Part shown: positions 1 to 43,728 of the stretch, piece by piece | Position numbering within the stretch: the stretch's first letter is position 1 | How the letters are laid out: the number at the start of each line of letters is the position of its first letter | The notes under the pieces: model-generated | What the model saw: only the letters and a program-made list of their open reading frames with translations | Told to the model about the DNA's origin: nothing | Database searches by the model: none | Made by a program: the position numbers and the translations under genes | Assembly: GCA_963169635.1 (NCBI GenBank) | Contig: CAUJDL010000046.1 | Location: forward strand, 1-43,728 | Source of the DNA: Bacteroidota bacterium | GTDB lineage: Bacteria; Bacteroidota; Bacteroidia; Chitinophagales; Chitinophagaceae | Reading direction: 5' to 3' | Length of the DNA: 43,728 nucleotides

Positions 1-400
1 AGATGTATTTGAAAAAACTGTATTTTTTAATAAGCATGAATGGAGTAGCAATAATGCAGCTACAGCAACAATAGAAATAAAAGACACTAATGCACTATAT
101 AATATTTATTTTGTATTAAGGCATGAAGATGCTTATAGATATAAAAATATTTGGGTAGATATACAAATGAAATCGCCAGATACAACCCTTACAGTAAAAA
201 GAGAATTTACTTTGGCCACTAACGAAAAATGGTTAGGTACAGCCATGAGCGATATTATAGAACACAGAATAGCATTTAATAATGCACCTGCAAAATTGCT
301 AAAAGGTACATATACATTTACCCTACATCAGGTAATGAGAGACAACCCTTTGCAATATGTTTTAAATGCAGGTATAAGGGTAGAAAAAATTAAACCATGA
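1..400 (+). CDS. gldH: Gliding motility lipoprotein GldH, 3' part (cut by window edge)
   Basis: An open frame runs in from the left edge without a stop and ends at 398-400, so the N-terminus with the lipoprotein signal lies outside the window. The visible 132 residues show the GldH pattern: a YNIYFVLRHEDAYRYKNIWV strand region, then WLGTAMSDI, and the late block MRDNPLQYVLNAGIRVEK. GldH is an outer membrane lipoprotein needed for gliding motility in Flavobacterium; many non-gliding Bacteroidota keep it. The Met codon at 167 is internal to the fold and is not the start. The next gene overlaps by four bases (ATGA), so the two are probably translated together. Family recognition is from memory of the GldH consensus, not from a search. 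Confidence 0.8.
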   Translation, partial: DVFEKTVFFNKHEWSSNNAATATIEIKDTNALYNIYFVLRHEDAYRYKNIWVDIQMKSPDTTLTVKREFTLATNEKWLGTAMSDIIEHRIAFNNAPAKLLKGTYTFTLHQVMRDNPLQYVLNAGIRVEKIKP

Positions 401-1371
401 TAAACCGTGTAAGAAAAAAATTTGTTTTTATAACCGTTGTTTATTGGTTTTTACTATTATATATTATAGCAGCATTATTATTTTGGTTTATCAAATTAAA
501 TCATCATGTTAATGATTCTGCTAAAGAACAAATTGCTTCAATAAATATTTACGACCCAGCATATCAGCAAAAAATAAATGCAATAGAAAATAAAAGAGCC
601 AGAAAAATAACTCAATTTGTTGGAGAAGGTATTTCTTTTTTAGCTGTAATATTAGTAGGTGCTGTATTTGTTTACAGAGCTACCAGAAGACAAATAAAAC
701 TTTCGGTACAACAACAAAATTTTATGATGGCAATTACGCATGAATTAAAAACACCTATTGCCATTACTAAATTAAACTTAGAAACCTTACAAAAAAGAAA
801 ACTAGAAGAAGAAAAGCAGCATAAAATTATTAGCAATACTTTAGATGAAGCCAATAGATTAAATGCTTTATGCAACAATATTTTATTTACAGCACATTTA
901 GAAGGTGGTGCATATAATAGCACAAAACAAGAAATAAATTTTAGTGAGTTAACAGAAGATTGTATAGAAGATTATGCTAAAAGATTTCCTAACAGAAATA
1001 TTGAAGCAGATATACAGCAGCAAGTTTACATCAATGGAGAGAGTTTGTTGTTACAAATGCTAATTAATAATTTAATAGAAAATGCGTTAAAATATTCGCC
1101 CAAAGAATTGTTTATAAAAGTAACATTAGAAAAACAGCATGAGCAAATAATATTTAAAGTAGCAGATGAAGGTTTTGGAGTTCCTTTAGCTGAAAGAAAA
1201 AAAATATTTCAAAAATTTTATCGTTCAGGCAATGAAAATATTCGTACTACAAAAGGCACAGGCTTAGGCTTATATTTATGTAGTAAAATTGTAGAAGGAC
1301 ATAATGGTAACATTACTATGACAAACAATTTACCACAAGGAAGTATTTTTGCAGCTACATTTAAAGTATAA
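397..1371 (+). CDS. Membrane sensor histidine kinase
   Basis: This 324-residue two-component sensor kinase has two membrane helices (about residues 11-32 and 76-94) around a short periplasmic loop of about 45 residues, too small for a classical ligand-binding domain. The HisKA box is THELKTP with the phospho-accepting His at residue 115. The HATPase part follows with the N box (LINNLIENALKYSP), G1 (VADEGFGVP) and G2 (GTGLGLYL). It overlaps gldH by ATGA and is followed three bases later by its likely partner response regulator, so the three form one operon. The small sensor loop suggests it senses membrane state or an accessory protein; that is inference. The signal is unknown. Confidence 0.93.
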   Translation: MINRVRKKFVFITVVYWFLLLYIIAALLFWFIKLNHHVNDSAKEQIASINIYDPAYQQKINAIENKRARKITQFVGEGISFLAVILVGAVFVYRATRRQIKLSVQQQNFMMAITHELKTPIAITKLNLETLQKRKLEEEKQHKIISNTLDEANRLNALCNNILFTAHLEGGAYNSTKQEINFSELTEDCIEDYAKRFPNRNIEADIQQQVYINGESLLLQMLINNLIENALKYSPKELFIKVTLEKQHEQIIFKVADEGFGVPLAERKKIFQKFYRSGNENIRTTKGTGLGLYLCSKIVEGHNGNITMTNNLPQGSIFAATFKV

Positions 1372-1374
1372 AAA

Positions 1375-2085
1375 ATGAAAGAAGCAAAAGGTGAAATTTT
1401 ATTGGTAGAAGATGAAGAAAATTTACACGAAACCTTAAAGCTAAATTTAGAAATGGAAGGCTATGAGGTTACAAGTGCTTATGCAGGAAACGAAGCATTA
1501 AAAGCTGTAGAAAAAGCCCATTTTGATTTAATGATTTTAGATATAATGCTACCAGAGGTAGATGGTATTACTATTGCACAAACTGTAAGAATAAATAATA
1601 ATGAAATGCCTATACTTATGCTGAGTGCAAAAAATACAGGTGCAGACAGAGTTTTAGGATTAAAAAAAGGTGCAGACGATTATTTAACTAAACCATTTAA
1701 TTTAGAAGAGCTATTATTAAGAGTTGAAAAATTAATAGAAAAAAATAAAAAAATAACAGAGAAAGAAAGCAATATAGGCGATACTTATACTTTTGGAAAT
1801 AATTATATAGATTTTAAATCGCATGATGCCATAAGCTTTGATGGCAAAAAAATTAAACTCAGTAAAAAAGAAGCCAGCTTGTTAAAATTATTAATAGAAA
1901 ATAAAAACGAAGTTGTACCCAGAGAAAAAATATTATTAGTAGTTTGGGGGTACAATGTTTATCCAACTACCAGAACAGTAGATAATTTTATTTTAATGTT
2001 TAGAAAATATTTTGAAGAAAATAGCAGACACTCAAAATACTTTCATAGTGTAAGAGGTATAGGTTATAAATTTACAGATCAATAA
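1375..2085 (+). CDS. OmpR/PhoB-family response regulator
   Basis: The 236-residue protein has a receiver domain (about 8-120) and a C-terminal winged-helix DNA-binding domain (about 145-234). Receiver landmarks are the acidic pair in LLVEDEEN, the phospho-acceptor Asp56 in LMILDIMLPEVDG, the Ser in LMLSAK and the Lys in LTKPF. The output domain shows the OmpR pattern KLSKKEASLLKLL ... TVDNFI ... SVRGIGYKF. It starts three bases after the kinase stop and is almost surely its cognate regulator. Its target promoters cannot be told from this window. The coding strand changes just downstream, where the restriction cassette begins. Confidence 0.94.
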   Translation: MKEAKGEILLVEDEENLHETLKLNLEMEGYEVTSAYAGNEALKAVEKAHFDLMILDIMLPEVDGITIAQTVRINNNEMPILMLSAKNTGADRVLGLKKGADDYLTKPFNLEELLLRVEKLIEKNKKITEKESNIGDTYTFGNNYIDFKSHDAISFDGKKIKLSKKEASLLKLLIENKNEVVPREKILLVVWGYNVYPTTRTVDNFILMFRKYFEENSRHSKYFHSVRGIGYKFTDQ

Positions 2086-2111
2086 AATGGTATGGTTTAA
2101 AAAAAAAGAGA

Positions 2112-2891
2112 CTATTTTAAATGTTTAGAAAAATAGTTATCTATTTCAGGTCTAAGTTCAATACCTACTTGCTCAAAAATATTTAATAGTTGATGATAAG
2201 TATTTTTGCCACCTAAAAAATCCCAAAACTCTTCTCCTACCTTTAATTCTTCTTTAAGGTCAAGCATACCAGCCATTGTCCAACGTGTGTAAGGTTTAGG
2301 TTCGTAAGGATTATAGGGTATTGCTATTAATGAATTTACATTTGCTTTTGGATTATCAGCTAAAACACATGCAACCCACTCTAATAATGTTCTTTTAAAT
2401 TCTTTAAAACTACCTTTATTAGGTTTAGCAGTTTTAATATCAAATAAGAAAAATTCATTTTTATTAGATTGCAACCAAATATCTACTTTAGTTGGTTTTA
2501 CTAATTTCATTTTTCCTTTATTGCAAACTTTTCTTATTGCTTCAATTTCATTTATTTTATTTGGTGTAGTATTAGCAGCAGATAAATCATCCATAATGTC
2601 TTGTATTACTTTTTGTGCAGCTTCACTTATATTTAAACCTGCTGTAGCTTGCGATTTTGCTAATTTAAAAGATGCAGCTGCTATTGTAATTGCTACTGGT
2701 TCAAAAATACTAGTTCCGAAATTTGTATTTAAAGAATGAATAAATGAAAATAAAGCCATCCTGTCTTTGCCTAAAAGCCTTGTATGAAAAGGCATTGAAG
2801 CTGGTTCGGGTTGGTAATTTTGAAACTTATTGCGTAAACTATTTTTTAAAACAGTTTCTACTTGATGTATTTGTTTAATAGTTAGTGCCAT
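2112..2891 (-). CDS. TdeIII-family type II restriction endonuclease
   Basis: The 259-residue protein resembles the TdeIII/MjaII restriction endonuclease family: an N-terminal block MPFHTRLLGKDRMALFSFIHS, then GTSIFEP, and a PD-(D/E)XK-like core where Asp of KVDIWLQ and the LFDIKTAKPNKG stretch would supply metal-binding and catalytic residues. Characterised members of this family cut GGNCC; that specificity here is inference. It lies 39 bp downstream of the methyltransferase on the same strand, the usual type II pairing, so the two are probably co-transcribed with the methylase first. No controller (C) protein is present. The family call is from remembered motifs; a different PD-(D/E)XK family is the main alternative. 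Confidence 0.75.
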   Translation of the reverse strand: MALTIKQIHQVETVLKNSLRNKFQNYQPEPASMPFHTRLLGKDRMALFSFIHSLNTNFGTSIFEPVAITIAAASFKLAKSQATAGLNISEAAQKVIQDIMDDLSAANTTPNKINEIEAIRKVCNKGKMKLVKPTKVDIWLQSNKNEFFLFDIKTAKPNKGSFKEFKRTLLEWVACVLADNPKANVNSLIAIPYNPYEPKPYTRWTMAGMLDLKEELKVGEEFWDFLGGKNTYHQLLNIFEQVGIELRPEIDNYFSKHLK

Positions 2892-2930
2892 TAATTAAGA
2901 TTAGCTATTTTCTATAAAAATATTTATTCT

Positions 2931-4517
2931 TTAAATAGATTTTAAATGAAAAATTATTTCAGCATAAGCACCTTTATCTTTTTCTGTTCTATTTAATACA
3001 GGTCGTTTAAACTGATTAACAATTTTCATTCCTGCTTTTTCTGCAATACTTGGATATAAGTTATATTTATCATTTGCTACAAGAAAAATATTGTAATCAT
3101 TGATAAGATATTTTTTACAATTTAAAAGTACATCACTTAAGCCTTGAATATAACTTTGTTTAGCTTCTTTGCCTTGCCCTTTATAAAGAGGTCCTATTTC
3201 AAGTTCATCTTTTCTTTCAAAACCAAATAAATCATAAGCATAAGCATGTTGTTCGTGATAATCAATTAAACCAACATAAGGTGGAGAAGAAAATATTCCA
3301 TTAATTTTTTTCTTTTCAACCAGTTTGCCTAATGCAGGATTTTTAATTTTTAATTCTTTTAAAATATCAATACTTCTACTATCGCCTGTTAAACATTCTT
3401 GAAAAGTATTTGTTCTTAAATTTTCAAATTCTGCAATTCTTTTTAATGTGTCTTTACAATATGTTTCCCACCATTTTAAAATTGAAAATAATGGTTTACA
3501 AATTTTTCCATGTTTAGCACAGTAATAAGTAGATGTTACAGGTTCAATTAGTGTTGCTAAATCAGCATGTGTTGTTGCTCTGCAACTTCTTATAGTTCTA
3601 CTTAAAATAATACTAATTATTTTTTTAGTTTTTGTGTTGTTAATTTTTTTAATTTCTTGAAATACTAAATCTATTTCTTCTCTTATATGTTTTGAGTACC
3701 ATTTATCTAAAAATCTATTAGTCATTGAATGATGAGGCTTAATATTAAATTCTCTGATTAGTTTATTGTAAACTGATAAAAACTCTTTTTCCTTTAATGC
3801 TCCATATTCTTTTTCATTAATATTCCCTTGTCTTAAATTGTATTTGTATTCAGGTACAGGAAAATATTTATTATTAAATGTAGATAGTTCATTTAATAAT
3901 TTTGTCTCAAATTCTATTGCATTAGATTTAGATGAAAATAATTTTAAAGATTTTGTAATCTTATTAATTTCATTTTGTACATCATTTAAATCATAGCTTA
4001 AAACCTTACAATTGCTTATTAAACTATTAAATACAGAAATATCTATACCAATAATATTTATATCTAATTCACAACCTTGTACCATTGTTGTACCACTTCC
4101 AGAAAAAGGGTCTAAAACAATATCATCTTTCTTAAAAAATATTTCTTTTTTAAAATTATCTGTATGGTTATCTAAAAAATATTCTACAAGCTGTGGTATA
4201 AATTTACCTTTATAAGGATGTAGTCTATGTACATGCTTGGTAGTTTCAGATTCTTTATATTGATCGAAAGATAATGCCCAGTTTAAATCATTGCCTAATT
4301 GTTTTTTCCAGTTTATAGATCTTTCTTCATGATAATTTTTATAATAATTAATTAATTCTTGTAATGATATTTGTACATTACCATTATTGCCATTTTTTTT
4401 AATTCTTCCATATTGAATTAGGTATGAAATATTTGAAACTGTTACAGCTTTTTTTGTGTGCTTAGTAGCCCACTCACTTGCTTCTTTTATACTTAATAAT
4501 TCATCTACTACTAACAT
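2931..4517 (-). CDS. Type II DNA amino-methyltransferase (SPPY type)
   Basis: This 528-residue protein modifies an exocyclic amino group of DNA, probably N4 of cytosine. Residues 1-60 look like a MerR-type or helix-turn-helix segment (SIKEASEWA ... SNISYLIQYGRIKK). The S-adenosylmethionine motif DIVLDPFSGSGTTMVQG lies near residue 135, and the catalytic motif IFSSPPYVGLIDY near residue 413; SPPY favours N4-methylcytosine over the DPPY form typical of N6-adenine enzymes. About 270 residues separate the two motifs and could hold target recognition, an alpha-like order. The partner endonuclease follows directly. If the pair recognises GGNCC, this enzyme protects that site. Start is the first Met, with a possible -7 element about 25 bp upstream. 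Confidence 0.88.
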   Translation of the reverse strand: MLVVDELLSIKEASEWATKHTKKAVTVSNISYLIQYGRIKKNGNNGNVQISLQELINYYKNYHEERSINWKKQLGNDLNWALSFDQYKESETTKHVHRLHPYKGKFIPQLVEYFLDNHTDNFKKEIFFKKDDIVLDPFSGSGTTMVQGCELDINIIGIDISVFNSLISNCKVLSYDLNDVQNEINKITKSLKLFSSKSNAIEFETKLLNELSTFNNKYFPVPEYKYNLRQGNINEKEYGALKEKEFLSVYNKLIREFNIKPHHSMTNRFLDKWYSKHIREEIDLVFQEIKKINNTKTKKIISIILSRTIRSCRATTHADLATLIEPVTSTYYCAKHGKICKPLFSILKWWETYCKDTLKRIAEFENLRTNTFQECLTGDSRSIDILKELKIKNPALGKLVEKKKINGIFSSPPYVGLIDYHEQHAYAYDLFGFERKDELEIGPLYKGQGKEAKQSYIQGLSDVLLNCKKYLINDYNIFLVANDKYNLYPSIAEKAGMKIVNQFKRPVLNRTEKDKGAYAEIIFHLKSI

Positions 4518-4541
4518 TATTTAGCTTTTTATCATTAGTTG

Positions 4542-4549
4542 TAAAGATA
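4542..4549 (-). promoter_or_regulatory. Possible -7 element of the restriction-modification operon
   Basis: Read on the minus strand this is TATCTTTA, one base off TAnnTTTG. It would start a transcript about 20 nt before the methyltransferase start codon. The same TATCTTTA variant occurs before nadK and engB. No clear -33 box was seen. Confidence 0.35.
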
Positions 4550-4590
4550 TATATTTATTTAAGGCTTTATACATACCATTTTATCATTAA

Positions 4591-4630
4591 ATATTATTCT
4601 TCTTCAAAAATTTCTATCATAGAATAATAT
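4591..4630. repeat. Perfect 10-bp inverted repeat between methylase and kup
   Basis: ATATTATTCT at 4591-4600 is mirrored exactly by AGAATAATAT at 4621-4630 with a 20-bp spacer. It lies in the 205-bp divergent gap between the methyltransferase and kup. It has no T-run next to it, so it does not look like an intrinsic terminator; an operator or an insertion scar are possible. The rest of this gap is plain AT-rich sequence. Confidence 0.5.
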
Positions 4631-4722
4631 CAATTATAATATTACCATCTTCCTAATAAAAAATATTCTTATATATTTTTATAACTCCTACATTTGTTTA
4701 TTCATTTACTAATTCTGCTTTT

Positions 4723-6735
4723 GTGGCAAAAAATTTAAACAAGGTTTCTTCCGTAGGATTAATTATTGCCTTAGGTATTATTTATGGCGATATTGGTACA
4801 TCTCCTCTTTACGTTTTTAATGCAATTATCAGTAATAAGGTTATTACAGAAGAGTTAATTATTGGCACTTTATCGTGTATTATTTGGACACTTATTTTAC
4901 AAATTTCTCTTAAATATGTAATACTTGTTTTAAGAGCAGATAATAATGGCGAAGGTGGTGTTTTTGCATTATATGCTTTAGTAAGAAGAAGAAAAAAATG
5001 GCTGGTAATTCCTGCTATGATTGGTGGTGCAGCTCTTTTAGCAGATGGTATTATTACACCACCAATTACTGTTACTTCTGCTATTGAAGGGCTTAAAGAA
5101 ATACCTGCTATTAGAGCTTTAGCTACAGATACTATTGTGGCAATTGTACTTTTTATTTTAGTAGTATTTTTTTTAATGCAGCAATTTGGTACTGCAAGTA
5201 TTGGTAAATTATTTGGTCCTGTAATGCTTATATGGTTTACTATGTTAGCTATTTTAGGTATTCTTCATCTTACTGATGATTTATCTGTTTTTAAAGCATT
5301 TAATCCTTATTATGCTATTAAGTTTCTTACTTTATATCCTAATGGTTTTTGGACATTAGGTGCTGTGTTTTTATGTACTACAGGGGTAGAGGCTTTGTAT
5401 AGCGATATGGGACATTGTGGTAGAAAAAATATTCGTGTTTCTTGGAGTTATGTAAAACTTTGTTTGGTATTAAATTATATTGGTCAAGGTGCATTATTAT
5501 TAGCTAATTATAAAGGTATGCTTATAACAGATGAGTTAAAAGCAGCCTTAGGTATTAATGCATTTTACGATTTAATGCCTCATTGGTTTATCATTATTGG
5601 TGTAATAATAGCAACTTCTGCAGCTATTATTGCAAGTCAGGCAATGGTTACAGGTTCGTTTTCTTTAATTAGTGAAGCTATAAGATTAAACCTATGGCCA
5701 AAGTTTAAAATAAGATATCCATCTGATGAAAGAGGACAATTATTTATACCAAGTGTAAATATTCTTTTATTTATAGGATGTACAGGAGTAGTACTTTATT
5801 TTAGAGAGTCATCTAAAATGGAAGCAGCTTATGGTTTAGCTATTGTAATTACAATGTTGGCTACAACTATTTTGTTTGCTAATTATCTTGTTTTAAAAAG
5901 AGTAGTACCAATTTGGATTTATATTTTCTTAGGTTTTTATTTAACAGTAGAAGTTTCATTTTTAATTGCATTATTACAAAAATTTTTACATGGTGGATAC
6001 ATTACTTTAATGTTAGCAGGTTTAATGTTTGCTGTAATGTATATATGGTACAGAAGCAGAAAAATTAAAAACCGATATATTGAATTTGTAAGATTAGCTG
6101 ATTATATACCACAAATAGAAGAATTAAGTAGAGATAAAACTATTCCTAAATTTTCTACTCATTTAGTATATATGACAAGCTCTGTACATCATAAAGAAAT
6201 TGAGCATAAAATAATTTATTCAATATTAAACAAACGCCCTAAACGTGCAGATATTTATTGGTTTGTACATGTAGATGTTTTAGACAATCCACATACATGT
6301 GAATATACTGTAGAGCATATTGCACCTAATAATATTATTCGTGTAGTTTTTAGATTAGGTTTTAGAGTAGAGCATAGAATTAACCTTATGCTTAAACAAG
6401 TAATTAAAGAACTTGTAGCAAATAAAGAAGTAACTATTACCAGCCGTTATCAAGAATTAGGAAAAAGTAATGTTGCAGGAGATTTTCAATTTATTGTGTT
6501 AGAAAAATATTTAAGCCACGATAATGACTTGCCTTTCTTTGAAGGTATAGTAATGAAACTTTATTTTTATCTAAAAGAAATTTCTTTAAGTGAAGAAAGA
6601 GGTTTTGGCTTAGACCCTGGTTTTGTAAAAGTTGAAAAATTTCCACTCATTGTTGCTCCAATCAGCAATTTAAACATCAAAAGAATTTATGATGATGTAC
6701 CAGATGAAAAAAGTAATGATGAAGGAGAAAGTTAA
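4723..6735 (+). CDS. kup: KUP/HAK/KT potassium uptake transporter
   Basis: The 670-residue inner membrane K+ transporter (proton symport in the family) begins with the family signature LGIIYGDIGTSPLYVF at about residues 17-32, followed by about 12 hydrophobic helices to about residue 450 (for example NGEGGVFALYALVRR between helices, and GALLLANYKG). A hydrophilic cytoplasmic C-terminal domain of about 200 residues ends the protein. Length and order fit the family. The start is GTG, chosen because it places the signature correctly and no Met codon lies nearby upstream. The gene stands alone, divergent from the restriction cassette and convergent with lpxA. The upstream TTTG at 4693 and a TTTG at 4720 overlapping the GTG look promoter-like but would put the transcript start inside the gene. 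Confidence 0.95.
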   Translation: MAKNLNKVSSVGLIIALGIIYGDIGTSPLYVFNAIISNKVITEELIIGTLSCIIWTLILQISLKYVILVLRADNNGEGGVFALYALVRRRKKWLVIPAMIGGAALLADGIITPPITVTSAIEGLKEIPAIRALATDTIVAIVLFILVVFFLMQQFGTASIGKLFGPVMLIWFTMLAILGILHLTDDLSVFKAFNPYYAIKFLTLYPNGFWTLGAVFLCTTGVEALYSDMGHCGRKNIRVSWSYVKLCLVLNYIGQGALLLANYKGMLITDELKAALGINAFYDLMPHWFIIIGVIIATSAAIIASQAMVTGSFSLISEAIRLNLWPKFKIRYPSDERGQLFIPSVNILLFIGCTGVVLYFRESSKMEAAYGLAIVITMLATTILFANYLVLKRVVPIWIYIFLGFYLTVEVSFLIALLQKFLHGGYITLMLAGLMFAVMYIWYRSRKIKNRYIEFVRLADYIPQIEELSRDKTIPKFSTHLVYMTSSVHHKEIEHKIIYSILNKRPKRADIYWFVHVDVLDNPHTCEYTVEHIAPNNIIRVVFRLGFRVEHRINLMLKQVIKELVANKEVTITSRYQELGKSNVAGDFQFIVLEKYLSHDNDLPFFEGIVMKLYFYLKEISLSEERGFGLDPGFVKVEKFPLIVAPISNLNIKRIYDDVPDEKSNDEGES

Positions 6736-6759
6736 TAAGCAACAATTGTTGTTGAATTA

Positions 6760-7557
6760 TTAATCATCTTCTGATACACCTTTGGTAAAGCGTTTAATAA
6801 TTCCTCTACCACTATCTCTAATAAACATAATTATTTCATCTCTTTCATCACTGGCTTTTATTTCTTCTTCTATAAAATCTACTGCTTGAGAAGTATTAAA
6901 ACCTTTATTATAAATAATTCTGTATATATCTAGAATATGATTTATTTGCTCTATAGAAAAACCTCTACGTTTTAAGCCCACACTATTTACACCACCATAG
7001 CTTAAAGGGTTTCTTACTGCTTTAATATAAGGTGGTACATCTTTACTAACTAAGCTACCACCTGCAATAAAAGTATGCTGTCCAATATGTACAAATTGAT
7101 GTACAGCACTTACACCACCAATAATGGCATAGTCGCCAATATCTACATGTCCTGCTACTTGTACACTATTACTCATTATACAAGAGTTGCCAATTAAACA
7201 ATCATGTGCTATATGGCTATAAGCCATAATAAGACAATTGTTACCAACCTTTGTTTTACCTCTATCTACTGTTCCTCTATTAATTGTTACAAATTCACGA
7301 ATAGTTGTATTATCACCAATTTCTACATAAGTTTTTTCACCATTAAATTTTAAATCTTGTGGTATTGCACCTATTACAGCACCAGGAAAAATTCTACAAT
7401 TTTTGCCAATTCTTGTACCCTCCATAATAGTTACATTGCTACCTATCCATGTGCCTTCACCTATTTTTACATCGCCATGTATTACTGTAAAAGGGTCTAT
7501 CTTAACATTAGATGCTAATTTGGCATTAGGGTCAACATAAGTGAATGGATGTGTCAT
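6760..7557 (-). CDS. lpxA: UDP-N-acetylglucosamine acyltransferase LpxA
   Basis: This cytoplasmic enzyme transfers a 3-hydroxyacyl group from acyl carrier protein to UDP-GlcNAc, the first step of lipid A synthesis. The 265 residues show the left-handed beta-helix hexapeptide pattern over about residues 1-190 (VKIGEGTWIGSNVTIMEG and similar), the expected catalytic His in YSHIAHDC, and the helical C-terminal part beginning near NPLSYGGVNSVGLKRRGFS, which is typical LpxA rather than LpxD. It lies 75 bp downstream of lpxC-fabZ on the same strand, the order usual in Bacteroidota, so the two are likely one operon. It is convergent with kup, with a small CAACAATTGTTG palindrome between them. Confidence 0.97.
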   Translation of the reverse strand: MTHPFTYVDPNAKLASNVKIDPFTVIHGDVKIGEGTWIGSNVTIMEGTRIGKNCRIFPGAVIGAIPQDLKFNGEKTYVEIGDNTTIREFVTINRGTVDRGKTKVGNNCLIMAYSHIAHDCLIGNSCIMSNSVQVAGHVDIGDYAIIGGVSAVHQFVHIGQHTFIAGGSLVSKDVPPYIKAVRNPLSYGGVNSVGLKRRGFSIEQINHILDIYRIIYNKGFNTSQAVDFIEEEIKASDERDEIIMFIRDSGRGIIKRFTKGVSEDD

Positions 7558-7632
7558 GCAAAATGTTTAATGATGTATGAAAATAAGTATATTTTTCTGT
7601 ACAAGACTTTTGTTTGTATTAATATGCTGCAT

Positions 7633-9045
7633 TTAATTTTCTTCTCTTTTTATAATTTGTGCTACTAAAGTTGCTTCTGTAGTTACTTTACCTGCTACAT
7701 AAACAGTTCCTTTCATTTCACAAATTCCCCTTCTTATAGGTGCAGTCATTTCCATTTTTAAAATCATGGTATCACCGGGTTTTACCATTTGTTTAAACTT
7801 ACAATTATCTATTTTTAAAAAGTAGGTATTATAATTTCCTTTAGGCATAGCATTAATACATAAAATACCACCTGTTTGTGCTAAGGCTTCTATTTGTAAT
7901 ACACCTGGCATTACAGGATTTCCAGGAAAATGACCTGGGAAAAACCATTCATTATAAGTTACATTTTTTACACCTACAATATAATTATCTGTTAGTTCTA
8001 TTATTTTATCTACAAATAAAAATGGATGTCTATGAGGCAATGTTTTTTCTATCTGCTCTAAATTATATACTGGTGTTTGAGAAGGATTATAAACAGGTAT
8101 ATCTTTTATATGCTTATTCTGTTTTATATACTGTTTTATTTTTTTGGCAAACGCTACATTGGTACTATGTCCTGGTCTGCTTGCTAAAATTCTTGCTTTT
8201 ATAGGATAACCTATTAATGCAAGGTCGCCAACTACATCTAATAACTTATGTCTGGCTGCTTCATTTGAAAACCTTAATTCAAGATTATTTAAATAACCTT
8301 CACTTTTTACTTTTATATCTTTTCTATTAAATGCTTTTGAAAGCCTTTCCATTTCTTCATCAGAAATAGATTTATCTACCACTACTATAGCATTATTAAT
8401 ATCTCCACCTTTTATTAAATCGTTATCTAATAAAGTTTCTAATTCGTGTAAAAAACAAAAGGTTCTGCAAGGGGCAATTTCTTTTTTAAACTCTTTAATA
8501 GATTTTAAACCTGCATGTTGTGTACCTAATACTGGGCTATTAAAATCTATTAGTGTAGTTATTTGATAATCTACTGCAGGCATAGCTACCATTTCTACAC
8601 GTTTAGCTTCATCGTAATAAAAAATATTTTCGTCTATGCTATACCATACTTTTGCAGCATCTTGCTCTACTACACCTACACTATCAATTAACTCTACAAA
8701 ATCCTTACTACTACCATCCATAATTGGTACTTCTGGACCATTAATTTCTATCAAACAATTATCTACACCCATACCAAATAATGCAGCAAGTATATGCTCT
8801 ACAGTATTTACTTTAATATCGTCTAATTGTAAAGTTGTACCTCTAGATGTATCTGTAACTAAATCACAATCTGCTTTAATAATAGGTTTATTAGGCAAAT
8901 CTGTTCTTTGAAACTGAATACCAAAACCAGGATTTGCAGGGTTTAATATCATTTCTGCTAAAATTCCTGTATGTAATCCTGTACCACTTATACTTGCTTT
9001 TGCAGATAGTGTATGTTGTTTTTCTGCATTAAAACTCTTATTCAT
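7633..9045 (-). CDS. lpxC-fabZ: Bifunctional LpxC deacetylase / FabZ dehydratase fusion
   Basis: This is the fused enzyme characteristic of Bacteroidota. The N-terminal part (about 1-310) is the zinc UDP-3-O-acyl-GlcNAc deacetylase: SGTGLHTG, TVEHILAALFGMGVDN with a zinc His, PIMDGSSKDF, and RHKLLDVVGDLALIG with the other zinc ligands. The C-terminal part (about 325-470) is 3-hydroxyacyl-ACP dehydratase: LPHRHPFLFVD, PGHFPGNPVMPGVLQIEALAQTGG with the catalytic His and Glu. The start is placed at 9045 (MNKSFNAEKQHTLS); an in-frame Met at 9069 would add eight residues that do not resemble the family. It is followed by lpxA and is divergent from nadK. Lipid A committing step and fatty acid elongation are thus made from one polypeptide. 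Confidence 0.97.
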   Translation of the reverse strand: MNKSFNAEKQHTLSAKASISGTGLHTGILAEMILNPANPGFGIQFQRTDLPNKPIIKADCDLVTDTSRGTTLQLDDIKVNTVEHILAALFGMGVDNCLIEINGPEVPIMDGSSKDFVELIDSVGVVEQDAAKVWYSIDENIFYYDEAKRVEMVAMPAVDYQITTLIDFNSPVLGTQHAGLKSIKEFKKEIAPCRTFCFLHELETLLDNDLIKGGDINNAIVVVDKSISDEEMERLSKAFNRKDIKVKSEGYLNNLELRFSNEAARHKLLDVVGDLALIGYPIKARILASRPGHSTNVAFAKKIKQYIKQNKHIKDIPVYNPSQTPVYNLEQIEKTLPHRHPFLFVDKIIELTDNYIVGVKNVTYNEWFFPGHFPGNPVMPGVLQIEALAQTGGILCINAMPKGNYNTYFLKIDNCKFKQMVKPGDTMILKMEMTAPIRRGICEMKGTVYVAGKVTTEATLVAQIIKREEN

Positions 9046-9120
9046 ATAAAAGATATTTTTAAAACACATTATTCAAGCATAATATAAACATTGTTACTTT
9101 ATGCAATACTATTATTAGAA

Positions 9121-9146
9121 TAATGAACAAAAATAAGTGTTCATTA
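9121..9146. promoter_or_regulatory. 9-bp inverted repeat over a putative lpxC promoter
   Basis: TAATGAACA (9121-9129) and TGTTCATTA (9138-9146) form a perfect inverted repeat with an 8-bp spacer. On the minus strand the region contains TATTTTTG (9135 to 9128), a perfect -7 element pointing at lpxC-fabZ, about 83 bp before its start codon. The arms overlap the element, so a bound dimer would block or modulate that promoter. The regulator is unknown. Confidence 0.5.
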
Positions 9147-9232
9147 ATTAAGATTGATTATAATAATATCTTTAGCCTAATAAATAGCTAATTAAAACTA
9201 CTTTTGAGCTTATTTAATATATATTTTATAAG

Positions 9233-9240
9233 TATCTTTA
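9233..9240 (+). promoter_or_regulatory. Possible -7 element of nadK
   Basis: TATCTTTA, one base off TAnnTTTG, 43 bp before the nadK ATG. A TTTG at 9203-9206 is 26 bp upstream, longer than the usual 19-21 bp gap, so the call is weak. Confidence 0.3.
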
Positions 9241-9283
9241 CCGCTTGAATTTTTCATAATTTTTTAAATTATTATTGCTGTAT

Positions 9284-10150
9284 ATGAAAATAGCCATTTA
9301 TAGTAGAGGATTAGATGCTGAACAAGAAGCACATTTTGGCTATTTACTACACGAATTAGCTAAACACCAAATAGAAATTATTGTTTATTACCAACTTTTA
9401 CATTTAGGCAATTTACCAAACCATATTCGTACATTTCAACATACCGAAGAGTTAGAAAATAATACAGATTGCTTAATAAGCCTTGGTGGCGATGGTACAA
9501 TGTTAGATGCTGTAGCTTTAGTGAAAAATAAAAATATTCCTATTTTAGGTGTAAACTTTGGCAGACTTGGTTTTTTAGCAAATATTCATAAAGAAGAATT
9601 AGCTACTGCTGTAGATGCTATTGTTAATAGAACTTATGTAATTGATAATAGAACCCTAATTCATCTCGACTCTAATATTAATCTTTTTGGCGATAGTCCA
9701 TTTGCTTTAAATGAATTTTCTATTCATAAAAGAGATATTTCTCCAATGATAAAAATTCATACTTATTTAAATGGCGAATTTTTAAATACTTTTTGGTCTG
9801 ATGGGTTAATTGTTTCTACACCTACAGGTAGTACAGGGTATAATATGAGTTGTAATGGACCAATTATTTTTCCAGACTGCTCAAGCTTTGTAATTACACC
9901 AGTAGCCCCTCATAACTTAAATGTAAGAAGCATTGTAGTACCAGATAATAATATTATATCTTTTGAAATTGAAGGACGTACAGATGAATTTATTTGTGCT
10001 TTAGATGCAAGAAGAGAAATTGTACATAAATCGGTACAGTTGGCTGTAAAAAAAGAAAAATTTGCTATTAAAATTATTCGTTTAAATGAGGGTAGCTTTC
10101 TTTCTACTTTAAGAAATAAGCTAACTTGGGGTATGGATAAAAGAAATTAA
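9284..10150 (+). CDS. nadK: NAD kinase
   Basis: This cytoplasmic enzyme phosphorylates NAD to NADP. The 288-residue protein has the family's GGDGTMLDA motif (about residue 70), NFGRLGFLA, the NEFSIHKRD region, and the conserved VSTPTGSTGYNMSCNGPII block, ending in the usual C-terminal domain. The start is the ATG at 9284 (MKIAIYSRGLD); an upstream in-frame TTG at 9275 is less likely. porG follows about 100 bp downstream on the same strand, a neighbour pair common in Bacteroidota, where they usually sit with a CBS-domain gene, uppS and bamA. Those last genes are not adjacent here. Confidence 0.96.
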   Translation: MKIAIYSRGLDAEQEAHFGYLLHELAKHQIEIIVYYQLLHLGNLPNHIRTFQHTEELENNTDCLISLGGDGTMLDAVALVKNKNIPILGVNFGRLGFLANIHKEELATAVDAIVNRTYVIDNRTLIHLDSNINLFGDSPFALNEFSIHKRDISPMIKIHTYLNGEFLNTFWSDGLIVSTPTGSTGYNMSCNGPIIFPDCSSFVITPVAPHNLNVRSIVVPDNNIISFEIEGRTDEFICALDARREIVHKSVQLAVKKEKFAIKIIRLNEGSFLSTLRNKLTWGMDKRN

Positions 10151-10251
10151 ACCCAATTAAAATAGTTTTCAATTTTAAATTAACATTATCAATAAAAGAA
10201 AATCGTACATTTTTACGTTTACAATAAAATAAGTGTATTAATTTGCCCCCT

Positions 10252-11118
10252 ATGTTTATTAAAAGATTTGTAGTAGTTATTATTGGCTTTATATTATCAC
10301 TAAATGCAAAAGCTCAAATTATGGATGCTTTTGTACATGAAGGAGAATTTGGTATTGGCATTGGTACAAGCCAATATTTTGGAGATTTAACTGCAGGAAT
10401 GAAAGTAACAGATTGGAAACCTAAATTTTCTGCCAGCGTTTTTTTTAGAAAACAATTTAATAATTATATAGGCGTAAAAGTAGCTGCATCTTATGCTTTT
10501 TTAGGCTATGCAGATAAATATACCAGCTATAAAACAAATCTTGTAAAGAAAAATAGAAACCTAAGTTTTAATACCAATATTTGGGAGTTAAGTATTAATG
10601 GCGAATTTAATTTTTTCCGTTTTCAACCGGGTTTTCCAGACTTTCGTTTTACCCCTTATGTGTCTTTAGGTATTGGTGCATTTGCTTATGATCCTTATGC
10701 TTATTTAAATGGTCAAAAATATTTTTTAAGACCATTAGGCACAGAGGGGCAACAAGATAAAATTAATTACCCTAATCTAAAGCCTTATAATTCTATGGCT
10801 CTTTGTTTTCCTGTAGGGTTTGGTTTAAAATATAGCCTTACTGAAAAACTCAACATTTATGCAGAAGCTGTTTACAGATTTACCAATACAGATTATATAG
10901 ATGATGTAAGTGGTAATTATGCACCAGATGCTTTTGCACTTAACCCTAATGGTACACCTTCTACTGCATTTTTATTGCAAGATAGAAGTTATGAATATGG
11001 GCAACCCATTGGTATAAAAGGCAGACAAAGAGGTAATAGCAAACAACCAGATAGTTACTTAACTGCACAAATTGGTATTAGTATTAATATTGGCTCTTAT
11101 AGATGTCCTACTTATTAG
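10252..11118 (+). CDS. porG: PorG-like outer membrane beta-barrel protein (DUF6089)
   Basis: The 288-residue exported protein has an N-terminal signal peptide (hydrophobic run to about residue 20, cleavage near NAKAQ). It continues with EGEFGIGIGTSQYFGDL and a series of alternating strands ending in YLTAQIGISINIG, as in the DUF6089/PorG family. PorG is a barrel linked to the type IX secretion machinery in Porphyromonas. The start is the ATG at 10252; the TTG at 10243 is rejected because it only lengthens the signal. Its position directly after nadK is the usual Bacteroidota context and supports the family call. A T9SS role is inferred from the family and from the T9SS cargo elsewhere in the window. 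Confidence 0.8.
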   Translation: MFIKRFVVVIIGFILSLNAKAQIMDAFVHEGEFGIGIGTSQYFGDLTAGMKVTDWKPKFSASVFFRKQFNNYIGVKVAASYAFLGYADKYTSYKTNLVKKNRNLSFNTNIWELSINGEFNFFRFQPGFPDFRFTPYVSLGIGAFAYDPYAYLNGQKYFLRPLGTEGQQDKINYPNLKPYNSMALCFPVGFGLKYSLTEKLNIYAEAVYRFTNTDYIDDVSGNYAPDAFALNPNGTPSTAFLLQDRSYEYGQPIGIKGRQRGNSKQPDSYLTAQIGISINIGSYRCPTY

Positions 11119-11214
11119 TATTAGTAGTTTCTTAAAATTTCTTTTAATAACTTAATTTTAGTTTTAAAGCATAAGCTTTTAATGCAATTTTACAATCAGT
11201 AAAAATATTTAAAC

Positions 11215-12117
11215 GTGCAATCTTATTTAAAAATATCAGACGAAGTACAAGAGGCTATAAAACAACATAAACCAATAGTAGCTTTAGAAAGTACCATTAT
11301 TTCTCATGGTATGCCATATCCTAAAAATGTAGCAACTGCTTTGGCTGTAGAGCAAATTGTAAGAGACAATGGTGCAATACCTGCTACAATTGCAATTATA
11401 AATGGCAAATGTTGTGTAGGCTTATCTAAAGAAGAGATAGAAGTTTTTGGAAAAGAAAAAAATGTTTGGAAAGTTAGCCTTAGAGATATGCCCTATGTAA
11501 TTAGTAAAAAAATTTTTGGAGCTACCACTGTTGCTGCTACTATGCGTATTGCTGCAATGGCTGGTATTAAAGTTTTTGTAACAGGTGGTATTGGTGGTGT
11601 ACATAGAGGTGCAGAAAAAACAATGGATATTAGTGCAGATCTTACAGAATTATCGCAAACTAATGTAGCTGTAATTTGTGCAGGTGTAAAATCTATTTTA
11701 GATATAGGCTTAACACTAGAATATTTAGAAACATTAGGTATTCCTGTAGTTACTTATGGGCAAGATGAGTTTCCAAGTTTTTATTCAAGACAAAGTGGTT
11801 ACACTTCTCCAATAAGATTAGATGAAATTACTGAAATAGCAGATTTAATAAAAACCAAATGGAGCTTAGGTTTAAATGGTTCTGTACTTATTGCAAACCC
11901 AATAGAGCAGAAAGATGAAGTACCTCTAAATACAATGGAACAGTATATTGTACAAGCTATTCAACAAGCAGATGCACAAGGTGTAAAAGGTAAAAATGTA
12001 ACCCCATTTTTATTACAATATATTGCAGAGCATACACAAGGCGAAAGTTTAGATGCTAATATTGCTTTAATTAAAAATAATGCACAAGTAGGTGCTAAAT
12101 TGGCTAAAAGCTTATAA
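11215..12117 (+). CDS. psuG: Pseudouridine-5'-phosphate glycosidase PsuG
   Basis: The 300-residue enzyme reversibly splits pseudouridine 5'-phosphate into uracil and ribose 5-phosphate. Family motifs are clear: VALESTIISHGMPYP near residue 22, NGKCCVGLSKEE, FVTGGIGGVHRGAE, CAGVKSILDIG, and VVTYGQDEFPSFYSR. The start is GTG at 11215, the only start that gives the usual N-terminus. The usual partner, the pseudouridine kinase PsuK, is absent beside it, so the kinase must be elsewhere or the substrate comes already phosphorylated. The next small membrane gene starts 8 bp after the stop and may be co-transcribed. It follows porG after about 95 bp. Confidence 0.93.
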   Translation: MQSYLKISDEVQEAIKQHKPIVALESTIISHGMPYPKNVATALAVEQIVRDNGAIPATIAIINGKCCVGLSKEEIEVFGKEKNVWKVSLRDMPYVISKKIFGATTVAATMRIAAMAGIKVFVTGGIGGVHRGAEKTMDISADLTELSQTNVAVICAGVKSILDIGLTLEYLETLGIPVVTYGQDEFPSFYSRQSGYTSPIRLDEITEIADLIKTKWSLGLNGSVLIANPIEQKDEVPLNTMEQYIVQAIQQADAQGVKGKNVTPFLLQYIAEHTQGESLDANIALIKNNAQVGAKLAKSL

Positions 12118-12125
12118 TTTTTTAT

Positions 12126-12641
12126 ATGGAAATATTTACACCATATATTGTAATAGAGCATATTCCAGGTCAAAAAGTAAAACTTACGCTATCTAAATGG
12201 CGTAAAAGATTTAACTTTATTACTTATAGAATTTATCCTTTTATATTATTAGCAATAGGCATTAATGCTGCAATTTTTACCTATAAAGAAATGTCTTATT
12301 TCAGTATTTTATTTTTTGGTATTGGCATACCCATTCTTTGTTTAATGATGTTTATAAGAAAGTATCTTATTTATATTAATATCAATAATGATTATATAGA
12401 TGTAACTAGAAAAACAATAACAGGAGAAGATACAGTTAAATATTCAATCAACTCTATAAAAAGAATAACTTGTAAAATAAGGTATGGAAGGGGTGGAGGT
12501 ACTTATTATTTTTTAGAAACCAGAAATGACCAAAAAGCAGAGTTTTTAACTATACCATATTTAGATATGAATAAAGCAAAAACAACTGCTCTTATAGCCG
12601 AATTAGAATCAATTACTAAATTAAAAGTAGCTTTAGTTTAA
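12126..12641 (+). CDS. Small membrane protein with two helices and a PH-like tail
   Basis: I do not recognise a named family. The 171-residue protein has a short cytoplasmic N-terminus, two hydrophobic helices (about residues 37-57 and 60-80), and a soluble C-terminal half of beta-rich character (YIDVTRKTITGEDTVKYSI ... RITCKIR, a GRGGG turn, TYYFLETRN, then a final helix). That plan resembles bacterial membrane-anchored PH-like (bPH2/DUF304-type) proteins, but the resemblance is by layout only. It starts with ATG 8 bp after psuG and may share its transcript. No catalytic motif is visible. Confidence 0.7.
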   Translation: MEIFTPYIVIEHIPGQKVKLTLSKWRKRFNFITYRIYPFILLAIGINAAIFTYKEMSYFSILFFGIGIPILCLMMFIRKYLIYININNDYIDVTRKTITGEDTVKYSINSIKRITCKIRYGRGGGTYYFLETRNDQKAEFLTIPYLDMNKAKTTALIAELESITKLKVALV

Positions 12642-12671
12642 TCTTCTATTAAAATTCCTTCAAATAAATGA

Positions 12672-12878
12672 TTAGAATTTTTTAGTAGCTACACCATCTT
12701 TAATAGCTTGTAAAGCTTTTGCTTCACTTAATATAGCAGCCATTTTATTGCCTTTTCCATCATGTCCAGATGCCATATAACCACCTCTGGCAGTTTTTGT
12801 AATTACAGCATCTTGCATAGGAACATTTTTTTCTTTGGTTTTTAAACAATAAGCTTTAATCATTTTACTTGTGTCCAT
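12672..12878 (-). CDS. Small conserved-looking protein, DUF5679-like
   Basis: This 68-residue protein begins MDTSKMIKAYCLKTKEKNV and continues with AVITKTARGGYMASGHDG and a C-terminal helix (AAILSEAKALQAIKDG). The start resembles DUF5679 proteins (AYCVKCK...), small zinc-ribbon-like proteins of Bacteria, but the cysteine pairs that would hold zinc are missing: only one Cys remains. It is rich in Lys, Gly and Ala and lacks a signal peptide, so it is probably cytoplasmic. It is convergent with the psuG operon. The function is unknown. Coding status is supported by sensible composition, an ATG start and fit into the gap. Confidence 0.65.
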   Translation of the reverse strand: MDTSKMIKAYCLKTKEKNVPMQDAVITKTARGGYMASGHDGKGNKMAAILSEAKALQAIKDGVATKKF

Positions 12879-13079
12879 AAGAAGTTGTTTTTTTGGTTAA
12901 AATTTTAAAAAGTATGGCACAAACTACAATATTTCTTTTAAAAAAATGAAAAAGAATATTCCACTCTATACATATAATGTTAATAAGTATCATTTGTACC
13001 AATATTTGCCAATACAATAAAAGCAGTAAACTTTAAAAAATCTTAGCTAATGTGTAGTAAGTAATAACAATAAATCCCC

Positions 13080-13087
13080 TACTTTTG
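13080..13087 (+). promoter_or_regulatory. -7 promoter element of tRNA-Leu
   Basis: TACTTTTG matches TAnnTTTG exactly and lies 20 bp before the mature 5' end of the tRNA. No TTTG at the expected -33 spacing. The stretch 12879-13079 upstream is otherwise featureless. Confidence 0.6.
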
Positions 13088-13107
13088 CCACCCAATTTAA
13101 AGTTTCA

Positions 13108-13189
13108 GCGGGTGTGGTGAAATTGGTAGACACGCCAGACTTAGGATCTGGTGCTGCGAAGCATGGGGGTTCGAGTCCCTTCACCCGCA
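13108..13189 (+). tRNA. tRNA-Leu (anticodon TAG)
   Basis: The acceptor stem GCGGGTG pairs with CACCCGC (13182-13188) followed by discriminator A. The anticodon stem CCAGA/TCTGG encloses loop CTTAGGA, giving anticodon TAG (Leu). A long variable arm (TGC...GCA), as in class II tRNAs, and a T arm GGGGG-TTCGAGT-CCCTT complete the cloverleaf. The 3' CCA is not encoded and must be added. Paired terminator hairpins follow. Confidence 0.97.
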
Positions 13190-13196
13190 CTAATGT

Positions 13197-13257
13197 GAAG
13201 TTGATAAATGAAGGGGTTGATTATTACTCTTCAACTTCTTTTTTATCAACTTTTTTT
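13197..13257 (+). terminator. Two overlapping terminator hairpins after tRNA-Leu
   Basis: GAAGTTGA (13197-13204) can pair with TCAACTTC (13231-13238), followed by six T. Alternatively GTTGATAAA (13200-13208) can pair with TTTATCAAC (13242-13250), followed by seven T. The two share their 5' arm and exclude each other. Both end transcription before the trigger factor gene. Confidence 0.65.
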
Positions 13258-13288
13258 ATTTATTTTTTAATCACAATTTGCTCTTACA

Positions 13289-14656
13289 ATGGCAACAGTA
13301 ACTAGAGAAAATATTGGTAATCTTACCGATAAACTTACAGTACAAATTTCTAAAGAAGATTATTTTAATGGCTTTGAACAAAGTTTAAAAAAGTATGCTA
13401 AATCTGCTAATATTCCAGGCTTTAGAAAAGGAATGGTACCTGCAGGTTTAGTAAAAAAAATGTATGGTCAAAGTGTTTTTACAGATGAAGTATTAAGAAC
13501 TGTAGAGACACAGCTTAATGAGTATTTAACCAAAGAACAATTGCAAATTTTTGCTCAGCCATTACCATTAGATAATTTGGCTACAGATTTAAATATGAAT
13601 AACCCTTCTGATTATTCTTTTGCTTTTGAAGTAGGTTTAAAACCAACTTTTACTATAAATACTAATATACCTGTTACAAAATATAAGGTTACTATTACCG
13701 AAGAAATGATTAATGACGAAGCAGACAGATTACAAAGACGCTATGGTAAAATGACAGAACCTGAAACTGTAACAGATGATGAAACAATGCTTAATGTAAC
13801 TTTTACAGAAGTAGATAATAATGGCAATGTGGTAGAAAATGGTATTAACAAACCTAATAGTGTATTAGTAAAATATTTTGCACCATCTTTTAGAAAAAAT
13901 TTATTAGGCAAAAAGAAAGATGATGTAATTGATGTACACTTAGCTACTGCTTTTGAAGATAAAGAATTAGAGGTAATTTTAAGCGATTTAGGTTTAGATA
14001 AAAATATAGCTGGTATAGCAGATAAAAATTTTAAATTAACCATTACTAAAGTTGGTTTAGTAGAAAAAGCTGCTTTGAACGAAGAGTTTTTTGCAACGGT
14101 TTATCCTAATAAAGAAATTACAACAGAAGCCGATTTTCGTAATGCTGTAAAAGAAGATATTGAAGCTTATTTTGCAATGCAAAGTAAAAATCAAATTCAC
14201 GACCAAATTTATCATCATTTATTAGACCATACAACTATTGAATTTCCTGAAGCATTTTTAAAACGTTGGATGCAACAATCTGAAAAAGATAAAAAATCTG
14301 AAGAAACTATTGAACAAGAATTTCCTGCATTTAAAAATAGTTTAAAATGGACATTAATTACATCGCAACTTGCAGATGATAATAAAATTGAAGTACTGCC
14401 AGAAGATTTAAGAAATTTTGCTAAGCAACAACTATTTCAATACATGGGCAATCAATTAAACATTTTAGATGAGCAACAACAATGGATAGAAGATTATGCA
14501 GATAAAATGCTAAAAGACAAAAAATTTGTAGAAGATAGCTATCATAGAATTAGTACAGAAAAATTATTTACAATTTTAGAAGATAAAGTAGCAGCAAAAG
14601 AAGAGAGTATTAGTGCTGAAGATTTTGCAAGCAAATTACATCACCATCATCATTAA
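13289..14656 (+). CDS. tig: Trigger factor chaperone
   Basis: This ribosome-associated chaperone meets nascent chains at the exit tunnel. The N-terminal domain carries the ribosome-binding signature NIPGFRKGMVP near residue 45. A diverged FKBP-like middle domain (about 150-255) and the long helical C-terminal arms (about 255-445) follow; the 455-residue length fits the family. The protein ends LHHHHH, a natural run of five His encoded by CAT/CAC codons, which could bind metal ions. The start is the ATG at 13289. It follows tRNA-Leu but is separated from it by terminators, and has its own strong terminator downstream. In many bacteria clpP and clpX follow tig; here they do not. Confidence 0.95.
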   Translation: MATVTRENIGNLTDKLTVQISKEDYFNGFEQSLKKYAKSANIPGFRKGMVPAGLVKKMYGQSVFTDEVLRTVETQLNEYLTKEQLQIFAQPLPLDNLATDLNMNNPSDYSFAFEVGLKPTFTINTNIPVTKYKVTITEEMINDEADRLQRRYGKMTEPETVTDDETMLNVTFTEVDNNGNVVENGINKPNSVLVKYFAPSFRKNLLGKKKDDVIDVHLATAFEDKELEVILSDLGLDKNIAGIADKNFKLTITKVGLVEKAALNEEFFATVYPNKEITTEADFRNAVKEDIEAYFAMQSKNQIHDQIYHHLLDHTTIEFPEAFLKRWMQQSEKDKKSEETIEQEFPAFKNSLKWTLITSQLADDNKIEVLPEDLRNFAKQQLFQYMGNQLNILDEQQQWIEDYADKMLKDKKFVEDSYHRISTEKLFTILEDKVAAKEESISAEDFASKLHHHHH

Positions 14657-14691
14657 TAATTTTCAGTTATTTTATTTATTCAATAAAATGA

Positions 14692-14727
14692 AAACTCCTC
14701 AATAATTTTTATTGAGGAGTTTTTTTA
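14692..14727 (+). terminator. Intrinsic terminator of tig
   Basis: The stem pairs ACTCCTCAAT (14694-14703) with ATTGAGGAGT (14711-14720), loop about 7 nt, then a run of T. The A-run on the other side means it could also end the convergent cysteine desulfurase transcript. Confidence 0.85.
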
Positions 14728-14761
14728 TGTTAAAAACAAAAAAAATATGATTAACTACAAC

Positions 14762-15889
14762 TTAAATAATAGATTTTAAGGTTTGTACTACAGTATCTAT
14801 TTCTTGTTTGGTATTGAGTTTGCTAAAACTAAAACGTACAGTAACTATTGCAGGGTTGGTATTAATAGTACTTATTACATGGCTGCCTACATCTGCACCA
14901 CTTGAGCATGCACTACCACCACTTGTACAAATATTATGTATATCTAAATTAAAAAGTATCATTTCGCTTTTGGCTGTTTTAGGAAAATTTACACTTAATA
15001 CAGTATATAAACTTTTACCTAAATAATCTCCATTAAAACTAACACCTTCAATTTCTTTTTGTAACTGTTCAATCATATAGTTTTTTAAACCTACTATATA
15101 ATTACTTTCTGTTTCATAATTATTGGTAGCTAATTCTAATGCTTTTGCAAAGCCAATAATACCATATAAGTTTTCTGTTCCTGCTCTCATATTTCTTTCT
15201 TGGCTACCACCATGTACTAAAGGTTTTATTTTTATATTTTCATTTATATATAATAAACCTACACCTTTTGGACCATGAAATTTATGACCTGCACCATTAA
15301 TAAAATGTACATAGGTATTACTTAAGTCAATAGGAAAATGACCAACAGTTTGTACAGTATCGCTATGAAAAATTGCTTGATATTTTTTACATAATTCACC
15401 TACTTGATGAATATCTAATACATTACCAATTTCGTTGTTAGCATGCATTAGAGTAACTAAAGTTTTTTCTTTTGCGGTTGCTAAAAGATTTTCTAAATCT
15501 GCTAAATCAATATGTCCTGTAGGTAATAATTTTACATAGCTTAAAGTTACTACACCAGATTTTTGTAAATACTCTACAGTATGCAAAGTTGCATGATGCT
15601 CAATAGGCGATGTAATAATATGCTTACAACCCAAATCTTTAATAGATGCTGTAATAGCTGTATTACTACTTTCTGTACCTCCACTAGTAAAAAATATTTC
15701 TGAAGGTTTAGCTTTTAAAATTTTAGCTACAGTTTTTCTAGCATTTTCAACTCCTAATCTGCTTTCTCTGCCATAACTATAAATAGAAGAAGGATTACCA
15801 AAATGTGTAGTTAAATAAGGCATCATACTATCTAAAACCTCTTTATCTAAAGAGGTTGTAGCAGCATTATCTAAATAAATTCTATCCAT
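14762..15889 (-). CDS. Cysteine desulfurase (NifS/IscS family)
   Basis: This PLP enzyme takes sulfur from cysteine for Fe-S clusters or tRNA thiolation. The 375-residue protein shows YLDNAATT at the start, FFTSGGTESSN, the HANNEIGN block, HSDTVQTVGH, the PLP lysine in GHKFHGPKGVGLLY, and the catalytic Cys in TSGGSACSSG near residue 325. The loop form is that of class I (NifS/IscS), not SufS. No scaffold or regulator gene (iscU, iscR) lies beside it, so whether it feeds Fe-S clusters or tRNA modification cannot be decided here. It has its own likely promoter (15945-15952). Upstream lies the small-RNA array on the opposite strand. Confidence 0.94.
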   Translation of the reverse strand: MDRIYLDNAATTSLDKEVLDSMMPYLTTHFGNPSSIYSYGRESRLGVENARKTVAKILKAKPSEIFFTSGGTESSNTAITASIKDLGCKHIITSPIEHHATLHTVEYLQKSGVVTLSYVKLLPTGHIDLADLENLLATAKEKTLVTLMHANNEIGNVLDIHQVGELCKKYQAIFHSDTVQTVGHFPIDLSNTYVHFINGAGHKFHGPKGVGLLYINENIKIKPLVHGGSQERNMRAGTENLYGIIGFAKALELATNNYETESNYIVGLKNYMIEQLQKEIEGVSFNGDYLGKSLYTVLSVNFPKTAKSEMILFNLDIHNICTSGGSACSSGADVGSHVISTINTNPAIVTVRFSFSKLNTKQEIDTVVQTLKSII

Positions 15890-15918
15890 GTATCACAATC
15901 AATTTCTTAAAAATATTT

Positions 15919-15934
15919 AGACTAATGATAGTCT
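15919..15934 (-). other. Small hairpin in the leader of the cysteine desulfurase
   Basis: AGACTA and TAGTCT form a 6-bp stem with a 4-nt loop. If transcription begins near 15940 on the minus strand, this hairpin is at the very 5' end of the mRNA, where it could stabilise the transcript. No T-run follows. Confidence 0.35.
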
Positions 15935-15944
15935 GTTTTGGCAG

Positions 15945-15952
15945 CAAAAGTA
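15945..15952 (-). promoter_or_regulatory. -7 promoter element of the cysteine desulfurase
   Basis: The minus strand reads TACTTTTG, a perfect TAnnTTTG and identical to the tRNA-Leu element. The expected start is near 15940, giving a leader of about 50 nt. Confidence 0.5.
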
Positions 15953-16045
15953 ATTGTTATAAGTATTTATTAATTTATTAATTCAATAAATAATTCTTGA
16001 TGGTAGATTAATCAATTCAATTTTTACATTTCTCCACTTATAAAT

Positions 16046-16076
16046 ACTGTCTTTTTTAGGCACTACTTTATCTTTT
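16046..16076 (+). promoter_or_regulatory. Promoter of array unit 1
   Basis: The -33 site is ACTG (16046-16049), then 19 bp, then TATCTTTT (16069-16076). The spacer closely matches that of units 2 and 3. The -33 box is degenerate here, so unit 1 may be weaker or differently controlled. Confidence 0.55.
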
Positions 16077-16080
16077 ATAA

Positions 16081-16258
16081 TAAAAAATGTGTTAATGCAA
16101 AGATTATTTTTATAGTGGTTATTTTAAAATCCAATATCCATTTTAATTGTAAAACCAACGTCCCTGTTAAAATCCAAATTAGAAATCAGCTAAAAATTTC
16201 TATGAAAATCCAAATCCAAACGTTTTTTAAGAGCTCTGTACAATTACAGAGCTTTTTT
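16081..16258 (+). ncRNA. Candidate small RNA, array unit 1
   Basis: This is a predicted transcript of about 178 nt from the promoter at 16046-16076 to a strong terminator. Its 3' half holds a domain closed by AACGT (16157-16161) with ACGTT (16220-16224). Inside is a 7-bp hairpin, TAGAAAT (16180-16186) with ATTTCTA (16196-16202). Three AAAATCCAA motifs (16126, 16169, 16205) fall in regions predicted unpaired. The domain is nearly identical in unit 2, and differences fall mostly in loops. No credible protein frame is present. I do not recognise a named RNA family. The 5' part resembles unit 3. Confidence 0.65.
16232..16258 (+). terminator. Terminator of array unit 1
   Basis: AGCTCTGTA (16232-16240) pairs with TACAGAGCT (16245-16253), loop CAAT, then six T. 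The T-run fixes the plus-strand direction. Confidence 0.85.
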
Positions 16259-16290
16259 ATTTAATAATTAAATATGCTAAATATTAAACC

Positions 16291-16321
16291 TTTGTCCTTT
16301 TTAAGCACTTCTTTATCTTTT
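16291..16321 (+). promoter_or_regulatory. Promoter of array unit 2
   Basis: TTTG (16291-16294), 19 bp, TATCTTTT (16314-16321). This matches the Bacteroidota promoter TTTG-N19-TAnnTTTG except for the last base. It begins about 33 bp after the unit 1 terminator. Confidence 0.65.
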
Positions 16322-16325
16322 ATAT

Positions 16326-16493
16326 TTAATTAAAGTAATTAATGTCTGTTACTTTTATATTGTTCTTATAAAAACCCAATAATCTCTATCAACGTCCCTG
16401 TTAAAATCCAAGTTAGAAATTAGCTAAAAATTTCTATGAAAATCCAAATGCAAACGTTACTCATTAGCTCTGTAATTGTACAGAGCTTTTTTT
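16326..16493 (+). ncRNA. Candidate small RNA, array unit 2
   Basis: This is a predicted transcript of about 168 nt. The domain shared with unit 1 has AACGT (16391-16395) closing on ACGTT (16454-16458), with the inner hairpin TAGAAAT (16414-16420) and ATTTCTA (16430-16436). AAAATCCAA occurs at 16403 and 16439, with a one-base variant (AAAACCCAA) upstream near 16373. The 5' third differs from units 1 and 3. The unit has its own promoter and terminator and no plausible coding frame. Confidence 0.68.
16466..16493 (+). terminator. Terminator of array unit 2
   Basis: AGCTCTGTA (16466-16474) pairs with TACAGAGCT (16479-16487), loop ATTG, then a run of T to 16493. The 22-base hairpin is the exact reverse complement of the unit 1 hairpin. 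Confidence 0.85.
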
Positions 16494-16521
16494 ATGCCTT
16501 TAAAAAATAGCAATTAAAACA

Positions 16522-16552
16522 TTTGTCTTTTTTAAGTACTTCTTTATCTTTT
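16522..16552 (+). promoter_or_regulatory. Promoter of array unit 3
   Basis: TTTG (16522-16525), 19 bp, TATCTTTT (16545-16552). The spacer differs from that of unit 2 at only two positions. Confidence 0.65.
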
Positions 16553-16556
16553 TAAT

Positions 16557-16745
16557 AATTAATAAAGAAAAACTAACTTTTATGTTTGCAATGTGGTTAA
16601 AGTAATCCAATGTCCTTGAAGAAATTTTTATCCTATTTAAAATCCAATCCAAAGAAAAACACCAAACCGTATGAAAATAAATTGGTGTAAGGGTTAAAAA
16701 AGTCAATAAAAGTTCTACTAACAAGTAGAGCTTTTATTGTTTTAT
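16557..16745 (+). ncRNA. Candidate small RNA, array unit 3 (divergent body)
   Basis: This is a predicted transcript of about 189 nt with the same promoter type as unit 2 but a different body. It keeps a 5' block shared with unit 1 (TGCAA, GTGGTTA, AATCCAATGTCC) and one AAAATCCAA (16639). In place of the AACGT/ACGTT domain it has a hairpin ACACCAA (about 16659-16665) with TTGGTGT (16682-16688). It ends in its own terminator. A minus-strand frame of 74 codons overlaps it but has no coding character. Confidence 0.55.
16708..16745 (+). terminator. Terminator of array unit 3
   Basis: AAAAGTTCTACT (16708-16719) pairs with AGTAGAGCTTTT (16724-16735) through one G-T pair, loop AACA, followed by ATTGTTTTAT. 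On the minus strand the A-rich arms also give a T-rich tail, so it could work both ways. Confidence 0.75.
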
Positions 16746-16772
16746 GTACTTGAGAGATAATGTAAACTAGAA

Positions 16773-17429
16773 TTAACCAGGCATTCTAGAAATATATCTT
16801 TCTATTTCTTTTACCTGATCTATTACTTGTTGTGTTTTTGGTTTACAAGCTTTTGCTTTTCTAAAAAAATCTTTAGCAGCTCTAAACTCTCTTTTATTGA
16901 CAAATATTTGGCACATTTGAAGATAGGCTACAGCCTCACTTTCTTTATCAGGAATACCTGCTCTTATTGCAGCTCTTATATAACTTTCGCCTTGTTTTAA
17001 ATCGCCACGTTGCATAGCCATCATACCTAATTGTAATTTATTAGCACCTTCTGCTTCTGGCATTGCACTACCAATATCACTACTCTTTTTTAAATGTTTT
17101 TCAGCAGTTTCAAAATCTTGCTCCATCATTGCTAAATTACCTTTAATAGTATAGTAGGTAGAACGTACAGGCTTATATAATAAATTAGGAAACCATATTG
17201 TATTTAAAATCTTTTTAACTTCTTCTACATTACCAGACTCCATTGGTTCTTGAATTAATCTTAATGGTCCAATAAAAAAATGGCTAAACAAACCAATGGC
17301 TCCTAAAAAATATAAAGGAAATGATGGCCAAAAACCTGCAGTTTTAGTAACATTTAAAACAATTGCACCCACAATGGCTACAATACTTAACCAAAAACGA
17401 TATTTAATCAATAAATTATAAAACTTCAT
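16773..17429 (-). CDS. Membrane-anchored TPR protein
   Basis: The 218-residue protein has two N-terminal membrane helices (about 11-28 and 34-56) followed by tetratricopeptide-like helical repeats (about 65-215), for example KGNLAMMEQDFETAEKHLKKS, LGMMAMQRGDLKQGESYIRAA and QIFVNKREFRAAKDFFRKA. TPR domains bind other proteins, so this is probably a scaffold on the cytoplasmic face of the membrane. No catalytic motif is visible and I know no named family for it. A perfect -7 element lies about 32 bp upstream. It runs towards unit 3 of the RNA array, whose terminator may serve both. Confidence 0.8.
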   Translation of the reverse strand: MKFYNLLIKYRFWLSIVAIVGAIVLNVTKTAGFWPSFPLYFLGAIGLFSHFFIGPLRLIQEPMESGNVEEVKKILNTIWFPNLLYKPVRSTYYTIKGNLAMMEQDFETAEKHLKKSSDIGSAMPEAEGANKLQLGMMAMQRGDLKQGESYIRAAIRAGIPDKESEAVAYLQMCQIFVNKREFRAAKDFFRKAKACKPKTQQVIDQVKEIERYISRMPG

Positions 17430-17460
17430 AACAGTAATTATTCTTCTTTGTAATGAACGG

Positions 17461-17468
17461 CAAATGTA
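17461..17468 (-). promoter_or_regulatory. -7 promoter element of the TPR protein gene
   Basis: The minus strand reads TACATTTG, a perfect TAnnTTTG, giving a leader of about 27 nt before the ATG at 17429. Confidence 0.5.
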
Positions 17469-17581
17469 AACGATAACTATTTATAAAAGATTATTTTCAA
17501 CTACAGTATTTTTTAATTTTAAGATTTAACTTTTTAAAATATCTGTATATACTTCTTATTTTTATACAAACATTTCTAAAA

Positions 17582-18007
17582 ATGAATAAGTTAATTATTT
17601 TAATGCTTTCATGTTGCTTAATTTTTTCTTGTAAATCAAAAGAAAAAGAAAAAAAATTTGATGAAGATAGTTATGAAACCAGCAAAGAAACTTTAGCTCA
17701 GAAAGAAAAAAATAACCCTGCTCGTTTTTTACAAATTACCAATAGAGATAGAAGAAATATTATTGGACAAACAGTAGTAATTGGACATATCAATAATACT
17801 GCTACATTATGTACTTATAAAGATGTACAAATAAAACTTTCTTTTTTTAGTAAAACAGGTACACAGTTAGATGAAGGAATAGAAACAATTTATGAAACAA
17901 TACCACCCGGTAAAAAAGTAAAATTTAAAACCAAATATTTTTCGCCCAAAGGCACAGATAGTGTAGCAATAAAAGTATTATCTGCTATTGGCGATGTAAA
18001 AGAATAA
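17582..18007 (+). CDS. Small lipoprotein, unknown function
   Basis: The 141-residue protein begins with a lipoprotein signal peptide (MNKLIILMLSCCLIFSCKSK; lipobox Cys about residue 17), then a Lys/Glu-rich linker (18-47) and a beta-rich domain. The domain reads like an immunoglobulin-type fold for protein contacts (NIIGQTVVIGHINNTAT ... CTYKDVQIKLSFFSKTG ... TIPPGKKVKFKTKYF). This is similar in plan to FxLYD-type domains; that is inference. It is likely anchored in the outer membrane or on the periplasmic side. The S10 peptidase gene starts about 110 bp downstream on the same strand. Confidence 0.78.
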   Translation: MNKLIILMLSCCLIFSCKSKEKEKKFDEDSYETSKETLAQKEKNNPARFLQITNRDRRNIIGQTVVIGHINNTATLCTYKDVQIKLSFFSKTGTQLDEGIETIYETIPPGKKVKFKTKYFSPKGTDSVAIKVLSAIGDVKE

Positions 18008-18114
18008 TTTTTTTACAACAACCATATTTTATTTTCCGTTTATCACTTATTGTTTTGTATGTTTTTATAAAAACAGTAGGTTTGATTTATTCATTAAAAC
18101 CAAAATTTTTTTGT

Positions 18115-19659
18115 ATGAAAAAGTTACTAATTGCTTTTTGTGCTATTGCCTTTTTATTAAATAATACCAATGCACAACCTGTAAAACCTACAGAAGATAC
18201 TAATAAATCTGCTAATACAACATCTAATAAAAGTAGTAATACAGATTTAGTTTTTAATGCAGATGCTACAGTAACTACTACACATAATACAACTATTAAT
18301 GGTAAGCAAGTAGCTTATAAAGCTGTAACAGGTACATTGCCTGTTTGGGACGAAAATGGTAAAACAATTGCTGGTTTATTTTTTATTTATTATGAAAGAA
18401 CAGATGTAAAAGATAAAAGTACAAGACCATTAGTAATATCTTTTAATGGAGGTCCAGGAACAGCTTCTGTTTGGATGCATATTGGTTATACTGGCCCAGC
18501 ATTATTAAATATAGATAATGAAGGATATCCTGTACAACCTTATGGCTACACACAAAATCCAAATTCTATTTTAGATGTTGCAGATATACTTTATGTAGAT
18601 CCTGTAAATACAGGCTATTCAAGAATTGTAGGAAAAGATACACCTAAAGAAAAATTCTTTGGTATTAATGCAGATGTACAATATTTGGGCAACTGGATTA
18701 ATAGTTTTGTATCTCGTTATGAAAGATGGGCTTCGCCAAAATTTTTAATTGGCGAAAGTTATGGTACAGTTCGTGTATCTGGTTTAGCATTAGAACTTCA
18801 ACAAACACATTGGATGTATTTAAATGGTGTAATATTAGTTTCTCCAACTGATTTAGGTATAGAACGTGGTGCATCTACAGGTGCTGCATTATTATTGCCT
18901 TATTATGCTGCTACTGCATGGTATCATAAAAAATTACCACACGATTTACAACAAAAAGAACTTACTAAAATGCTACCAGAAGTAGAAGCATTTACTATGA
19001 ACGAATTAATACCTGCATTAAATAAAGGCAGCTATTTAACTAATGAAGAAAAGCAACAATTAGCAGCTAAAATTGCAAGATTTACAGGCATTAATGAAAA
19101 AGTTGTAACACAAAATAATTTAATAATTAATACCAATTTATTTTGGAAAGATTTATTAAGAGATGAAGGTTTTACTGTAGGTAGATTAGATTCTAGATAT
19201 AAAGGAATAGATAAACAAGATGCTGGTGAAAGACCAGATTTTAATGCAGAGCTTACATCTTGGTTGCATGCATTTACACCACCTATTAATATGTATTTAA
19301 GAAACGAATTAAATTATAAAACCGATTTTGAATATAAAATGTTTGGCAATGTTTGGCCTTGGGATAATAAAAATAATAGAGTAGGAGAAAATTTAAGAAA
19401 AGCAATGGCTATCAATCCTTATTTACATTTATTAGTACAATCTGGTTATTACGATGGTGCTTGCGATTATTTTAATGCTAAATATAATTTATGGCAAATG
19501 GACCCTTCTGGTAAATTAAAAGATAGAATGAGTTGGGAAGGTTATAAAAGTGGCCACATGATGTATTTAAGAAAAGACGATTTAAAAACATCTACCGATC
19601 ATTTAAGAGCATTTATTAAAAAAGCTATTCCAAAAGAAGGCACACCTGCTATGTATTAA
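18115..19659 (+). CDS. Secreted S10-family serine carboxypeptidase
   Basis: This exported peptidase removes C-terminal residues. A signal peptide (MKKLLIAFCA..., cleavage near NTNAQ, residue 21) is followed by a low-complexity Thr/Asn/Ser stretch (22-60) and the alpha/beta-hydrolase domain. Motifs are the oxyanion block SFNGGPGTASVW, VDPVNTGYSR, the nucleophile GESYG with Ser at about 215, the acid region SGYYDGACDY, and the catalytic His in YKSGHMMYL near the C-terminus. The start is the ATG at 18115; an in-frame TTG at 18055 would bury the signal peptide. Bacterial S10 enzymes work in periplasm or outside. It ends at a good terminator and stands alone or with the lipoprotein gene. Confidence 0.92.
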   Translation: MKKLLIAFCAIAFLLNNTNAQPVKPTEDTNKSANTTSNKSSNTDLVFNADATVTTTHNTTINGKQVAYKAVTGTLPVWDENGKTIAGLFFIYYERTDVKDKSTRPLVISFNGGPGTASVWMHIGYTGPALLNIDNEGYPVQPYGYTQNPNSILDVADILYVDPVNTGYSRIVGKDTPKEKFFGINADVQYLGNWINSFVSRYERWASPKFLIGESYGTVRVSGLALELQQTHWMYLNGVILVSPTDLGIERGASTGAALLLPYYAATAWYHKKLPHDLQQKELTKMLPEVEAFTMNELIPALNKGSYLTNEEKQQLAAKIARFTGINEKVVTQNNLIINTNLFWKDLLRDEGFTVGRLDSRYKGIDKQDAGERPDFNAELTSWLHAFTPPINMYLRNELNYKTDFEYKMFGNVWPWDNKNNRVGENLRKAMAINPYLHLLVQSGYYDGACDYFNAKYNLWQMDPSGKLKDRMSWEGYKSGHMMYLRKDDLKTSTDHLRAFIKKAIPKEGTPAMY

Positions 19660-19675
19660 GCAAAAAATATTTTCA

Positions 19676-19708
19676 AAAAAAAGCCAATAAATTTTATTGG
19701 CTTTTTTT
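19676..19708. terminator. Bidirectional terminator between S10 peptidase and pdxH
   Basis: AAGCCAATAA (19681-19690) pairs with TTATTGGCTT (19694-19703), with A-run before and T-run after. It can stop both converging transcripts. Confidence 0.85.
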
Positions 19709-19724
19709 ATGTTGTATAAAAAAA

Positions 19725-20366
19725 TTAAGGCGATAGTCTTTCTATTTTCCAAAGATTTTTTTCTAAAGTATATTGTATTCTATCGTGTAAACGATTAGGT
19801 CTTCCTTGCCAAAACTCTACTAAATTTGGCTTTACACAATAACCACCCCAATAATCTGGTCTATCTACATTTCCTTTTTTAAAAATTTCAGTATATCTTT
19901 TTACATTTTCATCTAATACTTGCCTATAAGGAATAATAGAACTTTGATGCGATGCCCAAGCACCAATTTTACTGCCTAATGGTCTGCTATTAAAATATTC
20001 ATCATTATCAGCATCAGAAACTTTTTCTGCAATACCTTCTATTCTTACTTGACGTTCTAATTCTTTCCAAAAAAACACTAATGTTACATGAGGGTTTTGA
20101 GCAATTTCTTTTCCTTTATCACTTTGATAATTAGTAAAAAATACAAAACCATTTTCATTAAAATCTTTTAATAAAACAACTCTGGCACTTGGTGTATTAT
20201 TTGCTGTTACAGTTGCTAAAACCATTGCATTTACATCTTCTATTTGGCTTAGTCTGGCATTCTCCCACCAACGAGAAAATTGGATAAATGGATTTATGGC
20301 TGCATCTTTTTCTGAAAAAGAAGCCATTTTATAATCTGTTCTAATATTGGCAATTGAAGAATTCAT
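19725..20366 (-). CDS. pdxH: Pyridoxamine 5'-phosphate oxidase
   Basis: This FMN enzyme oxidises pyridoxine or pyridoxamine 5'-phosphate to pyridoxal 5'-phosphate (vitamin B6). The 213-residue protein has NPFIQFSRWWENAR near the start, the FMN block RVVLLKDFNENGFVFFTNY, ERQVRIEG, SRPLGSKIGAWASHQS, and the C-terminal WGGYCVKPNLVEFWQGRPNR with the family's RLSP end. The frame stays open to 20450, but the start is set at 20366 because a perfect -7 element at 20394-20401 lies between the two, so upstream Met codons would not be transcribed. The PLP made here serves enzymes such as the cysteine desulfurase in this window. It is divergent from the PP-loop gene. Confidence 0.95.
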   Translation of the reverse strand: MNSSIANIRTDYKMASFSEKDAAINPFIQFSRWWENARLSQIEDVNAMVLATVTANNTPSARVVLLKDFNENGFVFFTNYQSDKGKEIAQNPHVTLVFFWKELERQVRIEGIAEKVSDADNDEYFNSRPLGSKIGAWASHQSSIIPYRQVLDENVKRYTEIFKKGNVDRPDYWGGYCVKPNLVEFWQGRPNRLHDRIQYTLEKNLWKIERLSP

Positions 20367-20393
20367 ATCGTTTATTTCTGTATAATTTATATG

Positions 20394-20401
20394 CAAATTT
20401 A
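20394..20401 (-). promoter_or_regulatory. -7 promoter element of pdxH
   Basis: The minus strand reads TAAATTTG, a perfect TAnnTTTG, predicting a leader of about 22 nt. It decides the pdxH start at 20366. Confidence 0.55.
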
Positions 20402-20468
20402 TTTTAAAAAATTTTATGTTAATATAAGTAGCATCATAAATATTATACAATAGTTATGATTACATAAT

Positions 20469-20476
20469 TATTTTTG
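20469..20476 (+). promoter_or_regulatory. -7 element four bases before the PP-loop gene
   Basis: TATTTTTG is a perfect TAnnTTTG and ends 4 bases before the ATG at 20481, so the mRNA would start at or very near the A of the start codon (leaderless). Confidence 0.5.
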
Positions 20477-20480
20477 GCAA

Positions 20481-21182
20481 ATGAGTGTAAAGAAAAAAGC
20501 AGTATTGCATTGGAGTGGTGGTAAAGATGCAGCTTTAGCATTACAAAAAGTTTTAGCCACTAATGAATACGAAATTATTTCTTTACTTACAACATTGCAA
20601 GAGCAAACAATTAGTTCATCTGTTCATGCTATACCATTACAAATTTTACAACAACAAGCTAAAAGTTTAAGATTACCACTTTATACAATTGATGTAGCCA
20701 ATGATTTAAGTAATTATCAAACTAAAATGCAAGAAGTAGTTGCTTATTTTAAACAATTGCATGTTACACATTTTATTTTTGGCGATTTAATGGCATCAAA
20801 TATTAAAACTTATAGAGAAGCTGTTTTTAACCCTTTAGGAATAAAAGTAGTACAACCACTTTGGCATAAAACATCTGCAGAAATCTTGCAAGAATTTTTA
20901 GCAAGTGGTATTAAAGCAACTATTATAGTTACATTAGCAAATAGTTTAAGTAAAAATTTTATAGGAAAAGATTTAGATGAATTAACGATTAAAACTTTTC
21001 CTACAACAATAGATGTTTGTGGAGAAAAAGGAGAATATCATACACTTGTTTATGCAGGTGATATTTTTAATGAAAAAATTCATTTTAAAATTACAGACGT
21101 TGAAAAAATTGACTATACAATTAAATTAGCATCTGCACAAACAACTACTATTAGCTATTATCAAGCAGTAATAACAGCTTAG
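20481..21182 (+). CDS. Dph6-like PP-loop ATP pyrophosphatase
   Basis: The 233-residue protein has the PP-loop LHWSGGKDAALAL at the N-terminus, the FGDLMASNIKTYRE region, and the late block VCGEKGEYHTLVY. These are the marks of the diphthine-ammonia ligase (Dph6/MJ0570) family. In eukaryotes and archaea that enzyme completes diphthamide on elongation factor 2. Bacteria lack diphthamide, so this homologue must adenylate some other acid before amidation or a similar step; the substrate is unknown. A promoter element lies so close that the message may lack a leader. The gene overlaps the convergent PBP4 gene by four bases. Confidence 0.85.
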   Translation: MSVKKKAVLHWSGGKDAALALQKVLATNEYEIISLLTTLQEQTISSSVHAIPLQILQQQAKSLRLPLYTIDVANDLSNYQTKMQEVVAYFKQLHVTHFIFGDLMASNIKTYREAVFNPLGIKVVQPLWHKTSAEILQEFLASGIKATIIVTLANSLSKNFIGKDLDELTIKTFPTTIDVCGEKGEYHTLVYAGDIFNEKIHFKITDVEKIDYTIKLASAQTTTISYYQAVITA

Positions 21183-22480
21183 TTTTTATTGATAATTTCT
21201 GTTAAAAATCGTTCTACAGTTTTTCTGATATTTTTTATTGATGAACGATGGTTATTTACTAGTATTGAGAATACAAGTTCTTTACCTTTTTTAGTAGTAA
21301 TAAATCCGCTTAAAGAAATATTATTACTCAAAGTGCCAGTTTTAGCAAATATTTTTCCTTTGTATTTTGCAAAATAGCCAGTTAAAGTTCCTTCGTTGCC
21401 AGAAGGAAAAATGGCTTCTATTCTTTGTTTACCAAAATCATTTTTCATTTGTGTAAGTATCCATACAAAATCTCTTGGCGATACTAAATTATATCTGCTT
21501 AAGCCACTGCCATCTTCCCATCTTGGTGTATCTGGTAAACCTGCAAATAAATCGTTTTGTAAAGTATTAATAATTTCACTTGTTGTAGTAGATTGCATAG
21601 TATCGTTGCCAATTAATTGTAATAAATGTTCTGCATAAAAATTATCACTTCTATACATCATTATTTTAAGTACAGAGTCTGTTGCTTGTGTTTTTAATTT
21701 TTTCCAAACAAAATCTCCTACAATATCTGCATCTGTATAATCTACCAATTTTAATAAAGTATCTTGTAATAGATCTATAGAAAGTTTTTCATTAGTTTTA
21801 AAAGGTATTTCAGCGTTATTAAAATATGTTGAATCATCTTTAAGTATAAACTGGTTAGTAAAATTATCTCTACCAATTGAATAATAACCAGATTGTGTAT
21901 TACCAAAAATGGTTAATGAGTCTTTAAACCATTGAGGTGTTATAGTAATTTTATTATCGTTTTTAATAAACTTTACAGTATTGCCATAAATAGGTATAGC
22001 AGAAATTTCTGGCATATAACCTGCTTCAAAATCGTTCCAAGACCAACCATTACCAAAATACTTATTATGCCAATTAGATTTTAGTACAGTAATATTTTGA
22101 TGTTGTTTAAAAAAATCAATGATAGGTTGTTCTACAAAATCAGGATGCAAAAAAGTGGGGTCGCCAGAAAATTTTACTAAATAATTACTATCTTCTTCTG
22201 TATAAAATAAACCAGTAAGGCTATCTGTTAAATATTTCATAGCTGCATAACAAGTAAAAATTTTCATGTTACTTGCTGGTATAAAATATTTATTGCTTTG
22301 ATAATCGTACCAATATTTTTTTGTTGCAGGTTCGTAAATACTGATACCAATATGTGCAGCAGAAAAAAGTTGATTATGCTGTAATTTAAAAGGTATATTT
22401 TGTGCTGTACTTTTATTTGTACTAATAAATAAACTAAGTATTAAAATAATTAAATAATTAAACTGCTTAAAATTTTTCAT
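21179..22480 (-). CDS. dacB: D-alanyl-D-alanine carboxypeptidase/endopeptidase (PBP4 type, S13)
   Basis: This periplasmic penicillin-binding protein trims or opens peptidoglycan cross-links. The signal peptide (MKNFKQFNYLIILIL..., cleavage near STAQ, residue 27) is followed by the three active-site motifs: SNMK (Ser70-Lys73), SDNFYAEHLL (SxN), and AKTGTLSN (KTG). The 433-residue length and the large insert between the first and second motifs fit the S13 (DacB/PBP4) family. The start is at 22480; an extra in-frame Met at 22504 only adds residues ahead of the signal. The stop overlaps the convergent PP-loop gene by four bases. Confidence 0.92.
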   Translation of the reverse strand: MKNFKQFNYLIILILSLFISTNKSTAQNIPFKLQHNQLFSAAHIGISIYEPATKKYWYDYQSNKYFIPASNMKIFTCYAAMKYLTDSLTGLFYTEEDSNYLVKFSGDPTFLHPDFVEQPIIDFFKQHQNITVLKSNWHNKYFGNGWSWNDFEAGYMPEISAIPIYGNTVKFIKNDNKITITPQWFKDSLTIFGNTQSGYYSIGRDNFTNQFILKDDSTYFNNAEIPFKTNEKLSIDLLQDTLLKLVDYTDADIVGDFVWKKLKTQATDSVLKIMMYRSDNFYAEHLLQLIGNDTMQSTTTSEIINTLQNDLFAGLPDTPRWEDGSGLSRYNLVSPRDFVWILTQMKNDFGKQRIEAIFPSGNEGTLTGYFAKYKGKIFAKTGTLSNNISLSGFITTKKGKELVFSILVNNHRSSIKNIRKTVERFLTEIINKN

Positions 22481-22567
22481 CTTAAAATTATTTATAAAAA
22501 ACATAGATAGAAGACTATGATTAAGATATAATGTAATGCAATAAAAATACAGTAAAGAGTGTAAATG

Positions 22568-23863
22568 TTATGCTATAATTTCTGTAGCATCTTCATCTTT
22601 TTTTGTAATCAGAATTTTATCAATTCTGTGTTTATCCATATCTATAATTTCAAATTCAAAACCACGCCATTGTAATGTATCGCCAGTAGAAGGTATTTCT
22701 TGTGTATGATGTAAAATAAAACCAGCTAAAGTATCAAAATCATATTCTTCATCATTTATCCAATCTTCTTTACCTACTTTATGTAAAAATTCTACAAAAG
22801 GTATTTGTGCATCTGCCAATAAGCTGCCATCTGCTCTTGTAATAATTTCATAATCGTCTTCATTTACTTCTGGAATATCGCCAACAATTGCTTCTAAAAT
22901 ATCGTTTAAAGTAATCATACCTTCAAGGCTGCCATATTCATTTACAATATAACAATGATGAATTTTTGTTTCTTTAAATTTTTCTAACACTTGATATGCA
23001 GTATTATTTTCAGGTACATATAAAGGCTGCTTTAATAAATTAGCTACAGGTGTATTTGCATTATTAATAAATAAATCTTTTACAGATACACTGCCTTTAA
23101 TATTATCTATATTACCATCGCAAACAGGATAAACTGAGTACACACCATCTTCAAATTTATCTTTTAATTCTTCAATAGTTTTATTAACATCAAGCCAAAC
23201 AATATCGCTTCTATGTGTCATTAACGAAGTAATATTTCTATCACCTAATCTAAAAACTCTTTCAATAATTTCTTGCTCTGCTTCTTCTATTGCACCTTGC
23301 TCTGTACCTTCATTAATAATTGCTTTAATTTCATCTTCTGTTACTTGAGAGCTATTGTCTTTAATATTTAAAAGTTTGGTTAATGAGCTGGTAGATTTAT
23401 TTAATAACCATATAAAAGGAAAAGTAATTGCAGAAATAATTTTCATGGGCTTTGCCATAAATTTTGCAATAGCTTCTGGACTGCTTAAGCCAATTCTTTT
23501 AGGTAATAATTCTCCTAATACCAAAGTTAAATAAGTAATAATAATTACTACAATTAGCATAGCAATTTTATCGCTATGTGGTTGTATGCTATCAAATTGT
23601 TGAAGCCAATTATTTACTTGCGATTTTATTTTTTCGCCAGAAAAAATACCTGTTAAAATACCAATTAATGTAATACCAATTTGTACAGTTGATAAAAAGC
23701 TATTGGGATGATTAGCTAATTCTAATGCATCTTTTGCATCTTTATCTCCTTTATTTGCTTGAACTTCTAATTTGGCTTTTCTTGCAGATACTAAAGCAAT
23801 TTCTGCCATAGAAAATAAGCCATTTAAACAAATTAATCCTAGAATAATTAAAACCTCTGTCAT
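22568..23863 (-). CDS. CNNM/CorC-type hemolysin-family membrane protein
   Basis: The 431-residue protein has an N-terminal DUF21 transmembrane domain (about 1-190; GLFSMAEIALVSARKAKL and TVQIGITLIGILTG), a pair of CBS domains (about 205-325; VYPVCDGNIDNIKGSVSVKDLF and YIVNEYGSLEGMITLNDILEAIVGD) and a C-terminal CorC/HlyC domain (about 340-425). Relatives export magnesium or cobalt or control their transport; despite the name hemolysin they are not toxins. In Bacteroidota a GldE variant belongs to gliding, but no gldD neighbour is seen, so the general CNNM role is preferred. It stands alone on the minus strand, divergent from the NadR-like kinase. Confidence 0.92.
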   Translation of the reverse strand: MTEVLIILGLICLNGLFSMAEIALVSARKAKLEVQANKGDKDAKDALELANHPNSFLSTVQIGITLIGILTGIFSGEKIKSQVNNWLQQFDSIQPHSDKIAMLIVVIIITYLTLVLGELLPKRIGLSSPEAIAKFMAKPMKIISAITFPFIWLLNKSTSSLTKLLNIKDNSSQVTEDEIKAIINEGTEQGAIEEAEQEIIERVFRLGDRNITSLMTHRSDIVWLDVNKTIEELKDKFEDGVYSVYPVCDGNIDNIKGSVSVKDLFINNANTPVANLLKQPLYVPENNTAYQVLEKFKETKIHHCYIVNEYGSLEGMITLNDILEAIVGDIPEVNEDDYEIITRADGSLLADAQIPFVEFLHKVGKEDWINDEEYDFDTLAGFILHHTQEIPSTGDTLQWRGFEFEIIDMDKHRIDKILITKKDEDATEIIA

Positions 23864-24012
23864 ACTTTAATAAAGTGCAAGTTATATCTTTTGTTGCATT
23901 ATTACACTTTTTAAAAACTAATCATCTGCTTTTATACAATTCTTACTGCTTAATTTGCTTTACTTTAGCCAAAAATTTAAATTAAGTTTCGATAATTTTT
24001 ATTAACTAATGA

Positions 24013-24624
24013 ATGAATAATACCTTAAAGAAAATAGTTATTATTGGTGCAGAAAGTACAGGAAAAAGTACTTTATGTGAGTTATTAGCTCAACATTATA
24101 AAACAGAATGGTGTCCAGAATTTGCAAGAGAATATTTATTAACCAATGGCACTAATTATACATTTGATGATTTAGAAATTATAGCAAAAGGACAATTAGC
24201 TTTAGAAGCTGAATATGAAAGAAAAGTAAATACACTTTGGCAACCCAGTACTGATGGTGCATTTATTAATAGTCAATCATTAACAGTTATTCATCATTCA
24301 CCATTACTTTTTATAGATACAAATATGTATGTAATGAAAGTTTGGTGTGAGTATGTTTTTGGTAAATGTCATCAATTTATTTTAGATGAAATAGTCAACA
24401 AACCTTACGATTTTTATTTATTATGTAATATAGATTTGCCTTGGGTACAAGATGAGTTAAGAGAATATCCTGATGAAAAACCAAGAAAAGAATTGCACCA
24501 TATTTATAAAGATATCATGATAAATCAAACTACACCATGGGTAGAAATAAAAGGCAATAATTATGAAGAAAGATTAACTCAGGCTATAGATGCAGTTAAT
24601 AAAATTATTGGTGTAAAACCATAA
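24013..24624 (+). CDS. NadR-like P-loop kinase (probable nicotinamide riboside kinase)
   Basis: The 203-residue P-loop protein matches the kinase half of NadR: Walker A GAESTGKST at residues 12-20, WCPEFAREYL, LFIDTNMYVMKVWCEY, and LLCNIDLPWVQDELREYPD with the typical WV.D..R pattern. NadR C-terminal domains phosphorylate nicotinamide riboside to NMN in NAD salvage. The adenylyltransferase and repressor parts of NadR are absent, so this is a stand-alone kinase. A PnuC transporter is often beside it in Bacteroidota but is not seen here. Its product would feed the NAD used by NadK in this window. Substrate is inferred. Confidence 0.82.
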   Translation: MNNTLKKIVIIGAESTGKSTLCELLAQHYKTEWCPEFAREYLLTNGTNYTFDDLEIIAKGQLALEAEYERKVNTLWQPSTDGAFINSQSLTVIHHSPLLFIDTNMYVMKVWCEYVFGKCHQFILDEIVNKPYDFYLLCNIDLPWVQDELREYPDEKPRKELHHIYKDIMINQTTPWVEIKGNNYEERLTQAIDAVNKIIGVKP

Positions 24625-24733
24625 AACTTACTTTATCATTTTTATCATCACTTCATCATTATTAACATTTAGACAACATTTCAAACGATTATTTTCGTAC
24701 ATAAACTATTAATTGTATTTAATTAAAATACTT

Positions 24734-27604
24734 ATGCAAAAAATTTTATTCATCATTGCTATTTTTTTATTGGCTACAACTGCTAATGCTCAACAAAATC
24801 CTACATTAAAAGGTAAATTAACAGATACAGTTGCAAAGCAATCTTTAAAAGATGCTACAATAACTATATTACATCCTAAAGATTCTACTGTAGAAGCTTT
24901 TGGATTAGCTAATAAAGAAGGCAATTTTGAAATTAGAGCTACTTCATTTGGTACTTATTTAATACAAATTAGCTTTAATGGTTACGAACATTTTTTTAAA
25001 ACTGTATCGTTTAGCAAACAAAATGCAACTGTAGATTTAGGTACTATTTATTTAAAGCCTACAGCTTCTGAATTAGAAGGTGTAGCTGTTGTAGCTGCTC
25101 CTGTACAAATAAAAGGCGATACTACAGAGTTTCATGCAAATAGTTTTAAAACAAAACCTAATGCAACCGCAGAAGATTTATTAAAAAAATTACCAGGTGT
25201 ACAAGTAGATAAAAGTGGAAGTGTAACAGTACAAGGACAAACAGTAAAACGTGTTTTAGTAGATGGTAAAAGATTTTTTGGAGATGACCCAACAACAGCT
25301 ACAAAAAATTTACCAAGCGATATGATTGAAAAAGTACAAACCTATGATGCTAAAAGCGATCAAAGTACTTTTAGTGGTTTTGATGATGGTAACAGAGAAA
25401 CTACTATTAATTTTATCACTAAGAAAAACAGAAAAAAAGGATACTTTGGCAAACTAAGTGTTGGTGCAGGTAATAATGAACGATATAGCACTAATGCAAA
25501 CTTTAATAGGTTTAATGGAAATCAGCAAATATCATTTATAGGTCAAGGTAATAATATTAATCAGCAAAACTTTTCTATTCAAGATTTATTGGGAGTAATG
25601 AATCCTTCTGGTGGTGGTGGAATGTTTTCTATGGGAGGAGGCAGAGGTGGTGGAAATTTAGGAAATTTTATGACTGCCAATCAAGCAGGCATTGCTACTA
25701 CATGGGCTGGTGGTATAAATTACAACGATTATTGGAGCCCTAAAACAAGTGTTAGTGGTAGTTATTTTTATAATAACATGAAAGTAAATAATGATAATGA
25801 AAACTATACAGAAACATTTGTAACTAACGACTCATCTCAATTTAATAACAATAAAACTTTTTCTGGAAATACAAATCAAAACCATCGTTTTAATTTTGAG
25901 ATAGACCAAAAAATAGATTCTAATAATTCTATTTTAATTCGTCCAAACTTTAGCTATCAACAAAATGAAAATAATCAACAAACAATTTCTACTTTAACCA
26001 AAGGAAAATCTATTTATTTAAGCCAAGTACAACAATTAATTAATAACAATAGCGATGGTTATAATTTTAGTACTTCAATTTTATTTAGACATAAATTTAA
26101 AAAACGTGGTCGTACAATATCTTTAAACTTAACACCAGGCTTAAGCAATAGCGAATCTGATGGTACTAATATTTCTTACAATAATATTAATACTTCTGGT
26201 GGTATAGTAATAGATACAGCAAATCAAATTAATAGTACCAACAGAAATGGAAAAACTTTTAGTAGCAATTTATCTTATACTGAGCCAATAGGTAAAAGAG
26301 GACAAATTGAATTAAGTTATATTTATAATTACAATAAAAACAACTCAGACCAACAAACATTTTTATACAATAAAAACACAGGCAATTTTGATATTGTAGT
26401 GCCTAACCTTACCAATAAATTTGATAATACAAATATCTCTAACAGATTTAATGTACAATATAGAGAGCAAGTAACAAAAGATTGGAGTTATACTTTAGGT
26501 ATGGGTGTACAATATGCAGAACTTACCAGCAACAATCAAACAAAATCTACGAACTTAAGTAATAAGTTTACTAATTACTTTCCAAGTTTTCAATTAAGAT
26601 ATAGTAAAAGCAGAACAAAAAATTTACGTTTCGATTATAGAGGAAGTACTAATGCACCATCTATTACACAGTTGCAAGATGTAATTGATAATAGCAACCA
26701 ATTATATATTAAAAATGGTAATCCAGATTTGGCTCAAGAGTTTAGACACAACTTTAGTATCTTTTACTCTAAGTTTAATATGATAACATTTAAAAACTTT
26801 TTTGTTAGCTTAAATGGTAGTTTAACACAAAATAAAATTGGAAATAGTATTGTACAAAATGTAGGTGCAAATCCAATTATTGTAGATGGAATGATATTAA
26901 TACCTGGTGCACAATATTCAAAACCTGTAAATATAAATGGAGCTATGAATATTTCTGGTTTTATCAACTATGGTTTCCCTGTTAAAAAACCAAAATCAAA
27001 TGTAAACCTTACTACTACTTTAATGTATATGAAAGATATTAACCTTTATAATAACGTAAAAAACTACACACACAATTATGTTATTGGCGAAAGAGTAAGT
27101 TATAATATGAATATTAAAGAAATTTTTGACCTTAATTTTTCAAGCTCATCTTCTTATACTATTGCAAGGTATTCTTTAAATAATACACAAGATGGCGATT
27201 ATTTTACACAAATATTTTCTGTAGAGCCAACTTATAGTTCAAAATCTGGTTGGATTGTTGGTAGCGAATTTGATTTAACAATGTATCGTGGGCAAAGTGC
27301 AGGTTATAATCAAACAATACCTATCTGGAATTTTTCTATTGCAAAAACTATCTTTAAAAATAAAGAAGGAGAAATTAAGTTTAGTGTGTATGATTTATTA
27401 AATCAGAATAAAAGTATTACACGAACTGTGCAACAAAACTATATACAAGATACACGTACTACAGTATTAACACAATATGTAATGCTTAGCTTTACTTATA
27501 ACCTTAGAAAGTTTGCAGGTAGTGGACAAAAAATGCCTTCGTTTATGAGAGGTATGATGCGTGGTGGAGGCTCGCCAATGAGAACTATGAGAATAGGCGG
27601 ATAA
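24734..27604 (+). CDS. Outer membrane beta-barrel protein with carboxypeptidase-like and plug domains
   Basis: The 956-residue outer membrane protein is of the TonB-receptor-like kind. Signal peptide (MQKILFIIAIFLLATTANAQ, residues 1-20), a carboxypeptidase-regulatory-like fold (about 22-105; LKGKLTDTVAKQSLKDATI), a plug region (about 125-230; LKKLPGVQVDKSGSVTVQGQ and VLVDGKRFFGDDPTTATKNL), and a long barrel rich in Asn, Ser, Tyr and Thr. The form matches OMP_b-brl_3-type proteins. A Gly/Met-rich loop lies near residues 290-310 and a Met/Arg/Gly-rich tail (RGMMRGGG) ends the protein. No SusD partner is adjacent, so sugar uptake is not indicated. The substrate is unknown. The start at 24734 is chosen for the signal peptide over an upstream in-frame start at 24713. 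Confidence 0.88.
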   Translation: MQKILFIIAIFLLATTANAQQNPTLKGKLTDTVAKQSLKDATITILHPKDSTVEAFGLANKEGNFEIRATSFGTYLIQISFNGYEHFFKTVSFSKQNATVDLGTIYLKPTASELEGVAVVAAPVQIKGDTTEFHANSFKTKPNATAEDLLKKLPGVQVDKSGSVTVQGQTVKRVLVDGKRFFGDDPTTATKNLPSDMIEKVQTYDAKSDQSTFSGFDDGNRETTINFITKKNRKKGYFGKLSVGAGNNERYSTNANFNRFNGNQQISFIGQGNNINQQNFSIQDLLGVMNPSGGGGMFSMGGGRGGGNLGNFMTANQAGIATTWAGGINYNDYWSPKTSVSGSYFYNNMKVNNDNENYTETFVTNDSSQFNNNKTFSGNTNQNHRFNFEIDQKIDSNNSILIRPNFSYQQNENNQQTISTLTKGKSIYLSQVQQLINNNSDGYNFSTSILFRHKFKKRGRTISLNLTPGLSNSESDGTNISYNNINTSGGIVIDTANQINSTNRNGKTFSSNLSYTEPIGKRGQIELSYIYNYNKNNSDQQTFLYNKNTGNFDIVVPNLTNKFDNTNISNRFNVQYREQVTKDWSYTLGMGVQYAELTSNNQTKSTNLSNKFTNYFPSFQLRYSKSRTKNLRFDYRGSTNAPSITQLQDVIDNSNQLYIKNGNPDLAQEFRHNFSIFYSKFNMITFKNFFVSLNGSLTQNKIGNSIVQNVGANPIIVDGMILIPGAQYSKPVNINGAMNISGFINYGFPVKKPKSNVNLTTTLMYMKDINLYNNVKNYTHNYVIGERVSYNMNIKEIFDLNFSSSSSYTIARYSLNNTQDGDYFTQIFSVEPTYSSKSGWIVGSEFDLTMYRGQSAGYNQTIPIWNFSIAKTIFKNKEGEIKFSVYDLLNQNKSITRTVQQNYIQDTRTTVLTQYVMLSFTYNLRKFAGSGQKMPSFMRGMMRGGGSPMRTMRIGG

Positions 27605-27632
27605 TTAACTTTCAACTTCATTGAATACTATT

Positions 27633-27640
27633 TATTTTTG
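27633..27640 (+). promoter_or_regulatory. -7 promoter element of tsaB
   Basis: TATTTTTG is a perfect TAnnTTTG. TTTC at 27610-27613, 19 bp upstream, is a three-of-four match to the -33 TTTG. The leader would be about 17 nt. Confidence 0.55.
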
Positions 27641-27660
27641 CTTTTTATAAAATAAAAGTA

Positions 27661-28365
27661 TTGGCATTACTATTACATATTGATACAGCATTAGAACATG
27701 CTGGTGTTTATTTATCTAATAACCATCAAATATTAGCAGCAGAAAAAAATACTGAACAAAAAAATCATGCATCTTTTTTACAGCCAACCATACAAAAAAT
27801 ATTGCAGCAGCAAAAATTATCTATACAAAGTATAGATGCAGTTGTTGTAGTAAATGGCCCTGGTAGTTATACAGGTTTAAGAGTAGGTCTTGCATCTGCA
27901 AAAGGAATTTGTTATGCTTTACAAAAACCATTAATTACATTAAATACTTTGCACTTAATGGCAAATGCCATGCATCAAAATATTACTCAGTTTTTACCAG
28001 AAAATAATGAGCAAAAACCTGTGTTATATTGCCCAATGATAGATGCCAGAAGAATGGAAGTATATACTGCTTTATACAATCAGCAAATGCAAGAAATTAT
28101 ACAACCAACTGCAATGATTTTAGATGAGCATAGTTTTTACAATAACTTAAAAGAACATATTATTGTTTTTTTTGGAAATGGACATCATAAATTAAAGCAA
28201 ATAAATCATCATTCAAATGCTGTATATGTCAATTTTCATTACTTGCCAGAAAGTATTGTAGCACTTGCAGAAGAAGCATTTACTACAAATAATTTTGCCA
28301 ATTTAGCTTATAGCGAACCTTATTATTTAAAAGATTTTTATACACCTACGAAAGGCAAAATTTAA
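27661..28365 (+). CDS. tsaB: tRNA threonylcarbamoyladenosine protein TsaB
   Basis: The 234-residue protein is an ASKHA-fold partner of TsaD in making N6-threonylcarbamoyladenosine at position 37 of ANN-decoding tRNAs. It shows the N-terminal LLHIDTALEHAGVYL, the signature VVNGPGSYTGLRVGLASAKGI near residue 65, and PMIDARRMEVYTALY. The start is TTG, which gives the family's usual beginning (MALLLHIDTA); no ATG lies nearby. The C-terminal part is diverged, as usual for TsaB. A promoter element precedes it. The ArsR-type gene follows about 77 bp later on the same strand. TsaD and TsaE genes are not in this window. Confidence 0.92.
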   Translation: MALLLHIDTALEHAGVYLSNNHQILAAEKNTEQKNHASFLQPTIQKILQQQKLSIQSIDAVVVVNGPGSYTGLRVGLASAKGICYALQKPLITLNTLHLMANAMHQNITQFLPENNEQKPVLYCPMIDARRMEVYTALYNQQMQEIIQPTAMILDEHSFYNNLKEHIIVFFGNGHHKLKQINHHSNAVYVNFHYLPESIVALAEEAFTTNNFANLAYSEPYYLKDFYTPTKGKI

Positions 28366-28442
28366 TTTTTTAAGAAAATATAGTTTTATATGGCAAATAT
28401 TTTCTACATTTATGACTTCTTTAACCCCCAAAGAATCATTTT

Positions 28443-28772
28443 ATGAACCAGTTAAACTTAGTTCTATCAAATGGTGTAACACCTATTGTTATAGAGCCTC
28501 TTAAGTTAAAAAAAGCTGCTTTAACACTCAGGTCTTTAAATCACAAGTTACGCCAACAAATTGTAAAGTTAATTGACGAAAAAAAATCAATTACTGTTAC
28601 TGAATTGTATGTTAAGATGCGTATTGAGCAATCTGTAGCATCGCAACATTTAGCTATTTTAAGAAGAGCAGGAATAGTTAATACTAAAAGAGATGGAAAA
28701 AGTATTCATTATTCTGTAAACTATTCAAGAATAGAACAAGTGCTAATAATAGCAGAAAGCTTGTTAAACTAA
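28443..28772 (+). CDS. ArsR/SmtB-type winged-helix regulator
   Basis: The 109-residue regulator has an ArsR-like winged helix: LRSLNHKLRQQIVKLIDEKKSITVTELYVKMRIEQSVASQHLAILRRAGIVNTKRDGKSIHYSV in order across residues 30-97 (helix-turn-helix QSVASQHLAILRRAG). No cysteine metal-binding box (ELCVCDL type) is present, so a metal sensor is unlikely; redox or another signal, or constitutive DNA binding, is possible. The N-terminal 25 residues are an extra arm. No target operon lies beside it. It ends at a strong terminator shared with engB on the other strand. Confidence 0.88.
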   Translation: MNQLNLVLSNGVTPIVIEPLKLKKAALTLRSLNHKLRQQIVKLIDEKKSITVTELYVKMRIEQSVASQHLAILRRAGIVNTKRDGKSIHYSVNYSRIEQVLIIAESLLN

Positions 28773-28777
28773 TTATC

Positions 28778-28814
28778 AGCCTACAATTACTAAAAATATG
28801 TTGTAGGCTTTTTT
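28778..28814. terminator. Terminator shared by the ArsR-type gene and engB
   Basis: AGCCTACAA (28778-28786) pairs with TTGTAGGCT (28801-28809), loop 14 nt, then T-run. The T-run overlaps the engB stop codon. Confidence 0.8.
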
Positions 28815-29412
28815 ATTTATTTTCCTCAAAACAACTTTGTATAAAAGTTAATAACTCCTCCCTACCTATTTTTTTCTCTGCACTGGTAATAAAACTTTGA
28901 GGTAAAAACTGCCAGGTTTCTTTCATTTTATTTAAAAAACTTTGCTCATTTCTTTTTACTGCATTAGGTTTTTCTTTATCTGCTTTGGTAAAAACTAAAA
29001 CAAAAGGTACTTGCCATTCTCCTAATTTATTAATAAAGGCTAAATCATTTTGTTGTGGCGAGTGCCTTACATCTATTAATACAAAAACATTAATAAGGTT
29101 TTCTCTTTTTCTTAAATAATTTTCTATCATTTGCTCCCATCTGTTTCTATCTTTTTGAGAGCGTTTAGCATATCCATAACCTGGCAAATCCACTAAATAC
29201 CAACTATTATTAATAATAAAATGATTGATTAATTGAGTTTTACCAGGTGTTGCAGATGTTTTGGCTAAATTTTTTTGATTTACCAACATATTTATTAAAG
29301 AAGATTTACCAACATTACTTCTTCCTATAAAAGCAAATTCTGGCTTATCGGGTGTTGGACATTTTTCAAAACTTGGTGATGAAATTAGGTATTGAGCAGT
29401 TTTAATTTGCAT
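28813..29412 (-). CDS. engB: Ribosome biogenesis GTPase EngB (YihA/YsxC)
   Basis: The 199-residue GTPase helps assemble the large ribosomal subunit. G motifs are all visible: G1 GRSNVGKSSLINML, G2 TPGKTQLINHF, G3 DLPGYGYAKRS, G4 TKADK, and G5-like TSAEKK. Length fits the family. The start is the ATG at 29412 (MQIKTAQYLISSP). A near-consensus -7 element (TATCTTTA) ends only four bases before this codon, so the mRNA may have almost no leader. The gene converges on the ArsR-type gene and is divergent from the mevalonate operon. Confidence 0.95.
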   Translation of the reverse strand: MQIKTAQYLISSPSFEKCPTPDKPEFAFIGRSNVGKSSLINMLVNQKNLAKTSATPGKTQLINHFIINNSWYLVDLPGYGYAKRSQKDRNRWEQMIENYLRKRENLINVFVLIDVRHSPQQNDLAFINKLGEWQVPFVLVFTKADKEKPNAVKRNEQSFLNKMKETWQFLPQSFITSAEKKIGREELLTFIQSCFEENK

Positions 29413-29416
29413 ATTG

Positions 29417-29424
29417 TAAAGATA
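29417..29424 (-). promoter_or_regulatory. Possible -7 element of engB
   Basis: The minus strand reads TATCTTTA, one base off consensus, ending four bases before the ATG at 29412. The same four-base gap is seen before the PP-loop gene at 20481. Confidence 0.35.
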
Positions 29425-29521
29425 ATTTGATAGTTAGTATCATCAAAAATTAAACTGTTATTTTATTAATTCTTAATAATACAATTCTGTAAGTATAAAT
29501 GTAATTGCCACTATTAAACTG

Positions 29522-29529
29522 TATTTTTG
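29522..29529 (+). promoter_or_regulatory. -7 promoter element of the mevalonate operon
   Basis: TATTTTTG is a perfect TAnnTTTG, 36 bp before the fni ATG. No TTTG lies at the -33 spacing. The in-frame TTG at 29527 falls inside this element and cannot be the start codon. Confidence 0.55.
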
Positions 29530-29565
29530 CTTTCATTAAAGAAAATAGTTACGTTGTATATTTTT

Positions 29566-30603
29566 ATGAGTAGCAAAAAACAAGTTTTAGCCATTAATTC
29601 AAAAAAAACTGCCACCAGAAAAGATAGTCATATTGCATTAGCATTATTATCTCAAAACTCACTGATTGATGCACGTTTTTATTATGAACCAATGTTGGCA
29701 GCACATCCTAATAAAAATGATGAATGGCCAATAAGTATTGGTAATAGAAAAATGAAATATCCAATTTGGATTTCTAGCATGACAGGCGGCACTACTAAAA
29801 CAAATGAAATAAATAATAGATTAGCAATTGCAGCAGCAAAATTTGGTTTAGGTATGGGTGTTGGTTCTGCAAGAATTGCTTTAGAAAATAAAGAAAAAAT
29901 AAACGACTTTAATTTAAGACCCATATTAGGCAATCAAACTCCTTTTTATTTAAACTTTGGTATTGCACAAATAGAAAAAATGATTGCTGCAAAATCATTA
30001 AATGCAATTAATAAATTAGTAGAAAAGTTAAAAGCAGATGGCGTAATTATTCATGTAAATCCTTTACAAGAATGGATGCAACCAGAAGGAGATTTTATAA
30101 AACATGCACCACTACAAACCATTGAAACATTTTTACAACAAGTAAAATTACCACTCATTGTAAAAGAAGTAGGGCAAGGCTTTGGCTATCAAAGCATGAA
30201 AAAATTATTACAATTACCTTTAACTGCAATAGAGTTTGCTGCTAATGGTGGTACTAATTTTTCTAAATTAGAATTATTAAGAAATAAAACAAAAGCAAAA
30301 TATTTAAAACCCTTTGAGCAAGTAGGTCATTCAGCAGAAGAAATGGTAGCTTTCAATAATCAACTAATAAAAGAATTAGGCAACAAAAGAAAATGTAATA
30401 CCATTATTATAAGTGGAGGAATTAAAAACTTTTTAGACGGATATTATTTAATACAAAAATCTACTGCAAATGCTATGTTTGGTATGGCTTCAGAAATATT
30501 GAAACATGCCAAAGAATCTCAAGCAGCTTTAGATGAGTTTATCCAATATCAAATAGAAGGTATTTTATTAGCACGTACTTTTTTAACTATTAAAGAAAAT
30601 TAA
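29566..30603 (+). CDS. fni: Type 2 isopentenyl-diphosphate isomerase (FMN-dependent)
   Basis: The enzyme interconverts isopentenyl and dimethylallyl diphosphate with FMN and NADPH. The 345-residue barrel shows KDSHIALAL, WISSMTGGT, GMGVGSAR, IIHVNPLQEWMQPEGD with the family's QE pair, PLIVKEVGQGF, and the phosphate-binding IIISGGI. The start is ATG 29566. It opens a five-gene operon with mvaA starting two bases after its stop. Having type 2 isomerase with the mevalonate pathway is common in Gram-positive bacteria and in part of the Bacteroidota. HMG-CoA synthase is not in this window, so the pathway begins elsewhere. Confidence 0.94.
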   Translation: MSSKKQVLAINSKKTATRKDSHIALALLSQNSLIDARFYYEPMLAAHPNKNDEWPISIGNRKMKYPIWISSMTGGTTKTNEINNRLAIAAAKFGLGMGVGSARIALENKEKINDFNLRPILGNQTPFYLNFGIAQIEKMIAAKSLNAINKLVEKLKADGVIIHVNPLQEWMQPEGDFIKHAPLQTIETFLQQVKLPLIVKEVGQGFGYQSMKKLLQLPLTAIEFAANGGTNFSKLELLRNKTKAKYLKPFEQVGHSAEEMVAFNNQLIKELGNKRKCNTIIISGGIKNFLDGYYLIQKSTANAMFGMASEILKHAKESQAALDEFIQYQIEGILLARTFLTIKEN

Positions 30604-30605
30604 CA

Positions 30606-31940
30606 ATGAAGAAAGAACATAAAATTGTTCATGGCTTTTCTAAAAAAAGTAGAGACGAAAAATTAACTATTGTAACAGAAAAAAATATTGATGCAGCAAA
30701 TGCATTAGCAATTTTTAAAAGCTTTCATCATGCAGATAGTAAAATGCAAAACTTATTAGAAGAGTTTAGCGAAAATACTATTTCTAATTTTCCATTACCA
30801 TTTTGTATTTGCCCTAATATGCTTATTAATAATAAAGCATACATGGTACCAATGGTTATAGAAGAAAGCTCTGTAGTAGCTGCTGCAGCTAATAGTGCAA
30901 AATTTTGGTTTACCAGAGGTGGTTTTAAAACAACCATTATTAATACAGAAAAAATTGGACAAGTTCATTTTCTATGGAAAGATGATAAAGCATTACTTGT
31001 ACAAAAATTTGCTGATTTAAAAGAAAAATTAGTAAAAGATTGTTTTGATATTACAGAAAATATGGTAAAACGTGGTGGTGGTATTTTAAATATTGAGCTA
31101 AGAGATTTAAGCGATAAAGAACCACACTTAATGCAACTTTATGCAACATTTGAAACCATAGATTCTATGGGTGCAAATTTTATTAACTCTTGTTTAGAGC
31201 AGTTTGCAAATACCTTTAAACAATGGCATGCAGCACAAAAAGAATTTACAAAAGATGGATTAGAAATTATTATGTGTATTCTCTCTAACTATACACCAAA
31301 TTGCAGAGTAAAATGTTATGTAGAAACTTCTATTAATGAGTTAGATAATATTGTAGCAGGTATGAGTGGTAAAGAGTTTGCCAGAAGATTTCGTTTAGGT
31401 GTACGTATTGCAGAGTTAGACCCTCATAGAGCTACTACACATAATAAAGGAATTATGAATGGTGTAGATGCTGTAGTATTAGCAACAGGCAACGATTTTA
31501 GAGCAGTAGAAGCATGTAGCCATACTTATGCAGCACAATCGGGTAGTTATACTTCATTAAGTCATGTTGATATTGATGAAAATACTTTTCGTTTTACTGT
31601 AGAAATTCCTTTTGCTTTAGGCGTTGTTGGTGGTTTAACTACTTTACATCCTTTAGTAAAATTAAGTTTAGAATTGTTAGATAATCCTTCTGCAACAGAA
31701 TTAATGAGTATTGCTGCAGCTACTGGTTTAGCTAATAATTTTTCTGCTGTAAAAAATTTAGTTACAGTTGGTATTCAGCAAGGGCACATGAAAATGCACT
31801 TACTAAATATTTTAAAACAACTAAAAGTACCAGAAAGCAGAAAACAAGAAGTGATAGAATATTTTAAAGATAAAGTAGTAAGCGTATCTGCTGTAAGAAA
31901 TTTAGCAGAAAGATGGAGTTTAATAGAAACTACACATTAA
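30606..31940 (+). CDS. mvaA: Class II HMG-CoA reductase
   Basis: The enzyme reduces HMG-CoA to mevalonate. The 444-residue protein has no membrane anchor, as in bacterial class II enzymes. Landmarks: MVIEESSVVAAAANSAKFW with the catalytic Glu near residue 85, TIDSMGANFINS, the nucleotide-binding and catalytic stretch AELDPHRATTHNKGIMNGVD, ALATGNDFRAVEA-like VLATGNDFRAVEACSH with Asp, IPFALGVVGG, and the late QQGHMKMHL with the catalytic His. Biosynthetic direction is inferred from the operon, because degradative mevalonate users would not need the decarboxylase and kinases beside it. It sits between fni (2 bp) and the GYDIA-type kinase (23 bp). Confidence 0.95.
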   Translation: MKKEHKIVHGFSKKSRDEKLTIVTEKNIDAANALAIFKSFHHADSKMQNLLEEFSENTISNFPLPFCICPNMLINNKAYMVPMVIEESSVVAAAANSAKFWFTRGGFKTTIINTEKIGQVHFLWKDDKALLVQKFADLKEKLVKDCFDITENMVKRGGGILNIELRDLSDKEPHLMQLYATFETIDSMGANFINSCLEQFANTFKQWHAAQKEFTKDGLEIIMCILSNYTPNCRVKCYVETSINELDNIVAGMSGKEFARRFRLGVRIAELDPHRATTHNKGIMNGVDAVVLATGNDFRAVEACSHTYAAQSGSYTSLSHVDIDENTFRFTVEIPFALGVVGGLTTLHPLVKLSLELLDNPSATELMSIAAATGLANNFSAVKNLVTVGIQQGHMKMHLLNILKQLKVPESRKQEVIEYFKDKVVSVSAVRNLAERWSLIETTH

Positions 31941-31963
31941 TATTTTAAAGAGAGCTGTTATAA

Positions 31964-32863
31964 ATGGAAGTATTAAAATATGAAGCATCAGGAAAATTAT
32001 TATTATTTGGAGAATACTTTGTTTTAAGGGGCTCTAAATGCTTAGCTATTCCACTTAATGTAGGTCAGGCTGTTACTATTACACAACATACTAATCAACA
32101 TATTTTTTGGCAATGTTTTGATGAGCAAAATAATTGTTGGCTTACAATAGAGTTTTCTACTGCATTAGAAATTGTACAAACAAACGATCTAGAAAAAGCA
32201 AAAATTGTACAACAGCTTTTACAATACATCAAACAAAAAAATAAAAATATTTTATTAGAGCAACTAAATTTTCAATTTACACTTTCTTTTAATAGAGCAT
32301 TTGGTTTTGGTACAAGTGCTACACTTATTTCATTATTAAGTCAGTGGTCTGGTGTAAATGCTTATGATTTATTAGCAAATACATTTGAAGGCTCAGGCTA
32401 CGATATTGCTACAGCTACTGCAAGCAAACCTATTGTTTATATTATTCAGCAAAAAACAATTACAACATTTACTTTAGCTAAAAATATTACACCTTATATA
32501 TTATTTATTTATTTAGGTAAAAAACAAATTAGCTCTAAAGAAATTAATGCATTTAAAAATAAAATAATTACACCACAACAATTAGAGCAAATGAATAATA
32601 TAGTGTTAAGTGCTACTAATTGTACTGAAATAGAAGCTTGGGAAAATCTTATGCAACAAAGTGAAACATTAGTGGCATCTGTTTTAAATACATTGCCTAT
32701 TAAAGAACAAATGTTTCAAGATTATCCATTTGCAATAAAATCTTTAGGAGCTTGGGGAGGAGATTTTATTATGGCAACATGTAGAGATATAAATACTGCT
32801 AAAAACTATTTTCTGCAAAAAAATATGACAACATTTTTTACTTACAACGAATTGATAAAATAA
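31964..32863 (+). CDS. GYDIA-family GHMP kinase, possible phosphomevalonate kinase
   Basis: The 299-residue GHMP-fold kinase begins ASGKLLLFGEYFVLRG, has an ATP-loop FGFGTSATLISLLSQW (about residue 113) and the name-giving GYDIATATA block near residue 145, and ends with KSLGAWGGDFIMAT. GYDIA-type kinases are found in Bacteroidota mevalonate operons. The mevalonate kinase and decarboxylase are both assigned to neighbours, so this one is the best candidate for the missing phosphomevalonate kinase step; that is inference from context. The normal GHMP motif PxxxGLGSSA is altered (no Gly-Leu-Gly-Ser-Ser-Ala). It ends one base before mvaD. Confidence 0.85.
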   Translation: MEVLKYEASGKLLLFGEYFVLRGSKCLAIPLNVGQAVTITQHTNQHIFWQCFDEQNNCWLTIEFSTALEIVQTNDLEKAKIVQQLLQYIKQKNKNILLEQLNFQFTLSFNRAFGFGTSATLISLLSQWSGVNAYDLLANTFEGSGYDIATATASKPIVYIIQQKTITTFTLAKNITPYILFIYLGKKQISSKEINAFKNKIITPQQLEQMNNIVLSATNCTEIEAWENLMQQSETLVASVLNTLPIKEQMFQDYPFAIKSLGAWGGDFIMATCRDINTAKNYFLQKNMTTFFTYNELIK

Positions 32864-32864
32864 A

Positions 32865-33875
32865 ATGACACAAGAAATTATTGCTAAATATCCATCAAAT
32901 ATTGCATTAGTAAAATATTGGGGAAAGCATGGAAATCAATTACCCTGCAATGCTTCTTTAAGTATGACATTAACCCATGCATTTACAGAAGTAAAATTAC
33001 AATGCACACCTAAAAATAATGCTGCAATTGAGTTAGCATATTTTTTTGAAGGCAAACCAAAAGATAGTTTTAAAGAAAGAATTATTAAATATGCAAGTCA
33101 GCAAAAAGAGTTTGCTACTTTGTTACAACAATATGCAATAACAATTCATTCAACTAATAGTTTTCCTCACTCTACAGGTATTGCATCTTCAGCATCTGCC
33201 TTTGCTGCAATTGCTGCTGCATTATTAAAAGCTACCAATACATTTACAGATACTAACTTTAAAAATCAAGCAAGTAGTTTAGCAAGATTAGGAAGTGGTA
33301 GTGCTTGTCGTTCTTTTTTTGGTCCTTTTGCATTGTGGGGAAATTTAGAAAATGTTGAAAATGCTACTAATGAATTTGCAATTCCTATTAATACTGTTCA
33401 TGAAAATTTTAGTAGTATGAAAGATGCAATTTTAATTGTAGAAGATACACCTAAAAAAGTTTCAAGCAGTGTTGGCCATGCATTAATGAATAATCATCCT
33501 TATGCAAATGCAAGGTTTTTAGATGCCAATAATAACTGTAAAACCATGCTATCTGTACTAAAAAATGGCGATTTTGAAACTTTCATAGCTATAACAGAAA
33601 GAGAAGCTTTAACTTTGCATGCCATGATGATGACGTCTCAGGATTATTACATGTTAATGAAGCCTGAAACAGTTTTTATCATAGAACAGATTTTTAATTT
33701 TAGAGAAGAAACTAAACTACCCGTTTGCTTTACTTTAGATGCAGGTCCTAATATTCATTTATTATATCCTGCAAGTATTGAAAAAAATGTAAACGAGTTG
33801 ATAGAACAACGATTAAAAAATAAATTAAAATCTGTTTTATACGACCAAGCAGGGTTAGGTGGTGTGGTTAATTAA
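32865..33875 (+). CDS. mvaD: Diphosphomevalonate decarboxylase
   Basis: The enzyme phosphorylates and decarboxylates diphosphomevalonate to isopentenyl diphosphate. The 336-residue GHMP protein starts with the typical AKYPSNIALVKYWGKHG and NASLSMTL, then the ATP-loop block PHSTGIASSASAFAAIAAAL, the signature SGSACRSFFGPFALW, and the late FTLDAGPNIHLLYP carrying the catalytic Asp. Start ATG at 32865, one base after the stop of the preceding kinase, so translational coupling is likely. The mevalonate kinase gene starts 9 bp downstream. Confidence 0.95.
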   Translation: MTQEIIAKYPSNIALVKYWGKHGNQLPCNASLSMTLTHAFTEVKLQCTPKNNAAIELAYFFEGKPKDSFKERIIKYASQQKEFATLLQQYAITIHSTNSFPHSTGIASSASAFAAIAAALLKATNTFTDTNFKNQASSLARLGSGSACRSFFGPFALWGNLENVENATNEFAIPINTVHENFSSMKDAILIVEDTPKKVSSSVGHALMNNHPYANARFLDANNNCKTMLSVLKNGDFETFIAITEREALTLHAMMMTSQDYYMLMKPETVFIIEQIFNFREETKLPVCFTLDAGPNIHLLYPASIEKNVNELIEQRLKNKLKSVLYDQAGLGGVVN

Positions 33876-33884
33876 ACAAAATTC

Positions 33885-34823
33885 ATGGAGCAACTAAACT
33901 CAAAAATTTTATTATTTGGTGAATATGCTGTTTTGCATGATGGTATGGCATTGGTAATTCCATGTAATAAGTATTATGGTAAGTTTGAGTTTTCTACTAA
34001 TGCAGAAGATAAAAAACATGCTCTACAATCTAATGAATATCTAAGAAAGTTTTGTGCATTCATATCAAGCCACATGGATGAAAAATTTGTGTTGGAGGTA
34101 AAAAAGTTTGAGCACGAATTAGAACAAGGGTTATTTTTTAAAAGTAATATTCCACAAGGTTATGGCTTAGGCAGCTCTGGTGCTTTAGTTGCTGCAATTG
34201 TTTTAAGATATTTGGTAAAAGCCAAATTATTTAAAGACGAACTAAAAGAAATTACCTTTCATAAAATTAAAGAATTAAAAAAGGGTTTAGGAAATTATGA
34301 ATCTTATTTTCATGGTGTAAGTTCTGGTTTAGACCCTTTAAGCAGTATATTAAACGAACCTATTTTATATAAAGGCTCTCACGATATTATTACTACAAAA
34401 CTTCCTATACCATCTGTAGATAAAAAGAATGTAATCTTTTTATTAGATACTACTTTTCCTAGAACTACTTCTAAAATGATGGGAATGTTTAATCATTTGT
34501 ATAGCCAAGATGAGTTTAAAGAAAAATTTAAACAACACATAATTCAAAATAATAATACTGCCATTCAGCATTTTTTAGATAATAAAACAACTGATTTTTA
34601 TCAATCTATGTATAATCTAAGCTCTTTTCAATTGCAGTATATGAAAGATTTTTTTCCAGAAAACTTGCAAAAAGAAGTTGCTAAAGGGTTAGATAATGGC
34701 GATTACTTTTTAAAACTTTGTGGTGCTGGTGGTGGTGGTTTTATTTTAGGTTTTACTAATAATTGGGCTGCTACACAACAACAATTAAAAGACTATACTT
34801 TAGAAGAAGTGTATAGTTATTAA
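33885..34823 (+). CDS. mvk: Mevalonate kinase
   Basis: The 312-residue GHMP kinase starts NSKILLFGEYAVLHDGMALV, has the ATP loop PQGYGLGSSGALVAAIVLRYL near residue 92, the catalytic Asp in SSGLDPLSSIL, and the C-terminal LCGAGGGGFILGFT glycine loop. This is closer to canonical mevalonate kinases than the GYDIA-type paralogue upstream. It is the last gene of the operon; no strong terminator is seen in the 64 bp before the next gene. It makes phosphomevalonate from the mevalonate produced by MvaA. Confidence 0.88.
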   Translation: MEQLNSKILLFGEYAVLHDGMALVIPCNKYYGKFEFSTNAEDKKHALQSNEYLRKFCAFISSHMDEKFVLEVKKFEHELEQGLFFKSNIPQGYGLGSSGALVAAIVLRYLVKAKLFKDELKEITFHKIKELKKGLGNYESYFHGVSSGLDPLSSILNEPILYKGSHDIITTKLPIPSVDKKNVIFLLDTTFPRTTSKMMGMFNHLYSQDEFKEKFKQHIIQNNNTAIQHFLDNKTTDFYQSMYNLSSFQLQYMKDFFPENLQKEVAKGLDNGDYFLKLCGAGGGGFILGFTNNWAATQQQLKDYTLEEVYSY

Positions 34824-34887
34824 TATTTATTTTTACTTTCTACTTTCAATTTAAAAATTATTTTAGCTTTATTAAATTCATTTAAAA

Positions 34888-35310
34888 ATGAAAAATGTAA
34901 TTATTTGTTTAATGCTTTTGTTGGTAATTAAAACAAATGCACAAAGTATAGATGAAAAACAAATTACCCATATTTTACAACTACAAGAAGCAGCATGGAA
35001 TAATGGCAATTTAGAAAAATTTATGCATGGTTATTGGCAAAATGATAGTTTAATGTTTATTGGTAAAAATGGTATTACTTATGGTTATCATGCTACATTA
35101 AATAATTATAAAAAAAATTATCCAGATACTGCTTATATGGGTAAGTTTACTTCTACAATTCTGCAAATAAAAAAATTATCTAAAGAATATTATTTTGTAG
35201 TGGGTAAATGGTTTTTGCAAAGAAGTGTAGGTAATATTCAAGGCCACTATACATTATTGTTTAGAAAAATAAAAGGAGAGTGGGTAATCATTGCAGATCA
35301 TAGCAGTTAA
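34888..35310 (+). CDS. Exported NTF2-like (SnoaL/DUF4440-type) protein
   Basis: The 140-residue protein has a signal peptide (MKNVIICLMLLLVIKTNAQ, residues 1-19) and then an NTF2-like fold: ITHILQLQEAAWNNGNLEKFMHGYW, DSLMFIGKNGITYGYHATLNNYKK, YYFVVGKWFLQRS, and GHYTLLFRKIKGEWVIIADHSS. This order is typical of SnoaL/DUF4440 domains. Such domains bind small ligands or are catalytic in a few families, and no catalytic residues stand out here. It starts 64 bp after mevalonate kinase on the same strand and may be read through from that operon, but a link to isoprenoids is not shown. Confidence 0.82.
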   Translation: MKNVIICLMLLLVIKTNAQSIDEKQITHILQLQEAAWNNGNLEKFMHGYWQNDSLMFIGKNGITYGYHATLNNYKKNYPDTAYMGKFTSTILQIKKLSKEYYFVVGKWFLQRSVGNIQGHYTLLFRKIKGEWVIIADHSS

Positions 35311-35315
35311 TATAA

Positions 35316-35609
35316 TTATTCATCTGCATCCCATCTATCATCATCTGCAATATTTTCTTTAGGTTGCTTATACATTGCTTTGGTTTTTTTCTTCTCTGCT
35401 ATACGTTCAATAATAGCTTCTGCAATAAGTGTTGCTTGATGAGTATTAGTACTGCTAATAAGTTGTTTTACTTTATGTTCATTAACATCAACATTATATA
35501 AAAGAAAAACTAATTTTTCAAAATGGGTATTCATTAAATGCTCTACAAACTTTACTAAATCTTCTTTAGTATATTTTTCTATTGTAGTAATATCAACTGA
35601 ACTATTCAT
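35316..35609 (-). CDS. Small acidic-tailed protein, unknown
   Basis: I do not recognise this 97-residue protein. It is mostly helical (YTKEDLVKFVEHLMNTHFEKLVFLLYNVDVNEHKVKQL; then ATLIAEAIIERIAEKKK) and ends in an acidic tail (ADDDRWDADE). It has no signal or membrane segment. The VKQL ... A..IIERI pattern looks like a conserved small Bacteroidota hypothetical, by impression. It lies 19 bp downstream of tRNA-Arg on the same strand and may be co-transcribed with it. Confidence 0.7.
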   Translation of the reverse strand: MNSSVDITTIEKYTKEDLVKFVEHLMNTHFEKLVFLLYNVDVNEHKVKQLISSTNTHQATLIAEAIIERIAEKKKTKAMYKQPKENIADDDRWDADE

Positions 35610-35628
35610 TTTATTGATATGAAGAAAG

Positions 35629-35700
35629 TGGTCTCACCAAGAATCGAACTTGGATCTAGAGTTTAGGAAACTCCTATTCTATCCATTGAACTATGAGACC
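35629..35700 (-). tRNA. tRNA-Arg (anticodon CCT)
   Basis: On the minus strand GGTCTCA opens the molecule and TGAGACC closes it. The anticodon stem GGAGT/ACTCT encloses TTCCTAA, giving anticodon CCT, which reads AGG (Arg). The T arm is CCAAG-TTCGATT-CTTGG. CCA is not encoded. A perfect -7 element lies 21 bp upstream. Confidence 0.95.
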
Positions 35701-35720
35701 TTTTTTAATGTAGGCAAAAA

Positions 35721-35728
35721 CAAATTTA
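35721..35728 (-). promoter_or_regulatory. -7 promoter element of tRNA-Arg
   Basis: The minus strand reads TAAATTTG, a perfect TAnnTTTG, 20 bp before the mature 5' end. The distance equals that of tRNA-Leu (13080-13087). Confidence 0.55.
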
Positions 35729-35737
35729 ATAGTTTTA

Positions 35738-37606
35738 TTACCTAATAATTAATACTGTTCCTTTTTTATGAATGATAGGTTTATTATTGATAGAGTAAGA
35801 TGCCATCCAAACATAAGAACCCATATCTACATCAATTCCATTCATTTTTCCATTCCATTTTATATAAGGATTATTTGTACTAAAAATTAATTGTCCCCAA
35901 CGTCCATAAATATTCATTGTAAAATTGGTTAATGCACCAATATTTCCAATGGGTCCAAAATTATCGTTTAAGCCATCGTTGTTAGGTGTAAATGCAGAAG
36001 GAAAATAAACATCGCTACAATCTACAATAACTTTAATTGTATCGCTTTTTGTACAACCATCATTATATGTAACTTTTACAAAATAAGTGCCTGTGCTTGA
36101 TACAGTATAAGTAGCATTAGTAGAACCATTTTGCCATAAATAATTTGCAAAATTTCCTGGTTGTAAGGTTAATTGATTATTGGGGCAAAATGAAGTATCG
36201 TTACCCAAACTCATGTTTATTTTATTAGTAGAATCTGTAACAATTGCTGTCATTTGTAAAGTACATAAATTATCATCTGTAACTACAACAGTATAACTAT
36301 TAGCAGCTAAGTTTTGAATATTGTTGGTTGTAGCATTATTACTCCATAAATAAGTATAAGGAGATGAACCACCATTAACTTGTATAGTTGCAGAACCATT
36401 ATGTTGTTGACACAAATCTTTTTGTATTTGTAAATTTCCAACAAGTTGGGTAGGCGATGCTAATGTAACAGTTGATGTAACAGTACAAGCATTTGTATCG
36501 CTAACAGTAACACTATAATTTCCTGCTTTTAAATTATTAATTGTTTCAGTTGTTTGTACAGGTGTAGTATTCCATGTGTAAATATAACTACCATTACCAC
36601 CTGTTACATTTGCTTTAATTATTCCATTACTATCGTTAAAACAATAGATAGGTTTTACAATGGTAGTTTGTACATTTAATACAGTAATTGTTTTTGTTTT
36701 TGTAATGGTAATATTTCCTGGAAAAGTTACTGTTAAAGAAACTTGATAAGTACCAGGTGCTGTAAAAATATGTGTAGGATTTTCTGCATTACTAATATTA
36801 TTTGGAGATAAAGGGTCATCAAAATTCCAAATAAAATTAGCTCCACAAATAGAAGATGTATTAGTAAAAGCAACAGTATTATTAGTACTACAAGTAAAAA
36901 GAAAATCTGTAGTATTAGCAGGTGCTTCTGTAATAGCAATATCATCTACTGCTATGCCATTAAAATTATTACAGGTAGTACCTGCACCAAACACAAATCT
37001 AAAACGTACATTACTTTGCCCTGCAAGTGCAGTAATATTATGTTTTGCATTTACCCAACCATTACTACCTCCTGTACCTTGACAACTACCTGAGGTAGCT
37101 AATTTTGTTCCAGACCAACCATCAACACCAATAGAAGTTATTGGAGAATAATTAAACCAATTTACACCTAAGCAATTACTGTTAGAGCTTGCATTGCCCA
37201 ATGTTTGCCAAGTATTTCCTCCATTAGTAGAATATTGAAAAGTAGCACCATCATATTTTCTTTCTGTTTCCCAAAAAATATTAAAAGAAATTTGTGGATT
37301 AGTAAGGTTAGTAAAATCAAAACAAGGACTCATTAACCAAGCATTTTCTCCAAGGTTATAAAAATTACCAGTTAGTGTACCTGTTATCCAACATTTAGTA
37401 CCACTTGCTGCACTTTTTATAATTGTTTTATTAGGTGTACCATAAGTCCAATCATTATTTGTGCCACCAGTTGTCCAATTTCCTTGTCCTGTTTCAAAAC
37501 TTTCTTGATAAGGAAAACTATTAATAGTAGTACCACATTGAGCATTCAATTGTTGACAACAATTCATTACCAAAAATATCCCTACAAAAAAAAATAATCT
37601 ATTCAT
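35738..37606 (-). CDS. Secreted PKD/SprB-repeat protein with type B T9SS sorting domain
   Basis: The 622-residue protein has a signal peptide (MNRLFFFVGIFLVMNCCQ..., cleavage near LNAQ), a MAM/jelly-roll-like N-terminal domain (about 25-230; PYQESFETGQGNWTTGG), a PKD domain (about 235-310; NPTHIFTAPGTYQVSLTV), two SprB-type repeats (about 318-460; GIIKANVTGGNGSYIYTW and NGSATIQVNGGSSPYTYLW), and a type B type IX sorting domain ending VYFPSAFTPNNDGLNDNFGP ... KKGTVLIIR. SprB-type proteins carry gliding adhesins to the cell surface in Flavobacterium. It is therefore a surface or secreted adhesin-like cargo of the T9SS. No PorP/SprF-like partner gene is adjacent. Confidence 0.9.
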   Translation of the reverse strand: MNRLFFFVGIFLVMNCCQQLNAQCGTTINSFPYQESFETGQGNWTTGGTNNDWTYGTPNKTIIKSAASGTKCWITGTLTGNFYNLGENAWLMSPCFDFTNLTNPQISFNIFWETERKYDGATFQYSTNGGNTWQTLGNASSNSNCLGVNWFNYSPITSIGVDGWSGTKLATSGSCQGTGGSNGWVNAKHNITALAGQSNVRFRFVFGAGTTCNNFNGIAVDDIAITEAPANTTDFLFTCSTNNTVAFTNTSSICGANFIWNFDDPLSPNNISNAENPTHIFTAPGTYQVSLTVTFPGNITITKTKTITVLNVQTTIVKPIYCFNDSNGIIKANVTGGNGSYIYTWNTTPVQTTETINNLKAGNYSVTVSDTNACTVTSTVTLASPTQLVGNLQIQKDLCQQHNGSATIQVNGGSSPYTYLWSNNATTNNIQNLAANSYTVVVTDDNLCTLQMTAIVTDSTNKINMSLGNDTSFCPNNQLTLQPGNFANYLWQNGSTNATYTVSSTGTYFVKVTYNDGCTKSDTIKVIVDCSDVYFPSAFTPNNDGLNDNFGPIGNIGALTNFTMNIYGRWGQLIFSTNNPYIKWNGKMNGIDVDMGSYVWMASYSINNKPIIHKKGTVLIIR

Positions 37607-37732
37607 TATGCTTCAATAAATTCTTCTATGAAAGAAACGGCAAAATAAACAACTTAATGCAGAACTATTTTATTTTTATACTAACTTTCCGCTTTTGTAA
37701 AGAAAACTTTTTTAAAATATTAAAATTATTGC

Positions 37733-39445
37733 ATGTTGTTAAAATTACCCTTGTCGTTTATTTTCTTTTTATGCTCAACAATATTTGTGTATGCACAAGA
37801 AAATAAAGACACATTAATTACTGCAGAAGCTACTGAAACAAAAGAACCTAAGAAAAAAGAAATTAAAAAACTTGAAGACCCATTATTGGCATTACCAGCA
37901 GATTTAGTTTATAAAGTAAAAAGGATGAAGCCTAATCAATTATTATTAATTGATGAAAAATTTGTAAGAAATGAAAAGAGAGAAGATATATATGGTGTAC
38001 CTTATGAAGTAACAGTTACTGTACGTTTAGGCTTTAGTCAGGATATGATTACTGGCATTGTAAAAGAAGTACCATTATATAATACAGCAGGTAGAGAAAC
38101 TAATATTATACCTGTAAGAATACCTGTAAAATTTTGTTGTACTACACCTATTGATACATTACATAAAAAAAAGCATTGTGGTTTAATGAGTGAATTAAAC
38201 GATTTAGAAGATAATGAAGGATGTAAGGATTGGATTCAAGTAGAAGGAAGTAAAAAATCTTCAGGAGTAAAACCTGGTGGAAAAATTACTAAAAAAGGTG
38301 GTGGCATTTCTGGTGAAACAAGTGTAGTAGGTGATGATGATGAAGATGATGATGAAACAGACAAATTTGGCAAACCTATTTCTAAGAAAAAGAAGAAGAA
38401 AGGTAAAAAAGGTAAATCGCAAGTAGATGATGAAGGTGAAATTACAGATAGTACACAAGTAGCTAATGAAGATTCTGTAGTAGTTGGTAAAGGAAAAAAT
38501 ATAAAAGGAGACAAGAAAAAAAGTTCTAAAAAAATTAAGAAGAGTAATAAAAAATCAAAACAAGATGCTGATGAAGAAGAAAAAGCAGAAGCAACAACAA
38601 AAGAAGAAAAGCCTGTAAAAGACAGTACTACAACAGAAAAGCAAGAAGAGAAAAAAGAAGAAACTGATTTTGGTAAAAAGCCAAGTAAAGAAAAACAGAA
38701 AAAAGAAAAGAAAAGTAAGAAAGATAAAGAAGAGCAACCAGCTAAACAAGAAGAAACAACAACAGAAGAAAAACCTGTAAAAGACAGTACTACAACAGAA
38801 AAGCAAGAAGAGAAAAAAGAAGAAGCTGATTTTGGTAAAAAACCAAGTAAAGAAAAAAAGAAGAAAGACAAGAAAAGTAAAAAAGAAAAAGAAGAAGAGC
38901 CTGTAAAACAAGAAGAAACAACAACAGAAGAAAAGGCTGTAAAAGACAGTACTATCACAGAAAAGCAAGAAGAGAAAAAAGAAGAAGTTGAAAGTGATGC
39001 TGGTAAAAAATCAACAAAGGAAAAAAAGAAGAAAGACAAGAAAAATAAAAAAGAAAAAGAAGAAGAGCCTGTAAAACAAGAAACAACAACAACAGAAGAA
39101 AAGCCTGTAAAAGATAGTACTACCACAGAAAAGCAAGAAGAGAAAAAAGAAGAAGTTGAAAGTGATGCTGGTAAAAAATCAACAAAGGAAAAAAAGAAGA
39201 AAGACAAGAAAAATAAAAAAGAGAAAGAAGAAGAGCCTGTAAAACAAGAAACAACAACAACAGAAGAAAAGCCTGTAAAAGATAGTACTACCACAGAAAA
39301 GCAAGAAGAGAAAAAAGAAGAAGCTGAAAGCGATGCTGGTAAAAAATCAACAAAGGAAAAAAAGAAGAAAGACAAGAAAAATAAAAAAGAAAAAGAAGAG
39401 CAACCAGAAAAGAAAGAAGAATCTTCAGACAATAAAGAGTTTTAA
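37733..39445 (+). CDS. Exported Lys/Glu-rich protein with five long tandem repeats
   Basis: The 570-residue protein has a signal peptide (MLLKLPLSFIFFLCSTIFVYAQ) and an N-terminal domain of about 130 residues (30-160) with alternating strands (PYEVTVTVRLGFSQDM) and a few Cys. Beyond residue 175 it is almost only Lys, Glu, Ser, Thr and Asp. From about residue 285 there are five tandem repeats of 54-56 residues built on the core TEEKPVKDSTTTEKQEEKKEE. DNA repeat period is 162, 162, 168 and 168 bp. The tail should be disordered and highly charged, and probably lies in the periplasm. Function is unknown; cell-wall or polyanion binding is possible. Copy number should vary between strains. Confidence 0.8.
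   Translation: MLLKLPLSFIFFLCSTIFVYAQENKDTLITAEATETKEPKKKEIKKLEDPLLALPADLVYKVKRMKPNQLLLIDEKFVRNEKREDIYGVPYEVTVTVRLGFSQDMITGIVKEVPLYNTAGRETNIIPVRIPVKFCCTTPIDTLHKKKHCGLMSELNDLEDNEGCKDWIQVEGSKKSSGVKPGGKITKKGGGISGETSVVGDDDEDDDETDKFGKPISKKKKKKGKKGKSQVDDEGEITDSTQVANEDSVVVGKGKNIKGDKKKSSKKIKKSNKKSKQDADEEEKAEATTKEEKPVKDSTTTEKQEEKKEETDFGKKPSKEKQKKEKKSKKDKEEQPAKQEETTTEEKPVKDSTTTEKQEEKKEEADFGKKPSKEKKKKDKKSKKEKEEEPVKQEETTTEEKAVKDSTITEKQEEKKEEVESDAGKKSTKEKKKKDKKNKKEKEEEPVKQETTTTEEKPVKDSTTTEKQEEKKEEVESDAGKKSTKEKKKKDKKNKKEKEEEPVKQETTTTEEKPVKDSTTTEKQEEKKEEAESDAGKKSTKEKKKKDKKNKKEKEEQPEKKEESSDNKEF
38590..39420 (+). repeat. Five tandem 162-168 bp direct repeats
   Basis: The landmark CCTGTAAAAGA starts at 38612 and 38774, its GCT variant at 38936, then 39104 and 39272, giving periods of 162, 162, 168 and 168 bp. 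Copies four and five are almost identical, so expansion was recent. The coding strand is nearly all purine. Repeats of this length are prone to copy-number change. Confidence 0.9.
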
Positions 39446-39514
39446 ATAAGTAAATGAAAAGAAAAAATCAGTTCATTTAAGCCTAAGTTTATAAAACATC
39501 ACTTTTTTAAACAG

Positions 39515-39522
39515 TATCTTTG
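39515..39522 (+). promoter_or_regulatory. -7 promoter element of dusB
   Basis: TATCTTTG is a perfect TAnnTTTG. An in-frame TTG at 39520 lies inside it, which excludes that codon as the start. The leader to the ATG at 39547 is about 20 nt. Confidence 0.6.
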
Positions 39523-39546
39523 CCTAAAATAAAAGCTACAAGCTTT

Positions 39547-40587
39547 ATGGTAAAAATAGGTGATAGAATTGTGTTAGAAGATTTTCCATTATTACTTGCA
39601 CCAATGGAAGATGTAAGTGATCCTCCATTTCGTGCAGTGTGTAAAGAAAATGGTGCAGACCTTATGTACACTGAGTTTATCAGTAGTGAAGGTTTAATAA
39701 GAAATGCCATTAAAAGCAGAAAAAAGTTAGATATTTTTGATTATGAACGACCAATTGGTATTCAAATTTTTGGAGGCGATGAAGATGCAATGTCATTAAG
39801 TGCCAAAATTGTTGATGCTGTAAATCCAGATTTGTTAGATATTAATTTTGGTTGTCCTGTTAAAAAAATTGTTACTAAAGGTGCTGGTGCAGGTGTATTA
39901 AAAGATGTAGATTTAATGGTAAAACTAACTGAGGCTGTTGTAAAAAGTACACAACTACCAGTAACAGTTAAAACACGTTTAGGTTGGGATGATGAAAATA
40001 AAAATATAGAAGAAGTAGCAGAACGTTTGCAAGATGTAGGCATTAAAGCACTTGCCATACATGGAAGAACCAGAAACCAAATGTATAAAGGAGAAGCAGA
40101 TTGGTCGCTAATAGCAAAAGTTAAAAACAATAGCAGAATACATATTCCTATTTTTGGTAATGGAGATATTAATAGTCCACAAAAAGCTAAACTTTATAAA
40201 GATAAATATGGTGTAGATGGCATGATGATAGGTAGAGCAGCTATTGGCTATCCTTGGATATTTAGAGAAATAAAACATTATTTAACAACAGGAGAAGAAT
40301 TACCACCACCAACATTAAAAGAAAGAGTTGATGTGTGTAAAAAACATTTACAAAAATCTATAGAATGGAAAGGAAATAATTTAGGCATTTTAGAAATGAG
40401 AAAACATTATGCTAATTATTTAAAAGGCTTACCAAATATTAAAGAGTTTAGAAGTAAATTAGTAACAACCTTAGATGCAGCAGTAATTGTACAAACATTA
40501 GATGAATTATATCAATATTATCAAGGGTTTGAGATAGAAAGAACAGCTATAGAAATTGTAGATTATCATCAAAAATGTTCAGTATAA
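39547..40587 (+). CDS. dusB: tRNA dihydrouridine synthase DusB
   Basis: This FMN enzyme reduces uridine to dihydrouridine in tRNA D-loops. The 346-residue barrel shows LLLAPMEDVSDPPFRAV at the start, LDINFGCPVKKIVTKGAGAG with the catalytic Cys near residue 100, VKTRLGWDDENK, AIHGRTRNQMYKGEADW, IFGNGDI, and MIGRAAIGYPWIF; the C-terminal tRNA-binding helical domain follows. The motif GCPVKK fits DusB. The start at 39547 is set by the promoter element. The stop is one base before the convergent sterol desaturase-family gene. Confidence 0.94.
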   Translation: MVKIGDRIVLEDFPLLLAPMEDVSDPPFRAVCKENGADLMYTEFISSEGLIRNAIKSRKKLDIFDYERPIGIQIFGGDEDAMSLSAKIVDAVNPDLLDINFGCPVKKIVTKGAGAGVLKDVDLMVKLTEAVVKSTQLPVTVKTRLGWDDENKNIEEVAERLQDVGIKALAIHGRTRNQMYKGEADWSLIAKVKNNSRIHIPIFGNGDINSPQKAKLYKDKYGVDGMMIGRAAIGYPWIFREIKHYLTTGEELPPPTLKERVDVCKKHLQKSIEWKGNNLGILEMRKHYANYLKGLPNIKEFRSKLVTTLDAAVIVQTLDELYQYYQGFEIERTAIEIVDYHQKCSV

Positions 40588-40588
40588 A

Positions 40589-41416
40589 TTAATCATCCAT
40601 TTTACCAAAAGGTTTTTTCATCAGTAATAAAAAATCTTCATCTTTATCGTTAGGATATTTTTTATCTAATCCATATTTTATTTGTGTATGAGGTAAGTGA
40701 GAAAAAGTGCCTAATAATCTATCCCAAATACTTAATACAGCACCATAGTTAGAATCGGTATAAGGCTGTTTCCAATGATGATGTACTTTGTGCATATTGG
40801 GCGATACAAGAACATAACTTAAAAACTTATCAAACCAAAAAGGCAATTTAATATTTGCATGTGTAAATGCTGTTGCTAAAACTAATATTGTTTGAAAAAT
40901 CATAACAGCATACATAGGTGCACCACTTACAATAATACCTGCAAAAAAGAAAAATCCACGAACAATACTTTCTATAGGATGATGTCTTAAACCTGTTGTT
41001 ACATCTACATTATTATCTGCATGATGTACTATATGAAACCTCCATAATACAGGCACTTTATGTTCTATAATATGTACTAACCAACCACCAAAAAAATCTA
41101 ACACTAAAAAAGAAATAAGTATTGTACCAATAATAGAAGCATTGAACCAATACACAAAACCAATATGATTATTTAAACACCAATCACTTAATTTAATAAT
41201 AATAATTGCTAAAAAAGTATGAATAATTAAATGAATAATTGTAAAGCCAAAATTAACAGCAGCATGTTGCCATTTATTTTTTTTATAATTCATTTGTATA
41301 AGTGGTATAGAGCCTTCTATTATCCAAAAAAATAATAAACCACCAACTAACAAAGCCATTCTTTCTAAAGGGCGTTGTTCTAAAGTAGAAAAATAATTAA
41401 TTATATTTTCAAGCAT
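40589..41416 (-). CDS. Sterol desaturase / fatty acid hydroxylase family membrane protein
   Basis: This 275-residue integral membrane protein is a di-iron hydroxylase of the FA_hydroxylase family. Four or five helices (about 18-38, 48-70, 88-110 and 150-190) surround the His boxes HIIEH, FHIVHHADNN, GLRHHPIE and HKVHHH, which give the eight His of the metal site. Family members hydroxylate or desaturate fatty acids, sterols or carotenoids; the substrate here is unknown. No carotenoid genes lie nearby, though the mevalonate operon could supply isoprenoids. An Omp85-like gene starts just upstream on the same strand, but a functional link is not shown. Confidence 0.9.
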   Translation of the reverse strand: MLENIINYFSTLEQRPLERMALLVGGLLFFWIIEGSIPLIQMNYKKNKWQHAAVNFGFTIIHLIIHTFLAIIIIKLSDWCLNNHIGFVYWFNASIIGTILISFLVLDFFGGWLVHIIEHKVPVLWRFHIVHHADNNVDVTTGLRHHPIESIVRGFFFFAGIIVSGAPMYAVMIFQTILVLATAFTHANIKLPFWFDKFLSYVLVSPNMHKVHHHWKQPYTDSNYGAVLSIWDRLLGTFSHLPHTQIKYGLDKKYPNDKDEDFLLLMKKPFGKMDD

Positions 41417-41444
41417 ATAATGAAGTTAAGAAAATGAATTTATT

Positions 41445-42893
41445 TTAAAAAGCTCCATTTATTCTTAAACCAAAAACTTTATCGCCTACATTATTTACAC
41501 CATACTCTATTCTAAAAACAAAATCGTAAATAGTAGTAATATCTAAGCCTATACCTGCAGCACTTAAAAGAATATTGGCTAATGCTTTATTACCTGTAGC
41601 ATATTGATTGTAAGCATAACCAATATCGCCATAAAGTTTTGCATAAAAACCAAAAGGAATAGTTTCGTAATTTTTTATTTTTATTGGATTCTTAAAATTA
41701 AAATCAAAAAGTTTATGATAAAAAGTATTATTACTTACAAAACCAGCCATGCCATCAATTACATAAGGCTCCATACCTCTTAAATACATTTCGTTATAAC
41801 CCATTAATGATTGATTAAAGTAAGATTTGCTTTTACCAAATTTAATGGTACTATTTGTATGAAATTGTAAAAAACTATTATCATCTAAACTAACTGCATT
41901 GGTAGTAATTACTGTTGCTTGTAACATATTTACATCTTGCTGTAAACCTCTGCCATAAAGCGTAGTACTAAACATAAAACCTTTTTTAGGAAAAGGAATA
42001 TAGTCTAATGCAAAGTATTGTAATGTAGCAGATAAAGAAGCATAATTAAGTTGATTACTTTTTGTATTAACAGGTAAATAATGAGGATTTAATTGTAATA
42101 CAGTATCTGCAATATTTAAATGATAAATACCCAATGTTGTTAAAAAACGAAATTTAGAATCAGGACGATAAGAATAAGTAAATAAACCCATTGCACTTTC
42201 TCTAATAAAATCATCAGATTTTACAAACACTTGTTTATGATTGATGGTAGCATAGTTCATTTCTTTTTGTCTTAAATAATTTAAAACAACAGAAAATCCA
42301 TGCTTAAGTTTTTTATCTAAGAAAGGATTAGCATAACCCAATTGTACTTGCTGACTATAGCCTGTAATTAAATTAACTGTAAGCTTATCATTACGACCAC
42401 TAATATTATTATGAAAAAATTTTAAACCATAATTTACTCTATTTAAACTTGCTTTATGATCGTACCACCATTGGCTAAAATTTCTATCAGCCAGTTTAAA
42501 ATAAGGCAAAGGAAAAATATACCATCTTTCTTTTACATTAATTTGAATAGTAGCTACATTATTAATTATGTTACTTACATAAACAGTAACATCTAAAAAT
42601 AATGAGGTATTCATTATTTGATTTTTAGCTAATACTAAATGTTCAGTTAATTGTTTGGCACTTAATTTATCTCCTTGTTTAAAAGGTACTTCTCTATAGA
42701 TGGTATAAGATTTAGTTGTTTTATTTCCTTTTAAAAGAATTTCGCCAATAGTATAAATAGTAGAGTCGTTATTGAAAAAAGTAGTATCAGCTGTAGAAGC
42801 ATTTAAAATATTAATGGTACTATTTTGTGCTATTGCAAAATTTACACAGCCAATAAAAAGATACACTAAAAGTAAAAACCAATGCTTCATCAA
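41445..42893 (-). CDS. Omp85/BamA-type outer membrane protein with POTRA domain
   Basis: The 482-residue protein has a signal peptide (cleavage near NFAIAQ, about residue 23), one POTRA-like domain (about 45-125; IYTIGEILLKGNKTTKSYTIYREVPFKQGD, then LFLDVTVYVSN and VKERWYIFP) and a 16-strand-type barrel. The barrel carries an Arg-Gly in YLRGMEPYVIDG, similar to the Omp85 L6 loop, and ends in Phe (GLRINGAF), as barrel proteins do. One POTRA and shorter length separate it from BamA (five POTRA), so it is more like TamA/surface-antigen type proteins. Function in membrane-protein or lipid insertion is inferred. An alternative start at Met2 (42890) is equally good. Confidence 0.85.
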   Translation of the reverse strand: MMKHWFLLLVYLFIGCVNFAIAQNSTINILNASTADTTFFNNDSTIYTIGEILLKGNKTTKSYTIYREVPFKQGDKLSAKQLTEHLVLAKNQIMNTSLFLDVTVYVSNIINNVATIQINVKERWYIFPLPYFKLADRNFSQWWYDHKASLNRVNYGLKFFHNNISGRNDKLTVNLITGYSQQVQLGYANPFLDKKLKHGFSVVLNYLRQKEMNYATINHKQVFVKSDDFIRESAMGLFTYSYRPDSKFRFLTTLGIYHLNIADTVLQLNPHYLPVNTKSNQLNYASLSATLQYFALDYIPFPKKGFMFSTTLYGRGLQQDVNMLQATVITTNAVSLDDNSFLQFHTNSTIKFGKSKSYFNQSLMGYNEMYLRGMEPYVIDGMAGFVSNNTFYHKLFDFNFKNPIKIKNYETIPFGFYAKLYGDIGYAYNQYATGNKALANILLSAAGIGLDITTIYDFVFRIEYGVNNVGDKVFGLRINGAF

Positions 42894-43003
42894 GTAACAA
42901 AATTTTTAATGGCTATAAATGTATGCTTTTGCTAAACAGTAAAAGTATTTTTAATAAAATTATTTGGGAGAAAAATGAAATAATTAGTGTAAGAATATCC
43001 ATC

Positions 43004-43663
43004 CTACATATTCAAATAAAACATTAATTGGTTAAAATTATCTTTTAGTTCATTGGCAAATTGTTCTTCGCCAAAGTAGTAACGAACTGCATAATCATAT
43101 CGTTGAAGGGTAGCTATAATATCGCTAATTTCTGTAGTATTTACTTTTATTGTTACAATAATTAATCCTGTTTCTGCTTCTACACTTGTATTTAATTGTG
43201 TAATATATGCATCATTTGTTTCTACTAATCTGCAAATTTCGCCAAAAGAAAAATGGCGTTTTTCTGTTTCTAAAACTATTAAACCACCAGGTTCGTTACA
43301 GCTTAAATAATTTGCTAAAGCTTGTGTTAATTCTGGTAAGGTAATAATACCTTGCATTTCTAATTGCTCATTTACTACAGCAATAATAGATACATGGTGT
43401 TGTGCTATAAGTTTAAGTGCTGTTATAAAATGTTCATCTGTTTTTACAGCAATAACAGTAAATAGGTTTTGTAAAGAAGCAATTGGTGCAGCTTCATCAA
43501 TATCTAATAAATCATCTTTACTAACAATACCAGTAAATTTATCTTCATTAGTTACAGGTATATGTTGTAAGTCGTAATCTTCCATTAAGCTTAATGCAAA
43601 AGATACTTTATCTGTAAGATGTACTGATGGAAAATTTGATTGTATTAATTGCTTTGCTAACAT
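43004..43663 (-). CDS. CBS-domain protein
   Basis: The 219-residue protein has two CBS domains (about 1-60, SFALSLMEDYDLQHIPVTNEDKFTGIVSKDDLL; about 70-125, HFITALKLIAQHHVSIIAVVNEQLEMQGIITLPEL) and a C-terminal ACT-like or regulatory domain (about 130-205; GLIIVLETEKRHFSFGEIC and GLIIVTIKVNTTEISDIIATLQRYDYAVRYYF). CBS domains bind adenine nucleotides. In many Bacteroidota this CBS protein precedes nadK, whereas here nadK lies about 33 kb away. It is thus a likely sensor of AMP, ATP or NAD-type ligands, by inference. Nothing else is visible between its start and the right edge (43664-43728). Confidence 0.85.
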   Translation of the reverse strand: MLAKQLIQSNFPSVHLTDKVSFALSLMEDYDLQHIPVTNEDKFTGIVSKDDLLDIDEAAPIASLQNLFTVIAVKTDEHFITALKLIAQHHVSIIAVVNEQLEMQGIITLPELTQALANYLSCNEPGGLIVLETEKRHFSFGEICRLVETNDAYITQLNTSVEAETGLIIVTIKVNTTEISDIIATLQRYDYAVRYYFGEEQFANELKDNFNQLMFYLNM

Positions 43664-43728
43664 GTATAATATATGACAATTGTTATGCCAAATAAGATGC
43701 AGTAACTATTTATTTTTATTTAAAAAAA

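Follow-up and report, generated by a model that had tools for sequence, protein, structure and literature searches.

In the 43,728-nucleotide stretch of Chitinophagaceae DNA analysed here (the window), a gap between two protein genes holds three units which, together with their homologues in other genomes, are very likely conserved small-RNA genes, whatever their role. The initial annotation had proposed a small-RNA array at this site, and this proposal gains good support from the conservation and synteny of the units, from covariation in their terminators and from a promoter region kept in the homologues, whereas the promoter it chose is probably not the conserved one, and neither the shared fold nor a mosaic origin was upheld. 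To our knowledge, few regulatory RNAs have been described in Bacteroidetes outside Bacteroides, and no papers on small RNAs of Chitinophagaceae were found in the open literature (subscription papers and preprints lay outside the scope of the search). Direct baits for finding a candidate RNA-binding regulator are available in the AAUCCAA site, which is invariant, in the predicted ends of the transcripts and in a long relative of these RNAs; the host group is a large environmental family of a phylum without Shine-Dalgarno sequences.

The three-unit array and its homologues

The gap (15890-16772) lies between a cysteine desulfurase gene and a TPR gene and, as the initial annotation had stated, contains no convincing protein frame. 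Three plus-strand units were confirmed as direct repeats spaced 245 and 231 bp, and the three terminators described earlier were recovered by a terminator scan, which returned exactly 3 compared with 0.0 ± 0.2 in shuffled sequences. The locus is laid out as follows, with predicted ends for the small RNAs:

14762-15889, minus strand: cysteine desulfurase (Aminotran_5), flank of the gap
16117-16258, plus strand: unit 1 small RNA, with AATCCAA four times (16128, 16171, 16207, 16213)
16229-16258, plus strand: unit 1 Rho-independent terminator (scan; compensatory changes in homologues)
16362-16492, plus strand: unit 2 small RNA, with AATCCAA twice (16405, 16441)
16466-16492, plus strand: unit 2 Rho-independent terminator (scan; compensatory changes in homologues)
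16593-16742, plus strand: unit 3 small RNA, with AATCCAA three times (16604, 16641, 16646)
16704-16742, plus strand: unit 3 Rho-independent terminator (scan; compensatory changes in homologues)
16773-17429, minus strand: TPR gene, other flank of the gap

Elsewhere in the window, the trigger factor gene (13289-14656, plus strand) has a frame whose last codons form a natural stretch of five consecutive histidines.

Within the genus, a DNA search located one unit of genome G001 directly upstream of the same desulfurase gene, and a second G001 unit adjoins the same TPR gene. Single units were found beside the desulfurase gene in G008 and between trmD and the TPR gene in G003, while G007 carries two tandem units beside the TPR gene. 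One G001 copy resembles units 1 and 2 (88% identical to each other over 103 nt); the second, like the G008 copy, resembles unit 3. At least two copies are therefore probably older than the species. The units had been described as a mosaic of duplicated RNA genes; this origin is unnecessary, since all three can be aligned end to end and the lineages of units 1/2 and unit 3 each have their own relative in G001.

Beyond the genus, homologues were reached through a covariance model of six units covering body and terminator only (R1), a model of a longer RNA presented below (R2), DNA search or motif search. Single copies with AATCCAA repeats and a terminator were found in five other genera (G012, G108, G022, G230 and G318). 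The RNA lies directly downstream of trmD in G012, G108 and G230, as in G003, and in G318 it lies near an apparent homologue, judged by eye, of the lipoprotein-like gene at 17582-18007 of the window. Most of the distant R1 matches, in other genera, were judged by eye to be the terminators of ordinary genes (one, for example, follows an HU-like gene) and were set aside. A different conserved non-coding element, GGGGCC..AAAATCCAGCCCCGTTTTTAAAATCCAATATCC, was seen in two genera (loci L007, at G000:C64 near 14394, L027, L028 and L195), where it is accompanied by a terminator and then the same AATCCAATATCC motif.

It is highly improbable that the units are drifting repeats or decaying copies with no present function. 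Such decay would fit the presence of a clear copy in only 5 of the 10 genus genomes and the variation in copy number from 1 to 3, but against it stand compensatory changes in the terminators, the fixed spacing of the promoter region and neighbours that persist across several genera, and the array's own genome gave no additional full copy elsewhere. We attach just as little weight to the idea that the units are cis elements of neighbouring genes, be they terminators, 3' regions or small-peptide genes. The convergent TPR gene does have its stop 31 bp beyond the end of unit 3, whose terminator could act for the two of them; however, the desulfurase and TPR genes are both on the opposite strand, homologues preserve no common reading frame (the lengths of their indels are not divisible by three), and every unit is preceded by a conserved promoter region of its own.

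Promoter region and transcript body

The initial annotation had placed the promoters at TTTG-N19-TATCTTTT, and units 2 and 3 do carry this pattern exactly, accounting for its 2 occurrences in the window (0.03 expected). The TATCTTTT box is nevertheless probably not the conserved promoter, because the homologues keep only one C of it. We aligned 14 units on a TAnnTTT-like box, picked by eye as the anchor, which is conserved and sits 36 bp downstream of the TATCTTTT box. Nearly all 14 units, from several genera, also carry TGTC(C/T)-N6-GG or a variant of it 56-57 bp upstream of the TAnnTTT box; the sequence between the two drifts and the distance stays fixed. For the 11 units that come from other genomes, column information averaged 0.90 bits in the TAnnTTT box, 0.68 bits in the upstream element and 0.25 bits in the spacer; the TATCTTTT box reached 0.54 bits, mostly through the one conserved C and not through TATCTTTT itself. 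The promoter features of the array, all on the plus strand, are:

16046-16076, plus strand: initially annotated promoter of unit 1 (ACTG variant), present; TATCTTTT box not conserved in homologues
16048-16066, plus strand: unit 1 upstream element TGTCTTTTTTAGGCACTAC, a candidate regulator site whose TGTC precedes the TAnnTTT box by exactly 57 bp
16105-16112, plus strand: unit 1 -7-like box TATTTTTA, predicted promoter; TAnnTTT in nearly all homologous units
16291-16321, plus strand: initially annotated promoter of unit 2 (TTTG-N19-TATCTTTT), present; TATCTTTT box not conserved in homologues
16293-16311, plus strand: unit 2 upstream element TGTCCTTTTTAAGCACTTC, from spacing and conservation in homologues
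16350-16357, plus strand: unit 2 -7-like box TACTTTTA, conserved in homologues
16522-16552, plus strand: initially annotated promoter of unit 3 (TTTG-N19-TATCTTTT), as for unit 2
16524-16542, plus strand: unit 3 upstream element TGTCTTTTTTAAGTACTTC, from spacing and conservation in homologues
16581-16588, plus strand: unit 3 -7-like box TATGTTTG, conserved in homologues

The TGTC(C)-N6-GG element looks like a regulator site, and its GG is lost in the array's own genome. Since these upstream boxes lie outside model R1, they provide independent support for the homology of the units. The Bacteroidetes -7 element is TAnnTTTG, and the enrichment of TATCTT and TCTTTG upstream of genes in a 432-kb sample of the array's own genome (a fifth of it, used for all genome statistics here) fits this element. 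With the conserved promoter placed at the TAnnTTT box further downstream, the transcripts would be about 130-150 nt long (approximately 16117-16258, 16362-16492 and 16593-16742). In G003, the gap between the desulfurase gene and pdxH (L041) contains TTTGTATTTTAAAGCACATTACTATCTTT (TTTG...AAGCAC...TATCTTT-like), which resembles the initially annotated promoter, just before pdxH; given this similar stretch, the boxes first annotated could be a second promoter.

A folded domain common to units 1 and 2 had also been described, but an alignment of 14 sequences gave the terminator as the sole consensus structure, with compensatory changes in 9 of its 11 pairs among the 14 homologues. Single-sequence minimum free energies gave z-scores of about -3 for folds that included the terminator and began at the initially annotated promoter, upstream of the revised transcript starts. 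A closing helix seen in unit 1 was considered as a conserved feature of the array units and rejected, as it was not clearly above shuffles in most units. The unit bodies are largely unpaired and A-rich, and AATCCAA is the only invariant transcript block in the alignment of homologous units. This motif is enriched over shuffles in units 1-3, with 2-4 copies per unit of the window; the second G007 unit has only one, which we counted against a role of the RNAs in titration.

A long AUCCAA-rich RNA and a candidate binding protein

Model R1 also matched a second type of RNA, in which many AATCCAA, GATCC and AAACCA repeats are accompanied by a terminator and by a hairpin that opens with the near-invariant AAATTTGTACCTATTGA. 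In the two loci first examined, this RNA lies beside a short-chain dehydrogenase gene, and ATCCAA is the commonest hexamer in the dehydrogenase-adjacent long RNAs (93 occurrences in 23 RNAs). In most long RNAs, a helix from near the predicted transcript start closes the repeat loop, and the sequences of its two strands both vary widely from member to member. Most genus genomes carry the form with a similar start and promoter, and the array's own genome has two:

G000:C4:17368-17768: long RNA (L213), similar start and promoter
G000:C67:2607-2957: long RNA (L220), similar start and promoter

Relatives of the long RNA (L106-L131, L211-L220 and L229-L248) are well conserved in Chitinophagaceae, and Rfam 15 gave no match to it. 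The long-RNA promoter pattern matched 20 records in the genome collection, from Pseudoflavitalea, Flavitalea, Puia, Pseudobacter, Chitinophagales or Bacteroidetes MAGs and one genome labelled Sphingobacteriales; the RNA follows in 19, and the twentieth record ends at the locus edge. Upstream of this promoter, L106-L131 contain palindromic sites similar to CGTA-N4-TACG, and their -33 region has an AGC-N6-GCT repeat; these features suggest that the long RNA is under transcriptional control.

The array units and the long RNAs are likely linked. When model R2, built from long RNAs of other genera only, was applied to 39 relatives, its best distant matches included unit 1 of the window and the units of G001 and G008, and R1 conversely found some long RNAs; this cross-detection of the two groups is weak, their pairwise similarity is weak and only suggestive, and R1 and R2 share the terminator signal. 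Across the 432-kb genome sample, which included the array and long-RNA stretches since these were already known, the motif formed dense non-coding windows nowhere but in the array and in both long RNAs.

A single short motif that recurs in unpaired, A-rich RNA and is common to RNAs of different size suggests protein binding. The array may consist of regulated multicopy RNAs that titrate, or work with, a single-strand RNA-binding protein; this is the most likely reading, to which we give somewhat less than an even chance. Each unit would be transcribed separately from its own promoter, starting a few bases after the TAnnTTT box, with a putative transcription factor acting at the upstream element. 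The AAUCCAA sites would then be bound by the putative single-strand RNA-binding protein, which the array RNAs would thereby titrate or work with, and the long AUCCAA-rich RNA would act on that protein as a larger sponge, like CsrB on CsrA. Instead of forming a titrating sponge, the RNAs might function within a ribonucleoprotein in some other way, such as a protein's scaffold or cofactor. The unpaired repeated motif, the conserved locus and the long structured relative with its closing helix agree with this, but in the short units the terminator is the only fold that is conserved, and we regard this reading as improbable.

With regard to targets of a titrated protein, AATCCAA occurred in 0 of the 336 gene leaders sampled and was not enriched there, so that these leaders give no sign of competing mRNA sites of the CsrA type. 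In the relatives L170, L172, L177 and L030, AATCCAATATCCA or a close variant lies a few bases before a start codon, where the same protein might bind the mRNA. The leaders also bear on a different mechanism, in which the units are multicopy antisense small RNAs of the LhrC or FopS kind, whose AAUCCAA pairs with UUGGAUU in mRNAs and blocks translation, the copies setting dose or speed. Tandem copies with redundant C-containing sites occur in LhrC (PMC4132741), and an unpaired stretch with a terminator occurs in FopS (PMC11697453). However, TTGGAT was seen 0 times upstream of genes compared with 2.0 expected (336 gene starts, a fifth of the genome), and 10-nt complements at these starts were no commoner than for shuffled RNAs, although a few targets would escape such a sample. 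Bacteroidetes mRNAs, moreover, are without Shine-Dalgarno sequences (PMC6847099). Antisense pairing is the main rival to protein titration, although we consider it rather unlikely.

Comparison with known RNA families and systems

The earlier statement that no named RNA family fits was borne out: Rfam 15 gave zero matches at the gathering threshold, and relaxed matches were noise, with sau-6072 and similar hits matching the terminator only. The suggested check against 6S RNA (RF00013) gave no match at gathering or at E <= 5; the array units are like 6S RNA in length class only and do not have its long hairpin with a central bubble.

LhrC1-5 of Listeria monocytogenes are multicopy small RNAs, each with a terminator and a redundant C-containing single-stranded motif (UCCC); they are induced through a two-component system, and their UCCC sites block the Shine-Dalgarno sequences of targets (PMC4132741). 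The array is similar in that it comprises several paralogous copies, every one of which has a terminator, and in its redundant C-containing motif, but it differs in having AAUCCAA instead of UCCC, no target signal and no sequence match (none to LhrC at gathering or E <= 5). FopS/GibS of Bacteroides thetaiotaomicron are paralogous small RNAs that combine an unpaired stretch with a Rho-independent terminator and contact the RRM protein RbpB (PMC11697453). The array shares with FopS the phylum, a paralogous small-RNA family and the unpaired stretch with a Rho-independent terminator, whereas the FopS genes are scattered, number 14 copies and have a different seed, compared with three tandem units here. 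The FopS model (RF04319) scored 23.5 bits on the minus, and thus wrong, strand against a gathering threshold of 56, which is no match. Two genus genomes encode an RRM protein, which we counted in favour of titration; the sample of the array's own genome showed no RRM gene, which we counted against it. As neither LhrC nor FopS gave a sequence match, we did not file the array as a member of either.

CsrB/RsmZ sponge RNAs carry many copies of GGA in loops, and CsrB titrates CsrA. The array resembles them in that a single short motif recurs many times in unpaired RNA and in the presence of short and long RNAs in one genome; unlike theirs, its motif is AUCCAA and not GGA in loops. We tentatively propose, with less assurance than for titration itself, that Chitinophagaceae may possess a CsrB-like system in which one AUCCAA-reading protein would be controlled both by short array-type RNAs and by a long RNA with a closing helix.
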